A DNA stretch of 54,286 nucleotides from Nanoarchaeota archaeon (lineage in GTDB: Archaea; EX4484-52; LFW-46): contig JAHILE010000046.1 of NCBI GenBank assembly GCA_018897155.1, positions 1 through 54,286 of the forward strand. The letters run 5' to 3'. Below the pieces are notes generated by a model, which was given only the letters and a program-made list of their open reading frames with translations, did no database searches and was not told where the DNA came from. Within the stretch, counting starts at the first letter, position 1, and the number at the start of each line of letters is the position of its first letter. Position numbers and translations under genes: made by a program. This document shows positions 1 through 54,286 of the stretch, one piece after another.

Positions 1-262
1 ACCCCGCAGCTCTGCTGCGGCTGGGATTTTGAGAACTGAACGTTCTCAAAAGCTTCGAGCGATTGGCGAGATGATTTTGAGGTTTGGAGTCCTCAAATCA
101 TGCCGCTCTTGCGGCAAGCTTTTCAACCCGATAACGTTTGTGAATGGTTGAAAAAGCCGAGAGCGAACGAATTTTGAGGAATTGAAGGAGTCCTCAAAAG
201 CTGAGAACGCAAGTGAACAGAGTTCGCGAACGGATGCGCAAATTTTAGGCAATTTCTTTACT
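1..262. repeat. composite palindromic intergenic repeat (copy A)
   Basis: No gene is seen in the first 338 bases. The stretch is a chain of hairpins: a CCGCAGC/GCTGCGG stem at 4-20, a TTGAGAAC/GTTCTCAA-type stem around 28-49, an outer CCTCAAATCAT arm at 91-101, a GCCGC-TCTT-GCGGC hairpin at 102-115 flanked by ATCAT and AAGCTTTT, and a TTTTCAACC/GGTTGAAAA stem at 120-154. The first 26 bases and bases 233-260 recur next to each other at 15405-15456, so that site looks like an internally deleted copy. Parts also recur at 37.1 and 52.5 kb. The left edge is cut by the window. Confidence 0.7.
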
Positions 263-338
263 AAACTTTTAGCGTTCAGTTACAAAGAATTCAAATAAAA
301 TTACAAAATATAAATATCGTAAAGCCCAATATACTCGT

Positions 339-965
339 ATGAATAAAGAACAGCTGATGGTGCACCTTAAAAGAAGCGGTTATCTCAAATCGCCGGAAGT
401 GATTGCAGCGTTTGAAAAAACCCCGCGCGAGAAGTTCATCCCGGAAGGGCTCAGCCATATGGCTCATGAGGACACGCCTATTCCAATAGGCTATTACCAG
501 ACCATCAGCGCGCCTCATATGTATGCGATCATGCTTGAGCTTGCAGAAATAAAAAAAGGCGAGAAAGTCCTTGAAGTCGGCACAGGAAGCGGATACGGCG
601 CGGCATTGATTTCAAAGCTTGTCGGGCAAAAGACGTATGTTGATTCAATTGAGATAATCCCGGAGCTTGCTGAAGTTGCAAAGCAGAATTTGGCGCACTC
701 AAAGATAAAAAACGTCAAAGTGATTGTCGGCAACGGAAACTTAGGGCTTGCGGCAGAGGCTCCATTCGACAAGATAATTGTTACGGCAGGCGCGCCGGAA
801 ATTCCAAAAGAGCTTGTCAGGCAATTGAAAGAGGGCGGCAAAATAGTGATTCCTGTCGGAACTCCTGCATTTCAGGAGCTTCTTGTCGGAGTAAAACGGA
901 ACGGAAAAATAGAATACACGACTCACGGCGAGGTTATTTTTGTGCCGCTGGTGAAGAAGGAATGA
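339..965 (+). CDS. pcm: protein-L-isoaspartate O-methyltransferase
   Basis: SAM-dependent enzyme that methylates isoaspartyl residues to start repair of aged proteins in the cytoplasm. At 208 aa it has the usual length. The family signature is present: PIPIGYYQTISAPHM near residue 50, the SAM-binding loop VLEVGTGSGYGAA near residue 80, and VTAGAPEIP near 150. The gene stands alone on the plus strand. The upstream 76 bases after the repeat are A+T-rich and an A/T-rich box lies about 25 bases before the ATG, so a leaderless transcript is plausible. Identification is firm. Confidence 0.95.
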   Translation: MNKEQLMVHLKRSGYLKSPEVIAAFEKTPREKFIPEGLSHMAHEDTPIPIGYYQTISAPHMYAIMLELAEIKKGEKVLEVGTGSGYGAALISKLVGQKTYVDSIEIIPELAEVAKQNLAHSKIKNVKVIVGNGNLGLAAEAPFDKIIVTAGAPEIPKELVRQLKEGGKIVIPVGTPAFQELLVGVKRNGKIEYTTHGEVIFVPLVKKE

Positions 966-1001
966 AACTTATTTTTAAACTATTGTGTTCAAAGATACGT
1001 T

Positions 1002-1733
1002 ATGAAATTCAAAAAAATTATTACTATCGGCATCGGTGATTCGAAATTGGATGAATCATATTGGAAAAAGATGGACACATTGACCGAAAAAAGAATATCC
1101 CTTCCAAAAGACAGCCCAGAAATCAGGAAACATTTGGAAGATGCTGATTGTGTTCTTGTCAATCCTTTCGTGTTTAAGTTTGATAAAGATTTGATTGATT
1201 TAGCGAAAAAACTAAGGTTTATCGGTGTTTTAGCAACGGGCTACAATGCAGTTGATTTCGAATATGCTGCAAAAAAGAATGTTGTTGTTTGCAATATTCC
1301 TGGCTATAGTACAGAAGCTGTTGCTGAACTTGCTTTTGCATCAATCCTGAATCATATGAGGGATTTGGATAAAGCAAAGGCTCAAATTAAATCATGCGAC
1401 TATTCCGAGCCCGTTTTCTCAAATTGCCATGAGAATGAGGCGTTTATAGATAAACTAAAATCTAATGCAGTATTAATCAACCTTGCACCAAACGAATTAG
1501 TCGATCTTAAGGCATTAGAGAATCGACTAAAAAAAGGCGACATAACCTACATTTTTGACCATCCGGATGAACTTACTGTAGAACAAGCAAACCAGCTTTC
1601 AAAATACAAAGCATGTATTATATATCCGCCAATAGGATTTCAGACAGAAGAAGCAAGAATTGCAAAACAAGAGATTTTTGTTGCAAATATCGAGAACTTT
1701 TTAAAATGCGCGCCAACGAATAAAGTCAATTGA
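1002..1733 (+). CDS. D-2-hydroxyacid dehydrogenase homologue lacking the NAD-binding loop
   Basis: The N-terminal half matches the D-isomer 2-hydroxyacid dehydrogenase fold (LIDLAKKLRFIGVLATGYNA, then VVVCNIPGYSTEAVAELAFA near residue 110). The C-terminal part matches the end of the family (AVLINLAPNELVDLKALENRL near 165, IYPPIGFQTEEA near 215). Between them, where the Rossmann GxGxxG segment and its beta-alpha units should lie, only about 25 unrelated residues remain. Length is 243 aa against a usual 310-330. The frame is intact and clean, so this is not simple decay. Without the dinucleotide loop, dehydrogenase activity is doubtful; it could be a binding or regulatory derivative. Confidence 0.75.
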   Translation: MKFKKIITIGIGDSKLDESYWKKMDTLTEKRISLPKDSPEIRKHLEDADCVLVNPFVFKFDKDLIDLAKKLRFIGVLATGYNAVDFEYAAKKNVVVCNIPGYSTEAVAELAFASILNHMRDLDKAKAQIKSCDYSEPVFSNCHENEAFIDKLKSNAVLINLAPNELVDLKALENRLKKGDITYIFDHPDELTVEQANQLSKYKACIIYPPIGFQTEEARIAKQEIFVANIENFLKCAPTNKVN

Positions 1734-1813
1734 GATGCTTTTCGAGAATTTATGGGGTGCTTCAAAGTGATTTTGGATTCATAAATATATTCTTTCTTTG
1801 CCATATTAATTAT

Positions 1814-2068
1814 ATGCCGTATGATGTCGAAATTACAGAGACTGCAAAAAAGGAATTGAAGCGGTTCAATTCAGAGATATTGCAGCATTTTTCAAAGAAA
1901 GTGGAAAAAATACGCGTTAATCCTAAAATTTTCGGCAAGCCTTTAAGAAGTGAATATTTCGGCATTTGGGAATATTATTTTGAGAAACGCTTCCGGATTT
2001 TGTTTAAAATAGATGAAACCAGAAGCACAATAATCATTATTGGCATAAAGCACAAAGATTGGTTTTAA
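1814..2068 (+). CDS. RelE/ParE-family toxin-like protein
   Basis: An 84-aa protein starting at the ATG at 1814; the open frame extends further upstream but that part looks non-coding. It shows the RelE fold pattern: YDVEITETAKKELKRF at the N-terminus, a central KIRVNPKIFGKPLR segment, and a C-terminal RILFKIDETRSTIIIIGIKHK strand pair. Family members are ribosome-dependent mRNA endonucleases or gyrase poisons. The stop codon overlaps the stop of the convergent antitoxin-like gene at 2065, an unusual arrangement for a type II pair. No co-directional antitoxin precedes it. Confidence 0.75.
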   Translation: MPYDVEITETAKKELKRFNSEILQHFSKKVEKIRVNPKIFGKPLRSEYFGIWEYYFEKRFRILFKIDETRSTIIIIGIKHKDWF

Positions 2069-2304
2069 AGACCGAGCTCTTTTTTTACAGAATCCCATTT
2101 ACAAACTCTTCCTTCAACAATGTCTTTTTCAGAAGCATTTATTGTATTTTTTAAATCCAGCGTTTCAAGTTGCTTTAATTCCTCTTCAGATATGAGTATT
2201 AATTTATTAGGATCTATTCCGGTCGCAGACTTAATTTTAAGGTAATCGGTACGGCATAAATTGAGTTTAAAGGGTGTCTGTTTCCTTGTTGATATGATTT
2301 TCAT
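2065..2304 (-). CDS. small antitoxin-like protein
   Basis: A 79-aa protein whose end (SEKDIVEGRVCKWDSVKKEL) has the pattern of the C-terminal toxin-binding tail of RelB/Phd-type antitoxins, which often read 'xDIxxGRVxxxxEVKKxLGL'. The N-terminal part (KIISTRKQTPFKLNLCRTDY) could form the DNA-binding strand. It converges on the RelE-like gene, overlapping it by 4 bases at the stop codons. Pairing with that toxin is an inference from position and tail pattern; it could instead be an unrelated small protein. Confidence 0.5.
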   Translation of the reverse strand: MKIISTRKQTPFKLNLCRTDYLKIKSATGIDPNKLILISEEELKQLETLDLKNTINASEKDIVEGRVCKWDSVKKELGL

Positions 2305-2345
2305 AGTAATCTAATGTCTATAGAAGTATTTAAGTCTTTATTTTT

Positions 2346-2882
2346 TCATCCATCCGTATCAGTATGCAAAAACTTCCATCCGCCTTTCTTCTTTTTGCTA
2401 TCGTCTTCTTTCGGCGCGTCTTTTTTCTCCGGAATGTTTTCGACAGTAACTGATTCGATGCGCCCGACTTTTGCAACGATTTCATTCAGCCTTGTCTTTT
2501 CCTCCTCGTCAACAGGGAACGCAGCCTCGAATCCGGCATGGTGCTTATCCTGCTCGTATCGCGGTATTATGTGGATGTGAAGATGATGAACCGCCTGGCC
2601 TGAAAGCTCGCCGTTATTCGAGCCGATTGTGAATGCTTTTGCGCCAAGAGTTTTTGTCAATGCGCCAGCGACTTTTTTTACAACAAGAAATATTCCGCGG
2701 ACCTGGTTGTCCGGCAGTTCAAGCAAAGTTGATGCGTGGTGTTTTGGAATCACCAGCGCGTGTCCCTTCATTCGCGGATTGACATCAAGGAACGCAAGAA
2801 AATTCGCATCCTCATAAATCTTGAATGCAGGGATTTCGCCTCCGATAATCTTACAGAATACGCAATCAGACATAACACTCAC
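2346..2882 (-). CDS. HIT-family nucleotide hydrolase/transferase
   Basis: Histidine-triad protein, cytosolic, acting on nucleotide alpha-phosphate bonds (Hint/Fhit superfamily; exact substrate unknown). It has CVFCKIIGGEIPA at residues 7-19, the substrate strand GHALVIPKHH near 40-49 and the catalytic triad motif HLHIH at 100-104. The core ends near residue 140; a Lys/Asp-rich tail (KEDDSKKKKGGWKF) of about 35 residues is an extension. ATG codons at 2882 and 2873 are both possible starts. Divergent from radB, with a 69-base A+T-rich intergenic stretch holding both promoters. Confidence 0.9.
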   Translation of the reverse strand: MSVMSDCVFCKIIGGEIPAFKIYEDANFLAFLDVNPRMKGHALVIPKHHASTLLELPDNQVRGIFLVVKKVAGALTKTLGAKAFTIGSNNGELSGQAVHHLHIHIIPRYEQDKHHAGFEAAFPVDEEEKTRLNEIVAKVGRIESVTVENIPEKKDAPKEDDSKKKKGGWKFLHTDTDG

Positions 2883-2951
2883 AAAGCATAGTATATACTA
2901 ATCTTTATTTGTGTTCAACTTAATTTAAACGTTGCGCAACAATATCATGTT

Positions 2952-3641
2952 ATGAATGAACTTGCGCTGGGATGTGCCTCTCTTGATAAGCTTCTTGGAG
3001 GAGGCCTTGAATCAGGGATTGTAACCAATGTTTACGGCCTTCCGGGTGCGGGAAAGACAAATTTCGCTCTTCAGGCATCTGTTGCATGCATCAGAAGTGG
3101 AAAAAAAGCTATTTTCATAGATACTGAGTCCGGGCTTTCACCCGAAAGATTTTTCCAGATGAAAAACACAGAAGAAGACCTCAAAAAAATCCTGATTATA
3201 AAGCCGCGCGATTTCAAAAGCCAGAGCGACATAATCAAAAGCCTTGACGCCATGATTGCAAAGGAAAAAGCAGGGTTGGTTGTTGTTGATTCTATTGTCG
3301 GGCTTTATCGGGTTGCTGCGCACGGAGAAAAAAGAAATGAAGCTAACCAGGAATTGACATGCCAGTTTGTCGCGCTTGCGCAATTGGCCGAAAAGTTCAA
3401 AATTCCGGTTCTTGTGACGAATCAGGTATATGCGGTTTTTGACTCTGATGACATAGAGCTTGTCGGAAAAGACCTGCCGAAATATTACTGCAAGGCATTG
3501 ATTCACATCGAGAAAAAGGGTTCCGGAAGAAGGCGCGCAACCTTGATCAAGCACAGGCACAGGCCAGAAGACACTTTTGCAGAATTCGATATACGCGACG
3601 AAGGCCTTGTTGACGCAGAGAAGAAGTTTGGGCTATTTTAA
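2952..3641 (+). CDS. radB: DNA repair and recombination protein RadB
   Basis: Archaeal RecA-family paralogue that assists RadA in homologous recombination. The 229-aa length is typical; RadB lacks the N-terminal HhH domain of RadA. Walker A is GLPGAGKT at residues 29-36, Walker B is AGLVVVDSIVGLYR near 98-111, and the L1-like VLVTNQVYAVFD lies near 156. The start at 2952 leaves LDKLLGGGLESG at the usual distance from the N-terminus. It stands alone on the plus strand. Confidence 0.93.
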   Translation: MNELALGCASLDKLLGGGLESGIVTNVYGLPGAGKTNFALQASVACIRSGKKAIFIDTESGLSPERFFQMKNTEEDLKKILIIKPRDFKSQSDIIKSLDAMIAKEKAGLVVVDSIVGLYRVAAHGEKRNEANQELTCQFVALAQLAEKFKIPVLVTNQVYAVFDSDDIELVGKDLPKYYCKALIHIEKKGSGRRRATLIKHRHRPEDTFAEFDIRDEGLVDAEKKFGLF

Positions 3642-3719
3642 GACAAAATCATCTATTTGTAGTAATGTTGTATCTATATTGTGGTATTCTCATATATTGA
3701 TTATAAAATAACTTTGTGT

Positions 3720-4448
3720 ATGGCTGTTTCTGAAATTCCTGAAATCGAAGTTAAGTCAAAATTGAAAGAAATCGAAAAGAAGGGGTTTATAAAATCTCTC
3801 CGGAAAAGCGATACTGGAATTGGATTTACTCTTGAAACTGAAATGGGGATAAAAGAAAACAATACTAAGGGCGGAGATTTAACGTATAATGGCAAAATGG
3901 TCGAGTTAAAAGCACAAAGATCGCATGCGACATCTAATATTACCTTATTTACAAAAGAAGCGAGCATAAGGCATTTGAATGATGTTGAATTGCTTAGAAA
4001 ATACGGATATTCTGATGTAAACGGCCGTGTCGGACTCAAAATAACGCTTACAACTAATGGATTTAATCCTCAGAATTTTATGCTGGCAATAGACGAGAAA
4101 AACAATCTGCTGAGCCTCACACATAAAAATGATGGCGCGATTTGGTCATATACTTTTAATGAATTGTTGGAAAAATTGAAAAAGAAATTATCTGAAAATT
4201 TACTTATTGTTCTTGCGGATAGTGAAAAAAGGAAAGATGGTGAATATTTCCATTTCAACAAAGCATATCTGCTTTCAGACATTAGCATGGATAAATTCTT
4301 AGGGTTGCTCAAAGACGGAAAATTAGTAATCGAATTTAGGATGCATTTGAAGCCGAACAGCATTTCAAGAAATCATGGTACTGGATTCAGATTAAATGAA
4401 CGGTACATACCTGAATTATATGCGAAAAAAGAAGTGCTTCTCGGATAA
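3720..4448 (+). CDS. MvaI/BcnI-family type II restriction endonuclease
   Basis: The N-terminal half carries the MvaI/BcnI signature: GIGFTLETEMGIKENN near residues 33-48, followed by a PD-(D/E)xK core with D53, E62 and K64 (GGDLTYNGKMVELKAQ). Known members act as monomers that nick and cut CCWGG or CCSGG. The length of 242 aa fits BcnI/MvaI. I chose the ATG at 3720; an in-frame GTG at 3681 gives a 13-aa extension unlike the family. The gene ends one base before the end of the convergent methyltransferase, forming a tail-to-tail R-M unit. The exact recognition sequence is not known. Confidence 0.85.
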   Translation: MAVSEIPEIEVKSKLKEIEKKGFIKSLRKSDTGIGFTLETEMGIKENNTKGGDLTYNGKMVELKAQRSHATSNITLFTKEASIRHLNDVELLRKYGYSDVNGRVGLKITLTTNGFNPQNFMLAIDEKNNLLSLTHKNDGAIWSYTFNELLEKLKKKLSENLLIVLADSEKRKDGEYFHFNKAYLLSDISMDKFLGLLKDGKLVIEFRMHLKPNSISRNHGTGFRLNERYIPELYAKKEVLLG

Positions 4449-5816
4449 TTATTTCTTTTGTAAAATTACGACATATTCTTCATTCATTGTAACTGCATGG
4501 TTGCCTTTTATATTGGTCGGACTGTTTATTCGAGGCATTCTCTTATGAGGTATATTTCGTATATATGTTTTAATATGGTCGTAATCTCCATAAGCTTGGA
4601 ATAATTCAGTTATTATTTTATCCGTCGGGATTTTTACACCCTTAACAGTTCTATTTCCCACAACAAAGCATAAATGACCGTTAGCTTTCATTACACGATT
4701 TAATTCAGCTATGCATTTATTGAAATCTACATAAAAACTTAAAACATCCTTTGCGCGAGTTTCATCTTGTATTTTAATCATATTTAGCACATCATTTAAT
4801 GTTTGTGAATTTAATTTATGTTCCATAGTTTTCGTTGGTTCTCCGCCCAAACTAACTTTGTCGATAGAAATGACTTTCTCGTTTTCATATCCGAGCCACT
4901 GCAACGCAAGCCGTGAGAATTGACCGTATGCTACGGTTGTTCTGCTATCGCCATAAGGTGGAGACGTTACGATAATATCTACAGAATTGTCTGGAATTGA
5001 GGTTCTATTTCTTGTGTCTTGCGCCAATATATCGACATTACAGTTATATCGCGCTTGACTATACGTACTCATTCCAATTATATTTTTAGTCGCTATCTTC
5101 AAAAATTCAGAAATTGCGTCTGGACTATGCTGTTTAAGTTCTTCTGAATTAATTCTATATAATTTGTATTCTCTGCTTCTCGTATTAGAAACCTTTCTCA
5201 CGGTTTCAGAAAAGGCGACTTTAAAGAAATCTTTTATATCTTTTTCCAATAATGGATTGCTTGTAGTAATTCGTTCAATTTCATATTTAATCAAGTTTAA
5301 ATCATCTATTGCCTGCGGTTTAAACCAAAAATCAATATTATAGAAATTTGGTCCCATTATTTTAAGCGTTTTATTATGCAACGCTTTTTTACTATCTCTG
5401 GTTTTTGAGATAATTTGAGCCAAACTATCGCTCAAAATTTGCGTAGCTATTGGCGTTGTTTTTACTTTTGCAATTAACAAAGCCAAAGGGTTTATATCGA
5501 TACCATAACATTTCTTAAAATTTTCGTGCAGAGTGGCTTCCACAAGAGCAGTTCCAGAACCCATAAATGGATCGAGAAGAACTTTTGAGTTGCCTCCATA
5601 AATTCTTATCAATCTCTTTGCAATCTGCGGAATCATCATTGCAGGATACGTATGAAAACCGTGGGTGGCATACTTAGTGTGTTCATTTTTAAAATCCCAA
5701 CTAGTATCTAAAATCTTTTTTTCACTTAGCGTCCCCACCACCTTTGTCAACTCGCTTGAGGACATTCTTTCCAAAGTCAGTAATCTGGTAAAGTCTTCCC
5801 TTTTTACTATCTGCAT
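4449..5816 (-). CDS. DNA methyltransferase (N4-cytosine or N6-adenine type)
   Basis: Amino-methyltransferase of a type II R-M system. Motif I DPFMGSGT (residues 82-89) binds SAM; motif IV TSPPYGDS (near 284-291) is the catalytic loop. Order motif I before motif IV. The TSPPY form is common in N4-cytosine enzymes, and the known partners of MvaI/BcnI are m4C methylases, so m4C is the best guess. C-terminal RMPRINSPTNIKGNHA is a further conserved-looking stretch. The first 32 codons overlap the upstream wHTH gene by 95 bases, so translation may begin at the internal ATG at 5765 or a later GTG. Confidence 0.85.
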   Translation of the reverse strand: MQIVKREDFTRLLTLERMSSSELTKVVGTLSEKKILDTSWDFKNEHTKYATHGFHTYPAMMIPQIAKRLIRIYGGNSKVLLDPFMGSGTALVEATLHENFKKCYGIDINPLALLIAKVKTTPIATQILSDSLAQIISKTRDSKKALHNKTLKIMGPNFYNIDFWFKPQAIDDLNLIKYEIERITTSNPLLEKDIKDFFKVAFSETVRKVSNTRSREYKLYRINSEELKQHSPDAISEFLKIATKNIIGMSTYSQARYNCNVDILAQDTRNRTSIPDNSVDIIVTSPPYGDSRTTVAYGQFSRLALQWLGYENEKVISIDKVSLGGEPTKTMEHKLNSQTLNDVLNMIKIQDETRAKDVLSFYVDFNKCIAELNRVMKANGHLCFVVGNRTVKGVKIPTDKIITELFQAYGDYDHIKTYIRNIPHKRMPRINSPTNIKGNHAVTMNEEYVVILQKK

Positions 5817-6003
5817 TTAGGCACACCACCATTTCATTTTCTCTTAAATCTTTCAAAAACATACTCACATGATTTAGTCGTATTTCAATATCTCTTGAAA
5901 TTTCCGCAGGAGTTTTAATACGTTCTTCGATTGATTTCAATATCTTATATCGGTAAGCTGATGACTTGATAAGAGACATGCCGTTAATTAATGTCTGCTT
6001 CAT
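5722..6003 (-). CDS. winged-helix transcriptional regulator, probable R-M controller
   Basis: A 93-aa ArsR-like wHTH protein: YRYKILKSIEE (helix 1), TPAEISRDIEIRLNHVSMFL (helix-turn-helix, residues 35-54) and a wing with GRLYQITDFGKNVL. It immediately precedes the methyltransferase and overlaps its open frame by 95 bases, so both are likely on one transcript. A short HTH gene ahead of a modification gene recalls C-proteins of type II R-M systems, but the fold here is wHTH, not the classical C-protein HTH; the controller role is inferred from position. Confidence 0.7.
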   Translation of the reverse strand: MKQTLINGMSLIKSSAYRYKILKSIEERIKTPAEISRDIEIRLNHVSMFLKDLRENEMVVCLNADSKKGRLYQITDFGKNVLKRVDKGGGDAK

Positions 6004-6162
6004 GTATCTATTTTAGGTGTAAAGTGTATTAAGTCTTTAACACAATATTAGTACAATTTAAGTATAAATAGCTTTCGGACACTAAATATTTTGTCTTCTA
6101 TGTATATAAGGGTATTCAGTTGGGTTTGCCGATAGAACACTATTCGTTCTTGAGAATACATA

Positions 6163-7197
6163 TCAATTTAATTTTTCTTTAAACGCATCCACAATATTCT
6201 GATTCCGGTAGTGATGCATAAAATCGGCAATTTGATTTTCATTCAGGCCTCTTCTTTTTGCTTCGGCTTCAAGCTCTCCGTAAAGCCCAAAATCAGCAAT
6301 TCCTGAAGGCGGATTCTCGCTTGATTTCTCCTCTGCTGCATGCGGCGCAAAATCGCTTGCAAGATAGACTCGATTGTATAATCCGTCATTCTTAGAAAGA
6401 TTGAACAAAAAATCAAGCAATTCTTTTTGATTTGCGCTGTCTCTTATCGGAGGATTGCATTTGTGTTTTTTGGCATCCTCAACGCTCATTAGCTTCATAT
6501 GCTCTGTTGAGCGCAGAATGTGGTGCGGCGTAAGCTCAAAACCAATGTCAAATGTGCGCGCCTTATCATTAAGCGCGGTTCGTATCAGACTGATTGTCTC
6601 TGCATGCGAAACATGGCATATCTGGAGCCTGCCTTTAAATCCGGCATTTTTTGCGAATTCAATCTGTTTTTTCACAGAATCGTATTCCGCTTTTGCAGGG
6701 CGCGCATCAGCCCATGTCCACGGTTCGCACGAGTTGAATTTGTGCTTATGCAGCTTTATTATTTCCGGATGCTCGCAGTGCACTGCAAGAACGCCGGTGT
6801 AGCCTGCGTCCGAGAGTGCGCAGTATATTCTCCCCTGTTCTGCCTCGTTTTCTACTGCCAAGTTTCCGGTTGATTCTCCTGCAAAGAGCTTTAAGCCGAC
6901 TACATTTTTGTTTTCTTTTACAATCTGCACTGCTTTTTTTATCTGCTCTAAATCAGAAGTCAGTCCGACATAAAGGCGGTAATTTTCAGAAATTCCGCGT
7001 TTTTCAGCAAGATTAATGCGCTCCTGGACTCTTTCGCGCGTGGTGACCGGCCTTGGCAGATTCGGCATATCAAAAAAAAGCCCGATGCCTGCTTTTTTGC
7101 CCTGAGCGACAACATCCGCCATTGTCGCCTTGTGCGCCCATTCCTCGTCGCGCATGTGGACGTGCGGGTCGATGTAGTATGATGGTTTCGAGTTCAT
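6163..7197 (-). CDS. pyrC: dihydroorotase
   Basis: Zinc amidohydrolase closing carbamoyl-aspartate to dihydroorotate, third step of de novo pyrimidine synthesis. Metal ligands are visible: DPHVHMRDEE with HxH at residues 12-14, KLFAGES near 113 (possible carboxylated Lys), VHCEHPE near 148, QICHVSHAET near 207, and ASDFAPHAAEEK near 287. Length 344 aa. It is the last gene of pyrD-pyrK-pyrC, with a 3-base gap after pyrK. Aspartate carbamoyltransferase and carbamoyl-phosphate synthase genes are not in this window. Confidence 0.93.
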   Translation of the reverse strand: MNSKPSYYIDPHVHMRDEEWAHKATMADVVAQGKKAGIGLFFDMPNLPRPVTTRERVQERINLAEKRGISENYRLYVGLTSDLEQIKKAVQIVKENKNVVGLKLFAGESTGNLAVENEAEQGRIYCALSDAGYTGVLAVHCEHPEIIKLHKHKFNSCEPWTWADARPAKAEYDSVKKQIEFAKNAGFKGRLQICHVSHAETISLIRTALNDKARTFDIGFELTPHHILRSTEHMKLMSVEDAKKHKCNPPIRDSANQKELLDFLFNLSKNDGLYNRVYLASDFAPHAAEEKSSENPPSGIADFGLYGELEAEAKRRGLNENQIADFMHHYRNQNIVDAFKEKLN

Positions 7198-7200
7198 AAA

Positions 7201-7986
7201 TTACGCCTTCACTCTTCTTCCTGCCTTGTCAAGTTTTTCAGTTCCAAACGCGCTTAGCTCTTTCAGTTCGCTTGACGCCATGACATTTTTCTTGCAAATT
7301 CTTACGCTTCCGCACGCGCATGAGCCGCAGATTCCGATGCCGCATTTCATATAACGCTCAAGAGAAGCCTGCATCGGCACATTGTTTTTTTCGCATATTG
7401 CAAGAAGCTTGAACATCATAATTTCAGGCCCGCATGTGTATACGCAGTCGTATTTGTTTTTTCCGAGCATTTCATCGGCGATTCCTGTTACAAATCCTTT
7501 TACTCCGGCTGAGCCGTCGTCTGTGGCTATCGATACGTTCGTTGCCTTTTCCAGCCTATCTTTGAAAAGCAATTTATCCGCTGACCTTGCCCCTAGTATC
7601 GCGTCGATTTTTATCTCCTTTTTCGCGGCGTTCTCTGCCAGAAGCGCGAGAGGGATTGTTCCCCTGCCGCCGCATACAAGCAGGATGTTTTTCCCGGTGA
7701 TTTCAAAGCCGTTTCCATACGGACCCCTTATGCCTATATGGTCGCCGATTTTTGAGTCGTATAACGCGCGAGTTCCATCTCCAACAGCTTCGACGGTTAT
7801 GCCAAAAGTGCCGTCAGAATCAGAAGTATACGATGCTGCTAGTGGAAATTCATCTACTCCTGGCACCCAGACCATGAAAAATTGTCCGGGTTGTGCTTGC
7901 GCCAATTTTTCACTCTCGAAGAAAAAGCTTCTGCAGTCTTTTGTCTCGTCAACAATCTTTTCGATTTGCAGCGTTGGGTTTTTCAT
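7201..7986 (-). CDS. pyrK: dihydroorotate dehydrogenase, electron-transfer subunit
   Basis: FAD and [2Fe-2S] subunit that passes electrons from class 1B dihydroorotate dehydrogenase to NAD+. It has an FAD-binding beta barrel (GQFFMVWVPG near residue 35, PLAASY), a nucleotide-binding domain beginning near NILLVCGGRGTIPL (100), and a C-terminal cysteine cluster CGIGICGSCACG...C near 217-233. Its start overlaps the pyrD stop by 4 bases, indicating translational coupling. Length 261 aa is typical. Confidence 0.95.
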   Translation of the reverse strand: MKNPTLQIEKIVDETKDCRSFFFESEKLAQAQPGQFFMVWVPGVDEFPLAASYTSDSDGTFGITVEAVGDGTRALYDSKIGDHIGIRGPYGNGFEITGKNILLVCGGRGTIPLALLAENAAKKEIKIDAILGARSADKLLFKDRLEKATNVSIATDDGSAGVKGFVTGIADEMLGKNKYDCVYTCGPEIMMFKLLAICEKNNVPMQASLERYMKCGIGICGSCACGSVRICKKNVMASSELKELSAFGTEKLDKAGRRVKA

Positions 7987-8894
7987 TTTAGAGCAATCCC
8001 CCGTATTTCTTCGAGATTTTTATGCCCTGAATCTTCCAGATATTTCTGTATTTCTGAGTTGATTTTTTTGAATGCTTCTAAATCATGATGCATAATCGAG
8101 GTTCCCACCCCGACAGCAGTTGCACCTGCCATTATAAACTCCAGGGCATCTTTCCCGCTGTAAATTCCTCCGGTGCCAATAATCGGCAGCGTCGTGTTTT
8201 TTGCAATTTGGTAAACTGCTCTTAATGCTATCGGTTTTATTGCAGGCCCGCTGACGCCTCCTTCTTTATTTGAGAGAACGGGCCTTCCTGTATGCACATC
8301 TATCAGCATTCCGGGCCCAACAGAATTCGAGCAGGTGATCATATCAGCGCCCGCAGCTTCCACAATTTTTGCGATTTCCGCAATCTTGAATTCTGCCGTC
8401 AGCTTGATTATCACCGGCACAGAAACATTTTTCTTGACAGCTCCGACAACGCTTCTTGCAAGTTCTCTATTATATTGAATATTCGCTCCAAGCCCCGCTT
8501 CTGCATGAGGGCATGAGAAATTGAGTTCCAGCGCATCCGCGCCGGCATCTTCACAGCATTGGGCGACTTTAATGAACTCGTCTGTGTCTTTGCCGCCGAC
8601 GCTCGCAATCAATAAAATGTTTGCCGCCTTTGCAATGCGTATCTCTTTTGCGCTTTCTTCAATACCGGGGCATGGAAGGCCGATACAATTCAAGAGGCCG
8701 TGTTCATATTCAGCCACAACAGGGCTTGTGTTCCCGTCCCTTTGCTCAAGAAATATGGTTTTTGTCGTTACTGCTCCTGCTCCGGCATTTGCGACATTTA
8801 TGAGTAATTCTCCGGTAACGCCAAGAATTCCTGATGCAAGAATAACAGGGCTCTTCAGGCGCATGTTTTTCAGCGTTACTGACATGTCGGGCAT
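7983..8894 (-). CDS. pyrD: dihydroorotate dehydrogenase, catalytic subunit (class 1B)
   Basis: FMN TIM-barrel enzyme oxidising dihydroorotate to orotate. It shows SPVILASGILG near residue 14, the active-site cysteine loop ALELNFSCPHAE near 126-137, a Lys in VIIKLTAEF near 165, and the phosphate-binding GTGGIYSGKDALEF near 240. The Cys base and the linked pyrK identify the NAD-dependent 1B class. First gene of a pyrD-pyrK-pyrC operon, with a TATA box about 23 bases before the ATG. Confidence 0.95.
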   Translation of the reverse strand: MPDMSVTLKNMRLKSPVILASGILGVTGELLINVANAGAGAVTTKTIFLEQRDGNTSPVVAEYEHGLLNCIGLPCPGIEESAKEIRIAKAANILLIASVGGKDTDEFIKVAQCCEDAGADALELNFSCPHAEAGLGANIQYNRELARSVVGAVKKNVSVPVIIKLTAEFKIAEIAKIVEAAGADMITCSNSVGPGMLIDVHTGRPVLSNKEGGVSGPAIKPIALRAVYQIAKNTTLPIIGTGGIYSGKDALEFIMAGATAVGVGTSIMHHDLEAFKKINSEIQKYLEDSGHKNLEEIRGIALK

Positions 8895-8910
8895 AAGAAT
8901 GATTAATGAA

Positions 8911-8923
8911 TTAAATATTTAAA
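8911..8923 (-). promoter_or_regulatory. TATA box for the pyrDKC operon
   Basis: TTTAAATATTTAA (read here on either strand, nearly palindromic) is centred about 23 bases upstream of the pyrD ATG. Archaeal TATA boxes sit about 26 bases before the transcription start, so the transcript would be leaderless or nearly so. Confidence 0.55.
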
Positions 8924-8975
8924 CGCGTTGGAATAGTTATGAAAGTAATTTATACTTTCAAATCCATTACGGATT

Positions 8976-9605
8976 ATGACTTTAAGTGATTCCATTGAGT
9001 ATTGGATTGGAAAACTTGAGTCTTTAGACCCTTTTGAAAGAGCCTATTTTTACGTAGTTATTTTCTTAGCACTTCTCGTACCATTTATAGAATATTCTGC
9101 TATCGCTAACGTGAATCAGAAAATAGGTAATTACGAAAATCAAATAGAAAATATGAGCACCATCATTGATTATGGAATGTATCTTGATACGCTTACCGAA
9201 GTGGATAAAATGGTCTCATACAGCTTGTCTATTCAACAGGGAGAAACATCATTTGGCAACATGAGCGACGAAACAAAAGTACTTCATACGCGTGTTGAGA
9301 CCAGATATTTTGACATGTGCCGCAACCTTAATCGAGCATCTCAATATACGAACGTAACGATTAATTGCTTGAAATTATCAACTGTTGAAAGGGCACGCGA
9401 CATGACAGAATTCAATAAATTTAATCAGACGCGAATAACATTGTACACTACGCGTGGAGATTTAAAGACAAAGGTATTGGAACTAAAATCAGAGAAAGAA
9501 GATATAACAACTTTGCGTAATGTTGTGTACGTATTATTGGTCTTTTTATCTGGCTTGGGTAGTGTATTTGCGTATGCCAACGATAAAACTAATTCAAAAA
9601 AATAA
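8976..9605 (+). CDS. two-TM membrane protein of unknown function
   Basis: A 209-aa protein I do not recognise. A hydrophobic segment lies at about residues 24-44 (YFYVVIFLALLVPFIEYSA) and a second at about 178-198 (VVYVLLVFLSGLGSVFAYA). The intervening 130 residues are polar, with a possible coiled coil at 48-60 and 155-175, and probably sit outside the membrane as one loop. Lys-rich C-terminus (NDKTNSKK). It is the only plus-strand gene between pyrD and pyrE and converges on pyrE with 6 bases between stops; nothing links it to pyrimidine synthesis. Confidence 0.7.
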   Translation: MTLSDSIEYWIGKLESLDPFERAYFYVVIFLALLVPFIEYSAIANVNQKIGNYENQIENMSTIIDYGMYLDTLTEVDKMVSYSLSIQQGETSFGNMSDETKVLHTRVETRYFDMCRNLNRASQYTNVTINCLKLSTVERARDMTEFNKFNQTRITLYTTRGDLKTKVLELKSEKEDITTLRNVVYVLLVFLSGLGSVFAYANDKTNSKK

Positions 9606-9611
9606 ACTTCA

Positions 9612-10256
9612 TTACTCAAACCCCATTTTCTTTCCCCAGTCCGCAGGACTTTTATTCCACTCAAGAATTCGCGCGATTTCTTCCTGCGGTATGTAATTCA
9701 ATTTGCCTGCAACCTGGACCAATGTGCTGAAATTTGAAAGTGTGACCGGAGTGCAGTTTGCCTGTGCGAAGTTGTTTTTCGCGCGCTCCATCTCATAAGT
9801 TATTATTGCAATGGCATGAGTCACTATCCCTCCGGCTCCACGCACTGCAGAAACAGCGTCTATTATGCTGCCGCCGGTTGATATCAGGTCTTCTACAATG
9901 AGAACTTTTTGCCCGCTTTTGAGCCTGCCTTCAATAGTGTTGTTTTTCCCGTGTTCCTTTGCGCTTGACCTGATGTATATCATGGGCTTTTTCATCGCAT
10001 CTGCGATCCATGCCGCGTGGGGAATGCCGGCAGTAGCAACGCCGCCGACAACATCGAAATCGACGCCATTTTCTTTTATTGTTTGCATGAAGTATTCAAC
10101 TATTTTTTCTCTTTTGGCGACATCTGAAATTATAATCCTGTTGTCGCAGTAAATCGGGCTGAGTATGCCGGATGCAAACCTGTACGGCTTTTGCGGGCTT
10201 AAAGTGACTGCGTTTATCTCAAGCAATATTTTTGCAACATCTTCTGCGATTGTCAT
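9612..10256 (-). CDS. pyrE: orotate phosphoribosyltransferase
   Basis: Type I phosphoribosyltransferase joining orotate to PRPP to give OMP. The PRPP loop VLIVEDLISTGGSI lies near residues 108-121; the orotate-binding N-terminal part has KPYRFASGILSPIYCDNR near 23-40, and the flexible loop has IRSSAKEHGKNN near 93. Length 214 aa is usual. It lies 27 bases downstream of pyrF on the same strand, so pyrF-pyrE is a likely operon for the last two steps to UMP. Confidence 0.95.
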   Translation of the reverse strand: MTIAEDVAKILLEINAVTLSPQKPYRFASGILSPIYCDNRIIISDVAKREKIVEYFMQTIKENGVDFDVVGGVATAGIPHAAWIADAMKKPMIYIRSSAKEHGKNNTIEGRLKSGQKVLIVEDLISTGGSIIDAVSAVRGAGGIVTHAIAIITYEMERAKNNFAQANCTPVTLSNFSTLVQVAGKLNYIPQEEIARILEWNKSPADWGKKMGFE

Positions 10257-10283
10257 ATGATTACCATTTATCCAAAATTAAAA

Positions 10284-11105
10284 TTATGCGCGTATTCTTT
10301 TCAGATACGCATTCCATCCGGCATCCCGGTATTCTTTTGCCATTTCTTTCGGATTGCCAGAGCCGTAAATGCCGCGCCCGACAATTATCGCATCGCTTCC
10401 AGCAAGCACGGCATCCTCGGGAGTTGCGTATTTTTGCCCGAGTTTATCGCCCTTGCTTTCCAGCTGCACTCCTGGCGTAAGTATCGCATGCCCTTCAAAT
10501 GAAATGGATGAAAGTTTTTGCAGTTCGCAAGGATCGCTTCCTGTTCCGATATATCCTGCAATCGCATCCTTTTTCGTATTTGCTATCTGGACGCATTTTT
10601 TTGTATATTCTCCTTGCGCAAAAGTTCCCTCGCTTGACATCTGCGCAAGCACCAGGACTCCTCTTTCAATCCCGTCATTTTTTTCTTTTGCAACGTTCCA
10701 GATGGCATCAATTATCGCAGGGCCCGGAACAAGGTGCACATTGACAATGTGCGCCCAGTCTGCAATCTTGTACATTCCGCCGGAATACTGCATTCTTACT
10801 GTATTTCCAATGTCTGCAAACTTTCTGTCCTCGAAAATTATGAAGTTGTGCTTTTTAGAAATCGCGATAAGTTCCTGTATAACTTCAGGAGAAAAATTAT
10901 TCCATATGTCAACGTGCGTCTTAAAGACAGCAATATCTGCTCCAAGAAGTTCTGCAAGCTCAAGAATTTCGTTTGCATCAGTATGGTCTGCAGCAATCGC
11001 AAGGTTTGTTTTTTTCTTTGCCATCAGATTGAAAAGATTTCGGGCTGCCGGGTTAACCGCCATTTTAGCCCTTTCTTCGTAAGTGAGTTTCAGCTGCGAA
11101 TCCAT
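10284..11105 (-). CDS. pyrF: orotidine 5'-phosphate decarboxylase, eukaryotic (URA3) type
   Basis: Decarboxylates OMP to UMP. The active-site run FEDRKFADIGNTVRMQYS (near residues 95-112) is the signature of eukaryotic URA3/UMPS enzymes; most archaea have a DxKxxDIPxT form in a protein of about 210-230 aa. Other URA3-like landmarks follow in order: TYEERA at the N-terminus, LFNLMAKKKTNL near 25, FKTHVDI near 60, GEYTKKCVQIA near 165, LTPGVQLESKGDKLGQKY near 210-227, IIVGRGIYG near 240, and YRDAGWNAYLKR at the C-terminus. Length 273 aa also fits URA3. Acquisition from a eukaryote-like source, or an ancient shared form, is inferred. Confidence 0.93.
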   Translation of the reverse strand: MDSQLKLTYEERAKMAVNPAARNLFNLMAKKKTNLAIAADHTDANEILELAELLGADIAVFKTHVDIWNNFSPEVIQELIAISKKHNFIIFEDRKFADIGNTVRMQYSGGMYKIADWAHIVNVHLVPGPAIIDAIWNVAKEKNDGIERGVLVLAQMSSEGTFAQGEYTKKCVQIANTKKDAIAGYIGTGSDPCELQKLSSISFEGHAILTPGVQLESKGDKLGQKYATPEDAVLAGSDAIIVGRGIYGSGNPKEMAKEYRDAGWNAYLKRIRA

Positions 11106-11136
11106 TAAATTATATCTCCATGCTAAAGTTTAAATC

Positions 11137-11168
11137 TTTTCGCAAACTTCGTTTGCTCTAAGCTTTAA
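11137..11168. repeat. hairpin GCAAAC-TTC-GTTTGC upstream of prs
   Basis: CGCAAAC TTC GTTTGC stem followed by CTCTAAGCTTTAAA lies between the divergent pyrF and prs. The same GCAAAC/GTTTGC hairpin with an adjoining TTTCG arm recurs at 45.79 kb and, inverted, at 52.57 kb, so it belongs to the dispersed hairpin family described in the findings. Confidence 0.6.
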
Positions 11169-11185
11169 ATCCATTCAAAGCATGA

Positions 11186-11224
11186 ATTTAAATACATTTA
11201 AATACAACGCTGTATTGGTGTAAG
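11186..11224 (+). promoter_or_regulatory. promoter and ribosome binding site of prs
   Basis: Two overlapping ATTTAAATAC boxes (about 11187-11205) form the TATA element, the second about 26 bases before 11225. A GGTG Shine-Dalgarno core sits 5 bases before the ATG, complementary to the archaeal 16S 3' end. Confidence 0.5.
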
Positions 11225-12142
11225 ATGTTTCTAATTCCCGGTTCGAATTCGCGCGCATTGGCAGAAAAAATTTCTTCTTTGTCAAATGTACCTATGGCCA
11301 AGGCTTCGTTAAAAAAATTTCCCGACGGCGAGAATTACATACGCATTGATTCGGATTTATCAGGCCGTGATGTTTTTCTCGTTGCATCAATGTTTCCGGA
11401 CCAGAATAGCTCTCTCATGGAATTTTTGTTTTTGGCAGACGCCTGCCGTGATTGCGGCGCGAAAAAGATAACTGCGATAATTCCGTATTTTGCATACGGA
11501 AGGCAGGATAAGCAGTTCCAGAAGGGAGAAGCACTGTCACTAAAAACCCTTGCAGGACTGTTTAAGGCAGTCGGAATACAGAAGATAATTACGCTCGAGT
11601 CGCATTTTCACAGAAAGCCGGAAAATTTCGATTTTTTCGGCATTCCGGCAACAAATATTTCAGCAGGCAAGGCATTGCTTGAGGATATAAGAAAAAACAT
11701 TTGCACTGATTATATGGTAATCGGCCCGGATATTGAGTCAGGCAAGACAGTCGAGTTTGCCACAGGCAAAAAAACCGTTTTTGAAAAGGTAAAGATATGC
11801 CCTGAATGCAAAAAGCCCGCAATAGACTGCAAATGCGGCGGGGAACGCAAACGATATGAGGTAAAGGAACTTAAAAGCGAAGCCGATTTTCGCGGCAAGA
11901 ATGTTGTCATACTTGATGATATGATTGCATCCGGAAGCACAATGATTAAGGCGGCGGAAAAGGTGCGCGCGCAGGGGGCGAAAAAAGTAATCTGCGCGGC
12001 AACACATGGATTATTCATCGGAAATTCCCTCAAAGTTTTGCAGGAAAAATCGGATTATCTCATAGTCACAGACACAATAGAAACTCCAGTAAGCGCGATT
12101 TCTGTTGCGGATTTGATTGCAGAGGAGATAAAACAAAAATAA
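11225..12142 (+). CDS. prs: ribose-phosphate pyrophosphokinase with a four-cysteine insert
   Basis: Makes PRPP from ribose-5-P and ATP, feeding pyrE across the divergent promoter. Motifs: KFPDGENYIRI near residue 35, AIIPYFAYGRQDKQF near 85-99, ESHFHRKPENFDFFGIPA near 123-140, and the PRPP-binding VVILDDMIASGSTM near 228-241. Inserted ahead of that loop is a segment with C192, C195, C202 and C204 (CPECKKPAIDCKCGG), a plausible small zinc knuckle that accounts for about 20 extra residues over the usual 285. Such an insert near the catalytic flexible loop is not something I know from characterised enzymes. Confidence 0.92.
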   Translation: MFLIPGSNSRALAEKISSLSNVPMAKASLKKFPDGENYIRIDSDLSGRDVFLVASMFPDQNSSLMEFLFLADACRDCGAKKITAIIPYFAYGRQDKQFQKGEALSLKTLAGLFKAVGIQKIITLESHFHRKPENFDFFGIPATNISAGKALLEDIRKNICTDYMVIGPDIESGKTVEFATGKKTVFEKVKICPECKKPAIDCKCGGERKRYEVKELKSEADFRGKNVVILDDMIASGSTMIKAAEKVRAQGAKKVICAATHGLFIGNSLKVLQEKSDYLIVTDTIETPVSAISVADLIAEEIKQK

Positions 12143-12218
12143 TTTGTGCCGAATATGCAACCGCGCATTTTTTAAATTCACTGATTAAATAAACTACTTG
12201 GATGAATTGGTCATTTTT

Positions 12219-14798
12219 ATGGCAGAACATCACTTCAAATTTATTGAAAAAGGCAACTTGGGTTTGATCGGCCTGGGCGTAATGGGTCAAAACTTAGTGC
12301 TGAATCTGGAAAGCAGGGGATTCTCAGTTGCAGTTTATAACCGCACGGTTTCTGATACAGAAGCGTTTATCGCAGGAAAAGCAAAGGGCAAAAAAATCCT
12401 CGGCGCGAAAACGCTCGAGGAATTCGCAAAAAAGCTCGAGACTCCAAGAAAAATACTTCTTATGGTAACTGCTGGCGACCCGGTGGACGCCGTGATTAAT
12501 CAGCTTTTACTTCATCTAAGCGAAGGCGACATCGTAATCGACGGAGGAAATTCATTTTTCAAAGACACCATTCGAAGGACAAAGGCACTTGTTGAGAAAA
12601 AAATCCACTTTATAGGCATGGGAATTTCAGGAGGGGAAAAAGGCGCATTGATTGGGCCTTCTATTATGGCTGGCGGCTCGGAGTATTCCTGGAAGCACAT
12701 AAAGCCGCTCTTCGAAACAATTGCTGCCAAAGCGTTTGACGGCTCGCCGTGCTGCGCGCATATCGGAGGAGATGGTGCGGGTCACTATGTCAAGATGGTG
12801 CATAACGGCATAGAATATGCGGACATGCAATTGATCGGCGAGGCATACCAGCTGCTAAAAGAGGGCGCGGGACTGACAAATGAAGAAATGAGCGATATTT
12901 TTGCAGAATGGAATAAAGGCGAATTGAATTCTTATCTTATAGAAATCACTTCGGCAATACTGAAAAAGAAAGACGAAGAAATCGGAAAGTACATAATTGA
13001 TTTGATTCTTGATGAAGCAGGGCAGAAAGGAACCGGAAAATGGGCTTCGCAAAGCAGTTTGGATATCGGCGTTCCGGCATACAACCTGAATATGGCGGTT
13101 CTATTGAGATACATGTCCACTTCAAACAAAGAAAGAGAAAGCGCAAGCAAAATGCTGTCCGGACCAAAAATCAAAACGCGAAAAGACAAGGAAACTTTTG
13201 CAAAAGAAGTGCATGACGCGCTTTATGCATCAAAACTATGCGCTTATGCGCAGGGGTTTTCATTGATGGCTGCCGCATCCAAAGAACATGGCTGGAATCT
13301 GAATTTTCCGGAAATCGCGCGAATCTGGGAAGGCGGATGCATTATCCGGGCAGAACTTCTCGAAAATATTCGCTCTGCATTTTCCGGCAATCAGAATATT
13401 TCCAACCTGCTCTTGGATGTGCATTTCCGGGAAAAAATATCCGACCTTCAAAGCAATTGGAGAAAACTAATAGCATTTGCTGTTGAAAACGGCATACCTG
13501 CAACAGGTATCTCATCTGCTTGCGCGTATTATGACAGCTACAGATGCGCAAGGCTACCTACAAATCTTATTCAGGCGCAGAGGGATTTTTTTGGCGCACA
13601 CACTTACAAACGAATCGACAAGGAAGGGAGCTTTCACACTGAATGGGAACCAAAAGAAGGCGACGATTCTGCCAAGTATAAACTCGGAGTTGTCGGAACA
13701 GGGCACTGGGTAAGAAGGCTGCATCCGTCAATAAAAAAAAGCAACAAATTATTGCTTCATAAGGGCGCAGGCGTCACACGGTTTGAAGATAAGAAAGCAG
13801 TTCTTGATGAATACAATATAACCAAGGACAGGTATTTTCAGATTCCATCTGTTGCAGAATTGCCTTTAGAATTCTTCAAGGATTTGGATGCTGTGCAAAT
13901 TGCAAGTTATAACCAATTCCACCACGAACAGACAAAGCAATCTCTTGCGCACGGAAAAGTCACAGTGGTTGAAAAAACATTTGCAACAGAGCGAAAAGGC
14001 TTTGATGATATGATTGATTTCATAAAAAAGAACGGCCATGAGAAAAAAGTATACCCTCATCTTCATTATCTTTCAAAAGCGCTCACAAGGAGCCTGGCTG
14101 AAATATTGCCCGAAGCGCTAAAAAACTACGGAAAAATAACTTGCGCAGCGGGTACATTTGTTGAGGAAACCCGTGAGGAAGATATGCGGAGAACGTGGCT
14201 CCTTAAGCCCGAGAACGGCGGCATATTCCTGGATTGGATACATCCTGTCGAGGTTTTGGCAAAGTTTTGCGGGGCGAATTTTTTGGAATGCAAAAGCATC
14301 GAACCATACATAGTCAATCCCGCATATGATACTGTCAATCCCACAGGGCTTTGCGCGAGATTTAAAATAAGCGGCAGTGCATTTACAAAAGATGCGTTCG
14401 CAACAATAAGGGTTGGAAAAGGCTTTCCTGCAGGAGTTACATACAAGTCCTTGAGGCTGTTTTTTGAGAAAAGCGTGGTTCTTGACCTTAATTACATCTC
14501 ATCCGAAGAAGAGTTCCAGACGGGCCTAAGAGGCGCATGGGAACTTGCGGAACTTGACGGCGATAAAAAGACCGTATTAAAGAAAGGAACCCCGGAAGGG
14601 CCCCTTTCATATGATTTTTTGGTAAAAAATATGCTGAATATGATTGACGGAAAAGAGCCGCCGCTTTCAATAGATGAAATCAAGAGAATCTATGAGCCGG
14701 TGTGGCAGGTTCAGGAAGCTGCAAAGGGCCTTGTATCCATTTCAGAAAAAAAATCGGTTGAGCAGTTTATAAAAGACGCTTTGGAGAAAGCCAAGTAA
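12219..14798 (+). CDS. 6-phosphogluconate dehydrogenase fused to a Gfo/Idh/MocA oxidoreductase
   Basis: An 859-aa fusion starting at the ATG at 12219 (an upstream in-frame TTG at 12198 adds 7 residues). Residues 1-480 are a full decarboxylating 6-phosphogluconate dehydrogenase: NADP loop GLGVMG at 18-23, VSGGE-like SGGEKGALIGPSIM at 137-150, catalytic GHYVKMVHNGIEY at 188-200, and the C-terminal QAQRDFFGAHTYKRIDKEG signature. From about 488 a second Rossmann enzyme begins (GVVGTGHW 490-497), with the Gfo/Idh/MocA lysine motif as EKTFATE at 585-591 and a GGIFLDWIHPVEVL motif with H675. The second domain could be a glucose-6-P or related sugar-phosphate dehydrogenase making the substrate of the first; that is inference. 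Four bases separate it from rpiB. Confidence 0.88.
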   Translation: MAEHHFKFIEKGNLGLIGLGVMGQNLVLNLESRGFSVAVYNRTVSDTEAFIAGKAKGKKILGAKTLEEFAKKLETPRKILLMVTAGDPVDAVINQLLLHLSEGDIVIDGGNSFFKDTIRRTKALVEKKIHFIGMGISGGEKGALIGPSIMAGGSEYSWKHIKPLFETIAAKAFDGSPCCAHIGGDGAGHYVKMVHNGIEYADMQLIGEAYQLLKEGAGLTNEEMSDIFAEWNKGELNSYLIEITSAILKKKDEEIGKYIIDLILDEAGQKGTGKWASQSSLDIGVPAYNLNMAVLLRYMSTSNKERESASKMLSGPKIKTRKDKETFAKEVHDALYASKLCAYAQGFSLMAAASKEHGWNLNFPEIARIWEGGCIIRAELLENIRSAFSGNQNISNLLLDVHFREKISDLQSNWRKLIAFAVENGIPATGISSACAYYDSYRCARLPTNLIQAQRDFFGAHTYKRIDKEGSFHTEWEPKEGDDSAKYKLGVVGTGHWVRRLHPSIKKSNKLLLHKGAGVTRFEDKKAVLDEYNITKDRYFQIPSVAELPLEFFKDLDAVQIASYNQFHHEQTKQSLAHGKVTVVEKTFATERKGFDDMIDFIKKNGHEKKVYPHLHYLSKALTRSLAEILPEALKNYGKITCAAGTFVEETREEDMRRTWLLKPENGGIFLDWIHPVEVLAKFCGANFLECKSIEPYIVNPAYDTVNPTGLCARFKISGSAFTKDAFATIRVGKGFPAGVTYKSLRLFFEKSVVLDLNYISSEEEFQTGLRGAWELAELDGDKKTVLKKGTPEGPLSYDFLVKNMLNMIDGKEPPLSIDEIKRIYEPVWQVQEAAKGLVSISEKKSVEQFIKDALEKAK

Positions 14799-14801
14799 GT
14801 T

Positions 14802-15338
14802 ATGCAGGCACAGTACGGGAAAATTATGCAAACTCAAAAAATCATGAAAATCAATGATTTTCAAGCTTTTCAGTCTCTTGCGAGCCTGAAAATCGCAATA
14901 GCATCAGACCACGCAGGGTTCCGGCTAAAGGAGATAATTAAAACTCATCTTTCTGCGCTCGGATATGAATACAAAGATTTTGGGACTGATAAGGAAGAGC
15001 CTGTGGACTATTCAGACTTTGCCTATCTTGTGAGCGAGGAGGTTTCTAAGAAGAATTTTGAGCGCGGCATTTTGATCTGCGGCACGGGGCTTGGAATGTG
15101 CATAGTTGCCAATAAACTGCAGGGTATACGTGCGGTTTCCTGCCATAACATAAAGACTGCAAAGCTCTCAAGAGAACATAATGATTCCAATATCCTGACG
15201 CTTGGCGGGCGAACGATGAATCCGGAAAGCGCGAAAAAAATCGTTTCTGTCTGGCTAACTGCTGAATTTGAAGGCGGAAGGCATGCAAGAAGAATTAATA
15301 AGATCAAGACAATTGAAGAGAATTCCATGAAATCATAA
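14802..15338 (+). CDS. rpiB: ribose-5-phosphate isomerase B
   Basis: Interconverts ribulose-5-P and ribose-5-P, the step between the preceding 6PGDH domain and prs. Signatures: IASDHAGF near residue 33-40, CGTGLGMCIVANKLQGIRAV near 91-110 with the active-site Cys, REHNDSNILTLGGR near 126, and FEGGRHARRINKI near 154. RpiB proteins normally begin right at the KIAIASDHAGF strand; here up to 29 extra residues precede it, and codons 15-23 are encoded by a hairpin repeat (14837-14870). True start may be the ATG at 14826 or 14844. Confidence 0.92.
   Translation: MQAQYGKIMQTQKIMKINDFQAFQSLASLKIAIASDHAGFRLKEIIKTHLSALGYEYKDFGTDKEEPVDYSDFAYLVSEEVSKKNFERGILICGTGLGMCIVANKLQGIRAVSCHNIKTAKLSREHNDSNILTLGGRTMNPESAKKIVSVWLTAEFEGGRHARRINKIKTIEENSMKS
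14837..14870 (-). repeat. AAGCTT/ATGAT hairpin inside the rpiB 5' end
   Basis: On the minus strand this reads AAAAGCTT, a TGAAAATCA/TGATTTTCA stem with a one-base centre (14845-14863), then TGATTTTT. It is one member of a family with constant flanks and variable stems, here contributing codons to the N-terminal extension of RpiB. Confidence 0.7.
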
Positions 15339-15403
15339 TTTATCTATGCCCGCCAAAAGCGGTCCGAAGCGCGCCGAATGTTTTATTTTTCAGTTTGGGT
15401 TAA

Positions 15404-15456
15404 TACCCCGCATCTCTGCTGCAGTTGAGATGCGCAAATTTTAGGCAATTTCTTTA
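15404..15456. repeat. deleted copy (B) of the 1-262 repeat
   Basis: Bases 15405-15430 match window bases 1-26 at 22 of 26 positions, with changes that keep a different stem (GCATCTC/GAGATGC). They are followed directly by 28 bases identical to 233-260. The roughly 205-base hairpin core present in copy A is missing. The stretch 15339-15568 holds this repeat and no convincing gene. Confidence 0.65.
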
Positions 15457-15568
15457 TGCCTCGCAAAAATTGCGCGCAAATCCTTAACCCGTTATTGTGT
15501 CGTATTAGTGAGTATTTATATCTTTTCAGTTAACATTTGTTTATATGCTATTAGCTGGTTTCGATAAC

Positions 15569-15691
15569 TTAAAACGCCAGGGCGTTCTTCTGCGGGGTTT
15601 CCCCTTCTAATTGGCTCGTCAAATTATGGATTTTACGATCAACGACATTCTTTTCACTTCCAGTCTTATCAACAATAGTACTTACATACAT
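15569..15691 (-). CDS. possible 40-aa protein next to the IS200 element
   Basis: A 40-codon frame (starts MYVSTIVDKTGSEKN, ends QKNALAF) with a good GAGGTG Shine-Dalgarno 5 bases before the ATG, like the one before the neighbouring tnpA. Its stop codon lies in an AACGCC-AG-GGCGTT hairpin (15573-15586), beside a GGGG-TTT-CCCC hairpin (15594-15604). No family recognised. It may be a leftover of the mobile element. Confidence 0.35.
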   Translation of the reverse strand: MYVSTIVDKTGSEKNVVDRKIHNLTSQLEGETPQKNALAF

Positions 15692-15795
15692 AAACTACAC
15701 CTCATCATAATATGTCTGCATAATCTACATATACTTCTTCATAGATTATACAATAAGTAACTACTACTTGGTTATATCTAATGAGATACCCGAAT

Positions 15796-15843
15796 AATGC
15801 GGGCTACCCCTCGCTGAAGCTCGGGGTTTCTACCGCCCGCATT
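15796..15843. promoter_or_regulatory. large hairpin 3' of tnpA, possible IS200 end or terminator
   Basis: AATGCGGGC (15796-15804) pairs perfectly with GCCCGCATT (15835-15843). An inner ACCCC/GGGGT stem and a GCT-GA-AGC tip complete the structure. It begins 12 bases beyond the tnpA stop. IS200/IS605 transposases recognise subterminal hairpins at the element ends, so this may be one, or a terminator. Confidence 0.55.
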
Positions 15844-15854
15844 ACCTCAGTTGC

Positions 15855-16301
15855 CTAAAACAACGTTTCCTGCATCTCTCGCGTTTTTTTCCATTGATTT
15901 CCTTTGCTGTTATCGATGTAGTTTTTTACAGCGTCTGCACTTACACTGCCAATGCTTCTGTAGAACACACCTCTGCTCCACAATCGCAGATATCTTTGTA
16001 AAGAAGGCATTTTATCTCTTATGTAATGAAAAGTACCGCCCTTTATCACAGCACATATTCTCAAAATCGACTTTCTTGGAGGGCAAGAGATAAAGAGATG
16101 CACATGGTCTGGCATCACTTCAAAAGTAAACAGGTCTATACAGTTGTTTTTGCAGACCTGTTTTATGCCTTCTTCGCACAATCTTTTCGTCGGTTCGTAT
16201 CTGAAAACCGGATATCTGGCTCTTGGTATGATGATTACATGATACCAATTTTGGCCTTTGCTGTGGCTACAGCTTTTTAAATCAGAGCTCACACGATTCA
16301 T
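15855..16301 (-). CDS. tnpA: IS200/IS605-family transposase TnpA (Y1 HUH)
   Basis: Single-strand transposase of about 148 aa. The HUH metal motif is in MPDHVHLFISCPP and the catalytic tyrosine is in AVKNYIDNSKGNQW near the C-terminus. I chose the ATG at 16301, preceded by GAGGTG six bases upstream; the open frame extends nine codons further. No TnpB is adjacent, so this is a solo IS200-like copy. Upstream are a 14-bp palindrome (GTATGAGCTCATAC, 16342-16355) and a GGCGCC-TTC-GGCGCC hairpin (16414-16428). The frame is intact. Confidence 0.9.
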   Translation of the reverse strand: MNRVSSDLKSCSHSKGQNWYHVIIIPRARYPVFRYEPTKRLCEEGIKQVCKNNCIDLFTFEVMPDHVHLFISCPPRKSILRICAVIKGGTFHYIRDKMPSLQRYLRLWSRGVFYRSIGSVSADAVKNYIDNSKGNQWKKTREMQETLF

Positions 16302-16341
16302 TTGTAACACCTCATATGCGTTTTTCACTGTTGGAAAACGT

Positions 16342-16428
16342 GTATGAGCTCATACTGCACCAAATTCGCTATGCAAAGAACTGTTTAGAACGAGTTTTAA
16401 AAAAGCTATTTATGGCGCCTTCGGCGCC
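16342..16428. other. palindrome and GC-hairpin upstream of tnpA
   Basis: The 16302-16541 stretch has no convincing gene. It contains the perfect palindrome GTATGAGCTCATAC at 16342-16355 and the hairpin GGCGCC-TTC-GGCGCC at 16414-16428 followed by TTTT. Either may be the other subterminal hairpin of the IS200-like element. I cannot fix the element boundary. Confidence 0.45.
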
Positions 16429-16541
16429 TTTTGGCTCACCTCGAACTGAAGCACCGCGCTAAAGGCGAGGAATCGCCAAAAGAATGTTATTATTTAAATA
16501 CATTTCTATTGAAGAAGATATATTATGCAGAATAGAAAAGC

Positions 16542-16591
16542 CCTGATTTCGGCAACAACTGCGCTTTTTTACCCAAAAAAAGGAAATCAGG
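16542..16591. terminator. hairpin at the end of the LOG-like gene
   Basis: CCTGATTTC (16542-16550) pairs with GAAATCAGG (16583-16591), with an inner TTTTTT/AAAAAA stem in between. It overlaps the stop codon of the minus-strand gene that ends at 16587 and is a plausible terminator. Confidence 0.5.
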
Positions 16592-17174
16592 ATGAGTGTG
16601 CATCACTTCTTTGCCGACCTGCCCCGATTTCATTTATCTCCTTCATTTCCTTCATCTCATTCATCTCCTTCAGAACCCGTTCTACAATCCTCTTCGGCTC
16701 GTCATCATAAATTACGGTTCCGCCTTTCTTCGCGCATTTTGCTATAATCTCAGGTATCAATTCAGAAATTCCGCCGGTTCCGCGCAAAACTCCGATTACT
16801 TTTCCTTCGTCGTATGCAATTGTAAACTCGTTCAAAGTCCCTATTCTTCCTGCAATTAGAATCACTGCGTCGCAGCTCCTGACAAACGTTACGTTGCGCC
16901 CTTTTTTTCCTGCGCCGGTAAAGATCAGAATGTCATGATTTTCTGTTGGCATGTTATGCAATTTCACATGCTCCTGGAGATTCGCTGCAGGCGATATGCC
17001 GACAACAAAGCCATTCTTTTCCTTTGCGCCGCAGGCAGCCTCATAAGGAATTCCTGTTGTTGCGCCGGTAAGCAAATAGCATCCGCGCAGCGCTATTTCT
17101 TCTCCGACACACCTTGCTTTTTGCAGGACCGTATCATCCGAACTCATTGCCGAGCCTATAACTCCGATTTTCAT
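16587..17174 (-). CDS. LOG/TIGR00725-like SLOG Rossmann protein
   Basis: A 195-aa protein starting at the ATG at 17174 (MKIGVIGSAMSS); the open frame extends upstream into a hairpin repeat and is not credible there. Nucleotide-binding pattern: GVIGS at the first strand, LLTGATTGIPYEAA near 37, and AGRIGTLNEF near 110, matching the LOG GGxGTxxE motif. LOG enzymes cleave the base from nucleoside monophosphates; other SLOG proteins bind nucleotide signals. The C-terminus contains a 9-base periodic Glu-Met-Lys/Asn repeat (EMNEMKEMKEINEI). It is downstream of HEPN-MNT on the same strand. Confidence 0.78.
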   Translation of the reverse strand: MKIGVIGSAMSSDDTVLQKARCVGEEIALRGCYLLTGATTGIPYEAACGAKEKNGFVVGISPAANLQEHVKLHNMPTENHDILIFTGAGKKGRNVTFVRSCDAVILIAGRIGTLNEFTIAYDEGKVIGVLRGTGGISELIPEIIAKCAKKGGTVIYDDEPKRIVERVLKEMNEMKEMKEINEIGAGRQRSDAHSS

Positions 17175-17199
17175 ACATTCACCATCCGCCTGGGGGATG

Positions 17200-17229
17200 A
17201 AAAGCTTCGAACGAAGTGAGATGATTTTA
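17200..17229 (+). repeat. AAGCTT/ATGAT hairpin-family member
   Basis: AAAAGCTT at 17200-17207, CTTCG/CGAAG partial stem, then GAG and ATGATTTTA at 17221-17229. It sits just upstream of the LOG-like gene start. The GAACGAAGTGA core recurs at 37.12 and 52.68 kb. Confidence 0.55.
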
Positions 17230-17277
17230 TATTTCATGTTTTTCTTCACATTTCAAAAGCATAATTTATCCCATTAT

Positions 17278-17655
17278 TCAAATTCTTTCTTTCACCCAGT
17301 CCAGAAATCTTTTCGTTCTTACCAAAAGCATATGCGCTTCTTCTTTTGAAGCGTTTTTCTCAGTGTATCCGAATTCTCCTCGTTTTGTCAAAGCTTCGCT
17401 TATAATATCGCGCTTTGATTCCCTTCCTGCCGCAGCCTGTATGTGCAACTGTATCGCTTCCCGGTGATCCTTGCTCGGACGCCTTCCAAGCGCGGCGATA
17501 CATAATGAATCGTTGGCAAGGATTATTGACTGGCTGGCGTTAAATACTGCAACATCGAATCTGCTCTTTTCAAATTCGTCCAACGAAGCTGCATAAAAAT
17601 TCTCTGCTTTGTTAAAATAGCTGGCTGCTTCGTCTTTTCTAACGTCCCTTACCAT
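17278..17655 (-). CDS. HEPN-domain protein (toxin of HEPN-MNT pair)
   Basis: A 125-aa all-helical HEPN protein, probable RNase. It has YFNKAENFYAASLDEF near the N-terminus, FDVAVFNASQSIILANDSLCIAALG, and the HEPN catalytic RX4H motif as RPSKDH. Start chosen at the ATG at 17655; the open frame begins at 17682. It overlaps the end of the upstream MNT gene by 17 bases (44 with the longer start). In known HEPN-MNT modules the MNT partner AMPylates and silences the HEPN RNase. Confidence 0.88.
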   Translation of the reverse strand: MVRDVRKDEAASYFNKAENFYAASLDEFEKSRFDVAVFNASQSIILANDSLCIAALGRRPSKDHREAIQLHIQAAAGRESKRDIISEALTKRGEFGYTEKNASKEEAHMLLVRTKRFLDWVKERI

Positions 17656-18235
17656 AAATAAGTTCCTCCATGCTTTTGCCAAAAATGGTTTTTCCGTTTG
17701 CCATCACATCGATTATAAATGCTTCAGAAGATTTTCTTTTTAGTTCGGCTATTGTCATAGTTATTGTTGAAACCGGAAAACCGTATTTTTCTGTTAGTTC
17801 GGCATCTATTTTTGAGATGCTATTTCTATCTAATTCTTTTTTCAAAACAATCAAAAAATCTATATCGCTCCTAGTTTTTAATTCGCGCAAAGCCGAGCCG
17901 AATAGCACTATGCTTTTTATATTCTTCATTTTTTTTGCATTTAATACAAAATCGCCTGCGACCAAATCGGCCAGTTTTCTCTCTTTTTCAAACATTTCCA
18001 AGATTATTCTTGCCAGATAATTTGAATTACTCAGTCTGAATATAGATCCTTTGCCGACTTTTTTCGATTCCAATACGCCCGCATCCGCCAAGTATTTTAA
18101 GCAGTCACTGGTTCTGGACACTGAGAGATTCAAAGCCTTTGCTATTTGAATTGCCTGAAAATCAGTGCCCGAAAATTTTGAAAAATATCTCATTATTTTT
18201 GTTCTGACTCCTGAATTTAGTATGTCTTCGATCAT
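17639..18235 (-). CDS. wHTH-MNT nucleotidyltransferase (antitoxin of HEPN-MNT pair)
   Basis: A 198-aa two-domain protein. Residues 1-75 are a winged helix (FQAIQIAKALNLSVSRTSDCLKYLADAGVLESKKVGKGSIFRL), residues 105-198 a minimal nucleotidyltransferase with GSALRELKTRSDIDFLIV, where GS and DxD are the catalytic signature. The DNA-binding domain and the repeated operator immediately upstream suggest autoregulation. First gene of a probable MNT-HEPN-LOG transcript. Confidence 0.9.
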   Translation of the reverse strand: MIEDILNSGVRTKIMRYFSKFSGTDFQAIQIAKALNLSVSRTSDCLKYLADAGVLESKKVGKGSIFRLSNSNYLARIILEMFEKERKLADLVAGDFVLNAKKMKNIKSIVLFGSALRELKTRSDIDFLIVLKKELDRNSISKIDAELTEKYGFPVSTITMTIAELKRKSSEAFIIDVMANGKTIFGKSMEELIYGKGR

Positions 18236-18265
18236 ACGCTCTACATATGCAGCAGTATTTATAAA

Positions 18266-18300
18266 CGTTACGATTTATCGTAATACATTACGATTTATCG
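18266..18300. promoter_or_regulatory. repeated operator upstream of the MNT gene
   Basis: TTACGATTTATCG occurs twice, at 18268-18280 and 18288-18300, exactly 20 bases apart, i.e. two helical turns. The first copy is part of the inverted repeat TTACGAT-TT-ATCGTAA. A TATA-like TATTTATAAA lies between this and the gene start. The wHTH domain of the MNT protein is the obvious candidate binder. Confidence 0.65.
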
Positions 18301-18302
18301 TT

Positions 18303-18743
18303 TCAGCCGATCATGTCGACAAATTCATTTACAATTCTTTTGAAATCATTAATATCATAATATTGCGCGTGTCTACCCTTCGGACGGTAATCTGTAATCA
18401 TGCCTCGCACATACTTAGAAACGCGCTCAGCAGGTACATTATATACTCCAAGAACCCATAGACCGTCATCAATAGCATGCGATATTTCTGCACCAACGCC
18501 ATGGCTTGCATCGCTCATCTCTGCAACAAGGAGATAACATTGCTTTATCCAGTCACGGTCTCTTCGATAAACAGATGTTTCAGAAAGCTTATCTTCTTTT
18601 TCAAGTATGCCTTCTTCGGTTTGATGCATGCTGATTACTTCCAAGCCGATTTCTTTAAGCGCGTTCTGTAATTGTTTTAAAGAATATAAAGGCGCATTAT
18701 CATTTCCACCACGCATTGAGCTTGCTAAAAATACTTTTTTCAC
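18303..18743 (-). CDS. DNPH1/nucleoside 2-deoxyribosyltransferase-like N-glycosidase
   Basis: A 146-aa protein resembling 2'-deoxynucleoside 5'-monophosphate N-glycosidase (DNPH1/RCL). It has VFLASSMRGG at residues 4-13 in place of the FxGSIRGG nucleotide loop, RRDRDWIKQCYLLVAEMS near 60-77 with the conserved Asp-Trp, and SHGVGAEISHAIDDG near 79 with the catalytic-position Glu. Family members hydrolyse or transfer the base-sugar bond. It ends just before the MNT operator, on the same strand. Confidence 0.78.
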   Translation of the reverse strand: MKKVFLASSMRGGNDNAPLYSLKQLQNALKEIGLEVISMHQTEEGILEKEDKLSETSVYRRDRDWIKQCYLLVAEMSDASHGVGAEISHAIDDGLWVLGVYNVPAERVSKYVRGMITDYRPKGRHAQYYDINDFKRIVNEFVDMIG

Positions 18744-18754
18744 AATATCGCCGT

Positions 18755-20770
18755 TTACACTTTTCTAATCCGCCCCATCTTCGGTTCGAAAAGCTCCCCC
18801 TCGCGCTTCATTTTCTGTATGATGTCCATTGAGTCCTTGATTCCCTGTTCTTCTGCCGCAGCAAGCACGTCTTCAATCAGAACCGTCTTGTCCTCGCTGT
18901 CGCGCTGCATGCTCTCGATTAAGTCAAGTATGATTCTTATCTTGTTGCGCTGGTTCGCAGATATTCCGCTTTCAAGCCGATCTATATCAAGCTTTCCTGT
19001 TTCAGGGTCGATGCCAAGCTTCATCAGATATGCCGTGACTACATTCACAGCCCTCTGAGCGTCTTCTTCAAGCACCTTGTCCGAAAGCCGGACCTTTGCC
19101 GATGCTTCAGCAAGACGAATTATTGCCTCAAGCTGCCTTGCTCCTATCGGAACCGCAGTGTTTTCTTTTGTCTCGCCAGCGTATTTGTTTCGCAAGCCTA
19201 CATAAAAATTTTCTATCACCGTTTCTGCTACACGTGTAAGTTTCGGAAAGCACGTGCTCTTTGCGTGGGCTATGAACTTGCGCAAAAATTCAGTTTCTAT
19301 CGGAGAGTTCTGGACATCGGGCTCGCGGTGGAGCTTGAGTATGTGGCGCACAAGAACCGTATCTTTTTCTTTGTTCGGAATGTCCCTGAATGCGAAAATG
19401 AGGTCGAATCTTGAAAGAAGGGTTTCAGGAAGGTCAATTTGGCTTGCGAGCGGATTGAAATTGTTGAACCTGCCCAGTTTCGGATTTGCTGCCGCAAGAA
19501 CTGTTGTTTTCGCGGAAAGCGTTGCCTGGACGTTTGCCTTGCTGACAGTAACCGTTTGCTGCTCCATGGCTTCATGCATCGCGCTTCGGTCTTCAGGAGT
19601 CATCTTGTCAAGTTCGTCAATGCCTATGATACCATTATTCGCAAGAACTATTGCCCCTGCCTCAAGAGCCCATCCGCGCATGAATTCGTCCTTGACAACA
19701 GTTGCTGTGATGCCCGCCCCGCTTGCAGACTTTCCGACAATGTATCTTGCTTTTGGCGCAAGGCCCACAACATATTTTAAGAGCTGAGACTTGCCGGCAC
19801 CAGGGTCTCCGACCAGAAGTATGTGTATATCTCCCCTTGTTGTTATTCCATCGTGCCTTACTTTTCGCACGCCACCGAAAAGCTGGAGCGCAACCGCCTC
19901 CTTCACATCTTCATATCCGTAGATTGACGGCGCCATTGCTTTAATCAGAAGCTCATATATTTTTGGATTTTTTGAGAATTCTTTTATTGCCACGACATCT
20001 TCTTCAGTAAGAATTATTTCCTCGAATTCCTGGTCTATTGTTTCTATATGGTTTGCGTCAAGGTATATGTCCCGCTTTACGCTTTCCTGTTTTAGGGCTG
20101 TTAGAATCGGTGAGTCATTCAATATTCCGGTTATCACGATTTTGTTTCCCGGCACAACCTTTTTCTGGAAGTTCGGGTCCACTAAGTCGTCGCGCAGATA
20201 AACCGGGAGTTTTCGCGGCTGGGCGCTTCCGACAAGATTTTCCGGGCATTCTTCGACTATTATACGCTGGTGGTCGATGAGCTTGCGCATTATCAGGTCG
20301 AAACTGCGCCTGTTTCCGCAAGTGCATACATAAGGCGTTTCTATGCTCTCGTTTTCCTGAAGAAGCACAATGCGCTCGCCGCACGACTTGCATTCGAAAG
20401 TCGCTGCAGTGATTTTCGGCCTGACTTCTGATGCCTGCTTAATCAAGCCCTTGATTGCTATCAGTTTTTTTATATGCTTGCTTCGCAGGTTCTTTATTTC
20501 AATAACATCTCTTTCAGGAAGATTCTTGAATCGCACAACCAGGCGCTTCTGCTCCATTCCTGTGTCGATGTTGGAAAGCGCATTGTCTAATTCCTTAAAA
20601 ACAGATATGGGAGAGTCAAGAAGAATGTCTGCAAGATGTGTGTCGAACTGTTCGAGGTCCGCAAAGTCGACTACAAGGGGCTTTGATTCGCGCGCAGCAG
20701 CAATAATCTGGGGATTGTATTGCTTGGTGAAGAAAGCTTCGAACTTTGTCTGCATATCCTCTGGTGTCAT
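18755..20770 (-). CDS. mcm: replicative DNA helicase MCM
   Basis: Hexameric 3'-5' replicative helicase. The 671-aa protein has an N-terminal OB/zinc domain (FECKSCGERI...CTCGNRRSFDL near 123-153, a C2-C and CxC arrangement), Walker A GDPGAGKSQLLK near 317-328, Walker B GIIGIDELDKM near 380, the arginine finger LLSRFDLIFA near 455, and a C-terminal wHTH ending in FEPKMGRIRKV. Length is usual for archaea. The promoter is a TTTAAAAATA box about 26 bases before the ATG. It stands 11 bases upstream of the DNPH1-like gene on the same strand. Confidence 0.97.
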   Translation of the reverse strand: MTPEDMQTKFEAFFTKQYNPQIIAAARESKPLVVDFADLEQFDTHLADILLDSPISVFKELDNALSNIDTGMEQKRLVVRFKNLPERDVIEIKNLRSKHIKKLIAIKGLIKQASEVRPKITAATFECKSCGERIVLLQENESIETPYVCTCGNRRSFDLIMRKLIDHQRIIVEECPENLVGSAQPRKLPVYLRDDLVDPNFQKKVVPGNKIVITGILNDSPILTALKQESVKRDIYLDANHIETIDQEFEEIILTEEDVVAIKEFSKNPKIYELLIKAMAPSIYGYEDVKEAVALQLFGGVRKVRHDGITTRGDIHILLVGDPGAGKSQLLKYVVGLAPKARYIVGKSASGAGITATVVKDEFMRGWALEAGAIVLANNGIIGIDELDKMTPEDRSAMHEAMEQQTVTVSKANVQATLSAKTTVLAAANPKLGRFNNFNPLASQIDLPETLLSRFDLIFAFRDIPNKEKDTVLVRHILKLHREPDVQNSPIETEFLRKFIAHAKSTCFPKLTRVAETVIENFYVGLRNKYAGETKENTAVPIGARQLEAIIRLAEASAKVRLSDKVLEEDAQRAVNVVTAYLMKLGIDPETGKLDIDRLESGISANQRNKIRIILDLIESMQRDSEDKTVLIEDVLAAAEEQGIKDSMDIIQKMKREGELFEPKMGRIRKV

Positions 20771-20887
20771 TACGTCTTATACGCGCACAATATTTTTAAA
20801 GCGTTGTATTAGAGGTTGCCGATATAATTTGTTGCAAAAACAATTCATATTTATATGAGCTTATTCAATAATTTTGCGGAGCGCGCC

Positions 20888-21260
20888 ATGGAATTCTCAA
20901 TCGAAACAGCTGATTTAACCAAGCACTATGGGAACTTAAAGGCAGTTAACGCGCTGAACTGAAAAATCAAAAAAGGAAAATATTCGGGCTTTTTGGCCCA
21001 AACGGCGCCGGAAAGACTACTACAATCTCTATGCTTTCACAGTCCTTAAGCCGATAACAGGCACTGCGCGAATCAATGGCTTTGATATCGTTCGCGAGCA
21101 GGAAAAAGTTCGCAAGTCAATAGGTATAGTCTTTCAGCAGCCTAGCGTTGACGATCTTCTTACAGGGAAAGAGAATCTTGAGATGCGCGCGCTTTTTTCT
21201 CTCATTGCAATGGCTGCCGGAATCTGGAGCTTTAAGAGAATGCAGGATTGGGGTGAGTAA
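20888..21260 (+). pseudogene. decayed ABC transporter ATPase, joined to a permease tail
   Basis: Begins METADLTKHYGN-like at 20888, then meets a TGA after VNALN and needs at least one frameshift to continue as the Walker A region (FGPNGAGKTTTISML) and the Q-loop FQQPSVDDLLTGKENL. After that the sequence jumps to LIAMAAGIWSFKRMQDWG, typical of the end of an ABC-2 permease. So the signature and Walker B half of the ATPase and most of the permease are deleted. A two-gene drug or polysaccharide exporter has collapsed into about 370 bases. Confidence 0.8.
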
Positions 21261-21316
21261 AGACAAAATCAGGATTAAAGCAAATCATTATATATTGCCC
21301 GTATGCAATGTAATAT

Positions 21317-21571
21317 ATGCTTGAATTTCTTTTTTTCATAGTTTTTGGCGTTCTTTTAGCTGTTTATGCTTTGATTGGCGTCAGATATATTCAGAAAAAA
21401 CAAGCAGGACATAAAAAGAGCCAAAATATTAAAGAACAGCGAGTTATTATGAAAGTGCTTGGTGACGTTCGCGGCACTTCCATTGCCATAGAAAAGAAAT
21501 ATTTTGTAAACGATTATCTAAAAGACTCAAAAATCCGAAGTCCTGAAGAAGTATGGGCGGATATTGAGTAG
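21317..21571 (+). CDS. small membrane-anchored protein
   Basis: An 84-aa protein with one N-terminal membrane segment (residues 3-24, FLFFIVFGVLLAVYALIGV) followed by a basic stretch and a soluble tail ending SPEEVWADIE. No family recognised. A TATATTG-like box lies about 30 bases upstream. It converges on the wHTH gene that ends at 21605. Confidence 0.6.
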   Translation: MLEFLFFIVFGVLLAVYALIGVRYIQKKQAGHKKSQNIKEQRVIMKVLGDVRGTSIAIEKKYFVNDYLKDSKIRSPEEVWADIE

Positions 21572-21604
21572 AATTAGATGCTTAGATTGAAATGACCGCT
21601 TCAT

Positions 21605-21862
21605 TCATTTCGAAAACTTCGCCAGCGCATCATAATCTTTCATGAACCAGATAACTTTTTTTCCTGCGCCGATTTTCTGCACAATTTCTTTGTTGTCAAT
21701 TTTTCCAGCATCTTTTAGCTTGTAGCAGTGAGTGTTTGCGGTGGACCAGGAAATGCCTAGTTTTTTCGCAAGCTTGTATGTAGAAACAGGCTCCGTCGAT
21801 TCTCTTAGAGCCTTGAGTATCATTTCGCCTACCGGAATATTTTCTTTATGCTTGTCAGTCAT
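21605..21862 (-). CDS. small winged-helix transcriptional regulator
   Basis: An 85-aa protein. Start taken at the ATG at 21862 because a GGGGAG Shine-Dalgarno sits 8 bases before it; the longer frame to 21958 runs through A+T-rich promoter sequence. The helix-turn-helix is VSTYKLAKKLGISWSTANTHCYKLKDAG (residues 27-54) followed by a wing ending VIWFMKDYDAL. An ArsR/MarR-like DNA-binding role is likely; the target is unknown. Divergent from a 46-aa frame at 21947. Confidence 0.75.
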   Translation of the reverse strand: MTDKHKENIPVGEMILKALRESTEPVSTYKLAKKLGISWSTANTHCYKLKDAGKIDNKEIVQKIGAGKKVIWFMKDYDALAKFSK

Positions 21863-21946
21863 AAGTCTATCTCCCCTATTAATATAGTGAGATACTGCTA
21901 TATATAGATTTCGCAAAAGTTTATAAATGTATGTTATCATTATACG

Positions 21947-22087
21947 ATGATGAAACATGTAGTTTTAGGCAAAAGCGATAATTACGAAAAATCTCTTGAT
22001 AAACTAACTGCCGAGGGAATCGCTTTATGTATTGATGAAAAACAGGCAATAGAATTCATTCTTAAGCAAAAATTGCACCTTATATAA
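21947..22087 (+). CDS. possible 46-aa small protein
   Basis: A short open frame (MMKHVVLGKSDNYEKSLDKL, ending LKQKLHLI) divergent from the wHTH gene. A TTTATAAATG box lies about 26 bases upstream of the first ATG, fitting a leaderless transcript. The second half repeats a Leu/Ile spacing compatible with an amphipathic helix. The MITE-like element is inserted 3-4 bases after its stop codon. No family recognised. Confidence 0.4.
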   Translation: MMKHVVLGKSDNYEKSLDKLTAEGIALCIDEKQAIEFILKQKLHLI

Positions 22088-22090
22088 AAG

Positions 22091-22199
22091 CAGTTTTACT
22101 GAAGTTTTGCGTTTTTTGGGCAGTTGAGCTCAAATATCAATTCACAAAAACTGAAATTTGAGTGTGAATTTTAAAAAACGCAAAACTTGAACAGTTTTA
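22091..22199. mobile_element. 93-bp MITE-like element, copy 1, with 8-bp direct repeats
   Basis: Element at 22099-22191, flanked by CAGTTTTA at 22091-22098 and 22192-22199. Its ends form imperfect 19-bp inverted repeats (AAGTTTTGCGTTTTTT shared, mismatches at positions 1 and 3). The 93 bases are identical, in reverse orientation, to 34921-35013. Inside, CTCAAAT/ATTTGAG (22129-22135, 22156-22162) and AATTCACA/TGTGAATT (22139-22146, 22163-22170) interleave, so the transcript could fold as an H-type pseudoknot inside a 16-bp stem. Confidence 0.88.
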
Positions 22200-22225
22200 T
22201 TAACTTTCTCGCATAAGTATCATTT

Positions 22226-22582
22226 ATGATCGAATACCTCGCTTTAATAATCGCGCTTCTGATTATTGTGATTTTCCTGCAGTTCAAGGAGCTGCGCATG
22301 CTTAAAGAAGAGCGCACGGAATTTGCGTCAAACAAGCAGCGCATTTTAACTAAGCACGGTCTGATTTTTGAGCAGCTGATTCCGTTCTCAAAGAACTTTC
22401 CGGGAGACGCGCGCGATTTTCGCTTTCTTGGCAATCCCATTGACGGCGTGATTTTTGCAAAGGACAAGGTGCAGTTTGTCGAGATAAAGATGAACACCTC
22501 GCAGTTGAACGACCGCCAAAAACAGATCAAGGAAATGATTGAAAAAAAGAAGGTCGAATGGGTGGAAGTCAGGGGGGATTAA
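22226..22582 (+). CDS. membrane-anchored Holliday-junction-resolvase-like nuclease domain protein
   Basis: A 118-aa protein of the 'endonuclease related to archaeal Holliday junction resolvase' type. Residues 2-20 are a membrane segment (IEYLALIIALLIIVIFLQF). The rest has the restriction-like core FRFLGNPIDGVIFAKDKVQFVEIKM (D at the strand, ExK at VEIKM, near 68-92) and a following RQKQIKEMI helix. Substrate unknown; anchoring of a nuclease to the membrane is typical of this group. Confidence 0.8.
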   Translation: MIEYLALIIALLIIVIFLQFKELRMLKEERTEFASNKQRILTKHGLIFEQLIPFSKNFPGDARDFRFLGNPIDGVIFAKDKVQFVEIKMNTSQLNDRQKQIKEMIEKKKVEWVEVRGD

Positions 22583-22654
22583 ATGTTTCTTTCGGCAATC
22601 CCTAACGCGCATATTTAAATAAGGCGGAGCATCATTCTAATAAAGGTCGTTAAT

Positions 22655-23626
22655 ATGCCAAAGCAATTTATAACTGAACTGAAGAAAGGAATGAAGGTCT
22701 CAAGCGTTTTTTCTGTCAAATACAAGGAGCCTATGCGCGAATACGGAAAGCCGTTCAAAGGATTTATGTTCTCTCTCGGGCTGTCGGACAAGACCGGCGA
22801 AATCTCGATGAATTTTTTCGGAAGCCCTGATGCTGCAGCGGTCCAGAAAGTCTATGACGGTTTTGGGGTCGGTGACGTGGTTTTTGTCGAAGGCAATGTT
22901 TCTGAATTCAACGGAAGGCTGAATGTAAATACAAGCCCGCCTGAAGGAACTGTGCGAAAGGCGAGAGATTCAGAATACAATATCGGCGATTTTGTTGCTG
23001 AGACAAACCAGAATGTTGATGAGATGATGAGTAAAATTGACGAGGTGCGCGCCGGAATCAAAAATTCGCATCTTAAGGCGCTGCTTGATAGCTTTTTCAA
23101 TGATGCTGATTTTGTCAAGGCGTATAAGACAACTCCTGCGGCGATGTATATGCACCACAACTGCATCGGCGGGCTTCTTGAGCATAATTGGGGCGTGCTT
23201 CAATTATGCGAAGTTGAAGCAAAAATACATCCGTCACTTGATGCGGATTTGCTTTTCACAGGCGCAATACTGCACGATATCGGCAAAATCGCGGAATTCG
23301 AGACAACAACCCATATTAAAGTCAGCGAGGAAGGCATGCTGCGCGGCCATTCTTCGATAGGTGAAGAGATGATTCTTGAAAAAATCCGCAAAATCGAGGG
23401 ATTCCCGAAGCAGTTGAAGCTGAAAATTGTGCACATGATTATTGCGCACCACGGCAAAAAGGACAACGGATGCGCAAAGGAGCCGCAGTTTCCCGAGGCT
23501 TACGCGCTTTATGCAGCAGATGAATTTGACGCCAAGATCACGCAATATATACGCATAAAGAAGGATTCGAATACAGAGGATTTTAGGGTTTATACAAAGA
23601 GATTGGGGGAAATATACCTGAAATAA
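22655..23626 (+). CDS. OB-HD 3'-5' exonuclease (YhaM-like)
   Basis: A 323-aa protein with an N-terminal OB-fold nucleic-acid-binding domain (residues 5-95, with GEISMNFFGSPD and VFVEGNVSEFNGRLN) and a C-terminal HD phosphohydrolase domain: HHNCIGGLLEHNW near 168-180, ILHDIGK near 205-211, and IAHHGKKDNG near 267. This is the layout of the YhaM 3'-5' exoribonuclease/CMP-binding factor family. A TATA-like ATATTTAAATAA lies upstream. The metal-binding His and HD residues are all present. Confidence 0.88.
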   Translation: MPKQFITELKKGMKVSSVFSVKYKEPMREYGKPFKGFMFSLGLSDKTGEISMNFFGSPDAAAVQKVYDGFGVGDVVFVEGNVSEFNGRLNVNTSPPEGTVRKARDSEYNIGDFVAETNQNVDEMMSKIDEVRAGIKNSHLKALLDSFFNDADFVKAYKTTPAAMYMHHNCIGGLLEHNWGVLQLCEVEAKIHPSLDADLLFTGAILHDIGKIAEFETTTHIKVSEEGMLRGHSSIGEEMILEKIRKIEGFPKQLKLKIVHMIIAHHGKKDNGCAKEPQFPEAYALYAADEFDAKITQYIRIKKDSNTEDFRVYTKRLGEIYLK

Positions 23627-23669
23627 AGCTATTTAAATTTAACTATTCATAAGTAGTATAGGTTTTATT

Positions 23670-23894
23670 ATGGCTGAAGAAAAAACATTCAACTGGGGTT
23701 TGTATGAACGACTTTTCAAGTATTTTGAAAAGAATTCAATATCTTCTTTATCTGAAATTTCCAGGAGATTAAATATATCTATTAGCAAGCTCTATGAACC
23801 GTTACATCGTATCGAAAGCGAACATATTGTAGAAAAAATATTTCCCACTCCCGGATGTGAGGTATATTTTAAAAAGCTCGAAAAGAATTCTTAA
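23670..23894 (+). CDS. small HTH protein
   Basis: A 74-aa protein with a clear helix-turn-helix (SSLSEISRRLNISISKLYEPLHRIESEHIVEKIF, residues 25-58). Likely a small DNA-binding regulator. A CTATTTAAATTTAAC TATA region lies about 35-45 bases upstream. Its stop lies 1-2 bases before the first 31-bp direct repeat. Confidence 0.65.
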   Translation: MAEEKTFNWGLYERLFKYFEKNSISSLSEISRRLNISISKLYEPLHRIESEHIVEKIFPTPGCEVYFKKLEKNS

Positions 23895-23895
23895 A

Positions 23896-23992
23896 AGCGG
23901 CTCATAAGCTACTCCTTAAATCATCGTTGCTCAATCGCGGATACGATGAATATCGCGCTTTCGCTCCTCATCGCGCACTCATTCCGGGCGAC
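23896..23992 (+). repeat. direct repeat bracketing the RelBE genes (left copy)
   Basis: The first 31 bases (23896-23926) are identical to 24533-24563. After a 45-base insert, CGCACTCATTCCGGGCGACTA matches the right copy again. The insert starts and ends at a TCATCG repeat, so the right copy looks like a deletion between the two. Confidence 0.75.
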
Positions 23993-24064
23993 TATTTCTT
24001 TTATGATGATGATGGATGATTAGTAAACAAAAGGTTTATAACTATCGAAAAATATAGTAGGCCT

Positions 24065-24277
24065 ATGAGCGACACTATGAGCATAGACCGTCAACAGCTT
24101 ATCTTGCAGAAGCTTGAAAAAATCCAGAAAGAAGTAGAAGAGATAAGAGAACACATGGTTGATGTTGATCGCATTATGTGCGAAGAGGACTACGAAGCCT
24201 TATTGAAGTTCAGGGAAGAAAAGGCGGCTGGTAGGCTTATTTCTCACGAGCAACTAAAGCAAGAACTGGAATTATAA
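24065..24277 (+). CDS. antitoxin of a RelBE-type pair
   Basis: A 70-aa acidic, helical protein (coiled-coil-like LILQKLEKIQKEVEEIREHM, residues 12-31) with a C-terminal toxin-binding tail EEKAAGRLISHEQLKQEL. This shape is common in archaeal RelB-like antitoxins. The stop codon shares its last base with the toxin's ATG (TAATG), coupling the two. A TATA-like TTTATAA lies about 30 bases upstream. Confidence 0.85.
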   Translation: MSDTMSIDRQQLILQKLEKIQKEVEEIREHMVDVDRIMCEEDYEALLKFREEKAAGRLISHEQLKQELEL

Positions 24278-24534
24278 TGTTCAAAATCTTGTACTCGAAT
24301 CAGGCATGTAATTTCTTAAAGAAGTCTGACAAGGTATTGGCGAAGAGGATAATCAGAAAAATTGAGGAGTTAGGAACCGAACCGGTTATTCACGATACCA
24401 AAATGCTTGAAGGATATAAAGAGAAGCTGTTCAGGGTCCGCATTGGAGATTATAGAATTCTCTACGAAGTAGATTACAAATTGAACATAATAGGCATTGT
24501 AAAAATAGACAAACGCTCAAAGGTTTATGATTAG
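24277..24534 (+). CDS. RelE/ParE-family toxin
   Basis: An 85-aa RelE-superfamily protein: FKILYSNQACNFLKKSDKVL, a central LEGYKEKLFRVRIGDYRILYEVD (residues 47-69) with the conserved Arg in RVRIGDYRI, and a C-terminal IIGIVKIDKRSKVYD. Members cleave mRNA on the ribosome. It forms an operon with the antitoxin. The 31-bp direct repeat begins in its stop codon. Confidence 0.9.
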   Translation: MFKILYSNQACNFLKKSDKVLAKRIIRKIEELGTEPVIHDTKMLEGYKEKLFRVRIGDYRILYEVDYKLNIIGIVKIDKRSKVYD

Positions 24535-24587
24535 CGGCTCATAAGCTACTCCTTAAATCATCGCGAACTCATTCTGGGGCGACTTAA
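24533..24587 (+). repeat. direct repeat bracketing the RelBE genes (right copy)
   Basis: Shares 31 identical bases with 23896-23926 and then continues with CGAACTCATTCTGGGGCGACTTA, matching the far end of the left copy. The RelBE pair therefore sits in a cassette about 640 bases long between two like-oriented repeats. Confidence 0.75.
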
Positions 24588-24646
24588 TCATTGCCAAGAG
24601 GTTATTGATTTCGGATATTTATAACCTCGCTTTAGCGAAGCGGGGT

Positions 24647-25501
24647 TTATCGATTATTTGATTCAGCTCTTCCTTCATCATTCATTTTCCACATCAGCCA
24701 CGCGAATATTCCCGCTATTGGCGCCAAAATAATGCCAATTACCTGTATTATTGTAAATGCAGTTATGGCGCTGAATTGGGCGTAATATGTTTTTATCATA
24801 AAAACAACTTCAGAAGACTGCATCTGATTTTTAAGCATATCCATTCCGCCCGGAACTTCTTCAACAGATGCGCGCGTCTCTTCATCAATAGTCATTTTCA
24901 GCATTGTGTCAACAACATTATTTACGCCTTCCTCTGAGTAGGATGCATCTCCTGATACAGTTATATAAACAGAAAGCCCGATAAGAACGCTTGTCAGAAG
25001 AATGGATGTCCCGACAGCTCCGCGGATGATTCTTGCAGGCTTTAGTTCTTTGTAAGCTTTTGCATCATCTATCGGGCAATACTGCATGATTATTGCTGAT
25101 AAGAACAGCCCTGCACCAAAAACAGCTCCTGTAAGTGATGATCCGATGAACATGAGTGAAAGCGGTATCATTATCATACTGGCAATTACAATAATCCAAT
25201 CTATTTTTTGTGTGATGAGTGCGTAAATTCCGACAAATGCAAAAGAAAGCGCAAGCGCAAAAATTCCTGCAACAAGAGGTATTGTGTTCAAGAGCGGTGC
25301 CTGCGTCATTGTGCTATCGATTGTTTTTGAAAGAATGCTTTCAAGAAACACATCATTAAGCCCGGACAATTGAAATAGATAAATCGCAGCAGCTCCGAAG
25401 CTAATCATTCCAATTAGGGCAATCACTTGATTTCTTTCAATCATCAGACCATCTTTGTTTTTTATGGAAATTATATGTTGGCTTTCCTTTTGCTTTTCCA
25501 T
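24647..25501 (-). CDS. multi-pass membrane protein of unknown function
   Basis: A 284-aa protein with about six membrane segments: residues 26-46, 70-94, 101-121, 123-141, 160-180 and 245-272. A soluble loop of about 60 residues (near 185-240, rich in acidic residues and Met) separates the fifth and sixth. I do not recognise the family. The first 22 codons overlap the end of the surface-protein gene by 65 bases, so the two are co-transcribed; an internal ATG (MIERNQ, residue 20) would remove the overlap. A role with the surface protein is inferred. Confidence 0.65.
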   Translation of the reverse strand: MEKQKESQHIISIKNKDGLMIERNQVIALIGMISFGAAAIYLFQLSGLNDVFLESILSKTIDSTMTQAPLLNTIPLVAGIFALALSFAFVGIYALITQKIDWIIVIASMIMIPLSLMFIGSSLTGAVFGAGLFLSAIIMQYCPIDDAKAYKELKPARIIRGAVGTSILLTSVLIGLSVYITVSGDASYSEEGVNNVVDTMLKMTIDEETRASVEEVPGGMDMLKNQMQSSEVVFMIKTYYAQFSAITAFTIIQVIGIILAPIAGIFAWLMWKMNDEGRAESNNR

Positions 25502-28500
25502 GTTCTTTGAATTGATTTATGAGGTTTTGATATACTTTATTTATGCTGAATTTGGCATCTTTCCGGATGTATTTGTATGGCTGTTCTTTTGGCTTCAGGT
25601 ACCTTATGTCCTGCCTGTCTTTATTTATCATTTCATGTACTGCATCCGACGGGCTCCTTACCGATTTATGAATTGTGGTGTGTATGCCATCTTTTAAGCG
25701 TGTCAAGTAAGGTGTTTGATTTTTCTTGAAATATCCTTTGCCCGGAGTATAGCCTTCTTCGGGAAGCCACATATAGTAGACCAAGCCTGCAATTGAAATA
25801 ATGAATGCTGCTATGAGCGTCATATTTCTTTTTTGGTTTTCTTTCTTTTCAACAATCTGCGTTTCGGTAGAAATGAGCTGTTTTATCTCTGGCAGAAGCG
25901 CTTCTATGTCTTTTTTGTTATTATATGCTGTAAGGTAATCGCCTTTCAATATGGCCTGTTCGGCTTCAAGCCTTAATCTTTCAACTTCGGCAAGCTTTTT
26001 TGAAGCAATTGTCACGTTTATATTATTCGTGTTTTCAAGAAGCTTTGAAATGCTGATATTTAATTCCTTTATTTGCGCAAGAATTTCGTCAAACGATATA
26101 TCAATCTGCTTCTTTGTATCATTTCCCGGCAGCACCAGAAGCACAAATGTTATTAGTTTAAAGGAATTTGCTTCACTGCCTGATGCGTTAGCGGTTATTG
26201 TATAGGTTGCAACTGTGGCATTAAGAGGAACTGATATGTTTGTCGTTACATAAACCGTTTCTTTTGGAACCACCATCTTTACTTTAGTTGAATTATACCA
26301 TTTTCCCCAGGAAGCCATATCTGGATTGGTGAGGCTGACAGACAGGTTGTATACGGTTCCGTTTCCCAGGTTCTTTATCGCAAAGATTATGTTTGTTGAA
26401 GCCCCCTGTTCAATCATGACTGTCTTGCTGTAATTTGTTATGTTTATAGTATATGTGAAATACCTTATTATCGCAACACTGCCGGATGATGAGCTTGAAG
26501 CTGTGTCTACTGTATTGCTTGAATTTAATACAGATACATTTTGTGTTATGGCTGTTGCATTGTATGTCGCGCCGTCTGTATCAAGGCCACCGGCAGTTGC
26601 AGTAAGAATGTAACTTCCGATAGTTGTTGAATTATATCTTATTATGCAGTCTGCGACTGTTTCATATGAAGCGTTTGATGCTGCCAAAAGAGTTGCGCTG
26701 TAATTGCATGCAATGCTTCGGACATGCGTAGAGTTGTAAGCCAGAGTGAGGCTGCTGCTATTTGTATAGACCGTTATGTTTATGTTGTTTATATCGATTG
26801 TGCCGGTATTTTTCACTTGCAGGCTTATTATTCTTGTTGCGTCTCCATTTATTAAATCGATATCAAACGAAGATGCATAGAATTTTATTGCCATGTTCGG
26901 CGCTTTCATTGAATAATTGTTGGATGTTCTGTTGTCTTCTCCGTAATATTCTATTGATTTATTGTCTTTTATAGATACGCGGATGAAGTGGTTTCCGTAT
27001 TCCGCGCGATTATTTGCGTCTTTTGCAGGCGTGGTTATGTTCATGGAATATATTCCGCTTGAATTTTGCGAACTGTTGAAATATGAAATATTTGCGACCC
27101 TTGACGATGTGTTTGTGCCGTTGTCATATGTGTATATGTCATATATTGTAAAATTTGTCTGATTGAGGCCAGTAACTGCGCTGCCGTTCTGGTATTTTAC
27201 AGTTATATTTATGCTAACATTATCACCCGGTTTTGGCGCTCGTGTTGTAATGTTCGCGCTTGTATTGAGCCCTGTAAAAAGAATGAATGTGCCATCGTTA
27301 TTATTTTCATTAGATTCATTAACTAAATTTCCATAATCTGCAGATACTGTAATGGTATGCGAGCCATAGCCGGTCACATTTACGCCAGAGATGTTAAATG
27401 TTATGTTTGCGCTATTCCCGTTTGTAAGCGTTTCATTGCTTATGTTTTGCAGTCCAATTGGTGTTGCAGAGCCTTCCCAGAAAAGCGCAACAGTCATATT
27501 TGATGTTGAATTTAGCGTTCCGGAATTCTTGATTGTCGCGTTTATTGTCAGGTTGCTTCCCGGAATGGGGTTGTTTCCGTTGGATGAATTTATGAGCCTG
27601 ATATCCGTAACCGTAAAGTCGGTGGCATTGCCAATAATGAAGGTATAATTCTCTAATGCAAAAGAGCTGTTTGACACCGCGTCATAGCATTCGACATTCC
27701 ATAAATAAGTTCCGTTGCCAAGCACATTGCTTTCAAATATGAATGCGGTTTGGGTATTGTTTACAATTGTATCATTGGTCATGTTTACAGCCCATGTTCC
27801 CGTGGTGTTTGTCCACAGGCTGCAGTTGCTGATTGCGGTGACAGCGTCTGTTGCTTTGAATGTGAAATTTGTCTTTCCGTTAGTATTCCATTCGCCGTTT
27901 GCAGGAGAGTTAAGAATAATGGAAGGCGCAGACAGATCAATTCCAATATTGTATGCAGTGCTTGTGTTTGTGTTATTCGCGAGATCTGTGCAGGAGATAT
28001 TCCATAGATGCCTGCCTTCAGAAAGCGTGGAGTTAAGTATTGTTTCTGTGTTGTTTGCTGTTGATGAATTTGTATTTTTTAGAATGCCGTCAATATAAAG
28101 CGAACAATTTAGTGCTGTGTTGTCAGTTGCGTTGAAGCTGAAATTTGCAGTTGCGTTAGTTGTGTTCAGGCCGTTTGCAGGGCTGTTATGGATGATTGTT
28201 GCATTCTGCAGGTCTACAAAAATCCAAGTTGATGTGGCGTTTTCACTTTCACCGGTTTCATTGACCGCGCTGATGTTGAATGTGTAATTGCCGTTGTTTA
28301 CAACTACAGAAAAAAGTGTTCCGTTTTCGCTCGTATTATTTAGCAGCATGACAAAGCCAGACGCGTTATGGACGTATATGGAATAATTCAATATGTTGCC
28401 GTTCGACAGGTTTCCAGTCCAGTTTATGGAAAACGCGCCATTTGCGTAGTGTTCGCTGGCGTTCTGGTAGAATGTTATCGAGTTTGGCTTTGCCGGAGCA

Positions 28501-28583
28501 GCATATGCTGCGTATGCAATAAGGAATATGGCAGTCAATGCGAAAAGAATCTTCCTAATGCTATCCCCTTCAGAACGGCGCAT
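25437..28583 (-). CDS. large surface protein with Ig-like and CARDB domains
   Basis: A 1048-aa secreted, anchored protein. Residues 8-30 are a signal peptide (ILFALTAIFLIAYAAYA). Then come an Fn3-like domain (30-125), two Ig-like repeats each opening with NSPANG (near 133 and 225), a CARDB domain (about 318-440, ending NLVNESNENNNDGTFIL), and further beta domains to about 835. A coiled-coil stalk (840-905), a membrane segment (about 915-936) and a 110-residue Lys/Arg-rich cytoplasmic tail follow. The ectodomain is packed with NxS/T sequons, so heavy N-glycosylation is likely. S-layer-like or adhesion roles fit; the ligand is unknown. Confidence 0.8.
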   Translation of the reverse strand: MRRSEGDSIRKILFALTAIFLIAYAAYAAPAKPNSITFYQNASEHYANGAFSINWTGNLSNGNILNYSIYVHNASGFVMLLNNTSENGTLFSVVVNNGNYTFNISAVNETGESENATSTWIFVDLQNATIIHNSPANGLNTTNATANFSFNATDNTALNCSLYIDGILKNTNSSTANNTETILNSTLSEGRHLWNISCTDLANNTNTSTAYNIGIDLSAPSIILNSPANGEWNTNGKTNFTFKATDAVTAISNCSLWTNTTGTWAVNMTNDTIVNNTQTAFIFESNVLGNGTYLWNVECYDAVSNSSFALENYTFIIGNATDFTVTDIRLINSSNGNNPIPGSNLTINATIKNSGTLNSTSNMTVALFWEGSATPIGLQNISNETLTNGNSANITFNISGVNVTGYGSHTITVSADYGNLVNESNENNNDGTFILFTGLNTSANITTRAPKPGDNVSINITVKYQNGSAVTGLNQTNFTIYDIYTYDNGTNTSSRVANISYFNSSQNSSGIYSMNITTPAKDANNRAEYGNHFIRVSIKDNKSIEYYGEDNRTSNNYSMKAPNMAIKFYASSFDIDLINGDATRIISLQVKNTGTIDINNINITVYTNSSSLTLAYNSTHVRSIACNYSATLLAASNASYETVADCIIRYNSTTIGSYILTATAGGLDTDGATYNATAITQNVSVLNSSNTVDTASSSSSGSVAIIRYFTYTINITNYSKTVMIEQGASTNIIFAIKNLGNGTVYNLSVSLTNPDMASWGKWYNSTKVKMVVPKETVYVTTNISVPLNATVATYTITANASGSEANSFKLITFVLLVLPGNDTKKQIDISFDEILAQIKELNISISKLLENTNNINVTIASKKLAEVERLRLEAEQAILKGDYLTAYNNKKDIEALLPEIKQLISTETQIVEKKENQKRNMTLIAAFIISIAGLVYYMWLPEEGYTPGKGYFKKNQTPYLTRLKDGIHTTIHKSVRSPSDAVHEMINKDRQDIRYLKPKEQPYKYIRKDAKFSINKVYQNLINQFKEHGKAKGKPTYNFHKKQRWSDD

Positions 28584-28628
28584 ATTATACTTTCGGGCGG
28601 GAAGTATATAAACCTGTGGGGCGCTCTT

Positions 28629-29264
28629 TCATAAGAGCCCTTTCTTTTTCAGGTGCTCAACAACCTGTTTTATCCTCTCTTCATGGCTTCCTTTTATTAC
28701 GATGTATTCCGCCCCAAGGGCATCGAGGACGCTCAAAAAATAATTATGCAGCTCCCACTGATAGTTTTTTTCTGTCGCCCTGAAGCCGTCTTTGGTTATT
28801 TCCTTATCTGTCGGGCTTACAACGATTCCGAAGTCGTAGGTCTTAATCCATTCAAGAACTGTTGTCAAAATAATGTTGTATTCTTTTTCGGACATTTTCT
28901 TTCCGTCAAAAAGCATTGTGCTGTAAACTGCCTGGTCAAGCATTCCCCTGTCGCATAGAAGGAACTGGGGCATGTGCTTTAGTTTCTGGATCTCGCGGTA
29001 ATGCTGGTGCTCGATTACCCACATTTCGGTCTTGAAATTCGCTCCTTTGTCAATCGGAAAAGGGCAATCCCGGATTACTTCATCAATCCACTCAACTGTC
29101 TTGTCACGCCACTTTAATTCTCCTATGAGGCCGTGGATAAGCGCGGTCTTTCCGACGCCGGGTCCGCCGGATATCCAAATTTTGTGGAACTCCTTGCGGC
29201 CATTCTTTAAAGAATTCAATCTTGTTTTCAATCCCTCATTAATTTGTTTCTCTGATGTCTGCAT
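28629..29264 (-). CDS. P-loop NTPase/kinase (AAA-ATPase-like, NadR-kinase fold)
   Basis: A 211-aa protein with Walker A GGPGVGKTALIHGL near residues 32-45, an acidic WIDEVIRDCPFP strand near 57, and LLCDRGMLDQAVYS near 100 (DR-type Walker B/lid as in AAA_28 and nucleoside-kinase-like proteins). The C-terminal half has IVVSPTDKEITKDGFRATEKNYQWEL, typical of deoxynucleoside/ribosylnicotinamide kinase relatives. Substrate unknown. It lies directly upstream of the surface-protein gene on the same strand (45 bases), but a functional link is not shown. Confidence 0.72.
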   Translation of the reverse strand: MQTSEKQINEGLKTRLNSLKNGRKEFHKIWISGGPGVGKTALIHGLIGELKWRDKTVEWIDEVIRDCPFPIDKGANFKTEMWVIEHQHYREIQKLKHMPQFLLCDRGMLDQAVYSTMLFDGKKMSEKEYNIILTTVLEWIKTYDFGIVVSPTDKEITKDGFRATEKNYQWELHNYFLSVLDALGAEYIVIKGSHEERIKQVVEHLKKKGLL

Positions 29265-29323
29265 AGAATCAACAATTTTTAATTATCTCGTAAATTTAAT
29301 AAATACGCGGTGATGTTTGATTG

Positions 29324-29932
29324 ATGTGCCTTTTGACACTGAGCTATAAAGAATATATGCTAGCTCATCCTATTACAAATATGTACTCCGAACTTCTTGT
29401 TGCAGCCGGGGCAATATTCCTTATCTATTCGTTGTATCTTTCAAAAGAAGTCGCACGGCTCATAGAATGGCGCTACCTCAAAAAGCCATGGCGCGTGTTA
29501 CGCATCCTTATGCTTTTCGCCCTTGCAGGATATCTTATTCGTCTGCGCGTCATTATCATTTCCGGAATGCCTGATTTGCTGCTTGATTCAATACTGTTTT
29601 TTTGGGCTGTGTTTGCTATGATTGCAATAAGGGCGATCTATTATATTGTTGACTGGCTGAAAGGCAGTGAAAGGGAAGTGTATATCGGCAGGCACTTTAT
29701 TGAATCCGGCCAGAACACGATAGATAAGCTTAGAAATGAATTTGAGTTAAAGAATGAGGAATTGGATAAAATTCTCGTAGACCTGTATGCACTGCAAAAT
29801 TTGCTTGAGAAAGGCGGTCTAAAGCGTTCTGTTACTGAAAAGAAGAGATTGAATAAAATACTTAATGAATTAAATCTTGAGGTGGATGCTTACAAACTCA
29901 CCCACATAAACGGGAGAAAAACAAATGTTTGA
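29324..29932 (+). CDS. membrane protein with C-terminal coiled coil
   Basis: About 202 aa; ATG at 29324 or 29357 could start it. Hydrophobic segments lie near residues 22-40, 56-80 and 85-110, followed by a soluble tail with heptad-like NTIDKLRNEFELKNEELDKI and a second helix KKRLNKILNELNLEV. Basic linkers (EWRYLKKPWRV) suggest inside-positive orientation. No family recognised. A TTTAATAAATA box sits about 30 bases upstream. Divergent from the P-loop gene. Confidence 0.65.
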   Translation: MCLLTLSYKEYMLAHPITNMYSELLVAAGAIFLIYSLYLSKEVARLIEWRYLKKPWRVLRILMLFALAGYLIRLRVIIISGMPDLLLDSILFFWAVFAMIAIRAIYYIVDWLKGSEREVYIGRHFIESGQNTIDKLRNEFELKNEELDKILVDLYALQNLLEKGGLKRSVTEKKRLNKILNELNLEVDAYKLTHINGRKTNV

Positions 29933-30016
29933 TAAGAACGGGTGTATGCTGCAATACCGACCTTTGTTAGTTTTATTAAGTCTGTGTTTCTTAAAAGAAA
30001 ATGCATTTAAAAGGAA

Positions 30017-30159
30017 TTATCTATGCTTCTCGTTTACACCATTTAGCAAATTGCGGTAAGTTTTTATAAAACTTGTTGCTATTGCAGTTTTATCCTTCTT
30101 GTCAAAAATTATATTCTGAATTGAATCTAACGCGCGTTTCTTTATTATCGTTTCATATA
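30017..30159 (-). pseudogene. C-terminal remnant of a small gene cut by the IS1182 element
   Basis: An open frame reads from the left IS end to a stop at 30017: VYETIIKKRALDSIQNIIFD, then KKDKTAIATSFIKTYRNLL and a short tail. On the other side of the IS (31958-31996, minus strand) is a matching start, MYPYNQYANRSE, with a TATAAA-like box upstream. Joined, they would give a helical protein of about 60 aa. There is no visible target duplication at the IS ends, so the reconstruction is tentative. The rest of 29933-30016 shows nothing. Confidence 0.4.
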
Positions 30160-30190
30160 CCCCGCTGCAAGCAGGCTGTCCAACAATAGG

Positions 30191-31705
30191 TTAAATACAA
30201 AGATCATTAGCAGCCACAAAAATTGTGCCTGAGGAAAGCTTTAGTTTACTTCTCTTTTGTAATATTGTGTAAATTCTTCTCAAATTTGATGCGGCACATA
30301 CGAGATTGAACTCATTTTTTACTGTTTCAAGATGCCTTGTAAGAAATGCACGAAATCCTTTGTTTTCTTTGATATCGCCGAAAACAGGTTCAACTGTTTC
30401 CGCACGCAGTTTGTATGTTTCTTTTGCATTTTGAGTTTTTATTTTGTCGTCCATTGCTTTGCGTTCTTTTTCAAAAGGAAAAACTTTTATGCGTCGAATG
30501 CCCTTTTTTGATTTGGTGCAATTTTGTTGGCATAAACACGTTTTGCACGATTGCCCTTTATAAAGCCTCACTCTTTTCTTTTTGCTTTTATCGAATTGTT
30601 CGCCAGTGAATGTTAGAGAATTGTTTGTAGGACAGGTGAAAGCGTCTTTTTCTGCATCGTAAATAAAATGTTTTTTATCAAAAGGATTATCGGTTTTATT
30701 CAAATTGTCTGGAATATATCCGTTAATTTTTTTATCTGAAAGAAATTTTATGTTTCCGCTTTCATAAAAACCTTTGTCAAAACTCCACGGAACATTTGGC
30801 AATGTTCCTAGATTTTCTTCAGTCATATTGACTTGCGGCTGAAGCTGATATAGGTCATTAGGATCTTGACAAACATCGTTTGCCAGAATAATGCCGTTTT
30901 TGCCAACAGTTATTTGAACATTGTAGGATAATTCAATTTTTCCTTTTTTGTTTTTCATGAAACGGCTGTCGCCATCAGTTAGGCTGATTTTTTCTAAATT
31001 TTTATCTTTCAATTCTTTTTTTGCATCGTTTATCTTTTCGTTTATCGTCTGCTTAAATTCAATGCCTAAGCATTTTGTTTCTTTAATATAACGCTTAACA
31101 GTGGCTTTGATTCTTTTCTTGCTACTGTTCGGCAATTGGTCGAAACCTCTAAGATTCTCAAATTTTTTATCTTCTATTTGATCCTGTTTTGTCCATTCTT
31201 CAAGTTCATTGTTGATAAATGTATCCAAAATATCCAACTCCTGTTTTGTAAGAACTTTTTTGTTGGATGCATTTGCTTTTACCTTACTTCCGTCAGTTGA
31301 AAGATGGCTCAAATCAAGCGCTCCTTCTTCTTTTGCAAGAATTAATGTGTGTTTAAAGACAATTTTTAATAATTCGGGATTATTTTTTCGAAAATCGCTT
31401 ATTGTTCTGAAGTCGGGTGATAGCTTTTCTGACAAATAAATGTATATAATATTTTCTCTTGCATTTTTTGCAAGCATTCTTGAAGAACGCACTTTATCAA
31501 GAATACCCATAACCAATATTTTCAATAATATTCTTGGATGATATGCTGGATGTCCAACACCAGCATATTTCTTCATAAAAAAAGAAAAATCAAGTGACTC
31601 TACAAGTGATTCTGCAAGAAAACAAACATGATCTTTGGGAATCATATCTTCAATTCTTGGCGGCAAAAGCCAATTTTGCGATTTGAACGATTTGATGAAA
31701 GCCAT
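30191..31705 (-). CDS. IS1182-type DDE transposase
   Basis: A 504-aa transposase starting at the ATG at 31705, which overlaps the stop of the small upstream frame (TAATG). N-terminal DUF772-like domain: LLPPRIEDMIPKDHVCFLAE, YHPRILLKILVMGILDKVRSSR, ISDFRKNN. The DDE core includes LSTDGSKVKANAS (first Asp, near residue 140) and SFDKGFYESGNIKF (second Asp), with a cysteine-rich segment CKTCLCQQNC near 390 and the C-terminal AETVEPVFGDIKENKGFRAF carrying the Glu. This matches IS1182/IS5-like group enzymes. Confidence 0.93.
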   Translation of the reverse strand: MAFIKSFKSQNWLLPPRIEDMIPKDHVCFLAESLVESLDFSFFMKKYAGVGHPAYHPRILLKILVMGILDKVRSSRMLAKNARENIIYIYLSEKLSPDFRTISDFRKNNPELLKIVFKHTLILAKEEGALDLSHLSTDGSKVKANASNKKVLTKQELDILDTFINNELEEWTKQDQIEDKKFENLRGFDQLPNSSKKRIKATVKRYIKETKCLGIEFKQTINEKINDAKKELKDKNLEKISLTDGDSRFMKNKKGKIELSYNVQITVGKNGIILANDVCQDPNDLYQLQPQVNMTEENLGTLPNVPWSFDKGFYESGNIKFLSDKKINGYIPDNLNKTDNPFDKKHFIYDAEKDAFTCPTNNSLTFTGEQFDKSKKKRVRLYKGQSCKTCLCQQNCTKSKKGIRRIKVFPFEKERKAMDDKIKTQNAKETYKLRAETVEPVFGDIKENKGFRAFLTRHLETVKNEFNLVCAASNLRRIYTILQKRSKLKLSSGTIFVAANDLCI

Positions 31706-31848
31706 TAGCAATCCCCTTTCTTTTTGTTTTTTGGCTTAACCGCTTCCAAGTATTTGCTTTTATGAAATACTTTGTTCCCTAAACGATAACTTGTTCGCTC
31801 ATAGCGATATTTTCTCCCATTTATTGATTTTATTTCGAGATAAGTCAT
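31705..31848 (-). CDS. 47-aa protein translationally coupled to the IS transposase
   Basis: A short frame (MTYLEIKSINGRKYRYERTS, ending KNKKKGDC) with a GAGGTG Shine-Dalgarno 5 bases before its ATG; its TAA overlaps the transposase ATG. Basic, with a beta-like YLEIKSINGRKYRYE pattern. It lies within the IS inverted repeats, so it belongs to the element; it may act as a DNA-binding or leader peptide. Function unknown. Confidence 0.65.
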   Translation of the reverse strand: MTYLEIKSINGRKYRYERTSYRLGNKVFHKSKYLEAVKPKNKKKGDC

Positions 31849-32166
31849 GTTTACACCTCATAATATTTAGGGTGCACAAGTATATAAATGTATTGCAGCA
31901 TAGTGATTTTACTTGAGAAGTGGCGAATAATTATCGGACAGCCTGCTTGCTGCAGGGAGGTTCACTACGATTTGCATATTGATTATATGGGTACATTTGT
32001 TTATATGCCTTAAATGCAAATGAAACTTTTGCAGAAAGTATGGTATATTGGCGCGAAAAAGGCGAAAAGAATCAAGAAATTGGTTGAGCGGGAATCTGAA
32101 TAGTGATTCTTTCTATCGGCAACACATAGGGATTAATTATATATGCCGCGCAAATGAATTTTATCT

Positions 32167-32706
32167 ATGGGCAACTTGCTTTCGAAATTGGAAGTTGAGC
32201 TTAAGTTGCGAGGGTTCAGCAAGAAGACTGTGAAGTCGTATATGTTCCATACGTCTTGTTTTCTGAATAAAGTTGGGGCACAAGCTTCTGACGAAACTGT
32301 TAAAAGGTATTTCGCAGAGCTTTCCGAGCGGATGGAACCAAGAACAATAAACCAAAGAATAAGTGCGATAAAGTTCTTTTATAGAAATATTCTTGGAAAA
32401 GATCTATTCATACATCATATGAAAAAGTCTAACAGAATTCCAGAAATCCTGATAAAAGAGGAAATGCGAAAAATGATAACGTCGATTTTAAATACAAAGC
32501 ACAGGCTTCTTGTGGAAACAATTTACGGCTGCGGATTGCGAGTGTCTGAGGCTGCAAATCTGAAAAAATGCGACCTTCGATTTGGCGAAGGCGTACTTTT
32601 CGTAAGGCAGGGAAAGGGAAACAAAGACAGGATTGTTTCTTTGCCAGCAACACTTTCGAAACGGCTTGAATCATACCTAATTTTGCGTAATTACGAAAAT
32701 CCTTGA
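32167..32706 (+). pseudogene. XerA-like tyrosine recombinase, N-terminal part
   Basis: Holds the SAM-like core-binding domain (SKLEVELKLRGFSKKTVKSY, SAIKFFYRNILGK) and the first half of the catalytic domain with the active Arg (ETIYGCGLRVSEAANL) and Lys (GKGNKDRIVSLP). It ends after [11 protein letters not shown] at a TGA. Intact XerA proteins carry about 10-15 more residues here (YLFxSRRG-type strand) before the IQKIV helix. A small deletion that also shifted the frame explains the split. Confidence 0.85.
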
Positions 32707-33005
32707 CAATAATGTCGATTCAAAAAATCGTGGATAATGCCGCCATGAAGGCAGGCATAACAAAAAACGTGCACCCCCATATTTTGCGCCACAGCTATGC
32801 GACGCATTTGCTTGAAAACGGCACAGATATTCGAATAATCCAGAGATTGCTTGGCCATTCGGATGTACGGACAACCGAGCTTTATACGCATGTCTCAAGC
32901 GCACTGATACGAAACGTCAAAAGCCCGTTGGATGCCCTAGATGATCCCACAGTAGGTATAACATCACCTAAAAGCGCGAAAAATCATGAAAATCCAAACC
33001 ATTGA
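32703..33005 (+). pseudogene. XerA-like tyrosine recombinase, C-terminal part
   Basis: Continues the preceding fragment in another frame, overlapping it by 4 bases. It carries the rest of the catalytic site: [17 protein letters not shown] (HxxR), [17 protein letters not shown] (His and nucleophile Tyr). All six catalytic residues exist but are spread over two frames. The last nine residues (KNHENPNH and stop) are encoded by a hairpin repeat (32979-33027), so the original C-terminus has been replaced or extended. Two-subunit function is possible but unlikely. Confidence 0.82.
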
Positions 33006-33027
33006 TTATCGGATTTTCAAGCTTTTT
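32979..33027 (-). repeat. AAGCTT/ATGAT hairpin at the xerA end
   Basis: Plus strand: GAAAAATCA, stem TGAAAATCC (32987-32995), 15-base loop, stem GGATTTTCA (33011-33019), then AGCTTTTTT. It has the family flanks and a perfect 9-bp stem, and provides the stop codon of the xerA fragment. Confidence 0.75.
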
Positions 33028-33131
33028 TATTACATAATACGCTCAATACCGTAATAAAAAACAAACAAAAGTATAGTTAACGCTCAATAGGCGCGCAAAA
33101 AACAAATAAAAGTACGCTTTTTATCCTTAGA

Positions 33132-33160
33132 GGGCATACAAAACAAACTTTTGTATGCCC
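33132..33160. terminator. 12-bp perfect hairpin upstream of the amylase gene
   Basis: GGGCATACAAAA-CAAAC-TTTTGTATGCCC. The 33028-33230 stretch otherwise has two near-direct repeats of ACGCTCAATA plus AAAAAACAAA(C/T)AAAAGTA (about 33036-33115) and no gene. The hairpin could end xerA transcription. Confidence 0.5.
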
Positions 33161-33230
33161 AATAACGAGTTGTGCGAAATTGCGAGCCCACAGAATAACA
33201 TTTATAACGAATAACGAGCAATAACAATAT

Positions 33231-34760
33231 ATGAAACTGAAAACCCTAAGTATGGTGAGTGCATTTCTTATAGCGATTATACTTATTTCCGGCTGCATCG
33301 GCCAAAAGACAAGCGTCCTGAAAAATGAATCAGTCATATCAAATAATACACATATTTCGACTTCAAACATAAGACATGATACATTATTTAACAAAAGCTG
33401 GCTTAACGAAGGTGCTATCTATAATGTGAATATCGCCCAGTTTGATACTAAAAAAACATACTCAGAATTGACACAGTTAGTCCCAAAATTAAAAGAACTT
33501 GGGATTAAAACAATATATCTTGCACCGATATGGAATTCAATCGAAACCCAACAAAGCAGAACATCCGGCTACAGCCTGATAAATAGCGAGTTAAATCCCA
33601 ATTATGGGACAGAGGAAGATTTGAAAAATTTAATCGACACGGTCCATGCTAACGATATGAGGATACTTTTTGATTTAGTTATATCGTACCGGCCAGATAC
33701 AAGCATAGAATACAAGAATTCTCCCGAGATGTTTCTTCATTATAAAAATGATGGTTCTGTCTATAAATGGAGGTGGGGGTATTCGACAGACCAAACCAGT
33801 ACAGCGTTTATTGTCGATATGTCGAATATGGCAGAATATTATGTCAAAAACTTTAATATTGATGGCTGGAGAGTTGATGCTCCGCAAGTAAACATAAAGG
33901 AAGGCGATGAGAAAAATTTGTTATTGGGAAACGGAACACCGATTCATTCGAATTACGGAGCCGCCGAGCTTTTAAAAGAAGTTAAAAGAAAAATTACGGC
34001 CATAAAATCCGATGCAATATTATACACTGAACTGCCAGGTCCTCTTTGTGAACGAACTCCACAAACCTGCGATACTGCTTTTGATGAGTATGCTGAAATA
34101 TCATATAATTGGTATTTTTCGGGATGGCTGGATTATGCGACAAGAATCCCCATCGGACCCATTACATATAAAAATGGATTTCTCGATAATGTTGTTGCCA
34201 ACAAAACAACTTCTCAAGATTTGGTTAATTATTTGATAAATGAAAATATAAAGAACGATCGCACTAGATCTCATTTTTCTGAAAATCATGATACCCAAAG
34301 AGTGCAAGCGGTCTATCCGAAACAGAATAAAGCTTTAATGGCTTTGATCTCAACGATTCCAGGAGTACCTATGATACATGCTGGGCAGGAAACAGGAAAT
34401 ACAAAAAAACAAGTTGTTGATTTATCTGGTTATGATACCAATTCAGATCTATGGCAGTTTTACAGCAAAGTGCTAAATATTCGTAACTCCAATAATGCTC
34501 TTAAATATGGCGAAATCAAAAATATCTGGAAAGACGGAGATAATGTTTACGCTTATTCTAGAACTTACGGAAATGAAACTGTTGTTGTTGTGATAAATTT
34601 TGGTGACCTACAAACGACGAGCATTTTGGATATGCCTTTCAAGAAAGGCGATATGCTTAAAGATGAGCTTTCTGGAGAATCATTTACAATTACAAACGCG
34701 GCTAATTTCCAAATATATGTATCTGCTTATGGTTCTAAAATCTTGAGTTTGAAAGAATAA
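33231..34760 (+). CDS. secreted lipoprotein alpha-amylase (GH13)
   Basis: A 509-aa glycoside hydrolase. Residues 4-22 are a lipoprotein signal with lipobox LISGC (Cys22), so it is anchored outside the membrane. The GH13 barrel contains IKTIYLAPIWNS (strand 2-3), ILFDLVISYRP, GWRVDAP with nucleophile D216, YTELPG with acid/base E267, and ENHDT with D354. The usual DxVxNH region is changed to FDLVISYRPDT, hinting at altered specificity. A beta-sandwich C domain ends the protein. Likely an alpha-glucan hydrolase for exogenous starch-like polymers; substrate not proven. It converges on secY. Confidence 0.9.
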   Translation: MKLKTLSMVSAFLIAIILISGCIGQKTSVLKNESVISNNTHISTSNIRHDTLFNKSWLNEGAIYNVNIAQFDTKKTYSELTQLVPKLKELGIKTIYLAPIWNSIETQQSRTSGYSLINSELNPNYGTEEDLKNLIDTVHANDMRILFDLVISYRPDTSIEYKNSPEMFLHYKNDGSVYKWRWGYSTDQTSTAFIVDMSNMAEYYVKNFNIDGWRVDAPQVNIKEGDEKNLLLGNGTPIHSNYGAAELLKEVKRKITAIKSDAILYTELPGPLCERTPQTCDTAFDEYAEISYNWYFSGWLDYATRIPIGPITYKNGFLDNVVANKTTSQDLVNYLINENIKNDRTRSHFSENHDTQRVQAVYPKQNKALMALISTIPGVPMIHAGQETGNTKKQVVDLSGYDTNSDLWQFYSKVLNIRNSNNALKYGEIKNIWKDGDNVYAYSRTYGNETVVVVINFGDLQTTSILDMPFKKGDMLKDELSGESFTITNAANFQIYVSAYGSKILSLKE

Positions 34761-34763
34761 GAC

Positions 34764-34890
34764 GACGGGGGCGGGCTCGCAACTCAAATTGCTTCGCAAT
34801 TTGCCCTTCGGGTCGCACAACAAACGGCTTTACGGTTCGCCTGCGGGCTCGCCCAAATCGGCTATCGCCGACTTCATAAACCCGCCGAGT
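34764..34890. repeat. nested hairpin cluster between amylase and secY genes
   Basis: An outer GGCGGG/CCCGCC stem (34770-34775, 34881-34886) encloses several hairpins: CAAATTGC-TTC-GCAATTTG, CCC-TTC-GGG, GGGC-TC-GCCC and TCGGC-TATC-GCCGA. Much more G+C-rich than its surroundings. It may be a bidirectional terminator and belongs to the window's hairpin-rich intergenic class. Confidence 0.65.
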
Positions 34891-34912
34891 TAAACGAAAT
34901 GTAAAAAACAGA

Positions 34913-35021
34913 TTAACTTATTCAAGTTTTGCGTTTTTTAAAATTCACACTCAAATTTCAGTTTTTGTGAATTGATATTTGAGCTCAACTGCCCAAAAAA
35001 CGCAAAACTTCAGTTAACTTA
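34913..35021. mobile_element. 93-bp MITE-like element, copy 2, with 8-bp direct repeats
   Basis: Element at 34921-35013, the exact reverse complement of 22099-22191. It is flanked by TTAACTTA at 34913-34920 and 35014-35021. The right-hand repeat contains the secY stop codon (TAA, minus strand), so the element landed at the very end of secY without altering the protein. Confidence 0.88.
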
Positions 35022-36425
35022 CTTCTCAAAGAACTTTCTTACCATCGGATTCATATCTTCCAGATGCTGCATTGCAAGCTGCTCGTACATCTGATATATT
35101 ATCATCACAGTAAGCAGAAGTCCTGTTCCTCGTACAATAGATCCTGAAAAGTCTGCGATAGATGCAAGAAGCCCGACAAACGCGCCGCCAAGAATTGCAA
35201 GAGGCGTGATATATCTTTGAAGAACGGATTCGATAATCCTTGGGTCGCGCCTAAATCCAGGAATCTGCATGCCGCTGCGTAGTATTTGGTTTGCTACGCT
35301 GCGCGCGTCCATCCCCGACGTATTGACCCAAAAAAGAGAAAATACTGTTGAACCGACAACCATGAATAATGTGTAGGTTATCACTCTGATGATTTCATCC
35401 GGTATGAAGTTTAGATTAATGATATTAAACATAAACTGATGTGGTGGTGTAATGTAATGAACAATGCCAGATACTGCCTGGTTTCCTTCATAGCAGCCAA
35501 GAAGCCCACACATCTTGCTTGTTCCTTCAACTGCAGTTTTTGCAATAAGCCTTGCCCAGACTTCTATATTTATCAGGACTGCTGCTGTAAGAATAACCGG
35601 CATGACTGAAGTGTATATAAATTTAAGCGGCCATTTTCTGCCGAATCCACGGAATGCGCCAAATGCTAGAGGTATTTCGACTCGAAGGGCTTGTCCATAC
35701 ACTACGAGCGCGAATACGAGAAACGTTGCGAGAAGCGGCAGAATGTATATTGAAAGCGCGCCAAAGGATATATTTCCGCGAAGTATGTTGTCAAAAAGCG
35801 CCGGAACAACACCTATAAATTCTCCTGTCGCTGATTGTGCAAGATTGAACATAGCAATGAAAAGCTGCTTCCCGATTCCGGCAGCGATGAACAGGGAGAC
35901 GCCGGAGCCGAAACCCCATTTGCTGACGATTTCATCCATTAGTATTACGAGCCATCCGCCAAGTGTGAGCTGGAATATTATAAGGAAAATCGTCAAGGGT
36001 GCAAAATCAACCGGCTGTATCGCCCCTAAAAAAGTGTATGCTGCAGCCTCAATTATTGTGAATAAATATGCAAGAAGCTTCTGAGTTCCCTGGAATTTTG
36101 CGCGGCCCGCATGCGTGGCCATATCCCATTTAACCATCCCAGATCCTACAAAAAGCTGAAGCATTATACTTGCTGTGACTATCGGGCCGATGCCAAGAGT
36201 TATCAATGTACCAAAAGACGCACCCATAAGCGCGGCAAGCTGGGCTAATTGAGAAAGCTGCTGCTGGTTTATTCCGTAAATATAAACTTCGCTCAAAAAG
36301 AAATATAGAACAAGAATTATCAATGTCCAGCGTATGCGCACTTTGAAATTCTGTTTTTCAACTGGCTTTGTCACGCCCGGAATTTTTTGAATGATTGAAT
36401 CAAGAGACATTGAAGTTACCTGCAT
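35019..36425 (-). CDS. secY: protein translocase subunit SecY
   Basis: Ten-helix pore of the Sec translocon. Archaeal features: PGVTKPVEKQNFKVRIRWTLI at the N-terminus before TM1, ALMGASFGTLITLGIGPIV plug/TM2 region, GSGVSLFIAAGI near 170, RRDPRIIESVLQRYITPL near 390. Length 468 aa is usual. It is the last gene of the ribosomal operon after uL15, as in other archaea. The start could be the internal ATG (MSLDS, 36410). A 93-bp mobile element abuts its stop codon. Confidence 0.96.
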   Translation of the reverse strand: MQVTSMSLDSIIQKIPGVTKPVEKQNFKVRIRWTLIILVLYFFLSEVYIYGINQQQLSQLAQLAALMGASFGTLITLGIGPIVTASIMLQLFVGSGMVKWDMATHAGRAKFQGTQKLLAYLFTIIEAAAYTFLGAIQPVDFAPLTIFLIIFQLTLGGWLVILMDEIVSKWGFGSGVSLFIAAGIGKQLFIAMFNLAQSATGEFIGVVPALFDNILRGNISFGALSIYILPLLATFLVFALVVYGQALRVEIPLAFGAFRGFGRKWPLKFIYTSVMPVILTAAVLINIEVWARLIAKTAVEGTSKMCGLLGCYEGNQAVSGIVHYITPPHQFMFNIINLNFIPDEIIRVITYTLFMVVGSTVFSLFWVNTSGMDARSVANQILRSGMQIPGFRRDPRIIESVLQRYITPLAILGGAFVGLLASIADFSGSIVRGTGLLLTVMIIYQMYEQLAMQHLEDMNPMVRKFFEK

Positions 36426-36483
36426 TAATCGATACGCGCTGGAGAATTCTTAGTTTGACAAGCTATATATAATTATCGAAGCG

Positions 36484-37062
36484 TTACTTATCTGCCTTTT
36501 TCGGCTTCACTGCCTTTTCTTTTGGCGCTTTTTTCCCAGTATCCTTTGCTTTGACTTTGGCCTTATGCGCTTCTTTTGGGCTATCTTTTTTTGCTTCTTT
36601 TTCTTCTTTGATTATTTCACCTTCGGCCTTTCCGCCGGCAGCTTCAATCTTTTTCTTCGCGCCTGCTGAAAACTTAGGTGCATTTATTATCATTTTTCTT
36701 GAAATATTTCCTGAGCCAAGAACCTTGTCAAAACCTGCTTTTTCCAGATCAACAATAATTATGCCTTTTTCCTCGATAGCAATCTTTTTAGCAAGCCATT
36801 TTTCAACATTTGCCTCGATTGAAACAAGATTTATCGCGCATTTCACAAACAATTTCTGGCGCGGCCTTACAAATCCGTGCGAGCCGAGATTCTTTATTCC
36901 AAGAGAATTAAGCAAGCTCATCTTGTGCTGACCGCGTTTTCCCATACCGGCATTACCTACCCCGCCTCTGCTTCCTTTTCCTCGGTGTTTCTTCGGGCTT
37001 CCCCAGCCATAAGTGCGGCTGCCTCGTAATCTCCTGTTTTTCTTGTGTTTGTTTACGACCAT
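36484..37062 (-). CDS. rpl15: ribosomal protein uL15
   Basis: Large-subunit protein. The basic N-terminal tail with HKKNRRLRGSRTYGWGSPKKHRGKGSRGGVGNAG is diagnostic. The globular part ends near residue 148; the last 45 residues are Lys/Ala/Glu low complexity (KEEKEAKKDSPKEAHKAK...), an extension shared in style with other proteins of this operon. It lies before secY, as expected. A GGAATGGTTTTAA box precedes the ATG. Confidence 0.96.
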   Translation of the reverse strand: MVVNKHKKNRRLRGSRTYGWGSPKKHRGKGSRGGVGNAGMGKRGQHKMSLLNSLGIKNLGSHGFVRPRQKLFVKCAINLVSIEANVEKWLAKKIAIEEKGIIIVDLEKAGFDKVLGSGNISRKMIINAPKFSAGAKKKIEAAGGKAEGEIIKEEKEAKKDSPKEAHKAKVKAKDTGKKAPKEKAVKPKKADK

Positions 37063-37081
37063 TTAAAACCATTCCCCATTT

Positions 37082-37225
37082 TTAGCCATTCACCTTTCAC
37101 TCTGGGCTAAAAAGCCTTGAACGAAGTGAAAGGATTTTCATTGGGTTTTAAAGCCGAAAGCGACGCGCATGATGGTTCATAATGCGTCGCGAACGGATTT
37201 TTAACCATATACCCAATGCATTGGG
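37082..37225. repeat. modular hairpin repeat (modules A-B-C)
   Basis: Block A (37082-37134: ...CTCTGGGCTAAAAAGCC, TTGAACGAAGTGAAAGGAT), block B (37174-37207, ATGGTT...GCGTCGCGAACGGAT...AACCAT) and block C (ATGCATTGGGTTAAAA) fill the space between uL15 and the acylphosphatase gene. All three blocks recur at 52.6-52.72 kb in the order B-A-C. Confidence 0.75.
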
Positions 37226-37239
37226 TTAAAATCATTAGA

Positions 37240-37521
37240 TTATCGTTTTATTTCAAAAGCATCAAATTCATTCTTTGCATCTTCGTAACTTACATCAGCT
37301 TTGCTTACGATTTGAGTTCCCAGTATTTCCCGGGATTTGAGGATTTTCACTAGCTTTTTTATTGTTTCCTCTTCGTCCTCGACAACTACTTTTACTGTTC
37401 CGTTGGGCAGATTCTGGACATAACCTTTGAGGCCCATGTCCTGCGCGATTGCCTTTGTTGATGCGCGAAACCCGACACCCTGCACTGATCCGTGAACAAT
37501 GATTGTTGCGCGAACTTGCAT
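37240..37521 (-). CDS. acyP: acylphosphatase
   Basis: A 93-aa enzyme hydrolysing carboxyl-phosphate bonds. It has the signature HGSVQGVGFRASTKAIAQ (residues 9-26, catalytic Arg in GFR) and GYVQNLPNGTVKVV (catalytic Asn). Start at the ATG at 37521; the frame runs eight codons further and overlaps the upstream membrane gene. It is a passenger in the ribosomal operon, between uL15 and uL30. A translation role is not implied. Confidence 0.93.
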   Translation of the reverse strand: MQVRATIIVHGSVQGVGFRASTKAIAQDMGLKGYVQNLPNGTVKVVVEDEEETIKKLVKILKSREILGTQIVSKADVSYEDAKNEFDAFEIKR

Positions 37522-37532
37522 AAGACCACCGG

Positions 37533-37781
37533 CTATACAAAACACGGCTTGCAGGCGCCCGAAGTTTTATAAACCGTGTCGTTTGTTTCCAAACAAAATT
37601 CACATATTTTGCTTAGTTGCTTAGGCGGCTCGGACATATTACTCGAATTTATTTCTTCGAAGGCAATGCCGCCTTTCAAGTCCGAATATTTTGCTGTGGC
37701 TTCTTTTTCAGCCAGCCAATTCAGCGCAAAATATGTTAGGATTATGGTAATTATTATGCCCGCTATTTGATATTTTATCAT
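37533..37781 (-). CDS. small membrane protein with two CxxC motifs
   Basis: An 82-aa protein with an N-terminal membrane segment (residues 5-23, QIAGIIITIILTYFALNWL) and a C-terminal cysteine pair set, CEFC near 61 and CKPC near 78, that could bind zinc or act in redox. No family recognised. Passenger gene in the ribosomal operon, between uL30 and acylphosphatase. Confidence 0.6.
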   Translation of the reverse strand: MIKYQIAGIIITIILTYFALNWLAEKEATAKYSDLKGGIAFEEINSSNMSEPPKQLSKICEFCLETNDTVYKTSGACKPCFV

Positions 37782-37816
37782 TTTTTGCAGATAAATCCCC
37801 CAAAGATTTATGGACG

Positions 37817-38245
37817 TTATATCATTCTCTCAATAAGCTCGTTTATCTTTTCCTTCTGGTATCCCAGCTCTCCGCCCTGCCCGAATCCGTGCAAAACACC
37901 CTTTCTTGCAAAGCCTTTTTTCGGAGGGCAAAGCTTTAAGACAGGATTAATTCCGCTCTCTTTTATTTTTCCTTCAAGGATTTTTTTTGCGGCGGCCTTT
38001 GCGTCGACTTTCTTTGCTTTTGGGTCAGTGGATTTTCCGCGCACTTCAATAAGTTTTTCAAGCAATTCCGGTGTTACTTCACCCCATGCGACGCATCCTT
38101 CGGCTTTTTTAAGCATACCTAAATAAGACGGATTATTCGGGACAAATGTGCACTGATGCGGCTTGTGCAAGCCAAGTATCTTCAATGTATCACTTACATC
38201 TCCATTTAGTTTTGAAGTTCCGCGAACTCTTAGTACTACAAACAT
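37817..38245 (-). CDS. rpl30: ribosomal protein uL30
   Basis: Archaeal-length L30 (142 aa against about 60 in bacteria). It begins VLRVRGTSKLNGDVSDTLKILGLHKPHQCTFV, the diagnostic strand-helix-strand, and ends with the archaeal C-terminal domain (FARKGVLHGFGQGGELGYQKEKINELI). Normally next to uS5; here a hypothetical gene is inserted between them. Confidence 0.95.
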   Translation of the reverse strand: MFVVLRVRGTSKLNGDVSDTLKILGLHKPHQCTFVPNNPSYLGMLKKAEGCVAWGEVTPELLEKLIEVRGKSTDPKAKKVDAKAAAKKILEGKIKESGINPVLKLCPPKKGFARKGVLHGFGQGGELGYQKEKINELIERMI

Positions 38246-38276
38246 ATATTTACACCAATTAGTTTATTTTTAAATA

Positions 38277-38603
38277 TTAATTCATAAGGCAGTTGAACGC
38301 CCGTTTTTTATATGGAACATAACTTTTATTACCCTGCGTTATTACTTTCATTGTTTCTTCATCCCTGAATTCGCAAAGGTTCAATTTTTTATATAATTCT
38401 TCATCAGGAACAAGCGTCCCCATTATTTCGCAGGGATCGCTCAGTTTTAATGGTTCTGTGTTTTCACCCAGCTCAATTGCGCGCGCGAAATATGTGGAAT
38501 GTCCCCGAACATCAAGATTTTCTTCAGTTACAAAAACATACTCATTCATTCGTTTATTGCGCATTCTTAGTACAAAAACAACCGTATTATCCATGCGATT
38601 CAT
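38277..38603 (-). CDS. hypothetical protein inside the ribosomal operon
   Basis: About 108 aa from the ATG at 38603 (MNRMDNTVVFVLRMRNKRM); the longer frame would overlap uS5 by 32 bases. It contains two cysteine-bearing segments (SDPCEIMGTLVPDEELYKKLNLCEF) and a predicted alpha/beta pattern. I do not recognise it. Position between uS5 and uL30 with tight spacing means co-translation with ribosomal genes. Confidence 0.6.
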   Translation of the reverse strand: MNRMDNTVVFVLRMRNKRMNEYVFVTEENLDVRGHSTYFARAIELGENTEPLKLSDPCEIMGTLVPDEELYKKLNLCEFRDEETMKVITQGNKSYVPYKKRAFNCLMN

Positions 38604-38607
38604 CGAA

Positions 38608-39363
38608 TCACGCTGTTTCTGCCTTTGGCTCGGCATCAATTATCCCGAGTTTCATTCCGGTTACTTTCGCAGCTTCATCATCTGCTTTTAGCTTGTTCAG
38701 GTTCCTGAATGCTTCAAAGACTGCTAAAACGAAGTTCACTCGTGTTCCTGTATCTCCGCGCGACTTCATCCACAAATCACGGATTCCTGCAAGCCTCATC
38801 ACTTTTTTGATTTCGTCTGCAACGCCAAGCTCTATGCCTTTTGGAGCGGGTATTAAAGTTACTTTAACAGAACCGCGCTTTCCAAGTGCCTTGAATGGTA
38901 TTGAGTGCGTTCCGCAACAGTTGCATTCCCATGAGCCGCAGCCGCGCCGGACAAGCATTACGCTAAGGCGCGCCTGTTTTCCGGCTTTCTCTATCGCGCT
39001 TTTTGCATCCTTACCTATTGCATAACCGATTCCGACAACGCCGTTCTTATTGCCGACTGCCATAAGAGCATGAATTGTTCTTCGCCTTCCCGAGCGATGC
39101 ATTCTTGTGGTGATTCTAAGAGGCGTTCTCATCTTGCCTCCTCCTTTGCCGGGCATGCCGCCAATGTATATTATTTCTTCTGATAAAGTCGGGAATAAGT
39201 AGTCGATTATCTCCGGTTCTCGAATGACATGCCCGAGCTCGAAAATCTGATGAATGCTTTTAATTTCGCCGTTCATTACTTTTCTTCCAAGATCTGTTCT
39301 TGGAATCCATTTTGACAAGTCTACTGGGCTTCGTTCCATACGTTTTTGAAATCTTCGTGCCAT
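38608..39363 (-). CDS. rps5: ribosomal protein uS5
   Basis: Decoding-site small-subunit protein, 251 aa. The dsRBD-like N-terminal domain contains RRTIHALMAVGNKNGVVGIGYAIGKDAKSAIEKA and the C-terminal domain SVKVTLIPAPKGIELGVADEIKKVMRLAGI. The archaeal Cys-rich loop RRGCGSWECNCCGTHSIPF is present. The first 45 residues form the archaeal N-terminal extension. GAGGATGGTT box before the ATG. Confidence 0.97.
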   Translation of the reverse strand: MARRFQKRMERSPVDLSKWIPRTDLGRKVMNGEIKSIHQIFELGHVIREPEIIDYLFPTLSEEIIYIGGMPGKGGGKMRTPLRITTRMHRSGRRRTIHALMAVGNKNGVVGIGYAIGKDAKSAIEKAGKQARLSVMLVRRGCGSWECNCCGTHSIPFKALGKRGSVKVTLIPAPKGIELGVADEIKKVMRLAGIRDLWMKSRGDTGTRVNFVLAVFEAFRNLNKLKADDEAAKVTGMKLGIIDAEPKAETA

Positions 39364-39393
39364 TTATAACCATCCTCATTATCTCTGGGTTTT

Positions 39394-39424
39394 AAAGCTT
39401 GAAATTGCTTTGTAATTTCAAGAT
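39394..39424 (+). repeat. AAGCTT hairpin between uS5 and uL18
   Basis: AAAGCTT (39394-39400), stem GAAATT (39401-39406), loop GCTTTGT, stem AATTTC (39414-39419), then AAGAT. A member of the constant-flank hairpin family with its own 6-bp stem. Confidence 0.6.
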
Positions 39425-39438
39425 AAGTATCACATAAA

Positions 39439-40029
39439 TTAGTTCGTATCCTCTTTGTTTTCTTTTACAGCTTTTGTCTTTGTAGATTTTGCCTTCTTTT
39501 TTTCAGATTTTACGACTTTTGCCGCTCCGGACATTATTTTTGCCTTCAGATCTGCAAAATCCTTGCTCACATCCGTTTTTCTGTAAGTATCAATGTGCTT
39601 TCCTGAAACCCGATCATCTGAAGGAAAATAGTCCGTAGAATGCGGGAATTTCAGTCCTGCATCTGCAGCGCCCTTTAAAACAGCAAATATTCTTGAGCCC
39701 TTGGTATTTGTTTTTATGCCAAGGTCAATTATGCAGTCATGATTCAAGCCGCGTTCCTTCATTGTTGAAGCGAGCAGAACGCCGGTAAGGTATGCTGCGG
39801 GAATAGATTTTATTGAATGTTTCCATCCGAAAGTTTTAAGATGCGCCGAATCAACAAACACAGTTGTTTTGTCTCCTTTTTCCATGAATTCTGTTGCATG
39901 TGTGAGTACTCTTTTGTTTGTTACGCGTACAACAACTCGCGGAAGCTTTGACTTAAGCATGCTGAAACGCTTCTTGTAATTAGTTATTCCCTGTTCTCTT
40001 CTCTTGAATTTTGGCGAAAACAAACTCAT
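39439..40029 (-). CDS. rpl18: ribosomal protein uL18
   Basis: 5S rRNA-binding protein, 196 aa from the ATG at 40029 (MSLFSPKFKRREQGITNYKKR), preceded by GGATGATT. It has LPRVVVRVTNKRVLTHATEF, HSIKSIPAAYLTGVLLAST and a C-terminal domain with FPHSTDYFPSDDRVSGKHI. The last 30 residues are Lys-rich low complexity. Canonical position between eL19 and uS5. Confidence 0.96.
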   Translation of the reverse strand: MSLFSPKFKRREQGITNYKKRFSMLKSKLPRVVVRVTNKRVLTHATEFMEKGDKTTVFVDSAHLKTFGWKHSIKSIPAAYLTGVLLASTMKERGLNHDCIIDLGIKTNTKGSRIFAVLKGAADAGLKFPHSTDYFPSDDRVSGKHIDTYRKTDVSKDFADLKAKIMSGAAKVVKSEKKKAKSTKTKAVKENKEDTN

Positions 40030-40042
40030 ACAAATCATCCAT

Positions 40043-40522
40043 TTATTGCTTTTTTACAGTTTCTTCTTCTTTTACAATATCTGCTTCCTTCATTTTTGTA
40101 ACCTGGAGGTGCAGATTTGCCTTGTCTTTAAACATTCCTGAACCGGCCATCTTGTAAAGCTTTGCATACTGCTTTCGCGTGACTTTTTCTTTTTCGCGCA
40201 GCATTACAAGGTCTTTTCTGATTGAGCGGATTCGCTTCATCCAGACCACTTTTTTGCCGGTTCTTGCAGTTTTCTTTCCGCGCCTCTTTCCCATGCCGCG
40301 CTGCCTGCCTTTCTTTTTCTGCTCGCGGGAAATTTTTGCGCGCGCGCTTGATGCACCGACTTTTGGCTTGGCCTTTATGAATCCTTTAACTATGAAGCGC
40401 CTGACATCATCTTTTGTTATCGCGCCGCTGACTTCGCTAAGCTCTTGCGGATCAATCCAAACGCGGTTCTGCCCGCAATTAAGGATATTCGCTGCAAGCC
40501 TTTTTTGAGTTTTTAAATCCAT
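40043..40522 (-). CDS. rpl19e: ribosomal protein eL19
   Basis: Archaeal/eukaryotic L19e, 159 aa from the ATG at 40522, preceded by TGTGATGTTT. Signature: LKTQKRLAANILNCGQNRVWIDP, then KGFIKAKP, and the helical RKTARTGKKVVWMKRIRSIRKDLVMLREKEKVTRKQYAKLYKMAGSG divided across the middle. It lacks eukaryotic length. Canonical order between eL32 and uL18, apart from an inserted zinc-ribbon gene. Confidence 0.95.
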   Translation of the reverse strand: MDLKTQKRLAANILNCGQNRVWIDPQELSEVSGAITKDDVRRFIVKGFIKAKPKVGASSARAKISREQKKKGRQRGMGKRRGKKTARTGKKVVWMKRIRSIRKDLVMLREKEKVTRKQYAKLYKMAGSGMFKDKANLHLQVTKMKEADIVKEEETVKKQ

Positions 40523-40533
40523 AAACATCACAT

Positions 40534-40725
40534 TCAATTATTGTCAAATATTATTTCGTTGTCAATAGCTCCTTTTTGGAGCACAATCTCATTTGTGAAT
40601 TTTGTGCTGCAAAGAGGGCATTCCAAAAATAGGAATTCCTTTTCTTTTACCTCATTTCCTATGGTTCCGCAGTGCGGGCATTTGTCTTTTCCAAAGTGTA
40701 TGAATGTTATTTTTTCTTCATTCAT
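40534..40725 (-). CDS. small zinc-ribbon protein inside the ribosomal operon
   Basis: A 63-aa protein with a four-cysteine ribbon: CPHCGTIGNEV (residues 16-26) and LECPLCSTKF (35-44). Likely binds one zinc. It resembles free-standing zinc ribbons, but no specific family is recognised. It ends next to the eL19 start (overlap with the longer eL19 frame), so it is in the operon. Passenger gene. Confidence 0.65.
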   Translation of the reverse strand: MNEEKITFIHFGKDKCPHCGTIGNEVKEKEFLFLECPLCSTKFTNEIVLQKGAIDNEIIFDNN

Positions 40726-40778
40726 GTGTGTGTTGATGCGATCACCAGATTATATTATCTCAACCTTGTTGATTATCT

Positions 40779-41270
40779 TTATTTGTTAGTGCTTTTAATT
40801 TCCGGTTTGCTTTCTGTTTTTGATTCCTTTTCTTTTAATTTCTCTGTTTTTACGTCCTCGTTTACTGATTTTTTCTTTGATTTGATGATGTATTTTGGGT
40901 TGAGGATCTTGAGATTCAGCTTTCTTGCTGCTTCGACAACATCTATCTTCTTTTTATTCCCGACTGTTGCCGCAATCCTTACTGCGTATTTCTTTGCGTC
41001 AATACCGTTAAGTTCGCTGACATTGTGGACTAGGATCTCAAAAAGGCCGCTTGCATGCATTCCACGCACGAGCTTTGGGCTTCCATATCCTGGAGTCGGC
41101 GCTTTTTCATTTCCAGCATATCGATTTCTGTTTTTGTTATCGTGCCCCTGAACTGATTTTCTCCATCCGCTTCGCGCAAGCCTTGCAAGCTTGTTTCGGT
41201 CGTGCCTCTTAAAGTGAGGCTTTCGCGCCTTCATTTCCTTGCGGACTTCGATTAAATCTTCAAATTTCAT
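40779..41270 (-). CDS. rpl32e: ribosomal protein eL32
   Basis: About 163 aa from the ATG at 41270 (MKFEDLIEVRKEMKARKPHFKRHD), preceded by AGGTGTAATTTTT. The core KPHFKRHDRNKLARLARSGWRKSVQGHDNKNRNRY and TPGYGSPKLVRGMHASGLFEILVHN is diagnostic of L32e. A Lys/Glu/Ser tail of about 40 residues extends past the domain. Canonical position after uL6. Confidence 0.95.
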   Translation of the reverse strand: MKFEDLIEVRKEMKARKPHFKRHDRNKLARLARSGWRKSVQGHDNKNRNRYAGNEKAPTPGYGSPKLVRGMHASGLFEILVHNVSELNGIDAKKYAVRIAATVGNKKKIDVVEAARKLNLKILNPKYIIKSKKKSVNEDVKTEKLKEKESKTESKPEIKSTNK

Positions 41271-41283
41271 AAAAATTACACCT

Positions 41284-41817
41284 TTATCCAAGTTTTGCTT
41301 TTTCGATTATGTACGCGCCGTCCTGGAATATGCGCGAGTCTTTTGAGCGCTTGTTTTTGCTGAGCTTTTCTATGCTCGCAGCAGTCTGGCCGACAGAGTA
41401 TTTGTCAATGCCGGTCACAGTTATCGATTCTTTCTGGGCGTTGACTTTTACATCTCCGTTAATTTTTGCAATTCTTGGAAATTTCTCGCCAAGAAAGTTC
41501 ATCATATGTATTTCATTGCCGATGACTTTTACAGTTATTGGGAAGTGCGTATGTATCAGCTTGAGTGTATATGTGTAGCCTCTTTCGACTCCAGTAATCA
41601 TCCCTTCAATTAGAGCAGCCCATGTTCCGACAATGGCTTTGTCTTTTTTAATTTCAGATTTTGTCGATATTCTTAGCTCTTTATCCTCAATTTTTATGTC
41701 CACGCGAGGATGCCTGAATTCTTTTGCTAACTCACCCTTTTTGCCCTTTATCTTGAGCGTGCTGCCTTCCTGAGTTACAGTTACGCCCTCGATTTTGACA
41801 ATTCTTTGATAAACCAT
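41284..41817 (-). CDS. rpl6: ribosomal protein uL6
   Basis: Two-domain large-subunit protein near the factor-binding site, 177 aa. First domain has VTQEGSTLKIKGKKGELAKEF; second has MNFLGEKFPRIAKINGDVKVNAQKESITVTGIDKYSVGQTAASIE. Preceded by GTGGTG at good spacing. Canonical position between uS8 and eL32. Confidence 0.96.
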   Translation of the reverse strand: MVYQRIVKIEGVTVTQEGSTLKIKGKKGELAKEFRHPRVDIKIEDKELRISTKSEIKKDKAIVGTWAALIEGMITGVERGYTYTLKLIHTHFPITVKVIGNEIHMMNFLGEKFPRIAKINGDVKVNAQKESITVTGIDKYSVGQTAASIEKLSKNKRSKDSRIFQDGAYIIEKAKLG

Positions 41818-41840
41818 AATAACACCACAACACTCAAATT

Positions 41841-42227
41841 TCAGTAAACATATGCCACAAGCGAGCCGCCGAGTTTTCCGCGTACATCCTTATGCGAAAC
41901 AAGGCCTTTTGATGTCGAAACAAGCAAGATTCCGACACCAGATGCCGGCAAAAACTGTTTTTCCCACTGCACATAAGCGTCTTTCTTTACAAAAAACCTC
42001 GGAACAATAGCTTTGCAGTCATTGATTTTTCCGCTAAGCGTCGCTTTGATTTTTCCTCCTCGCGAAGAATCTATAACTTCGAATTTCTCAAGATATCCGG
42101 TTTCCTGCATGCGCGACAAGATTTCACGTATTAATTTTGTGTTCTTGCTTATGATGCAATCTTTTTTTCCTGCCCTTTCGGCGTTTCTTATCGCAGATAT
42201 TGCATCTGCAAGAGGATCGTGTAACAT
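41841..42227 (-). CDS. rps8: ribosomal protein uS8
   Basis: 128 aa from the ATG at 42227 (MLHDPLADAISAIRNAERAGKKDCII), with GGTGA 9 bases upstream. C-terminal LPASGVGILLVSTSKGLVSHKDV is the family signature. Binds 16S rRNA helix 21. An inserted membrane gene separates it from uS14. Confidence 0.96.
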   Translation of the reverse strand: MLHDPLADAISAIRNAERAGKKDCIISKNTKLIREILSRMQETGYLEKFEVIDSSRGGKIKATLSGKINDCKAIVPRFFVKKDAYVQWEKQFLPASGVGILLVSTSKGLVSHKDVRGKLGGSLVAYVY

Positions 42228-42235
42228 ATATATAT

Positions 42236-42526
42236 TCACCAGTTCTTAGCTTTTTGTCCAAGCGCAATTAGCGCGATTCCAAAAAATAAATTGAAAACAC
42301 CTGCAATGGCATTTAATTCATATGGCAAGGCAATAAATGATATCGCACTCACCAATCCGGCATTTATACTTGTAATCAGTTGCATGGCCATGGTGTATGT
42401 GATGATTACGCCCTGAAGTGCAGTAGCTATGCCCCACAAAATCATAACTCGGGATATTAGGACATAATCAATTCCGGATTTTTTGACATTTACCGTTTCA
42501 TTTACAACTTCGATTTTTTTTGCCAT
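42236..42526 (-). CDS. small multi-TM protein inside the ribosomal operon
   Basis: A 96-aa protein with three hydrophobic stretches: residues 21-45 (YVLISRVMILWGIATALQGVI), 50-68 and 71-91 (LNAIAGVFNLFFGIALIALG). Glycine spacing suggests packed helices. No family recognised. Inserted between uS14 and uS8, stop codon within a few bases of the uS8 start, so it is co-translated. Possibly relevant to membrane targeting, but only position suggests that. Confidence 0.6.
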   Translation of the reverse strand: MAKKIEVVNETVNVKKSGIDYVLISRVMILWGIATALQGVIITYTMAMQLITSINAGLVSAISFIALPYELNAIAGVFNLFFGIALIALGQKAKNW

Positions 42527-42536
42527 TGTATATCAC

Positions 42537-42764
42537 TTATGAATATTTTTTAAATCCGACGCATTTAGCAACTTCCCGAAAGCAGTGTCTGCAGTAATAT
42601 AAATCATACTTTCTTATCATACCCATTCCTTTTTTTCCGCAGTTCCTGCAAACTGAATTGCCTAATCCGAATTTGCGGATCTTTGGCAGGTTATGCTTTT
42701 TGAATTTTGCCAGCTTCACCGGTTTATTCGCAAAAATTTTCATGCTTTTTTTGTATTCACCCAT
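42537..42764 (-). CDS. rps14: ribosomal protein uS14 (zinc-binding)
   Basis: 75 aa from the ATG at 42764, preceded by GTGGATGATT. Zinc set [28 protein letters not shown] is the archaeal uS14 signature. About 20 residues longer at the N-terminus than most archaeal S14 (usually 50-55 aa). Canonical order after uL5. Confidence 0.95.
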
Positions 42765-42806
42765 AATCATCCACTAAGTAATCATTAATCATACAACTAT
42801 CTTTCT

Positions 42807-43331
42807 TTAAACAACCTTCAACCCTAATGAATTCTTTACAAAGTTAACTGCTTCTGTTTTTGAAATTCTATGCGCTTTGCCGACATGTGATTTTCTTATT
42901 TTGCGCGTTTTGACGCGAAAACCGCTTCTGATAAGCGCTGCATTCACATTAAGGCCGAAAACGCCTAGTTTAGGATCATATTTCTGGCCGGGTATGTCGA
43001 GATGTTCCTTTATTCCGAAACCGAAATTTCCTTCGTTGTCAAAAGACGATTCTCTGACTTTGTTCTCAACTGCTGGAAGGACTTTTTTCAAAAATTGAAT
43101 AGCTTCCGTATCCCTCAACGTGACTTTGACTCCGATAGGAAGGCCTTTTCTTAAGCGGAATGTTCTTGCCCTTTGCGAGGAAATCGTTTTTACCGGCTTT
43201 TTTCCGGTGAGTTTTTCAACGAAGATATATGCGCGCTCGACAGGTTCTCCGCTTTCTTTAAGCCCGATATTGACAACTACCTTTCCGAGCTTTATTTCCT
43301 TCATGGAACCTGATTTTGATTCTTTTTTCAT
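42807..43331 (-). CDS. rpl5: ribosomal protein uL5
   Basis: 5S rRNA-binding protein. The 174-aa frame begins MKKESKSGSMKEIKLGKVVVNIGL; the internal ATG at residue 10 is an alternative start. Signatures: LTGKKPVKTISSQRARTFRLRKGLPIGVKVTLR and FDNEGNFGFGIKEHLDIPG. C-terminal RKIRKSHVGKAHRISKTEAV is archaeal. GATGATATTTT precedes the ATG. Confidence 0.95.
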   Translation of the reverse strand: MKKESKSGSMKEIKLGKVVVNIGLKESGEPVERAYIFVEKLTGKKPVKTISSQRARTFRLRKGLPIGVKVTLRDTEAIQFLKKVLPAVENKVRESSFDNEGNFGFGIKEHLDIPGQKYDPKLGVFGLNVNAALIRSGFRVKTRKIRKSHVGKAHRISKTEAVNFVKNSLGLKVV

Positions 43332-43348
43332 AAAATATCATCATATAT

Positions 43349-44062
43349 TTATTTTTTTTTCAAAATAATTTCAGGCGTTTTTTCACCGATTACGAATACA
43401 TACTCCTTTATTGTCCTGAAATCAGAACCGTCCGAATCAATAACCACCTTGTTGCTTTCTCTTCCTTTTACAATGATTATCTCTTTGACTTTTCCAACAG
43501 TTCCTGCGGATTTTCCGCTTTCAATCATTCCAAGATTTCCTGTTTTTAATGCAAAATGCTCTATAATTTTCTGGTCTGGAAGAGATATTTTTATTGTGTC
43601 GCCAACTGCGTATTTCTTCGCATCTGCTTCACCGAATATTATGTTTCTTCCATCATGCATATTAATCTGGAATTTTCCGCCTTTTATTGTTGTTTTATTG
43701 GTTATTTTGCACAATTTGAATTTTGCATGGGTCTCATCAATTTTATTCAGCGAAAGCTTTCCTTCAACAGGTATGACTCTATAAGCATCTTTTGTCTTGG
43801 GTATTTCAAGCACATCCATCATTCCAAGCGGAAATTTTGGATTCTTAATAATCTTGCCATCAACACGGATATTTCCTTCATTAAGTATTTTTTTCACTTC
43901 GGCTGCATTTGCTGCAACGCCCAGCACATCCCTCAAAACAATCTGTAACGGTATGCAGCCATCTTTTGCGTGCGGCCCCGGCGTTGGCGCTACTGTGTAT
44001 TTCTTTGTCTTTCGCTCTATTGCGAAATGTTTTGATGCCATAAGGCGTTTTAAGTGTGCCAT
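43349..44062 (-). CDS. rps4e: ribosomal protein eS4
   Basis: 237 aa from the ATG at 44062 (MAHLKRLMASKHFAIERKTKKYTVAPTPGPHAKDGCIPL). S4-like RNA-binding segment NEGNIRVDGKIIKNPKFPLGMMDVLEIP and KOW-like C-terminal part GKVKEIIIVKGRESNKVVIDSDGSDFRTIKEYVFVIG. Archaeal/eukaryotic-specific. Canonical order between uL24 and uL5. Confidence 0.96.
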   Translation of the reverse strand: MAHLKRLMASKHFAIERKTKKYTVAPTPGPHAKDGCIPLQIVLRDVLGVAANAAEVKKILNEGNIRVDGKIIKNPKFPLGMMDVLEIPKTKDAYRVIPVEGKLSLNKIDETHAKFKLCKITNKTTIKGGKFQINMHDGRNIIFGEADAKKYAVGDTIKISLPDQKIIEHFALKTGNLGMIESGKSAGTVGKVKEIIIVKGRESNKVVIDSDGSDFRTIKEYVFVIGEKTPEIILKKK

Positions 44063-44074
44063 AATTATCAACCA

Positions 44075-44548
44075 TTACTTATTTAGACTCATTTTTATTT
44101 CTTTAGCTTCTGATTTTGGTTTTTCTTCCTTAATTTTTGCCGGCTTTTCAGCCTTTTTCACAGTTTTCTTTATTTTTTTGAGGGCGTTTATGCGTCTTTC
44201 ATCCTTTAGGTTCAGCTCGACTATCCGGACATTCGAAGCCTGAATCGGAACATTGAATTCCTTTCCGCCGGATCTCTTTCCGGATATGCCTTCAATAAAA
44301 ACAACTGATTTTGAAACATCCATCTTCTGTATTTTGCCTTCCTTTCCCGCATATTCGCCGCGCATAACTTTCACAAGATCCTCGGTTCTAATTTTCGCAC
44401 TTCTGCGGCCATATTCTTTTTGCAGGTGCTTTGAAAGGTGCGCAGATAAATATTTCCTTCGGACATGAAGCGGAGCATTGTGCCTGTATTTGCGCTGCTT
44501 TCTTGGCTGCTTGCTCGTATTCCATGTTTTTGAAAATTGTGCTTTCAT
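44075..44548 (-). CDS. rpl24: ribosomal protein uL24
   Basis: 157 aa. N-terminal FSKTWNTSKQPRKQRKYRHNAPLHVRRKYLSAHLSK is the archaeal L26/L24 leader, followed by the KOW motif VMRGEYAGKEGKIQKMDVSKSVVFIEGI. The C-terminal 35 residues are Lys/Glu low complexity (KKTVKKAEKPAKIKEEKPKSE). GAGGTTTATAATTT before the ATG. Confidence 0.95.
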   Translation of the reverse strand: MKAQFSKTWNTSKQPRKQRKYRHNAPLHVRRKYLSAHLSKHLQKEYGRRSAKIRTEDLVKVMRGEYAGKEGKIQKMDVSKSVVFIEGISGKRSGGKEFNVPIQASNVRIVELNLKDERRINALKKIKKTVKKAEKPAKIKEEKPKSEAKEIKMSLNK

Positions 44549-44562
44549 AAATTATAAACCTC

Positions 44563-44961
44563 TTAAACCACGCTTCTCGCTACTTTTCCTATGACTGAAA
44601 ATCTTTCAACAGCTTCTTTTGCTATCACGCTTTTGATTTCTTTGCCTTTCGGCTCGTTTTTTTCATCAACTATGACTGCTGCATTATCCTCGAAACTGAC
44701 GTGCATGCCGTTTGCGCGTTTGTATTCCCCGGCTTGCCTGACAATAACTGCTCTGACAAGTTCGTGCTTGATTTTTTGGTTGCCTTTTGTGACGCTGCAG
44801 ATGACAACATCACCTATTCCTGCTCGGGGATGTCTTTTTTTGACGCCGCCGTATCCTAAAACAGATATCAACTGAAGTTCTTTTGCTCCGGTGTTATCTG
44901 CGCAGGTCATAAATGAACCCGATTGAAGGGTTTTTGTCATTCTGATTGAAATTGCTTTCAT
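44563..44961 (-). CDS. rpl14: ribosomal protein uL14
   Basis: 132-aa intersubunit-bridge protein: GSFMTCADNTGAKELQLISVLGYGGVKKRHPRAGIGDVVICSVTKGNQKIK and EDNAAVIVDEKNEPKGKEIKSVIAKEAVERF split along its length. Usual length. AGGATGATTTATTT precedes the ATG. Canonical position after uS17. Confidence 0.97.
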   Translation of the reverse strand: MKAISIRMTKTLQSGSFMTCADNTGAKELQLISVLGYGGVKKRHPRAGIGDVVICSVTKGNQKIKHELVRAVIVRQAGEYKRANGMHVSFEDNAAVIVDEKNEPKGKEIKSVIAKEAVERFSVIGKVARSVV

Positions 44962-44968
44962 AAATAAA

Positions 44969-45439
44969 TCATCCTTTTAGTATTTCTATCACAACAAAGC
45001 TTTTTGTCTTGGAAAGCGGCCTGCATTCAGCGATGCGGACAACATTTCCTGTGTGAGCATTAATACATGGCGGGTTGTGTGCAGGTACTCTTGATTTCTT
45101 TCGCATGAATCTCTTGTATTTCGGAAGTTCCATTAGATAATCCCATTCTACGACAACGCCTTTGTCCATCTTGTCTGAGATGACCGAGCCTTCAAATATT
45201 CTTCCTCGGATGCTTAAATGTCCATGATAAGGACAGTTCGGATCTGAGCATGCGAGCTTCGGAGGATTTGATACCGGAACGCCAATATCTTTTGTTTTTC
45301 CTTCTTTAAGCTGTGCCGATTTTACTTCAATACCCTTGCCATTTATAGCACGCTCTTTTTTAGGCGCAAGTGCCTTAGCGTTCTGAACTTTGCTCGCTGC
45401 TTCCTGAACTTTCTCTTTTTTATCGATTTCAGTTATCAT
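44969..45439 (-). CDS. rps17: ribosomal protein uS17
   Basis: 156 aa. The core GHLSIRGRIFEGSVISDKMDKGVVVEWDYLMELPKYKRFMRKKSRVPAHNPPCINAHTGNVVRIAECRPLSKTKSFVV is recognised in sections along residues 75-155. The first 45-50 residues (KKEKVQEAASKVQNAKALAP...) are a low-complexity basic extension beyond the archaeal norm. GTGATTTTTA before the ATG. Confidence 0.95.
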   Translation of the reverse strand: MITEIDKKEKVQEAASKVQNAKALAPKKERAINGKGIEVKSAQLKEGKTKDIGVPVSNPPKLACSDPNCPYHGHLSIRGRIFEGSVISDKMDKGVVVEWDYLMELPKYKRFMRKKSRVPAHNPPCINAHTGNVVRIAECRPLSKTKSFVVIEILKG

Positions 45440-45457
45440 TAAAAATCACTTGATCAT

Positions 45458-45766
45458 TTAATTTTTAGCTATGCTAAAAAAATCCCATTTTTGCGGGAAT
45501 TTCTTTTTTATGCGTTCCTCAGGGCGCCCAAAAAAGAGCTTTCCAAGGACATCAACCTTTTTGCTGTTTGGCAAAGTCAGTTGAAATTCGCATACTGCTT
45601 TTTCAACCAGCTTTTCGTCTGTATCAGTGCGCAAAAGCAGCATTTTTTTGGTTTCATCAATTATGATTCCTTTGATTCCCTGCTTTTTTGCATCAGTTGA
45701 TTTGATTATTTCGGCTTCGAGACCGATAAGTTCATGCCTTACAATGTTTTTTTCCGTGATTGGCAT
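45458..45766 (-). CDS. rnp1: ribonuclease P protein component 1 (Rpp29/Pop4)
   Basis: 102 aa from the ATG at 45766 (MPITEKNIVRHELIGLEAEIIKS); the open frame extends by a TTG start into a hairpin repeat. Sm-like fold: GIKGIIIDETKKMLLLRTD and VLGKLFFGRPEERIKKK. Protein partner of RNase P RNA for tRNA 5' maturation. Its place between aIF1 and uS17 is the archaeal norm. Confidence 0.93.
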   Translation of the reverse strand: MPITEKNIVRHELIGLEAEIIKSTDAKKQGIKGIIIDETKKMLLLRTDTDEKLVEKAVCEFQLTLPNSKKVDVLGKLFFGRPEERIKKKFPQKWDFFSIAKN

Positions 45767-45782
45767 ATCAATCAGCTTGAGA

Positions 45783-45829
45783 TCCTTTCGCAAACTTTGT
45801 TTGCTCTGGGCTTTCCAGCATTTAGCTGG
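45783..45829. repeat. two hairpins between rnp1 and SUI1 genes
   Basis: CGCAAAC-TTT-GTTTGC (near 45789-45804) and CCAGC-ATTTA-GCTGG (45815-45829). The 23 bases 45783-45805 are the exact reverse complement of 52564-52586. The second hairpin overlaps the stop codon region of the aIF1 gene, and the first overlaps the N-terminal extension frame of rnp1. Confidence 0.7.
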
Positions 45830-46127
45830 AAATGCTTTCCTGGCTAAAACCTTGTTTTATCAGGATGTTTATTGCCTTGTTCTTATGTTTTCCCTGCAGC
45901 TCAATTGCACCGTTCTTATAGGTTCCGCCGCAGGCGAGTTCGGTTTTTAACACACTGACAAGTTTTTTTATGTCAACGCTTTTTTCATCAAGGCCGTCTA
46001 TAACTGTTGAAAGTTTTCCAAATCTTCTTTTTACCATATAGACGCGCACTTTTTGAACCTCGCGCGAGATGGTCTCGCAAACACAAAGCTCTTTTGGCAA
46101 TCCACACTTATTGCAAATGTCTTGCAT
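45822..46127 (-). CDS. translation initiation factor aIF1 (SUI1)
   Basis: 101-aa SUI1-family start-codon fidelity factor. N-terminal zinc knuckle CNKCGLPKELCVCE is the archaeal hallmark; the SUI1 fold includes KLSTVIDGLDEKSVDIKKLVSVLKTELACGGTYKNGAIELQG. The last residues (SQESISS) are encoded in a hairpin repeat. Its start overlaps the uL29 stop by one base. Confidence 0.95.
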   Translation of the reverse strand: MQDICNKCGLPKELCVCETISREVQKVRVYMVKRRFGKLSTVIDGLDEKSVDIKKLVSVLKTELACGGTYKNGAIELQGKHKNKAINILIKQGFSQESISS

Positions 46128-46363
46128 TATGATTTGATTCCTCCTTTTGGTTTTTTAGCCAAGGATATCTTTTTTTCGTTCTCGATTGTAAGTATTCTTG
46201 CAATGACTTTTTTCATATCCTTGATTTTTCCAGGATTCTCTGCGACTCCACCGACACGAATTTTACCAAGTTCCTTTGCAAGTTCGAGCCTGATTTCTGA
46301 AAGCTTTTTGTCGATAGCTTCCTTAGGCAGTTCGCGGGCATCTTTGAGTTTTAAGATAGTCAT
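46127..46363 (-). CDS. rpl29: ribosomal protein uL29
   Basis: 78 aa from the ATG at 46363 (MTILKLKDARELPKEAIDKKLSEIRLELAKELGKIRVGG). Two-helix protein at the exit tunnel; the helix pattern ends KDMKKVIARILTIENEKK. GTGATTTTA before the ATG. Sits between uS3 and SUI1 as expected. Confidence 0.95.
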   Translation of the reverse strand: MTILKLKDARELPKEAIDKKLSEIRLELAKELGKIRVGGVAENPGKIKDMKKVIARILTIENEKKISLAKKPKGGIKS

Positions 46364-46375
46364 TAAAATCACGAT

Positions 46376-47191
46376 TTATTTAGCGTCCTCTTTAGGTTCT
46401 TCTTTCTTTTCAACTTTTTCTTTTTTTGCGCGCGGTTTTCGTTCTTTTTTCAGTTTCGCTGGAGGGCTTACCGGCAATGTTTTTTCTTCTTTTGGCGCTT
46501 TTTCTGCCTTTTTTTCTTCAGCAGGCGCGACCTCAATAACCGCGATTGCTTCTTCAACTCTGACATCGTGTGCTGGCTCTTCAGCAGGTTTTTTCTCAAT
46601 TTTGCTTTCCTTTGGAATCATCTTGATTTCCTCAGGCAGTTCGCGCATTATTCTGACTTTAATTCCGATAGCACCCGGCTTTGTAAATGCCGTAAGTTTT
46701 GCGCGGTTTGCATATTTCTCTGATGTATCGCCGCATTTCTTCAAATATCCTTCGATAAATTTGTCTGATTTTGATCTTCCGCCGGAAGATTTTCCTGCAA
46801 TGACGAGTTCAGCGCCGATTGCTCCGGAATGAAGTATTTTCTTGATGAATATATTTGCAATTTTTCTTGCATTGTTGCCTTTTTCAATCGCTTCAGCTAT
46901 TCGTTTTGCAACAACCCTTGCATCAAGGTCAGGCCTTTCAATCTCTTTTATTTCGAGTTGCGGCTTGTCTATTTTGAATTTTACCGAAAGGTCTTCAGTA
47001 AGCCTCTGGATATTTGATCCCGCTCTGCCGATGACCATTCCCGGCCTTCCTGCGTAAATTATGATTCTTGTATTCAAAGGAGTTCTTTTAATTTCCGAAT
47101 GGCTGTATTCTGCATGAGCGAGCTCACGGCACAAATAAGCCTCTATATCAGCATTTCTTATTCCTTCTTTTATGAAATTACGTTCAATCAT
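46376..47191 (-). CDS. rps3: ribosomal protein uS3
   Basis: 271 aa. N-terminal KH domain with GRPGMVIGRAGSNIQRL near residues 53-69; the C-terminal S3 domain contains GAELVIAGKSSGGRSKSDKFIEGYLKKCGDTSEKYAN near 137-172. From about residue 208 a Glu/Lys/Pro-rich low-complexity tail runs to the end (about 60 residues). Canonical position after uL22. Confidence 0.96.
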   Translation of the reverse strand: MIERNFIKEGIRNADIEAYLCRELAHAEYSHSEIKRTPLNTRIIIYAGRPGMVIGRAGSNIQRLTEDLSVKFKIDKPQLEIKEIERPDLDARVVAKRIAEAIEKGNNARKIANIFIKKILHSGAIGAELVIAGKSSGGRSKSDKFIEGYLKKCGDTSEKYANRAKLTAFTKPGAIGIKVRIMRELPEEIKMIPKESKIEKKPAEEPAHDVRVEEAIAVIEVAPAEEKKAEKAPKEEKTLPVSPPAKLKKERKPRAKKEKVEKKEEPKEDAK

Positions 47192-47206
47192 TATTATGCC
47201 CCATCA

Positions 47207-47842
47207 TCATTTTTTAGATTCCTCTTTTTCGGTTTTTTCGTGTGCGTGTTCAGCAGCTTTTTTAGTTTTTGCGTGAGCATGTTCTGTTTTTGTTTCTTCT
47301 TTTTTAGCTTCTTTTGGCACCTTAGGTGCATGCTCTTTCGGCTTTTCTGTTCTTGCCTCAGCTTTCTTTTCCTGCTTTTTCGCAGCCTTTGATTTGCTTG
47401 CGCCGGTTTCATGAAGTATTATTGAAACATTTGCGCTTTTCCTTTCCTGGCCGCGGAATTCATTTCGCCTTGATCTCATGAATGTTGCGCCTTTGTTTGC
47501 AAAAGCATACTGGATAATCATGCCTTTTGTGTCAAGCCCTTTGTTTTCGGCATTTTTCTCTGCGCTGTTTATCAGCTCTAAAAACGCAAGCGAAACATTT
47601 ACAGGATATCTTCCCGGGCCCATTCCGTGCTTGTGGCCTCTGTTGTCGTTGAATTTCTTTAATGGGACTGCGCGCTTCTTTTTAATAACATCCTGTAAAA
47701 ACGCTTTTGCCGATGTCACTTTCATACCCTTTATGAATCGAGCTACCTCAACCGAATCTTTCCATGAGAGCCTTCGGTTTGAAAAGCCTGCGCGCGATGT
47801 TTTTGCCGCGCTTGTCTCGATTGGGTAATTTATATTGGACAT
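47207..47842 (-). CDS. rpl22: ribosomal protein uL22
   Basis: 211 aa. Core: KTSRAGFSNRRLSWKDSVEVARFIKGMKVTSAKAFLQDVI, GHKHGMGPGRYPVNVSLAFLELINSAEKNAENKGL, and the tunnel hairpin FMRSRRNEFRGQERKSANVSIIL. The last 55 residues are Lys/Glu/Ala/His low complexity with repeated EHAHxKT. GTGATATTAC before the ATG. Confidence 0.96.
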   Translation of the reverse strand: MSNINYPIETSAAKTSRAGFSNRRLSWKDSVEVARFIKGMKVTSAKAFLQDVIKKKRAVPLKKFNDNRGHKHGMGPGRYPVNVSLAFLELINSAEKNAENKGLDTKGMIIQYAFANKGATFMRSRRNEFRGQERKSANVSIILHETGASKSKAAKKQEKKAEARTEKPKEHAPKVPKEAKKEETKTEHAHAKTKKAAEHAHEKTEKEESKK

Positions 47843-47889
47843 GTAATATCACATTAGAGTATGTTATTTAACATTTTCACTTATATTTT

Positions 47890-48151
47890 TTATAATATAT
47901 CTATCATGCGGAAAGGTTTCTTTAAATGACGTAAATCCAAAAACATGGGGCGTACATTTACGCTACCCAATCCAGCAGATCTTGCATCACCCATGATTTT
48001 GACCATAATATTGGCAAGTTCTTCTCTAGTAATAGTTGTATCTTTTTTAAAATAATTTTCTTTCAAAACAGCGGGATACGCAATTTCATCTTCATAGTCT
48101 TTTTTTTCCTATTGCTTCTATTTTCACTGAAATATATGGTTCTTTGCTCAT
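47890..48151 (-). pseudogene. 86-aa passenger gene with a homopolymer frameshift
   Basis: Reading from the ATG at 48151 gives MSKEPYISVKIEAIGKK, then a run of eight A (T8 at 48100-48107 on the plus strand) shifts the frame. In the next frame the text continues cleanly, DYEDEIAYPAVLKENYFKK, then TITREELANIMVKIMGDARS, to a stop at 47890. One base fewer in the run restores an 86-aa protein. It fills most of the uS19-uL22 gap. Sequencing error, true mutation or transcriptional slippage cannot be told apart. No family recognised. Confidence 0.55.
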
Positions 48152-48172
48152 TCTTATGCACCATTTTATCCT

Positions 48173-48577
48173 TTACTTCAAAGCCACATTCTTGCTTCCC
48201 TTTGTTGCGCCGATTCCGGGCCCTGAGTGCTTGCCAAAGCGCCTTGTAAGGGAAAATTCGCCGAGGCGATGGCCAATCATTTCTTCTTTTATGTCGATTG
48301 ATTTCCATTCCTTTCCGCTATATACGCCGAATCTTTTTCCGACAAATTCAGGAAGGACAATCATTTCTCTTGCATGTGTTTTGATGAAAGCGCCTTCTTT
48401 TGCGGCCTTTGCCTTGACTATAAGTTTTTTCTCGACATCGGTGAAACCGCGTTTCATTGCGCGCCTTGCCCTTGACTTGACAAGCTTCATGAATTCCGAG
48501 AGCGGCATGGCTTTCAATTCCTCAAGAGTCTTGCCTCGGAATGTGAATTTTTTAATATCGATGTTTTCTTCTGCCAT
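48173..48577 (-). CDS. rps19: ribosomal protein uS19
   Basis: 134 aa from the ATG at 48577 (MAEENIDIKKFTFRGKTLEEL), preceded by TTGATATTT. Signature: VLPEFVGKRFGVYSGKEWKSIDIKEEMIGHRLGEFSLTRRFGKHSGPGIGATKGS in the last third. Usual archaeal length. An inserted gene separates it from uL2. Confidence 0.96.
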   Translation of the reverse strand: MAEENIDIKKFTFRGKTLEELKAMPLSEFMKLVKSRARRAMKRGFTDVEKKLIVKAKAAKEGAFIKTHAREMIVLPEFVGKRFGVYSGKEWKSIDIKEEMIGHRLGEFSLTRRFGKHSGPGIGATKGSKNVALK

Positions 48578-48586
48578 AAATATCAA

Positions 48587-48928
48587 CTAATTATTCGATA
48601 ATTTACTGGATTTTTCTTTTACTAAGTCATAAGATACATCTATTTCGCGCCTACCCGTACGAGTTTCGCATATTTTCCGAAATAAATATTCGGGTCCGGC
48701 ACCCATTCTTTTTTTGACTTCTTGCGGAAATATGGGGTCTTTAGGTACTGCATCACGTGATTGATAATGCATAGTAATACTTGTGCCGTCTCCTATTGAA
48801 AAGGTTTTCTCTAATGTGTAAGGATTTCCTTTAGTATCCTTCATCTCACAAAAATCTTCACCAACTTCATTAGTTGTCTTATCAAAGCCCCACTTAAAAA
48901 CGCCTTCGATATTGAACATTTTGACCAT
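48587..48928 (-). CDS. hypothetical passenger protein between uL2 and uS19
   Basis: 113 aa from the ATG at 48928 (MVKMFNIEGVFKWGFDK); the longer frame overlaps uL2 by 92 bases and is not credible. Charged, mixed alpha/beta, with EVKKRMGAGPEYLFRKICETRTGRREIDVSY near the C-terminus. I do not recognise the family. It sits 7 bases after uL2 and 9 before uS19, so it is firmly inside the operon. Confidence 0.6.
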   Translation of the reverse strand: MVKMFNIEGVFKWGFDKTTNEVGEDFCEMKDTKGNPYTLEKTFSIGDGTSITMHYQSRDAVPKDPIFPQEVKKRMGAGPEYLFRKICETRTGRREIDVSYDLVKEKSSKLSNN

Positions 48929-48935
48929 ACTATCT

Positions 48936-49658
48936 TTACCTCTTCTTTCTTCCTGTTCTGCTTGCAGCAATCGAACCGACCTTTCGTCCTGGCGGCGAGT
49001 GCCTGCTTGAAGTTTTCGGAACTCCAAGGTGCGAACCCCCGAATTTATGGTCCACAGCGTTCATTGCTCTTGCCGAAGTTCTCGGGTAGAGCTTGCCGCG
49101 GGCTTTTGTAGCATAATATTTATTTCCTGCCTTAACTATTGGCTTGTTCTTTCGCTCGCCTCCTGCAAGTACGCCTATGGTCACTCTGCAACGCGGGCTA
49201 AGTTCTTTTACTTTTTTTGATGGAAGCTTTATTATTGTTCTTCCGACAGACTGCGAAACTACAATCGCGCAGCTTCCGGAAGCCTTAACCATTTTTCCTC
49301 CGTCAAACGGATTGATTTCAATATTAAATATTGCCGTGCCTTCAGGAACTCTTGAAAGCTGAACAATGTTTCCTGGCTTTATTGCGGCTGTAGCGCCATA
49401 TTCAATAATATCTCCTGTCTTCATTCCTTCAGGAATAAAAAGATAATCGATTGTCTTTTTTTCGTCATCGAAAACGATTTTTCCAAGCGGCGCGTTTCTT
49501 CCGGGATCATGGCAGATATCAATAATTTTGCCGCTGATTTTTGTGCCTTCAGTAAATGCAAAAGACGGATAATTCATGTCTGCAAGCCAGTGGAAGCTGT
49601 GTGCTCTGTATGTATGAGATCCATGCCCTCTTGCCTGTGAAATGTTTCGCTTACCCAT
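48936..49658 (-). CDS. rpl2: ribosomal protein uL2
   Basis: 240 aa from the ATG at 49658 (MGKRNISQARGHGSHTYRAHSFHW), preceded by GTGATATTT. Peptidyl-transferase-centre protein: GRNAPLGKIVFDDEKK, IPEGMKTGD, GSCAIVVSQSVGRTIIKLPSKKVKELSPRCRVTIGVLAGGERKNKP, and the C-terminal GSHLGVPKTSSRHSPPGRKVGSIAASRTGRKKR with the conserved His. Usual archaeal length. Confidence 0.97.
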   Translation of the reverse strand: MGKRNISQARGHGSHTYRAHSFHWLADMNYPSFAFTEGTKISGKIIDICHDPGRNAPLGKIVFDDEKKTIDYLFIPEGMKTGDIIEYGATAAIKPGNIVQLSRVPEGTAIFNIEINPFDGGKMVKASGSCAIVVSQSVGRTIIKLPSKKVKELSPRCRVTIGVLAGGERKNKPIVKAGNKYYATKARGKLYPRTSARAMNAVDHKFGGSHLGVPKTSSRHSPPGRKVGSIAASRTGRKKR

Positions 49659-49670
49659 AAATATCACAAT

Positions 49671-49901
49671 TTATTTAATTTTTATATACCTGCCATCTTG
49701 TCCTATAATTCCTGTTTTCGTTATACTTTCAGGATATAATAACGCCATTGCAATCGCCGCATTTTTTTCATCTTCTGTTAATGGTTTAGACAATCCGGAA
49801 ATTTCAACAAGATATTGCGGACCTGTGCAAACCCCTCCGCAAGTATCTTTTTTTATGCAGTTGCATCCATCAGTATATGTTGTAATGTTTCGTTCACCCA
49901 T
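49671..49901 (-). CDS. small Cys-containing passenger protein
   Basis: A 76-aa protein with a four-cysteine N-terminal cluster (CNCIKKDTCGGVC, residues 13-25) and a helical middle (LTEDEKNAAIAMALLYPES). No family recognised. It directly precedes uL2 with 12 bases between, and follows a second Cys-rich small frame that contains an amber codon. Possibly metal-binding. Confidence 0.55.
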   Translation of the reverse strand: MGERNITTYTDGCNCIKKDTCGGVCTGPQYLVEISGLSKPLTEDEKNAAIAMALLYPESITKTGIIGQDGRYIKIK

Positions 49902-49907
49902 GATAAA

Positions 49908-50135
49908 TCACTTCATTTGATTGGTGTGTGTTTCATACCCCGCCGCGCCAAGTTTCTTGAGGGTACAGTCATTAGTACATTTTCTGCAGCAGGTTATTTC
50001 CGGTGTGGCGTCAATTTCGTTTATTCCGTTTATACCACTAACATAATCATGAATATGTGTCTAAACGCCACCAACAACTATGTGCTTTTCTTCCTTTCCA
50101 ACATAATTTCCGCCGCAACCGCCACCGAAAACCAT
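49908..50135 (-). pseudogene. Cys-rich passenger frame with an in-frame amber codon
   Basis: From the ATG at 50135 the frame reads MVFGGGCGGNYVGKEEKHIV to a TAG at 50061-50063, then continues open for 50 more codons (THIHDYVSGINGINEID, EITCCRKCTNDCTLKKLGAA) to a TGA at 49908. Both halves have Cys and a similar style. It fills the gap between uL23 and the next passenger gene. It may be a broken gene, a recoded one, or two tiny genes; TAG as pyrrolysine would need machinery not seen here. Confidence 0.5.
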
Positions 50136-50147
50136 ATCATCTACCTC

Positions 50148-50549
50148 TTACATCATTCCCAATTTCGTCGCAATGTCAACCGCCTTGAATTCTGGCTTGA
50201 GACGGATATACGCCTTTTTTTCGCCGCGCATTGTTGATGTGGTATTGACATCCGCGACCTTTACTCCGAAAACCGCCTCAACTGCTTCTTTTATCTGTGC
50301 TTTTGACGAGCGGTCTTTGACTATGAATACGAGCTTGTTCTGCGATTCTATCATTCGTGTTGATTTTTCAGTGAGGTAAGGATACTTTAAAATATTCCAT
50401 GCATCAGCTGCAGCTTTTGGGTCTGCTGTTATTGCTTCTTTTTTTACAGATTTCGGCGCGGCTTTGACAGCTTTTGATTCAGCTGCCTTATGTTCTGATG
50501 CTTCTTTTGGCGCTTTTACGCCTGTTTTTGATGTTTTTTCAGCAACCAT
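50148..50549 (-). CDS. rpl23: ribosomal protein uL23
   Basis: 133 aa. The first 45 residues are Ala/Lys-rich low complexity; then the core AWNILKYPYLTEKSTRMIESQNKLVFIVKDRSSKAQIKEAVEAVFGVKVADVNT follows. Exit-tunnel protein. A GATGATCTT box precedes the ATG. Canonical place between uL4 and uL2, here with two passengers after it. Confidence 0.95.
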   Translation of the reverse strand: MVAEKTSKTGVKAPKEASEHKAAESKAVKAAPKSVKKEAITADPKAAADAWNILKYPYLTEKSTRMIESQNKLVFIVKDRSSKAQIKEAVEAVFGVKVADVNTTSTMRGEKKAYIRLKPEFKAVDIATKLGMM

Positions 50550-50557
50550 AAGATCAT

Positions 50558-51358
50558 CTACATGTATAATTTATCACTTTCAAGTTTTTTTATCGCATCA
50601 ACTGTCCAAATAGCAAGCCTTCCTGCCTGACCACCGGGAGCAAGCACATTGACATTGAGCTTATTCAGCGTAACAACATCAATTCCTGCAATATTTTTTG
50701 CCGATTTTGATATTTCGCAAGCTTCTGCAACAATTATGACCGGTCCTTTTCTTGTCCTGTATTTTCTGCCTCTTGTTTTTCCGATACCCGCACGAACTTT
50801 CTTTTTTGATGCTCGCGACAGTTCAGCTTCAAGGCCAATTGCCTTAAGTGCTGCCTCGACATCCTTTGCTTTTTTGAGCTTTGCAAAACCGTTTTCCATT
50901 ACAATCGGAAGCTTTTCCTCAAAAATATGATTTCTTTTTGAAACGAATTCACTATTTGCTGTTGCTGCTATTGCAGACCGTATTGCTAACTTTCGTTCCT
51001 TATCGTTGATTTTTTGAGCCCAAATCTTGTTTGGATTCGGCGAATGGGCAGCACGTCCTTTTCTTGCGCTTGGAATCAGTCTGACCGTTCCTGTCATATG
51101 GCCCGAACCCACTCGTATTCTCGCGATTCTTGACATACCTTTATTTGCCCATGAACCGTAGCTTGCGCGCCGTCCCATGTATTTTGCAGATGTCCTGACT
51201 CCCGCATCATGATCTGTTCCATAAGCCTGCCGGTTATTGCTTTCATACGCATGATATGCTCTTCTTATTACATCCTCCCGGACGCCCTCGGAAAACTGAA
51301 CTGGAAGATCTAATTCTCCAGATTTTTTCCCATCAATTGATAAAACATGAGCTTTCAT
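50558..51358 (-). CDS. rpl4: ribosomal protein uL4
   Basis: 266 aa, archaeal length. Signatures: LPVQFSEGVREDVIRRAYHAYESNNRQAYGTDHDAGVRTSA, the tunnel-loop GHMTGTVRLIPSARKGRAAHSPNPNKIWAQKINDKERKLAIRSAIAAT, and the C-terminal IVVAEACEIS-like strand with VLAPGGQAGRLAIWT. GGAATGATTAAA box before the ATG, the same as before uL3. Confidence 0.96.
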   Translation of the reverse strand: MKAHVLSIDGKKSGELDLPVQFSEGVREDVIRRAYHAYESNNRQAYGTDHDAGVRTSAKYMGRRASYGSWANKGMSRIARIRVGSGHMTGTVRLIPSARKGRAAHSPNPNKIWAQKINDKERKLAIRSAIAATANSEFVSKRNHIFEEKLPIVMENGFAKLKKAKDVEAALKAIGLEAELSRASKKKVRAGIGKTRGRKYRTRKGPVIIVAEACEISKSAKNIAGIDVVTLNKLNVNVLAPGGQAGRLAIWTVDAIKKLESDKLYM

Positions 51359-51386
51359 TTTTAATCATTCCTCGTTTACTTGGATT

Positions 51387-51420
51387 AAAAAGCTTGAAAG
51401 CGCAAACGCGCTTTCATGAT
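51387..51420 (+). repeat. AAGCTT/ATGAT hairpin between uL4 and uL3
   Basis: AAAAAGCTT (51387-51395), perfect 8-bp stem GAAAGCGC/GCGCTTTC (51396-51403, 51408-51415) with loop AAAC, then ATGAT (51416-51420). The uL3 stop codon (TGA, minus strand, 51414-51416) lies inside the flank of this element. Confidence 0.75.
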
Positions 51421-52397
51421 AAATTAATCCCTAACTTTGTGACTTCAACATTTCCGAAAATTCCGGGCACCGGCCTTATTGCGCTGCGCAATCTTATTAG
51501 CCTTTTTGCAGGGCCTTGGATTGAGCCTTTAACTATGATGTAATTTGTATTAATTTTGCCGTAATTTTTCCATCCGCCTTTTTTTGCAATTTCTTTTGCA
51601 TTTGTGCCGACTTTAAGGACACGTTTATTGTATTCTGTTCTTTTATGAAATCCCATCTGGCCCATCTGAGGAACAGTTGGCCTTGTCTTATGCGGATGCC
51701 ACGGACCAAGGTTTCCCGCCTTTCGGTGCAATTTCTGGGATTTGTGCGAAAGGAGCTTTAATCCCCATCGGTAAATAGAGCCCTGGAATCCTTTTCCTTT
51801 TGTAATCGCTATGCTGTCAACAAATTCGCCCTGCTTGAATACATCAGTTACTGTAATTTCTGCGCCAAGCTTTTCTTTTGCATATTTGAATTTTGCATCA
51901 ACAGTTTCACCACCGATTCCGATTTCCATTATTTCGGGCCGTTTCTTGTTAATGCCTGCAGATTTTGGTTGTGTATATGCTAAAAGAACTACATCTGAAA
52001 TATTAGAAATATTTTTTTCAAGAGTTTCGATTTTTGCAGTGATTTTTTTGGGTGATTTTATTGTTCGAGAAAGTGTTTTATCAGTTTTATCAGTCCAGAT
52101 TTCGCCTGCAACTTTCGGGCCGTAATGCGTGTTTTTGTAGGTGCGAATCCCAAGAACCTTAAGCGGAGGCACTTCAATAAGTGTCGCAGGCACAGCAATT
52201 TCCTGGTTTGTGATGGGAGTGCCTTTTTTGTCGCTAAGCATCATCAAATGAAGCATTCCGACCTTATATCCTGCGAACTCAGTGGGTTTAATTTCTTTAG
52301 ACTGCGCCTTTCTTCCAACAACTGGGAAAATGCGCTTTGCTCTCTTTCTTGGAGAATATCCCATTGAGCCCCTTCTCGGGCGGCGAATGTTTGCCAT
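51414..52397 (-). CDS. rpl3: ribosomal protein uL3
   Basis: First gene of the ribosomal operon, 327 aa, archaeal length. It begins MANIRRPRRGSMGYSPRKRAKRIFP and has FAGYKVGMLHLMMLSDKKGTPITNQEIAVPATLIEVPPLKVLGIRTY, SIAITKGKGFQGSIYRWGLKLLSHKSQKLHRKAGNLGPWHPHKTRPTVPQMGQMGFHKRTEYNKR in order. GAGGAATGATTAAAA precedes the ATG. Its stop codon is provided by a hairpin repeat. Confidence 0.97.
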   Translation of the reverse strand: MANIRRPRRGSMGYSPRKRAKRIFPVVGRKAQSKEIKPTEFAGYKVGMLHLMMLSDKKGTPITNQEIAVPATLIEVPPLKVLGIRTYKNTHYGPKVAGEIWTDKTDKTLSRTIKSPKKITAKIETLEKNISNISDVVLLAYTQPKSAGINKKRPEIMEIGIGGETVDAKFKYAKEKLGAEITVTDVFKQGEFVDSIAITKGKGFQGSIYRWGLKLLSHKSQKLHRKAGNLGPWHPHKTRPTVPQMGQMGFHKRTEYNKRVLKVGTNAKEIAKKGGWKNYGKINTNYIIVKGSIQGPAKRLIRLRSAIRPVPGIFGNVEVTKLGINLS

Positions 52398-52440
52398 TTT
52401 TAATCATTCCTCACTAATTTTCTGCATTTCTATTTGGACT

Positions 52441-52720
52441 AAAATCATGCCACTATCGTGGCAAGCTTTTCGAGACAAGCTCGAAAAAGCCGAGAGCAAC
52501 ACGCCAAATCCTCTCGTTTTACTCGAGGCTTTTGAGGATTTTCAGCTTGACTGGAAAGCCTATAGCAAACAAAGTTTGCGAAAGGACTCCTTTATCCTCA
52601 AAATGGTTCATAGGGCGTCGCGAACGGATTTTTAACCATTTTAAGCCATTCACATGCGCTCTGGGCTTAAAAGCCTTGAACGAAGTGAAAGGATCATTTT
52701 ATGCATTGGGTTAAAACCAT
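52441..52720. repeat. hairpin field upstream of the ribosomal operon
   Basis: Modules in order: ATCAT-GCCAC-TATC-GTGGC-AAGCTTTT (52444-52470), the TTTTCGAG-ACAAG-CTCGAAAAA stem that follows, a CGAGAGC block, CTCGTTTTACTCGAG, an AGCAAAC-AAA-GTTTGC hairpin (52564-52579), block B (52604-52639), block A (52641-52694) and block C (52700-52715). Every module has a relative elsewhere in the window. No gene is seen in 52398-53070. Confidence 0.75.
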
Positions 52721-52753
52721 TACACAGACTAAGAATCCGTAAGTTGTACATTC

Positions 52754-53008
52754 AAAATCATCTCGTTCGCTGTTTAGCGAACTCGAAAAGTTTCAACTTT
52801 CAGTTGAAAACGCCAGCGCAAAAAATAATTCATTAAACGCAATAAAACGCTAACCCGTGCCACTTAAACACAGCCAAGACTTTGAAGCCAACCTTACAAG
52901 ATTCTGTAAGATTTTTGCCGAGAATCCAACACATGACTGTGTATTTTTTGAGCCCTTCTAATTTTCATCGGGTTCAAAAGCTTGGAAAATCGTAAGATTT
53001 TCCATGAC
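52754..53008. repeat. further hairpins, including a perfect AAGCTT/ATGAT member
   Basis: GTTCGCT-GTTT-AGCGAAC and TTTCAACT-TTC-AGTTGAAA near 52764-52808; and at 52976-53008 AAAAGCTT, stem GGAAAATC (52984-52991), loop GTAA, stem GATTTTCC (52996-53003), ATGAC. The sequence between 52830 and 52970 shows nothing I can name. Confidence 0.65.
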
Positions 53009-53070
53009 ATTCAACGGTAAATCGAATACCTTATATTATAACGGTAAGATTTATAAAGGTATCTTTGATT

Positions 53071-54286
53071 TTAATTTTCTCTTTTCATTTTTATCAAAGC
53101 AAGATTACTTTCACACTTGCTTATAATTGCCCTCAAACTTTGTCCTTCCATTTCTTTGTAAATGTCCTGAGGCAATAAAATATACTTCCACTGCTTCGGC
53201 TGTATTATTGGCTCCGGAGGAGTTGTTTTTATCTTTGAGAATTCCCTGCACTTTTGTTCTGCGGCAATTGCTTTGCTTTTTACGTCAATATCATTCTGAG
53301 CGTCTTTTTCAGATTTTGTTTCCACAATTAACATGAACTCTTTTGTTTTTACTATGAAATCCGGATAATATGGCACAGGATAACCTCTGCTATTCAAGTA
53401 GGTTATAGAAAAACCGTGCAAATATTGATTTAACTTTACATATGAGTCTACCATTGAATCGTTATCGAGCTGATCTTCGGTAAATTGCCTTTCAAATCCG
53501 CCCTTATATGGAAAATCGATGAACGGATAAAGGCATTTTTTGGTCGTTATTGAGCGTTCCATCCGGACTTTCATTTCTTTGAAATTCGATAATTTGGCCC
53601 ATTGCGCTTCAACCACGTCATTTGATTTTATGTTTTCTATAAACTTCATAATTTGCCGCCTAACTTCCGTAACGACAAAATCAAATAATTGCTGGTTTCT
53701 CAAACGCATTACATTGCTTTTATCTTCAAAATCGATTTGTCTTCCAAAAAGAAAGCCTGAAATATACTGATCGACTACGCCTGCCAATTCTGCCGAATAG
53801 CGCGACAGCCAAACGTTTCTTTTGCTTGTCCCGATTATGCTTTTCACAACATTTCTCAGAAATACGCTGTATGAAAAGTTGACCTCTTCAAGTTCCCAGT
53901 CTTGCTTGAACTTGGTATCTGGGTGGAAATCAGTAATGATTATTTTTGTCGGCTCTATCTGCTCCAATGGCTCAGGGTATGCAGGAAGCTCCGCTATATT
54001 GAAATATTGAAAGTTTATTTCCTCTTCTGTCCTATATGATAGATTTGCTGGCCACGCAAGATCCATGTCTTTGATCCTGTTCGGATCTATTGAAATGAGT
54101 ATGCTTTTTGAATCAAGGCTTATTTCAATAGAACTGCCGCTCGCGATAATCGCTCCTGCCTGCTTTAATTGATTGTATATTTCATTATATTTTGGATGCT
54201 CGACAATGAAAAGCAAATCATATGAGTTAATTAGCTCCTGCCCGTTTTCCATTCTTTGAAAATTATCTATTTTTTCAGGCGCATAT
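53071..54286 (-). CDS. C-terminal part of a probable type III restriction (Res) subunit, cut by the window
   Basis: The minus-strand frame stays open to the right edge (reading AYAPEKIDNFQR before the first ATG at 54252), so the start lies outside. About 405 codons are visible. The last third has a PD-(D/E)xK nuclease pattern: YYPDFIVKTKEFMLIVETKSEKD, followed by a helix with KSKAIAAEQKCREFS and a closing WKYILLPQDI, as in type III Res and related helicase-nucleases. The helicase domain would be upstream, off the window. It faces the hairpin field at its 3' end. Confidence 0.6.
   Translation of the reverse strand, partial: YAPEKIDNFQRMENGQELINSYDLLFIVEHPKYNEIYNQLKQAGAIIASGSSIEISLDSKSILISIDPNRIKDMDLAWPANLSYRTEEEINFQYFNIAELPAYPEPLEQIEPTKIIITDFHPDTKFKQDWELEEVNFSYSVFLRNVVKSIIGTSKRNVWLSRYSAELAGVVDQYISGFLFGRQIDFEDKSNVMRLRNQQLFDFVVTEVRRQIMKFIENIKSNDVVEAQWAKLSNFKEMKVRMERSITTKKCLYPFIDFPYKGGFERQFTEDQLDNDSMVDSYVKLNQYLHGFSITYLNSRGYPVPYYPDFIVKTKEFMLIVETKSEKDAQNDIDVKSKAIAAEQKCREFSKIKTTPPEPIIQPKQWKYILLPQDIYKEMEGQSLRAIISKCESNLALIKMKREN

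What the first reader, a model, noticed from the sequence alone, without database searches (positions are those of the whole stretch)
10284..11105. Eukaryote-type URA3-like OMP decarboxylase in an archaeal pyr cluster
The active-site run FEDRKFADIGNTV, the TPGVxLxxKGDxLGQxY stretch and the RxAGWxAYLxR end match fungal/animal OMPDC from my memory of yeast URA3, far better than the short DxKxxDIPxT archaeal form. It is next to a normal pyrE. Either a transfer from a eukaryote-like donor or retention of an ancient long form.
Basis: partly seen in the sequence, partly recalled or inferred. Interest (0 to 1): 0.6.

Follow-up and report, generated by a model that had tools for sequence, protein, structure and literature searches.

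The report
URA3-type OMP decarboxylase in DPANN archaeon
A small-genome archaeon makes its last pyrimidine-synthesis enzyme from a gene of the yeast/human type, but its nearest relatives are in other DPANN archaea and Patescibacteria, so it is a rare member of a widespread prokaryotic family and not a gene taken from a eukaryote.

Summary
The 273-aa ORF at 10284-11105 (-) is an orotidine-5'-phosphate decarboxylase of the yeast URA3 / human UMPS type with intact catalytic residues. It is the genome's only OMPDC, lies 27 bp upstream of pyrE in a pyr cluster, and sits on an archaeal contig. Its best solved relatives are Coffea, yeast and human OMPDC (E 4e-74 to 6e-67, 45-48% identity); archaeal and bacterial OMPDCs reach only 1e-10 or weaker.

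The "eukaryotic" label misleads. A genome scan found 297 prokaryotic relatives; the best 80 include Micrarchaeota, Woesearchaeota, Patescibacteria, Chlamydiota and intracellular Gammaproteobacteria. In trees the window protein joins Micrarchaeota within a DPANN+Patescibacteria clade (100/97 and 96/89). Eukaryotes fall elsewhere, and grouping them with the window is rejected or nearly so (AU p 2e-6 to 0.051). A eukaryotic donor is not supported; patchy acquisition within the DPANN/Patescibacteria gene pool fits best (2 of 394 sampled archaeal genomes have the type).

By-product: many Chlamydiota, Patescibacteria and Gammaproteobacteria carry a pyrE-pyrF pair, sometimes fused, whose halves both resemble human UMPS. 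That bears on where eukaryotic UMPS came from, but the root is unresolved.

The parts
10284..11105 (-). pyrF, URA3/UMPS-type OMP decarboxylase, 273 aa
   Evidence: TIGR01740 199.9 bits, PDB, AlphaFold/Foldseek, active-site map
9612..10256 (-). pyrE, orotate phosphoribosyltransferase of bacterial (not UMPS) type
   Evidence: TIGR00336 138.9 bits, over its cut-off; PDB 3dez 4e-57 vs human OPRT 1e-19
7983..8894 (-). pyrD, dihydroorotate dehydrogenase class 1B
   Evidence: NF005574 312.5 bits, over its cut-off
7201..7986 (-). pyrK, dihydroorotate dehydrogenase electron transfer subunit
   Evidence: NF000796 285.1 bits, over its cut-off
6163..7197 (-). dihydroorotase-like gene (pyrC candidate)
   Evidence: NCBIfam dihydroorotase models up to 113.9 bits, all below cut-off; no Pfam match
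8976..9605 (+). unknown protein with hydrophobic ends, opposite strand, inside the pyr cluster
   Evidence: no family match
11106..11224 (.). divergent pyrF/prs intergenic gap with four TTTAAA elements (11129-11202), candidate archaeal promoters
   Evidence: pattern search and sequence; function inferred
11225..12142 (+). prs, ribose-phosphate diphosphokinase (makes PRPP, the PyrE substrate)
   Evidence: TIGR01251 253.4 bits, over its cut-off

Best explanation
This is a working OMP decarboxylase that turns OMP into UMP, the last step of de novo UMP synthesis, by the standard metal-free mechanism with the Lys/Asp charged network. It belongs to a URA3/UMPS-type subfamily that is widespread but patchy in prokaryotes, mainly in DPANN archaea, Patescibacteria, Chlamydiota and protist-associated Gammaproteobacteria. 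Eukaryotic URA3/UMPS are other members of the same subfamily. The window lineage most likely got the gene by horizontal transfer within the DPANN/Patescibacteria pool, independently of its present pyrE partner, and not from a eukaryote. Shown: subfamily, intact active site, sole OMPDC of the genome, pyr-cluster position, tree position. Inferred: catalytic activity, horizontal origin and its direction.
For: The yeast active-site positions (D37, K59, D91, K93, D96, T100, S154, Q215, Y217, R235 and others) are all identical. Sequence and fold are closest to human, Coffea and yeast OMPDC. The genome scan found 297 prokaryotic relatives, nearest 58% identity in Micrarchaeota. Trees: window + L019 97/92, 8 DPANN rows 100/97, 28 DPANN+Patescibacteria rows 96/89; the sister pair and the 8-row clade hold with 104 rows (96/94 and 97/94). 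AU tests reject or nearly reject window+eukaryotes. Sampled counts: archaea 2/394, Micrarchaeota 3/196, phylum of a Woesearchaeota locus 2/279, Patescibacteria 13/333, Chlamydiota 39/151. In the window's order 2 of 34 genomes have this type, G006 has a bacterial-type PyrF, and others have other OMPdecase-fold genes or none.
Against: Backbone support is modest and one AU test was only marginal (p 0.051). The same-genus genome G001 (89% complete) lacks DHODH, ATCase/OTCase and OMPDC, so loss in the sister explains the patchiness there as well as gain does. A single clade of all DPANN members is not rejected (p 0.33), so one old DPANN acquisition or vertical retention remains possible. GC by codon position is like the neighbours', so there is no compositional trace of transfer.
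Confidence: 0.82

Rival explanations
1. The gene came from a eukaryote (or a eukaryote-like donor) into this archaeon or its recent ancestors, as the first reader first suggested.
For: High similarity to yeast, human and Coffea OMPDC; canonical archaeal PyrF is far off.
Against: The window groups with Micrarchaeota and Patescibacteria at 52-58% identity, above its 48-50% to eukaryotes. AU p 2.4e-6 and 1.7e-4, 0.042 and 0.040, 0.051.
Confidence: 0.05
2. Retention of an ancient long OMPDC form inherited vertically in DPANN and lost in most archaea.
For: A single clade of DPANN members is not rejected (p 0.33). Loss of the whole pathway is seen in the same-genus genome. PMC12892359 infers PyrF in the DPANN ancestor, though with several origins in Micrarchaeota.
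Against: 2 of 394 archaeal genomes, 3/196 and 2/279 in two DPANN phyla; Patescibacteria are interleaved with DPANN in the tree; other members of the order carry bacterial-type PyrF or other forms.
Confidence: 0.12
3. The URA3-type family as a whole began in eukaryotes and passed long ago to protist-associated bacteria, then to Patescibacteria and DPANN; the window gene is a distant descendant of that.
For: Many members are intracellular or host-associated bacteria; the root is unresolved, with fungi near it.
Against: The prokaryotic diversity is at least as deep as the eukaryotic, and human and Coffea sequences sit among Chlamydiota in the trees.
Confidence: 0.15

Closest known systems
Eukaryotic OMPDC: yeast URA3 and the C-terminal domain of UMP synthase (human, Coffea)
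   Same: Same subfamily: 45-50% identity end to end, same catalytic and gripper-loop residues, TM about 0.9.
   Different: Stand-alone, with a short insert near residues 189-205; the neighbouring PyrE is not of UMPS type; branches with DPANN/Patescibacteria.
URA3-type PyrF of Micrarchaeota (L019, L020, L022, L023) and of MAG AB_03_Bin_104 (L003/L024)
   Same: Closest relatives, 52-58% identity, 8-row clade 100/97.
   Different: Different DPANN lineages with different pyr neighbourhoods; the sister locus L019 has another pyrE type.
Canonical archaeal PyrF (NF010386; Methanothermobacter, Pyrococcus structures)
   Same: Same superfamily and catalytic DxKxxD core.
   Different: About 25% identity, shorter; the window protein is below the family cut-off.
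Bacterial UMPS-like pyrE-pyrF pairs and fusions (Chlamydiota, Magasanikbacteria, Parcubacteria, Saprospira plasmids)
   Same: Same OMPDC subfamily.
   Different: Their OPRT is human-like (L049 to 2wns 1.6e-58; 43-58% identity at most clade-B loci); the window's is not.

Membership tests
Orotidine-5'-phosphate decarboxylase (PyrF; PF00215, TIGR01740) | Score over the curated cut-off | tested here: met
   TIGR01740 199.9 vs 92.3; PF00215 198.4 vs 27
Orotidine-5'-phosphate decarboxylase (PyrF; PF00215, TIGR01740) | Catalytic Lys/Asp network and phosphate-gripper residues | tested here: met
   All 14 checked yeast positions identical
Orotidine-5'-phosphate decarboxylase (PyrF; PF00215, TIGR01740) | Decarboxylates OMP | not testable with these tools
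   Needs an enzyme assay or complementation
URA3/UMPS-type OMPDC subfamily | Groups with yeast, human and plant OMPDC apart from canonical archaeal/bacterial PyrF | tested here: met
   Outgroup-rooted tree: all 100 rows on one side, SH-aLRT 94, long outgroup branches; PDB E-values
Eukaryotic OMPDC clade (eukaryote-derived gene) | Forms a clade with eukaryotic sequences | tested here: not met
   marginal (p 0.051)
UMP synthase (bifunctional OPRT-OMPDC) | Fused to, or paired with, a UMPS-type OPRT | tested here: not met
   Separate ORFs; PyrE is not human-like
Canonical archaeal PyrF (NF010386) | Score over the curated cut-off of 208 bits | tested here: not met
   89.4 bits

The most novel reading that the evidence does not exclude
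The 'eukaryotic' OMPDC, and the whole OPRT-OMPDC pair that became UMPS, is originally a prokaryotic pyrEF pair of host-associated bacteria (Chlamydiota, Patescibacteria and others). Eukaryotes took it up, and the DPANN/Patescibacteria form seen in the window is a separate deep branch of that same prokaryotic family.
Probability: 0.3. Interest if true: 0.6.

Novelty: new member of a known kind. Interest (0 to 1): 0.35.

Why it matters
It shows that 'URA3-like' is not a eukaryotic mark: the type is spread thinly across small-genome and host-associated prokaryotes. The related bacterial pyrE-pyrF pairs, some fused in the same order as human UMPS, give a concrete route to test where eukaryotic UMP synthase came from. 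It is also a caution against calling eukaryote-to-archaea transfers from motif resemblance alone.

Tried and rejected
Viral donor: no relative in viral contigs; in phages only a 26% match annotated pyrF. Contaminant contig: rejected by archaeal genes along the window. Hidden second OMPDC: none in the genome. Compositional sign of recent transfer: none. A rooted direction: the outgroup branches are long and the root is a near three-way split of fungi, clade A and clade B. Literature: seven searches found no held paper on URA3-type PyrF in DPANN or Patescibacteria, only multiple PyrF origins in Micrarchaeota (PMC12892359); most subscription papers, including Nara et al. 2000 on mosaic pyrimidine pathways (cited in PMC7052976), are not held. 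Using loci as search centres failed and was solved through genome handles. The S. pombe and Candida sequences in the trees were written from memory, yeast/human/Coffea were taken from PDB alignments; with the two memory sequences and four long rows left out, one AU test weakened to p 0.051.

Full report
Observation. TIGR01740 pyrF matches at 199.9 bits, over its cut-off; the bacterial and archaeal equivalog models fall far below theirs. The best PDB matches are eukaryotic, ahead of the best non-eukaryotic chain by more than 50 orders of magnitude in E-value, and the AlphaFold model agrees (pLDDT 95.5; TM about 0.9 to human and Coffea OMPDC, 0.67 to Pyrococcus). All 14 yeast active-site or phosphate-gripper positions checked are identical. 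It is the only OMPDC of the genome.

Setting. Downstream on the same strand lie pyrE (27 bp away), pyrD, pyrK and a dihydroorotase-like gene; an opposite-strand ORF of unknown function with hydrophobic ends sits between pyrE and pyrD. Upstream, divergently, lie prs, a 6-phosphogluconate dehydrogenase fusion and rpiB. Genes that make ribose-5-phosphate and PRPP thus flank genes that use PRPP to make UMP. One aspartate/ornithine transcarbamoylase-type gene lies elsewhere in the genome. The contig is archaeal (MCM, SecY, S4e, L3 and more). Four TTTAAA elements in the 119-bp pyrF/prs gap are candidate archaeal promoters (inference).

Relatives. One genome-collection scan gave 297 prokaryotic relatives. 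The 80 best come from Micrarchaeota, Woesearchaeota, a MAG labelled Nanohalarchaeota, many Patescibacteria, Chlamydiota, Gammaproteobacteria (including Piscirickettsia and Rickettsiella), Babeliales and others. Saprospira plasmids carry a fused OPRT-OMPDC. Sampling gave 2/394 archaeal genomes, 3/196 in the phylum of a Micrarchaeota locus, 2/279 in that of a Woesearchaeota locus, 13/333 Patescibacteria and 39/151 in the phylum of a Chlamydiota locus. The samples include the genome used as their centre (the window's own genome), and some other genomes first found through the scan, so those rates are slightly inflated. Each of 13 carrier genomes checked has just one strong OMPDC match.

Trees. 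With 88 rows the window is sister to a Micrarchaeota protein (97/92), inside an 8-row DPANN clade (100/97), inside a 28-row DPANN+Patescibacteria clade (96/89); eukaryotes are elsewhere. With 104 rows the first two groupings hold (96/94, 97/94), and a second large group holds Chlamydiota, Gammaproteobacteria, other Patescibacteria and the eukaryotes (94/83). AU tests: eukaryotes+window p 2.4e-6 and eukaryotes+8 DPANN p 1.7e-4 (88 rows); 0.042 and 0.040 (104 rows); 0.051 with three PDB eukaryotes only. Eukaryote monophyly is not rejected (p 0.225). Rooting with canonical PyrF puts all 100 URA3-type rows on one side but leaves a near three-way root.

What it means. A eukaryotic donor for this gene is not supported. 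The gene belongs to a prokaryotic branch of a subfamily that eukaryotes share. Horizontal spread is inferred from patchiness and from mixed archaeal and bacterial neighbours in the tree. In the window's own order G006 uses a bacterial-type PyrF, and the same-genus genome G001 (89% complete) lacks OMPDC, DHODH and ATCase/OTCase. The pyrE partner is not fixed. The window's PyrE is bacterial type and is shared at 38-57% identity by eight scanned loci, seven of them in the DPANN+Patescibacteria clade, while the sister locus L019 has another type.

Beyond the window. In the other large clade the neighbouring pyrE is 43-58% identical to the human OPRT domain at 37 of the 38 loci whose pyrE scored nearer to human than to the window's. 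Fused OPRT-OMPDC proteins occur in Magasanikbacteria, Parcubacteria, a genome of the Chlamydiota-locus phylum, Saprospira and one genome of the Woesearchaeota-locus phylum; the Magasanikbacteria OPRT half matches human OPRT at 1.6e-58. The Coffea OMPDC is as close to a Chlamydiota protein (63.4%) as to human OMPDC (62.7%). The UMPS pair is therefore not a eukaryote-only assembly. Direction of transfer is open because the root is unresolved.

Verdict. A correct and slightly unusual annotation with an over-read origin. New member of a known kind; interest moderate, mainly for the wider family.

Noticed in passing
window 12198-14798 (+): One 866-aa ORF fuses 6-phosphogluconate dehydrogenase (residues 18-487) to a Gfo/Idh/MocA oxidoreductase. 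Among 394 archaeal genomes searched only the window shows the fusion; G392 has the two as separate nearby genes, and G228, G226 and G106 have similar Gnd and Gfo/Idh genes side by side. Possibly a stand-in for glucose-6-phosphate dehydrogenase, next to prs and rpiB.
   Followed up: partly
L114 1-2136 and like ORFs in G017, G020, G023, G027, G032: Relatives in the same order carry about 1000-aa proteins with OMPdecase-fold domains. The one read (L114, from G033) joins aldehyde:ferredoxin oxidoreductase (AFOR_C, 402 bits) to two hexulose-6-phosphate-synthase-like domains; this could couple formaldehyde oxidation and fixation.
   Followed up: partly
L017, L018, L049, L067, L124, L126, L165: Fused OPRT-OMPDC (UMPS-like) proteins in Saprospira plasmids, Patescibacteria, the Chlamydiota-locus phylum and a genome of the Woesearchaeota-locus phylum, in the same domain order as human UMPS.
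   Followed up: partly
L018 676-2178: The Saprospira grandis Lewin plasmid holds the full UMPS-like gene plus a second, partial OMPDC stretch overlapping a KilA-N gene.
   Followed up: no
window 6163-7197 (-): Dihydroorotase-like protein of 344 aa that starts close to the HVHMRD metal motif, scores below every NCBIfam dihydroorotase cut-off and has no Pfam match.
   Followed up: no
window 15855-16328 (-) and 30191-31711 (-): An IS200/IS605-type and a DDE transposase on the contig.
   Followed up: no
window 53071-54252 (-): 393-aa ORF with a weak TnsA-like endonuclease match, beside the ribosomal protein cluster.
   Followed up: no

Follow-up and report, generated by a model that had tools for sequence, protein, structure and literature searches.

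A Gfo/Idh/MocA-fold domain fused to archaeal 6-phosphogluconate dehydrogenase as a candidate glucose-6-phosphate dehydrogenase

The oxidative branch of the pentose phosphate pathway is not widespread in archaea, according to the excerpt of PMC11237513 cited here. An archaeal gene in which 6-phosphogluconate dehydrogenase (Gnd) continues in the same frame into a second domain, which we call D2, raises the question of what this second domain does and, in particular, whether it could provide Gnd with its substrate. The gene is located in a stretch of 54,286 nucleotides (the whole of which is referred to as the window) from a Nanoarchaeota archaeon, whose genome assembly (1.43 Mb, 62 contigs) has a completeness of 96%.

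The fusion gene and its second domain

The genes that bear on the question are the following (window coordinates, strand, assignment):

6163..8894, minus: dihydroorotase-like gene (below cut-off), dihydroorotate dehydrogenase electron-transfer subunit and pyrD (both above cut-off)
9612..11105, minus: pyrF and pyrE, divergent (TIGR01740 and TIGR00336 above cut-off)
11225..12142, plus: prs, ribose-phosphate diphosphokinase (PRPP synthase; TIGR01251, 253 bits versus cut-off 113)
12198..14798, plus: gnd-D2 fusion gene, an uninterrupted open frame of 866 codons from TTG
12249..13658, plus: Gnd half, 6-phosphogluconate dehydrogenase, fusion residues 18-487 (PRK09287, 715 bits versus cut-off 413; TIGR00873, 692 bits versus cut-off 427)
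13656..14795, plus: D2, Gfo/Idh/MocA fold, candidate glucose-6-phosphate dehydrogenase (judged by PF01408, fold, substrate-site residues and neighbourhoods)
14802..15338, plus: rpiB, ribose-5-phosphate isomerase B (TIGR01120, 168 bits versus cut-off 138.7)

An initial sequence-only reading of this locus had described a complete 6-phosphogluconate dehydrogenase joined in one frame to a Gfo/Idh/MocA domain, with prs before and rpiB after it, and this description holds: both domains are complete, and both flanking genes exceed their NCBIfam cut-offs. The frame may alternatively start at an in-frame ATG at 12219, which would give 859 aa. The Gnd half is of the long type and retains SGGEKGA, KMVHNGIEY and GAHTY, which we take to be the substrate-site motifs of 6-phosphogluconate dehydrogenase. 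A short linker (...HTEWEPKEGDDSAKYKLGVVG) leads to D2, which corresponds to fusion residues 487-866 (380 aa as used in searches). All three genes are on the plus strand, and only three bases separate the fusion stop codon (TAA, 14796-14798) from the first rpiB ATG at 14802; the RpiB domain starts ~30 residues into its frame, so a later start is possible. The divergent pyr genes pointed out in the same reading were also recovered, with the dihydroorotase-like gene being the one below cut-off. The contig is archaeal: it has genes for S4e and for RadB that exceed their NCBIfam cut-offs, as well as an apparent ribosomal protein cluster (identified by eye). The Gnd, D2 and RpiB matches are far above chance. 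The continuous frame, the family matches and the archaeal genes on the contig together rule out a chance frame or ordinary contamination.

Profile searches and structure modeling place D2 in the Gfo/Idh/MocA superfamily. PF01408, the N-terminal Rossmann domain, is matched by the window D2 with 34.5 bits (cut-off 24) and by all nine intact D2 sequences described below at E<=0.01; at the same threshold PF22725, the C-terminal alpha/beta domain, is matched by four of the nine. The window D2 reached no NCBIfam model at its cut-off (best match across the nine D2 sequences, E 3e-9), and its best solved-structure profile match is Zymomonas glucose-fructose oxidoreductase (E 3.4e-9). An AlphaFold2 model based on 28 sequences (pLDDT 76.3, pTM 0.81) matches glucose-fructose oxidoreductase over residues 3-380 (Z 28.2, 322 residues, rmsd 3.3 A), with the caveat that the 26 generic Gfo/Idh sequences in the underlying alignment bias the result toward this fold. 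An earlier model derived from two sequences was weak (pLDDT 57.6), and its fold search was set aside.

By profile, D2 belongs to no known family of glucose-6-phosphate dehydrogenase (G6PDH). At E<=0.01 none of the nine D2 sequences matched the Zwf families (PF00479/PF02781 or TIGR00871), an SDR Pfam domain or the Pfam luciferase-like TIM-barrel domain of F420-dependent G6PDH, the fold being that of Gfo/Idh. The possibility that D2 is a divergent Zwf orthologue was rejected at the family level, as no member showed a Zwf-family match. A Zwf chain was also absent from the 50 fold matches listed for the D2 model, which in itself excludes nothing.

Relatives of D2 and the genes around them

Searches of 33 other genomes of the host's phylum revealed no D2 at E<=1e-10. 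The first relative came from an Aenigmatarchaeota MAG (47% identity), and matches at E<=1e-10 came from eight of 156 Aenigmatarchaeota genomes; six of these matches are strong, and those in G089 and G158 (E 2e-14 and 8e-13) were classed as distant relatives outside the D2 counts. A profile search of 394 archaeal genomes at E<=1e-15 produced six genomes with a D2 match, including the host. Two genomes are present in both sets (G070 is G382 and G071 is G548, judged by identical coordinates). Overall, D2 is found in 10 genomes, namely the host and nine other archaeal genomes in which it is free-standing. In one of the nine (G382/G070) the gene is disrupted, being in two pieces and having an in-frame stop (L029:7673-8684), while the nearby gnd is still open; this copy was counted among the 10 genomes and left out of the alignment of nine intact D2 sequences (A3). 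No D2 relative was found in viral contigs; partial matches occurred in 11 plasmid records (best identity 31%), and two more were found in phages.

Among the genomes searched, the host was the only one with the gnd-D2 fusion. Its genus-mate G030 has no fusion, and neither D2 nor gnd was detected there at the thresholds used. In G418, which belongs to the same family as two D2 genomes, gnd is present and a D2 match is absent.

The association of D2 with gnd extends to the free-standing copies. In six of the nine relatives (G034, G074, G120, G122, G384 and G262) D2 directly adjoins or overlaps a gnd or gnd-like gene, in two more (G548 and G382) the distance is <=1.3 kb, and in G315 gnd is on other contigs. 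In G034 D2 comes first and gnd, which runs off the contig end, follows 3 bp later; the opposite order also occurs (e.g. G262), and Gnd of the long as well as of the short type is found beside D2. The varying order and the two Gnd types indicate that the pairing is not one inherited block. The weakest pairing is that of G074, for which the best model of the gnd-like gene is 2-hydroxy-3-oxopropionate reductase, below every cut-off shown. A gnd above the curated cut-off is present in eight of the 10 D2 genomes, the exceptions being G074 (divergent) and G034 (contig end).

Other genes of the host locus recur as well. The order in G120 is gnd-D2-rpiA-prs. In G122 gnd-D2 is followed by a TnpB-type gene and then by rpiA, a PF00215 (pyrF-like) gene, prs and a pyrE-looking phosphoribosyltransferase gene. 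In both genomes RpiA takes the place of the host's non-homologous RpiB. In G548 a long-type gnd is separated from D2 by a dihydroorotase-like gene that is 35% identical to that of the window, and a gene of the phosphoglucose isomerase type (PF10432) is located nearby. Around D2 the same functions recur in different orders and with different types of Gnd and Rpi. As the role suggested in the sequence-only reading requires, free-standing D2 adjoins gnd in other archaeal genomes and in two of them has rpiA and prs nearby.

Three side observations concern these loci. Mobile elements adjoin the D2 gene set in two genomes. In the window rpiB is closely followed by a transposase gene of the IS200 type (PF01797) at 15855-16328, and in G122 the gene between D2 and rpiA (L008:227-1369) is of the OrfB/TnpB type. 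The distant relative in G158 (L012:1312-2664) carries an N-terminal HPr domain (PF00381) in its reading frame and has the full DHYLYK motif. In G089 a single gene separates the distant relative (L011:1-1044) from a divergent gnd-like gene downstream of it (L037:1486-2430), so pairing with gnd may reach past the D2 family.

To see how D2 and Zwf are distributed, we defined gnd genomes by a TIGR00872 match at E<=1e-25 (19 of 394 and 8 of 156 genomes, 25 after removing the overlap); all 10 D2 genomes have such a match. Zwf (PF00479, E<=1e-5) was detected in 9 of 394 and 1 of 156 genomes. The gnd genomes include nine of these ten; the remaining one, G014, was excluded from the 25-genome count for lack of a gnd match. 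The 25 gnd genomes divide into 10 with D2, 9 with Zwf, 6 with neither and none with both; the hypergeometric P for zero overlap is 0.0024, with genomes treated as independent and their kinship ignored. The host genome has no PF00479 match and no full-length hexulose-phosphate synthase (HPS; the best TIGR03128 match is partial, 21 bits), as the idea put forward in the sequence-only reading requires. Across the D2 genomes TIGR03128 gives at most a partial match of ~25 bits.

The same reading had seen no lactonase gene, and indeed PF01182 (6-phosphogluconolactonase and its relatives) is absent from the whole host genome. In a survey of 27 genomes PF01182 was positive in all nine genomes with Zwf and gnd and in G014, and negative in all 10 D2 genomes, in the six with neither and in G030; the matches in G393 and G427 are weaker and lie on contigs other than those of zwf. 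The absence of PF01182 from the D2 genomes implies that D2 may make no lactone, or else that the lactonase differs. Separately, a cyclase-family gene is located beside gnd in three archaeal genomes (L044:835-1497, L051:870-1499 and L052:2421-3032; PF04199 in the first two, by eye in L052). One of these loci has an adjoining zwf; the other two have no zwf match but a ROK-type kinase gene (PF00480 in L052, by eye in L051). This candidate PF04199-type cyclase might be an unrecognised 6-phosphogluconolactonase. Another gene set was observed in G015:C17 (L039, L067), from the host's order, which has gnd, two PF01182 matches and zwf, the second lactonase apparently being in the zwf frame. Two different first-step systems thus occur within one order.

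Residues shared with the substrate site of Zwf

Whole-profile scores turned out to be non-specific as a sign of kinship with Zwf and were rejected for this use. D2 together with its two distant relatives scored 90% probability (E 1.9e-7) against 10 Zwf sequences in global mode, but values of 86-90% were reached only after these two members had been added. The nine D2 sequences alone scored 17.7% in local mode and were outscored by generic sets: six plasmid proteins (65.5%) and a nine-member viral cluster (57.8%) in local mode, and 44 pooled generic Gfo/Idh sequences (69.9%) in global mode.

Individual positions are more informative. The D2 motifs that align with the glucose-6-phosphate (G6P) site of human G6PD are as follows:

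13971..13985, plus: EKTFA, D2 K107 (fusion residue 593), aligned with EKPxG (K171)
14058..14078, plus: HLHYLSK, D2 H137, Y138 and K141, aligned with DHYLGK (H201, Y202, K205)
14154..14168, plus: TFVEE, D2 E170, aligned with E239
14232..14246, plus: DWIHP, D2 D193 and H196, aligned with D258 and the catalytic H263
14409..14423, plus: RVGKG, D2 K255, aligned with RTGK (K360)

The global-mode profile alignment joins the nine intact D2 sequences and the two distant relatives to 10 Zwf sequences (nine archaeal, including one from G014, and that of E. coli; the G504 Zwf, L064, was left out). Eleven of its columns are invariant and identical in the nine D2 and the 10 Zwf sequences. A residue-shift control gave a mean of 0.38 and a maximum of 3 such columns, although it overstates the significance because the alignment itself favours identities. 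Eight of the 10 G6P-site residues examined are identical and invariant (K171, H201, Y202, K205, E239, D258, H263 and K360), E239 being presumably a G6P-site residue of human G6PD. The other seven are named as such for the human enzyme in the cited excerpt of PMC11448927.

Among these eight residues, the counterparts of D2 H137 and K141 (His and Lys of HY..K), E170 and K255 (Lys of VxKG) were found in 1, 0, 0 and 0 of 44 generic Gfo/Idh sequences, respectively. The generic set started from 60 viral loci, reduced to 48 by dropping 12 apparent near-duplicates and to 42 by stop and length filters; 38 of the 42 and 6 plasmid proteins make up the 44, of which 26 entered alignment A5.

The two remaining positions differ. 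At the position of Asp200, which pairs with the catalytic His in Zwf, every one of the nine D2 sequences has Leu (Leu136), and both distant relatives have Asp. The position of Arg365, a phosphate contact in human G6PD, is variable in both groups (T/R/E/D/A in D2 and S/N/K/P/R/D in the 10 Zwf). No variation is seen across the nine D2 sequences at the nucleotide-site glycines, Asp193, His196 or the catalytic Lys107 of the EKP motif; the Pro of that motif is replaced by Thr, Ser or Ala.

D2 thus resembles two known groups in different ways. With Zwf it shares eight of the 10 active-site residues examined, at aligned places, and the partnership with gnd, which Zwf has in archaea without D2; it differs in length (~370 aa versus ~480), in having Leu for Asp200, in lacking a Zwf-family match and in occurring in genomes without the PF01182 lactonase. 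With glucose-fructose oxidoreductase and other Gfo/Idh/MocA proteins it shares the fold, the best solved-structure matches and PF01408; it differs in the four residues that are almost absent from the generic set. Known Gfo/Idh/MocA sugar dehydrogenases mostly act on unphosphorylated or nucleotide sugars.

Proposed role and its alternatives

D2 is most simply read as a glucose-6-phosphate dehydrogenase, as it has most of the Zwf G6P site and, in the genomes searched, occurs with Gnd and never with Zwf. Judged by the conserved residues and the archaeal gene neighbours, it very probably makes the substrate of Gnd from G6P. We consider it likely that the fusion protein combines two activities of the oxidative pentose phosphate pathway, with D2 as the predicted G6PDH and the Gnd half carrying out the subsequent decarboxylation. 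The suggestion that the fused domain is a non-orthologous G6PDH, already made from the sequence alone, gains support from the lack of zwf and of a full-length HPS in the host, the pairing with gnd, the mutual exclusion with Zwf among the gnd genomes and the eight of 10 shared residues. Points against it are Leu136 in place of Asp200, the Arg365 position, the replaced Pro of EKP, the missing PF01182 lactonase, the low whole-profile score of the nine D2 sequences, the imperfect gnd genes of G074 and G034, the broken D2 of G382, the gnd of G418 without D2, and the lack of the fusion in the genus-mate.

In the proposed mechanism D2 would oxidise G6P at C1 with NAD(P)+. H137, Y138 and K141, together with K255, would hold the phosphate end of the substrate, K107 would face the nicotinamide and O1, with H196 serving as the base. 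The resulting 6-phosphogluconolactone would be opened spontaneously or by another lactonase, after which the Gnd half would convert 6-phosphogluconate to ribulose-5-phosphate by decarboxylation. RpiB would then produce ribose-5-phosphate and Prs would produce PRPP, to be consumed by the products of the divergent pyr genes. We infer the substrate, product and cofactor of D2, the lactone step and any channelling.

The most serious alternative is that D2 is a sugar-phosphate dehydrogenase acting on another substrate or another carbon, linked to Gnd without supplying 6-phosphogluconate. G6P 3-dehydrogenase chemistry, as in NtdC, and a pentose-phosphate reductase are examples. The great substrate diversity of the superfamily, the lack of conservation of Asp200 and Arg365 and the missing PF01182 lactonase in all 10 D2 genomes speak for such a role. 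However, among the genomes searched D2 sits in those with gnd and without Zwf, the residues peculiar to it are shared with the G6P site of Zwf, and the rpi and prs neighbours point to ribose-5-phosphate supply; on balance we regard this alternative as unlikely. A non-catalytic or regulatory partner of Gnd, sensing a sugar phosphate or NADPH, would fit the loss of the catalytic-dyad Asp and the changed Pro of EKP. Such a role is quite improbable in view of the invariant nucleotide-site glycines, Lys107, Asp193 and His196, and of the free-standing D2 in nine other genomes, eight of them with an intact copy. Finally, an assembly or binning artefact, which the restriction of the fusion to one genome and the lack of D2 and gnd in its genus-mate might suggest, is most improbable of all given the unbroken 866-codon frame with two complete domains, the archaeal genes on the same contig and the adjoining gnd and D2 in other archaeal genomes.

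There are precedents for joining the two dehydrogenases and for a non-Zwf G6PDH in archaea. In archaeon G427 we found a canonical Zwf-Gnd fusion of 789 aa (L048:43-2412), with zwf N-terminal and a short-type gnd C-terminal. As in the host (with D2 as the candidate), both oxidative-branch dehydrogenases are on one polypeptide; in the host, however, a long-type Gnd is N-terminal and its partner is non-Zwf by profile. These two steps have thus been joined independently. The cited excerpt of PMC11237513 reports a G6pd-Pgd fusion from 60 assemblies of bacterial candidate phyla and, as a singleton, from Diapherotrites. Another archaeal G6PDH of this pathway that is not Zwf is the haloarchaeal azf product, which unlike D2 belongs to the SDR superfamily according to the excerpt of PMC8506132; three non-homologous described types of G6PDH are counted there. 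Among the open-access titles and abstract openings searched, none describes a Gfo/Idh-type G6PDH or a gnd-D2 fusion.

If the proposed activity is correct, D2 would be a new type of G6PDH, a central metabolic enzyme. It would close the gap of gnd without zwf in several small-genome archaea, whose supply of ribose, PRPP and NADPH could then be predicted from the genome. More tentatively, D2 is possibly a surviving relative of the stock ancestral to Zwf, one that replaces Zwf in scattered small-genome archaea without the usual lactonase and that in the host, through the fusion, would take G6P to ribulose-5-phosphate with two NAD(P)H. D2 may also throw light on the origin of Zwf within the Gfo/Idh/MocA superfamily.
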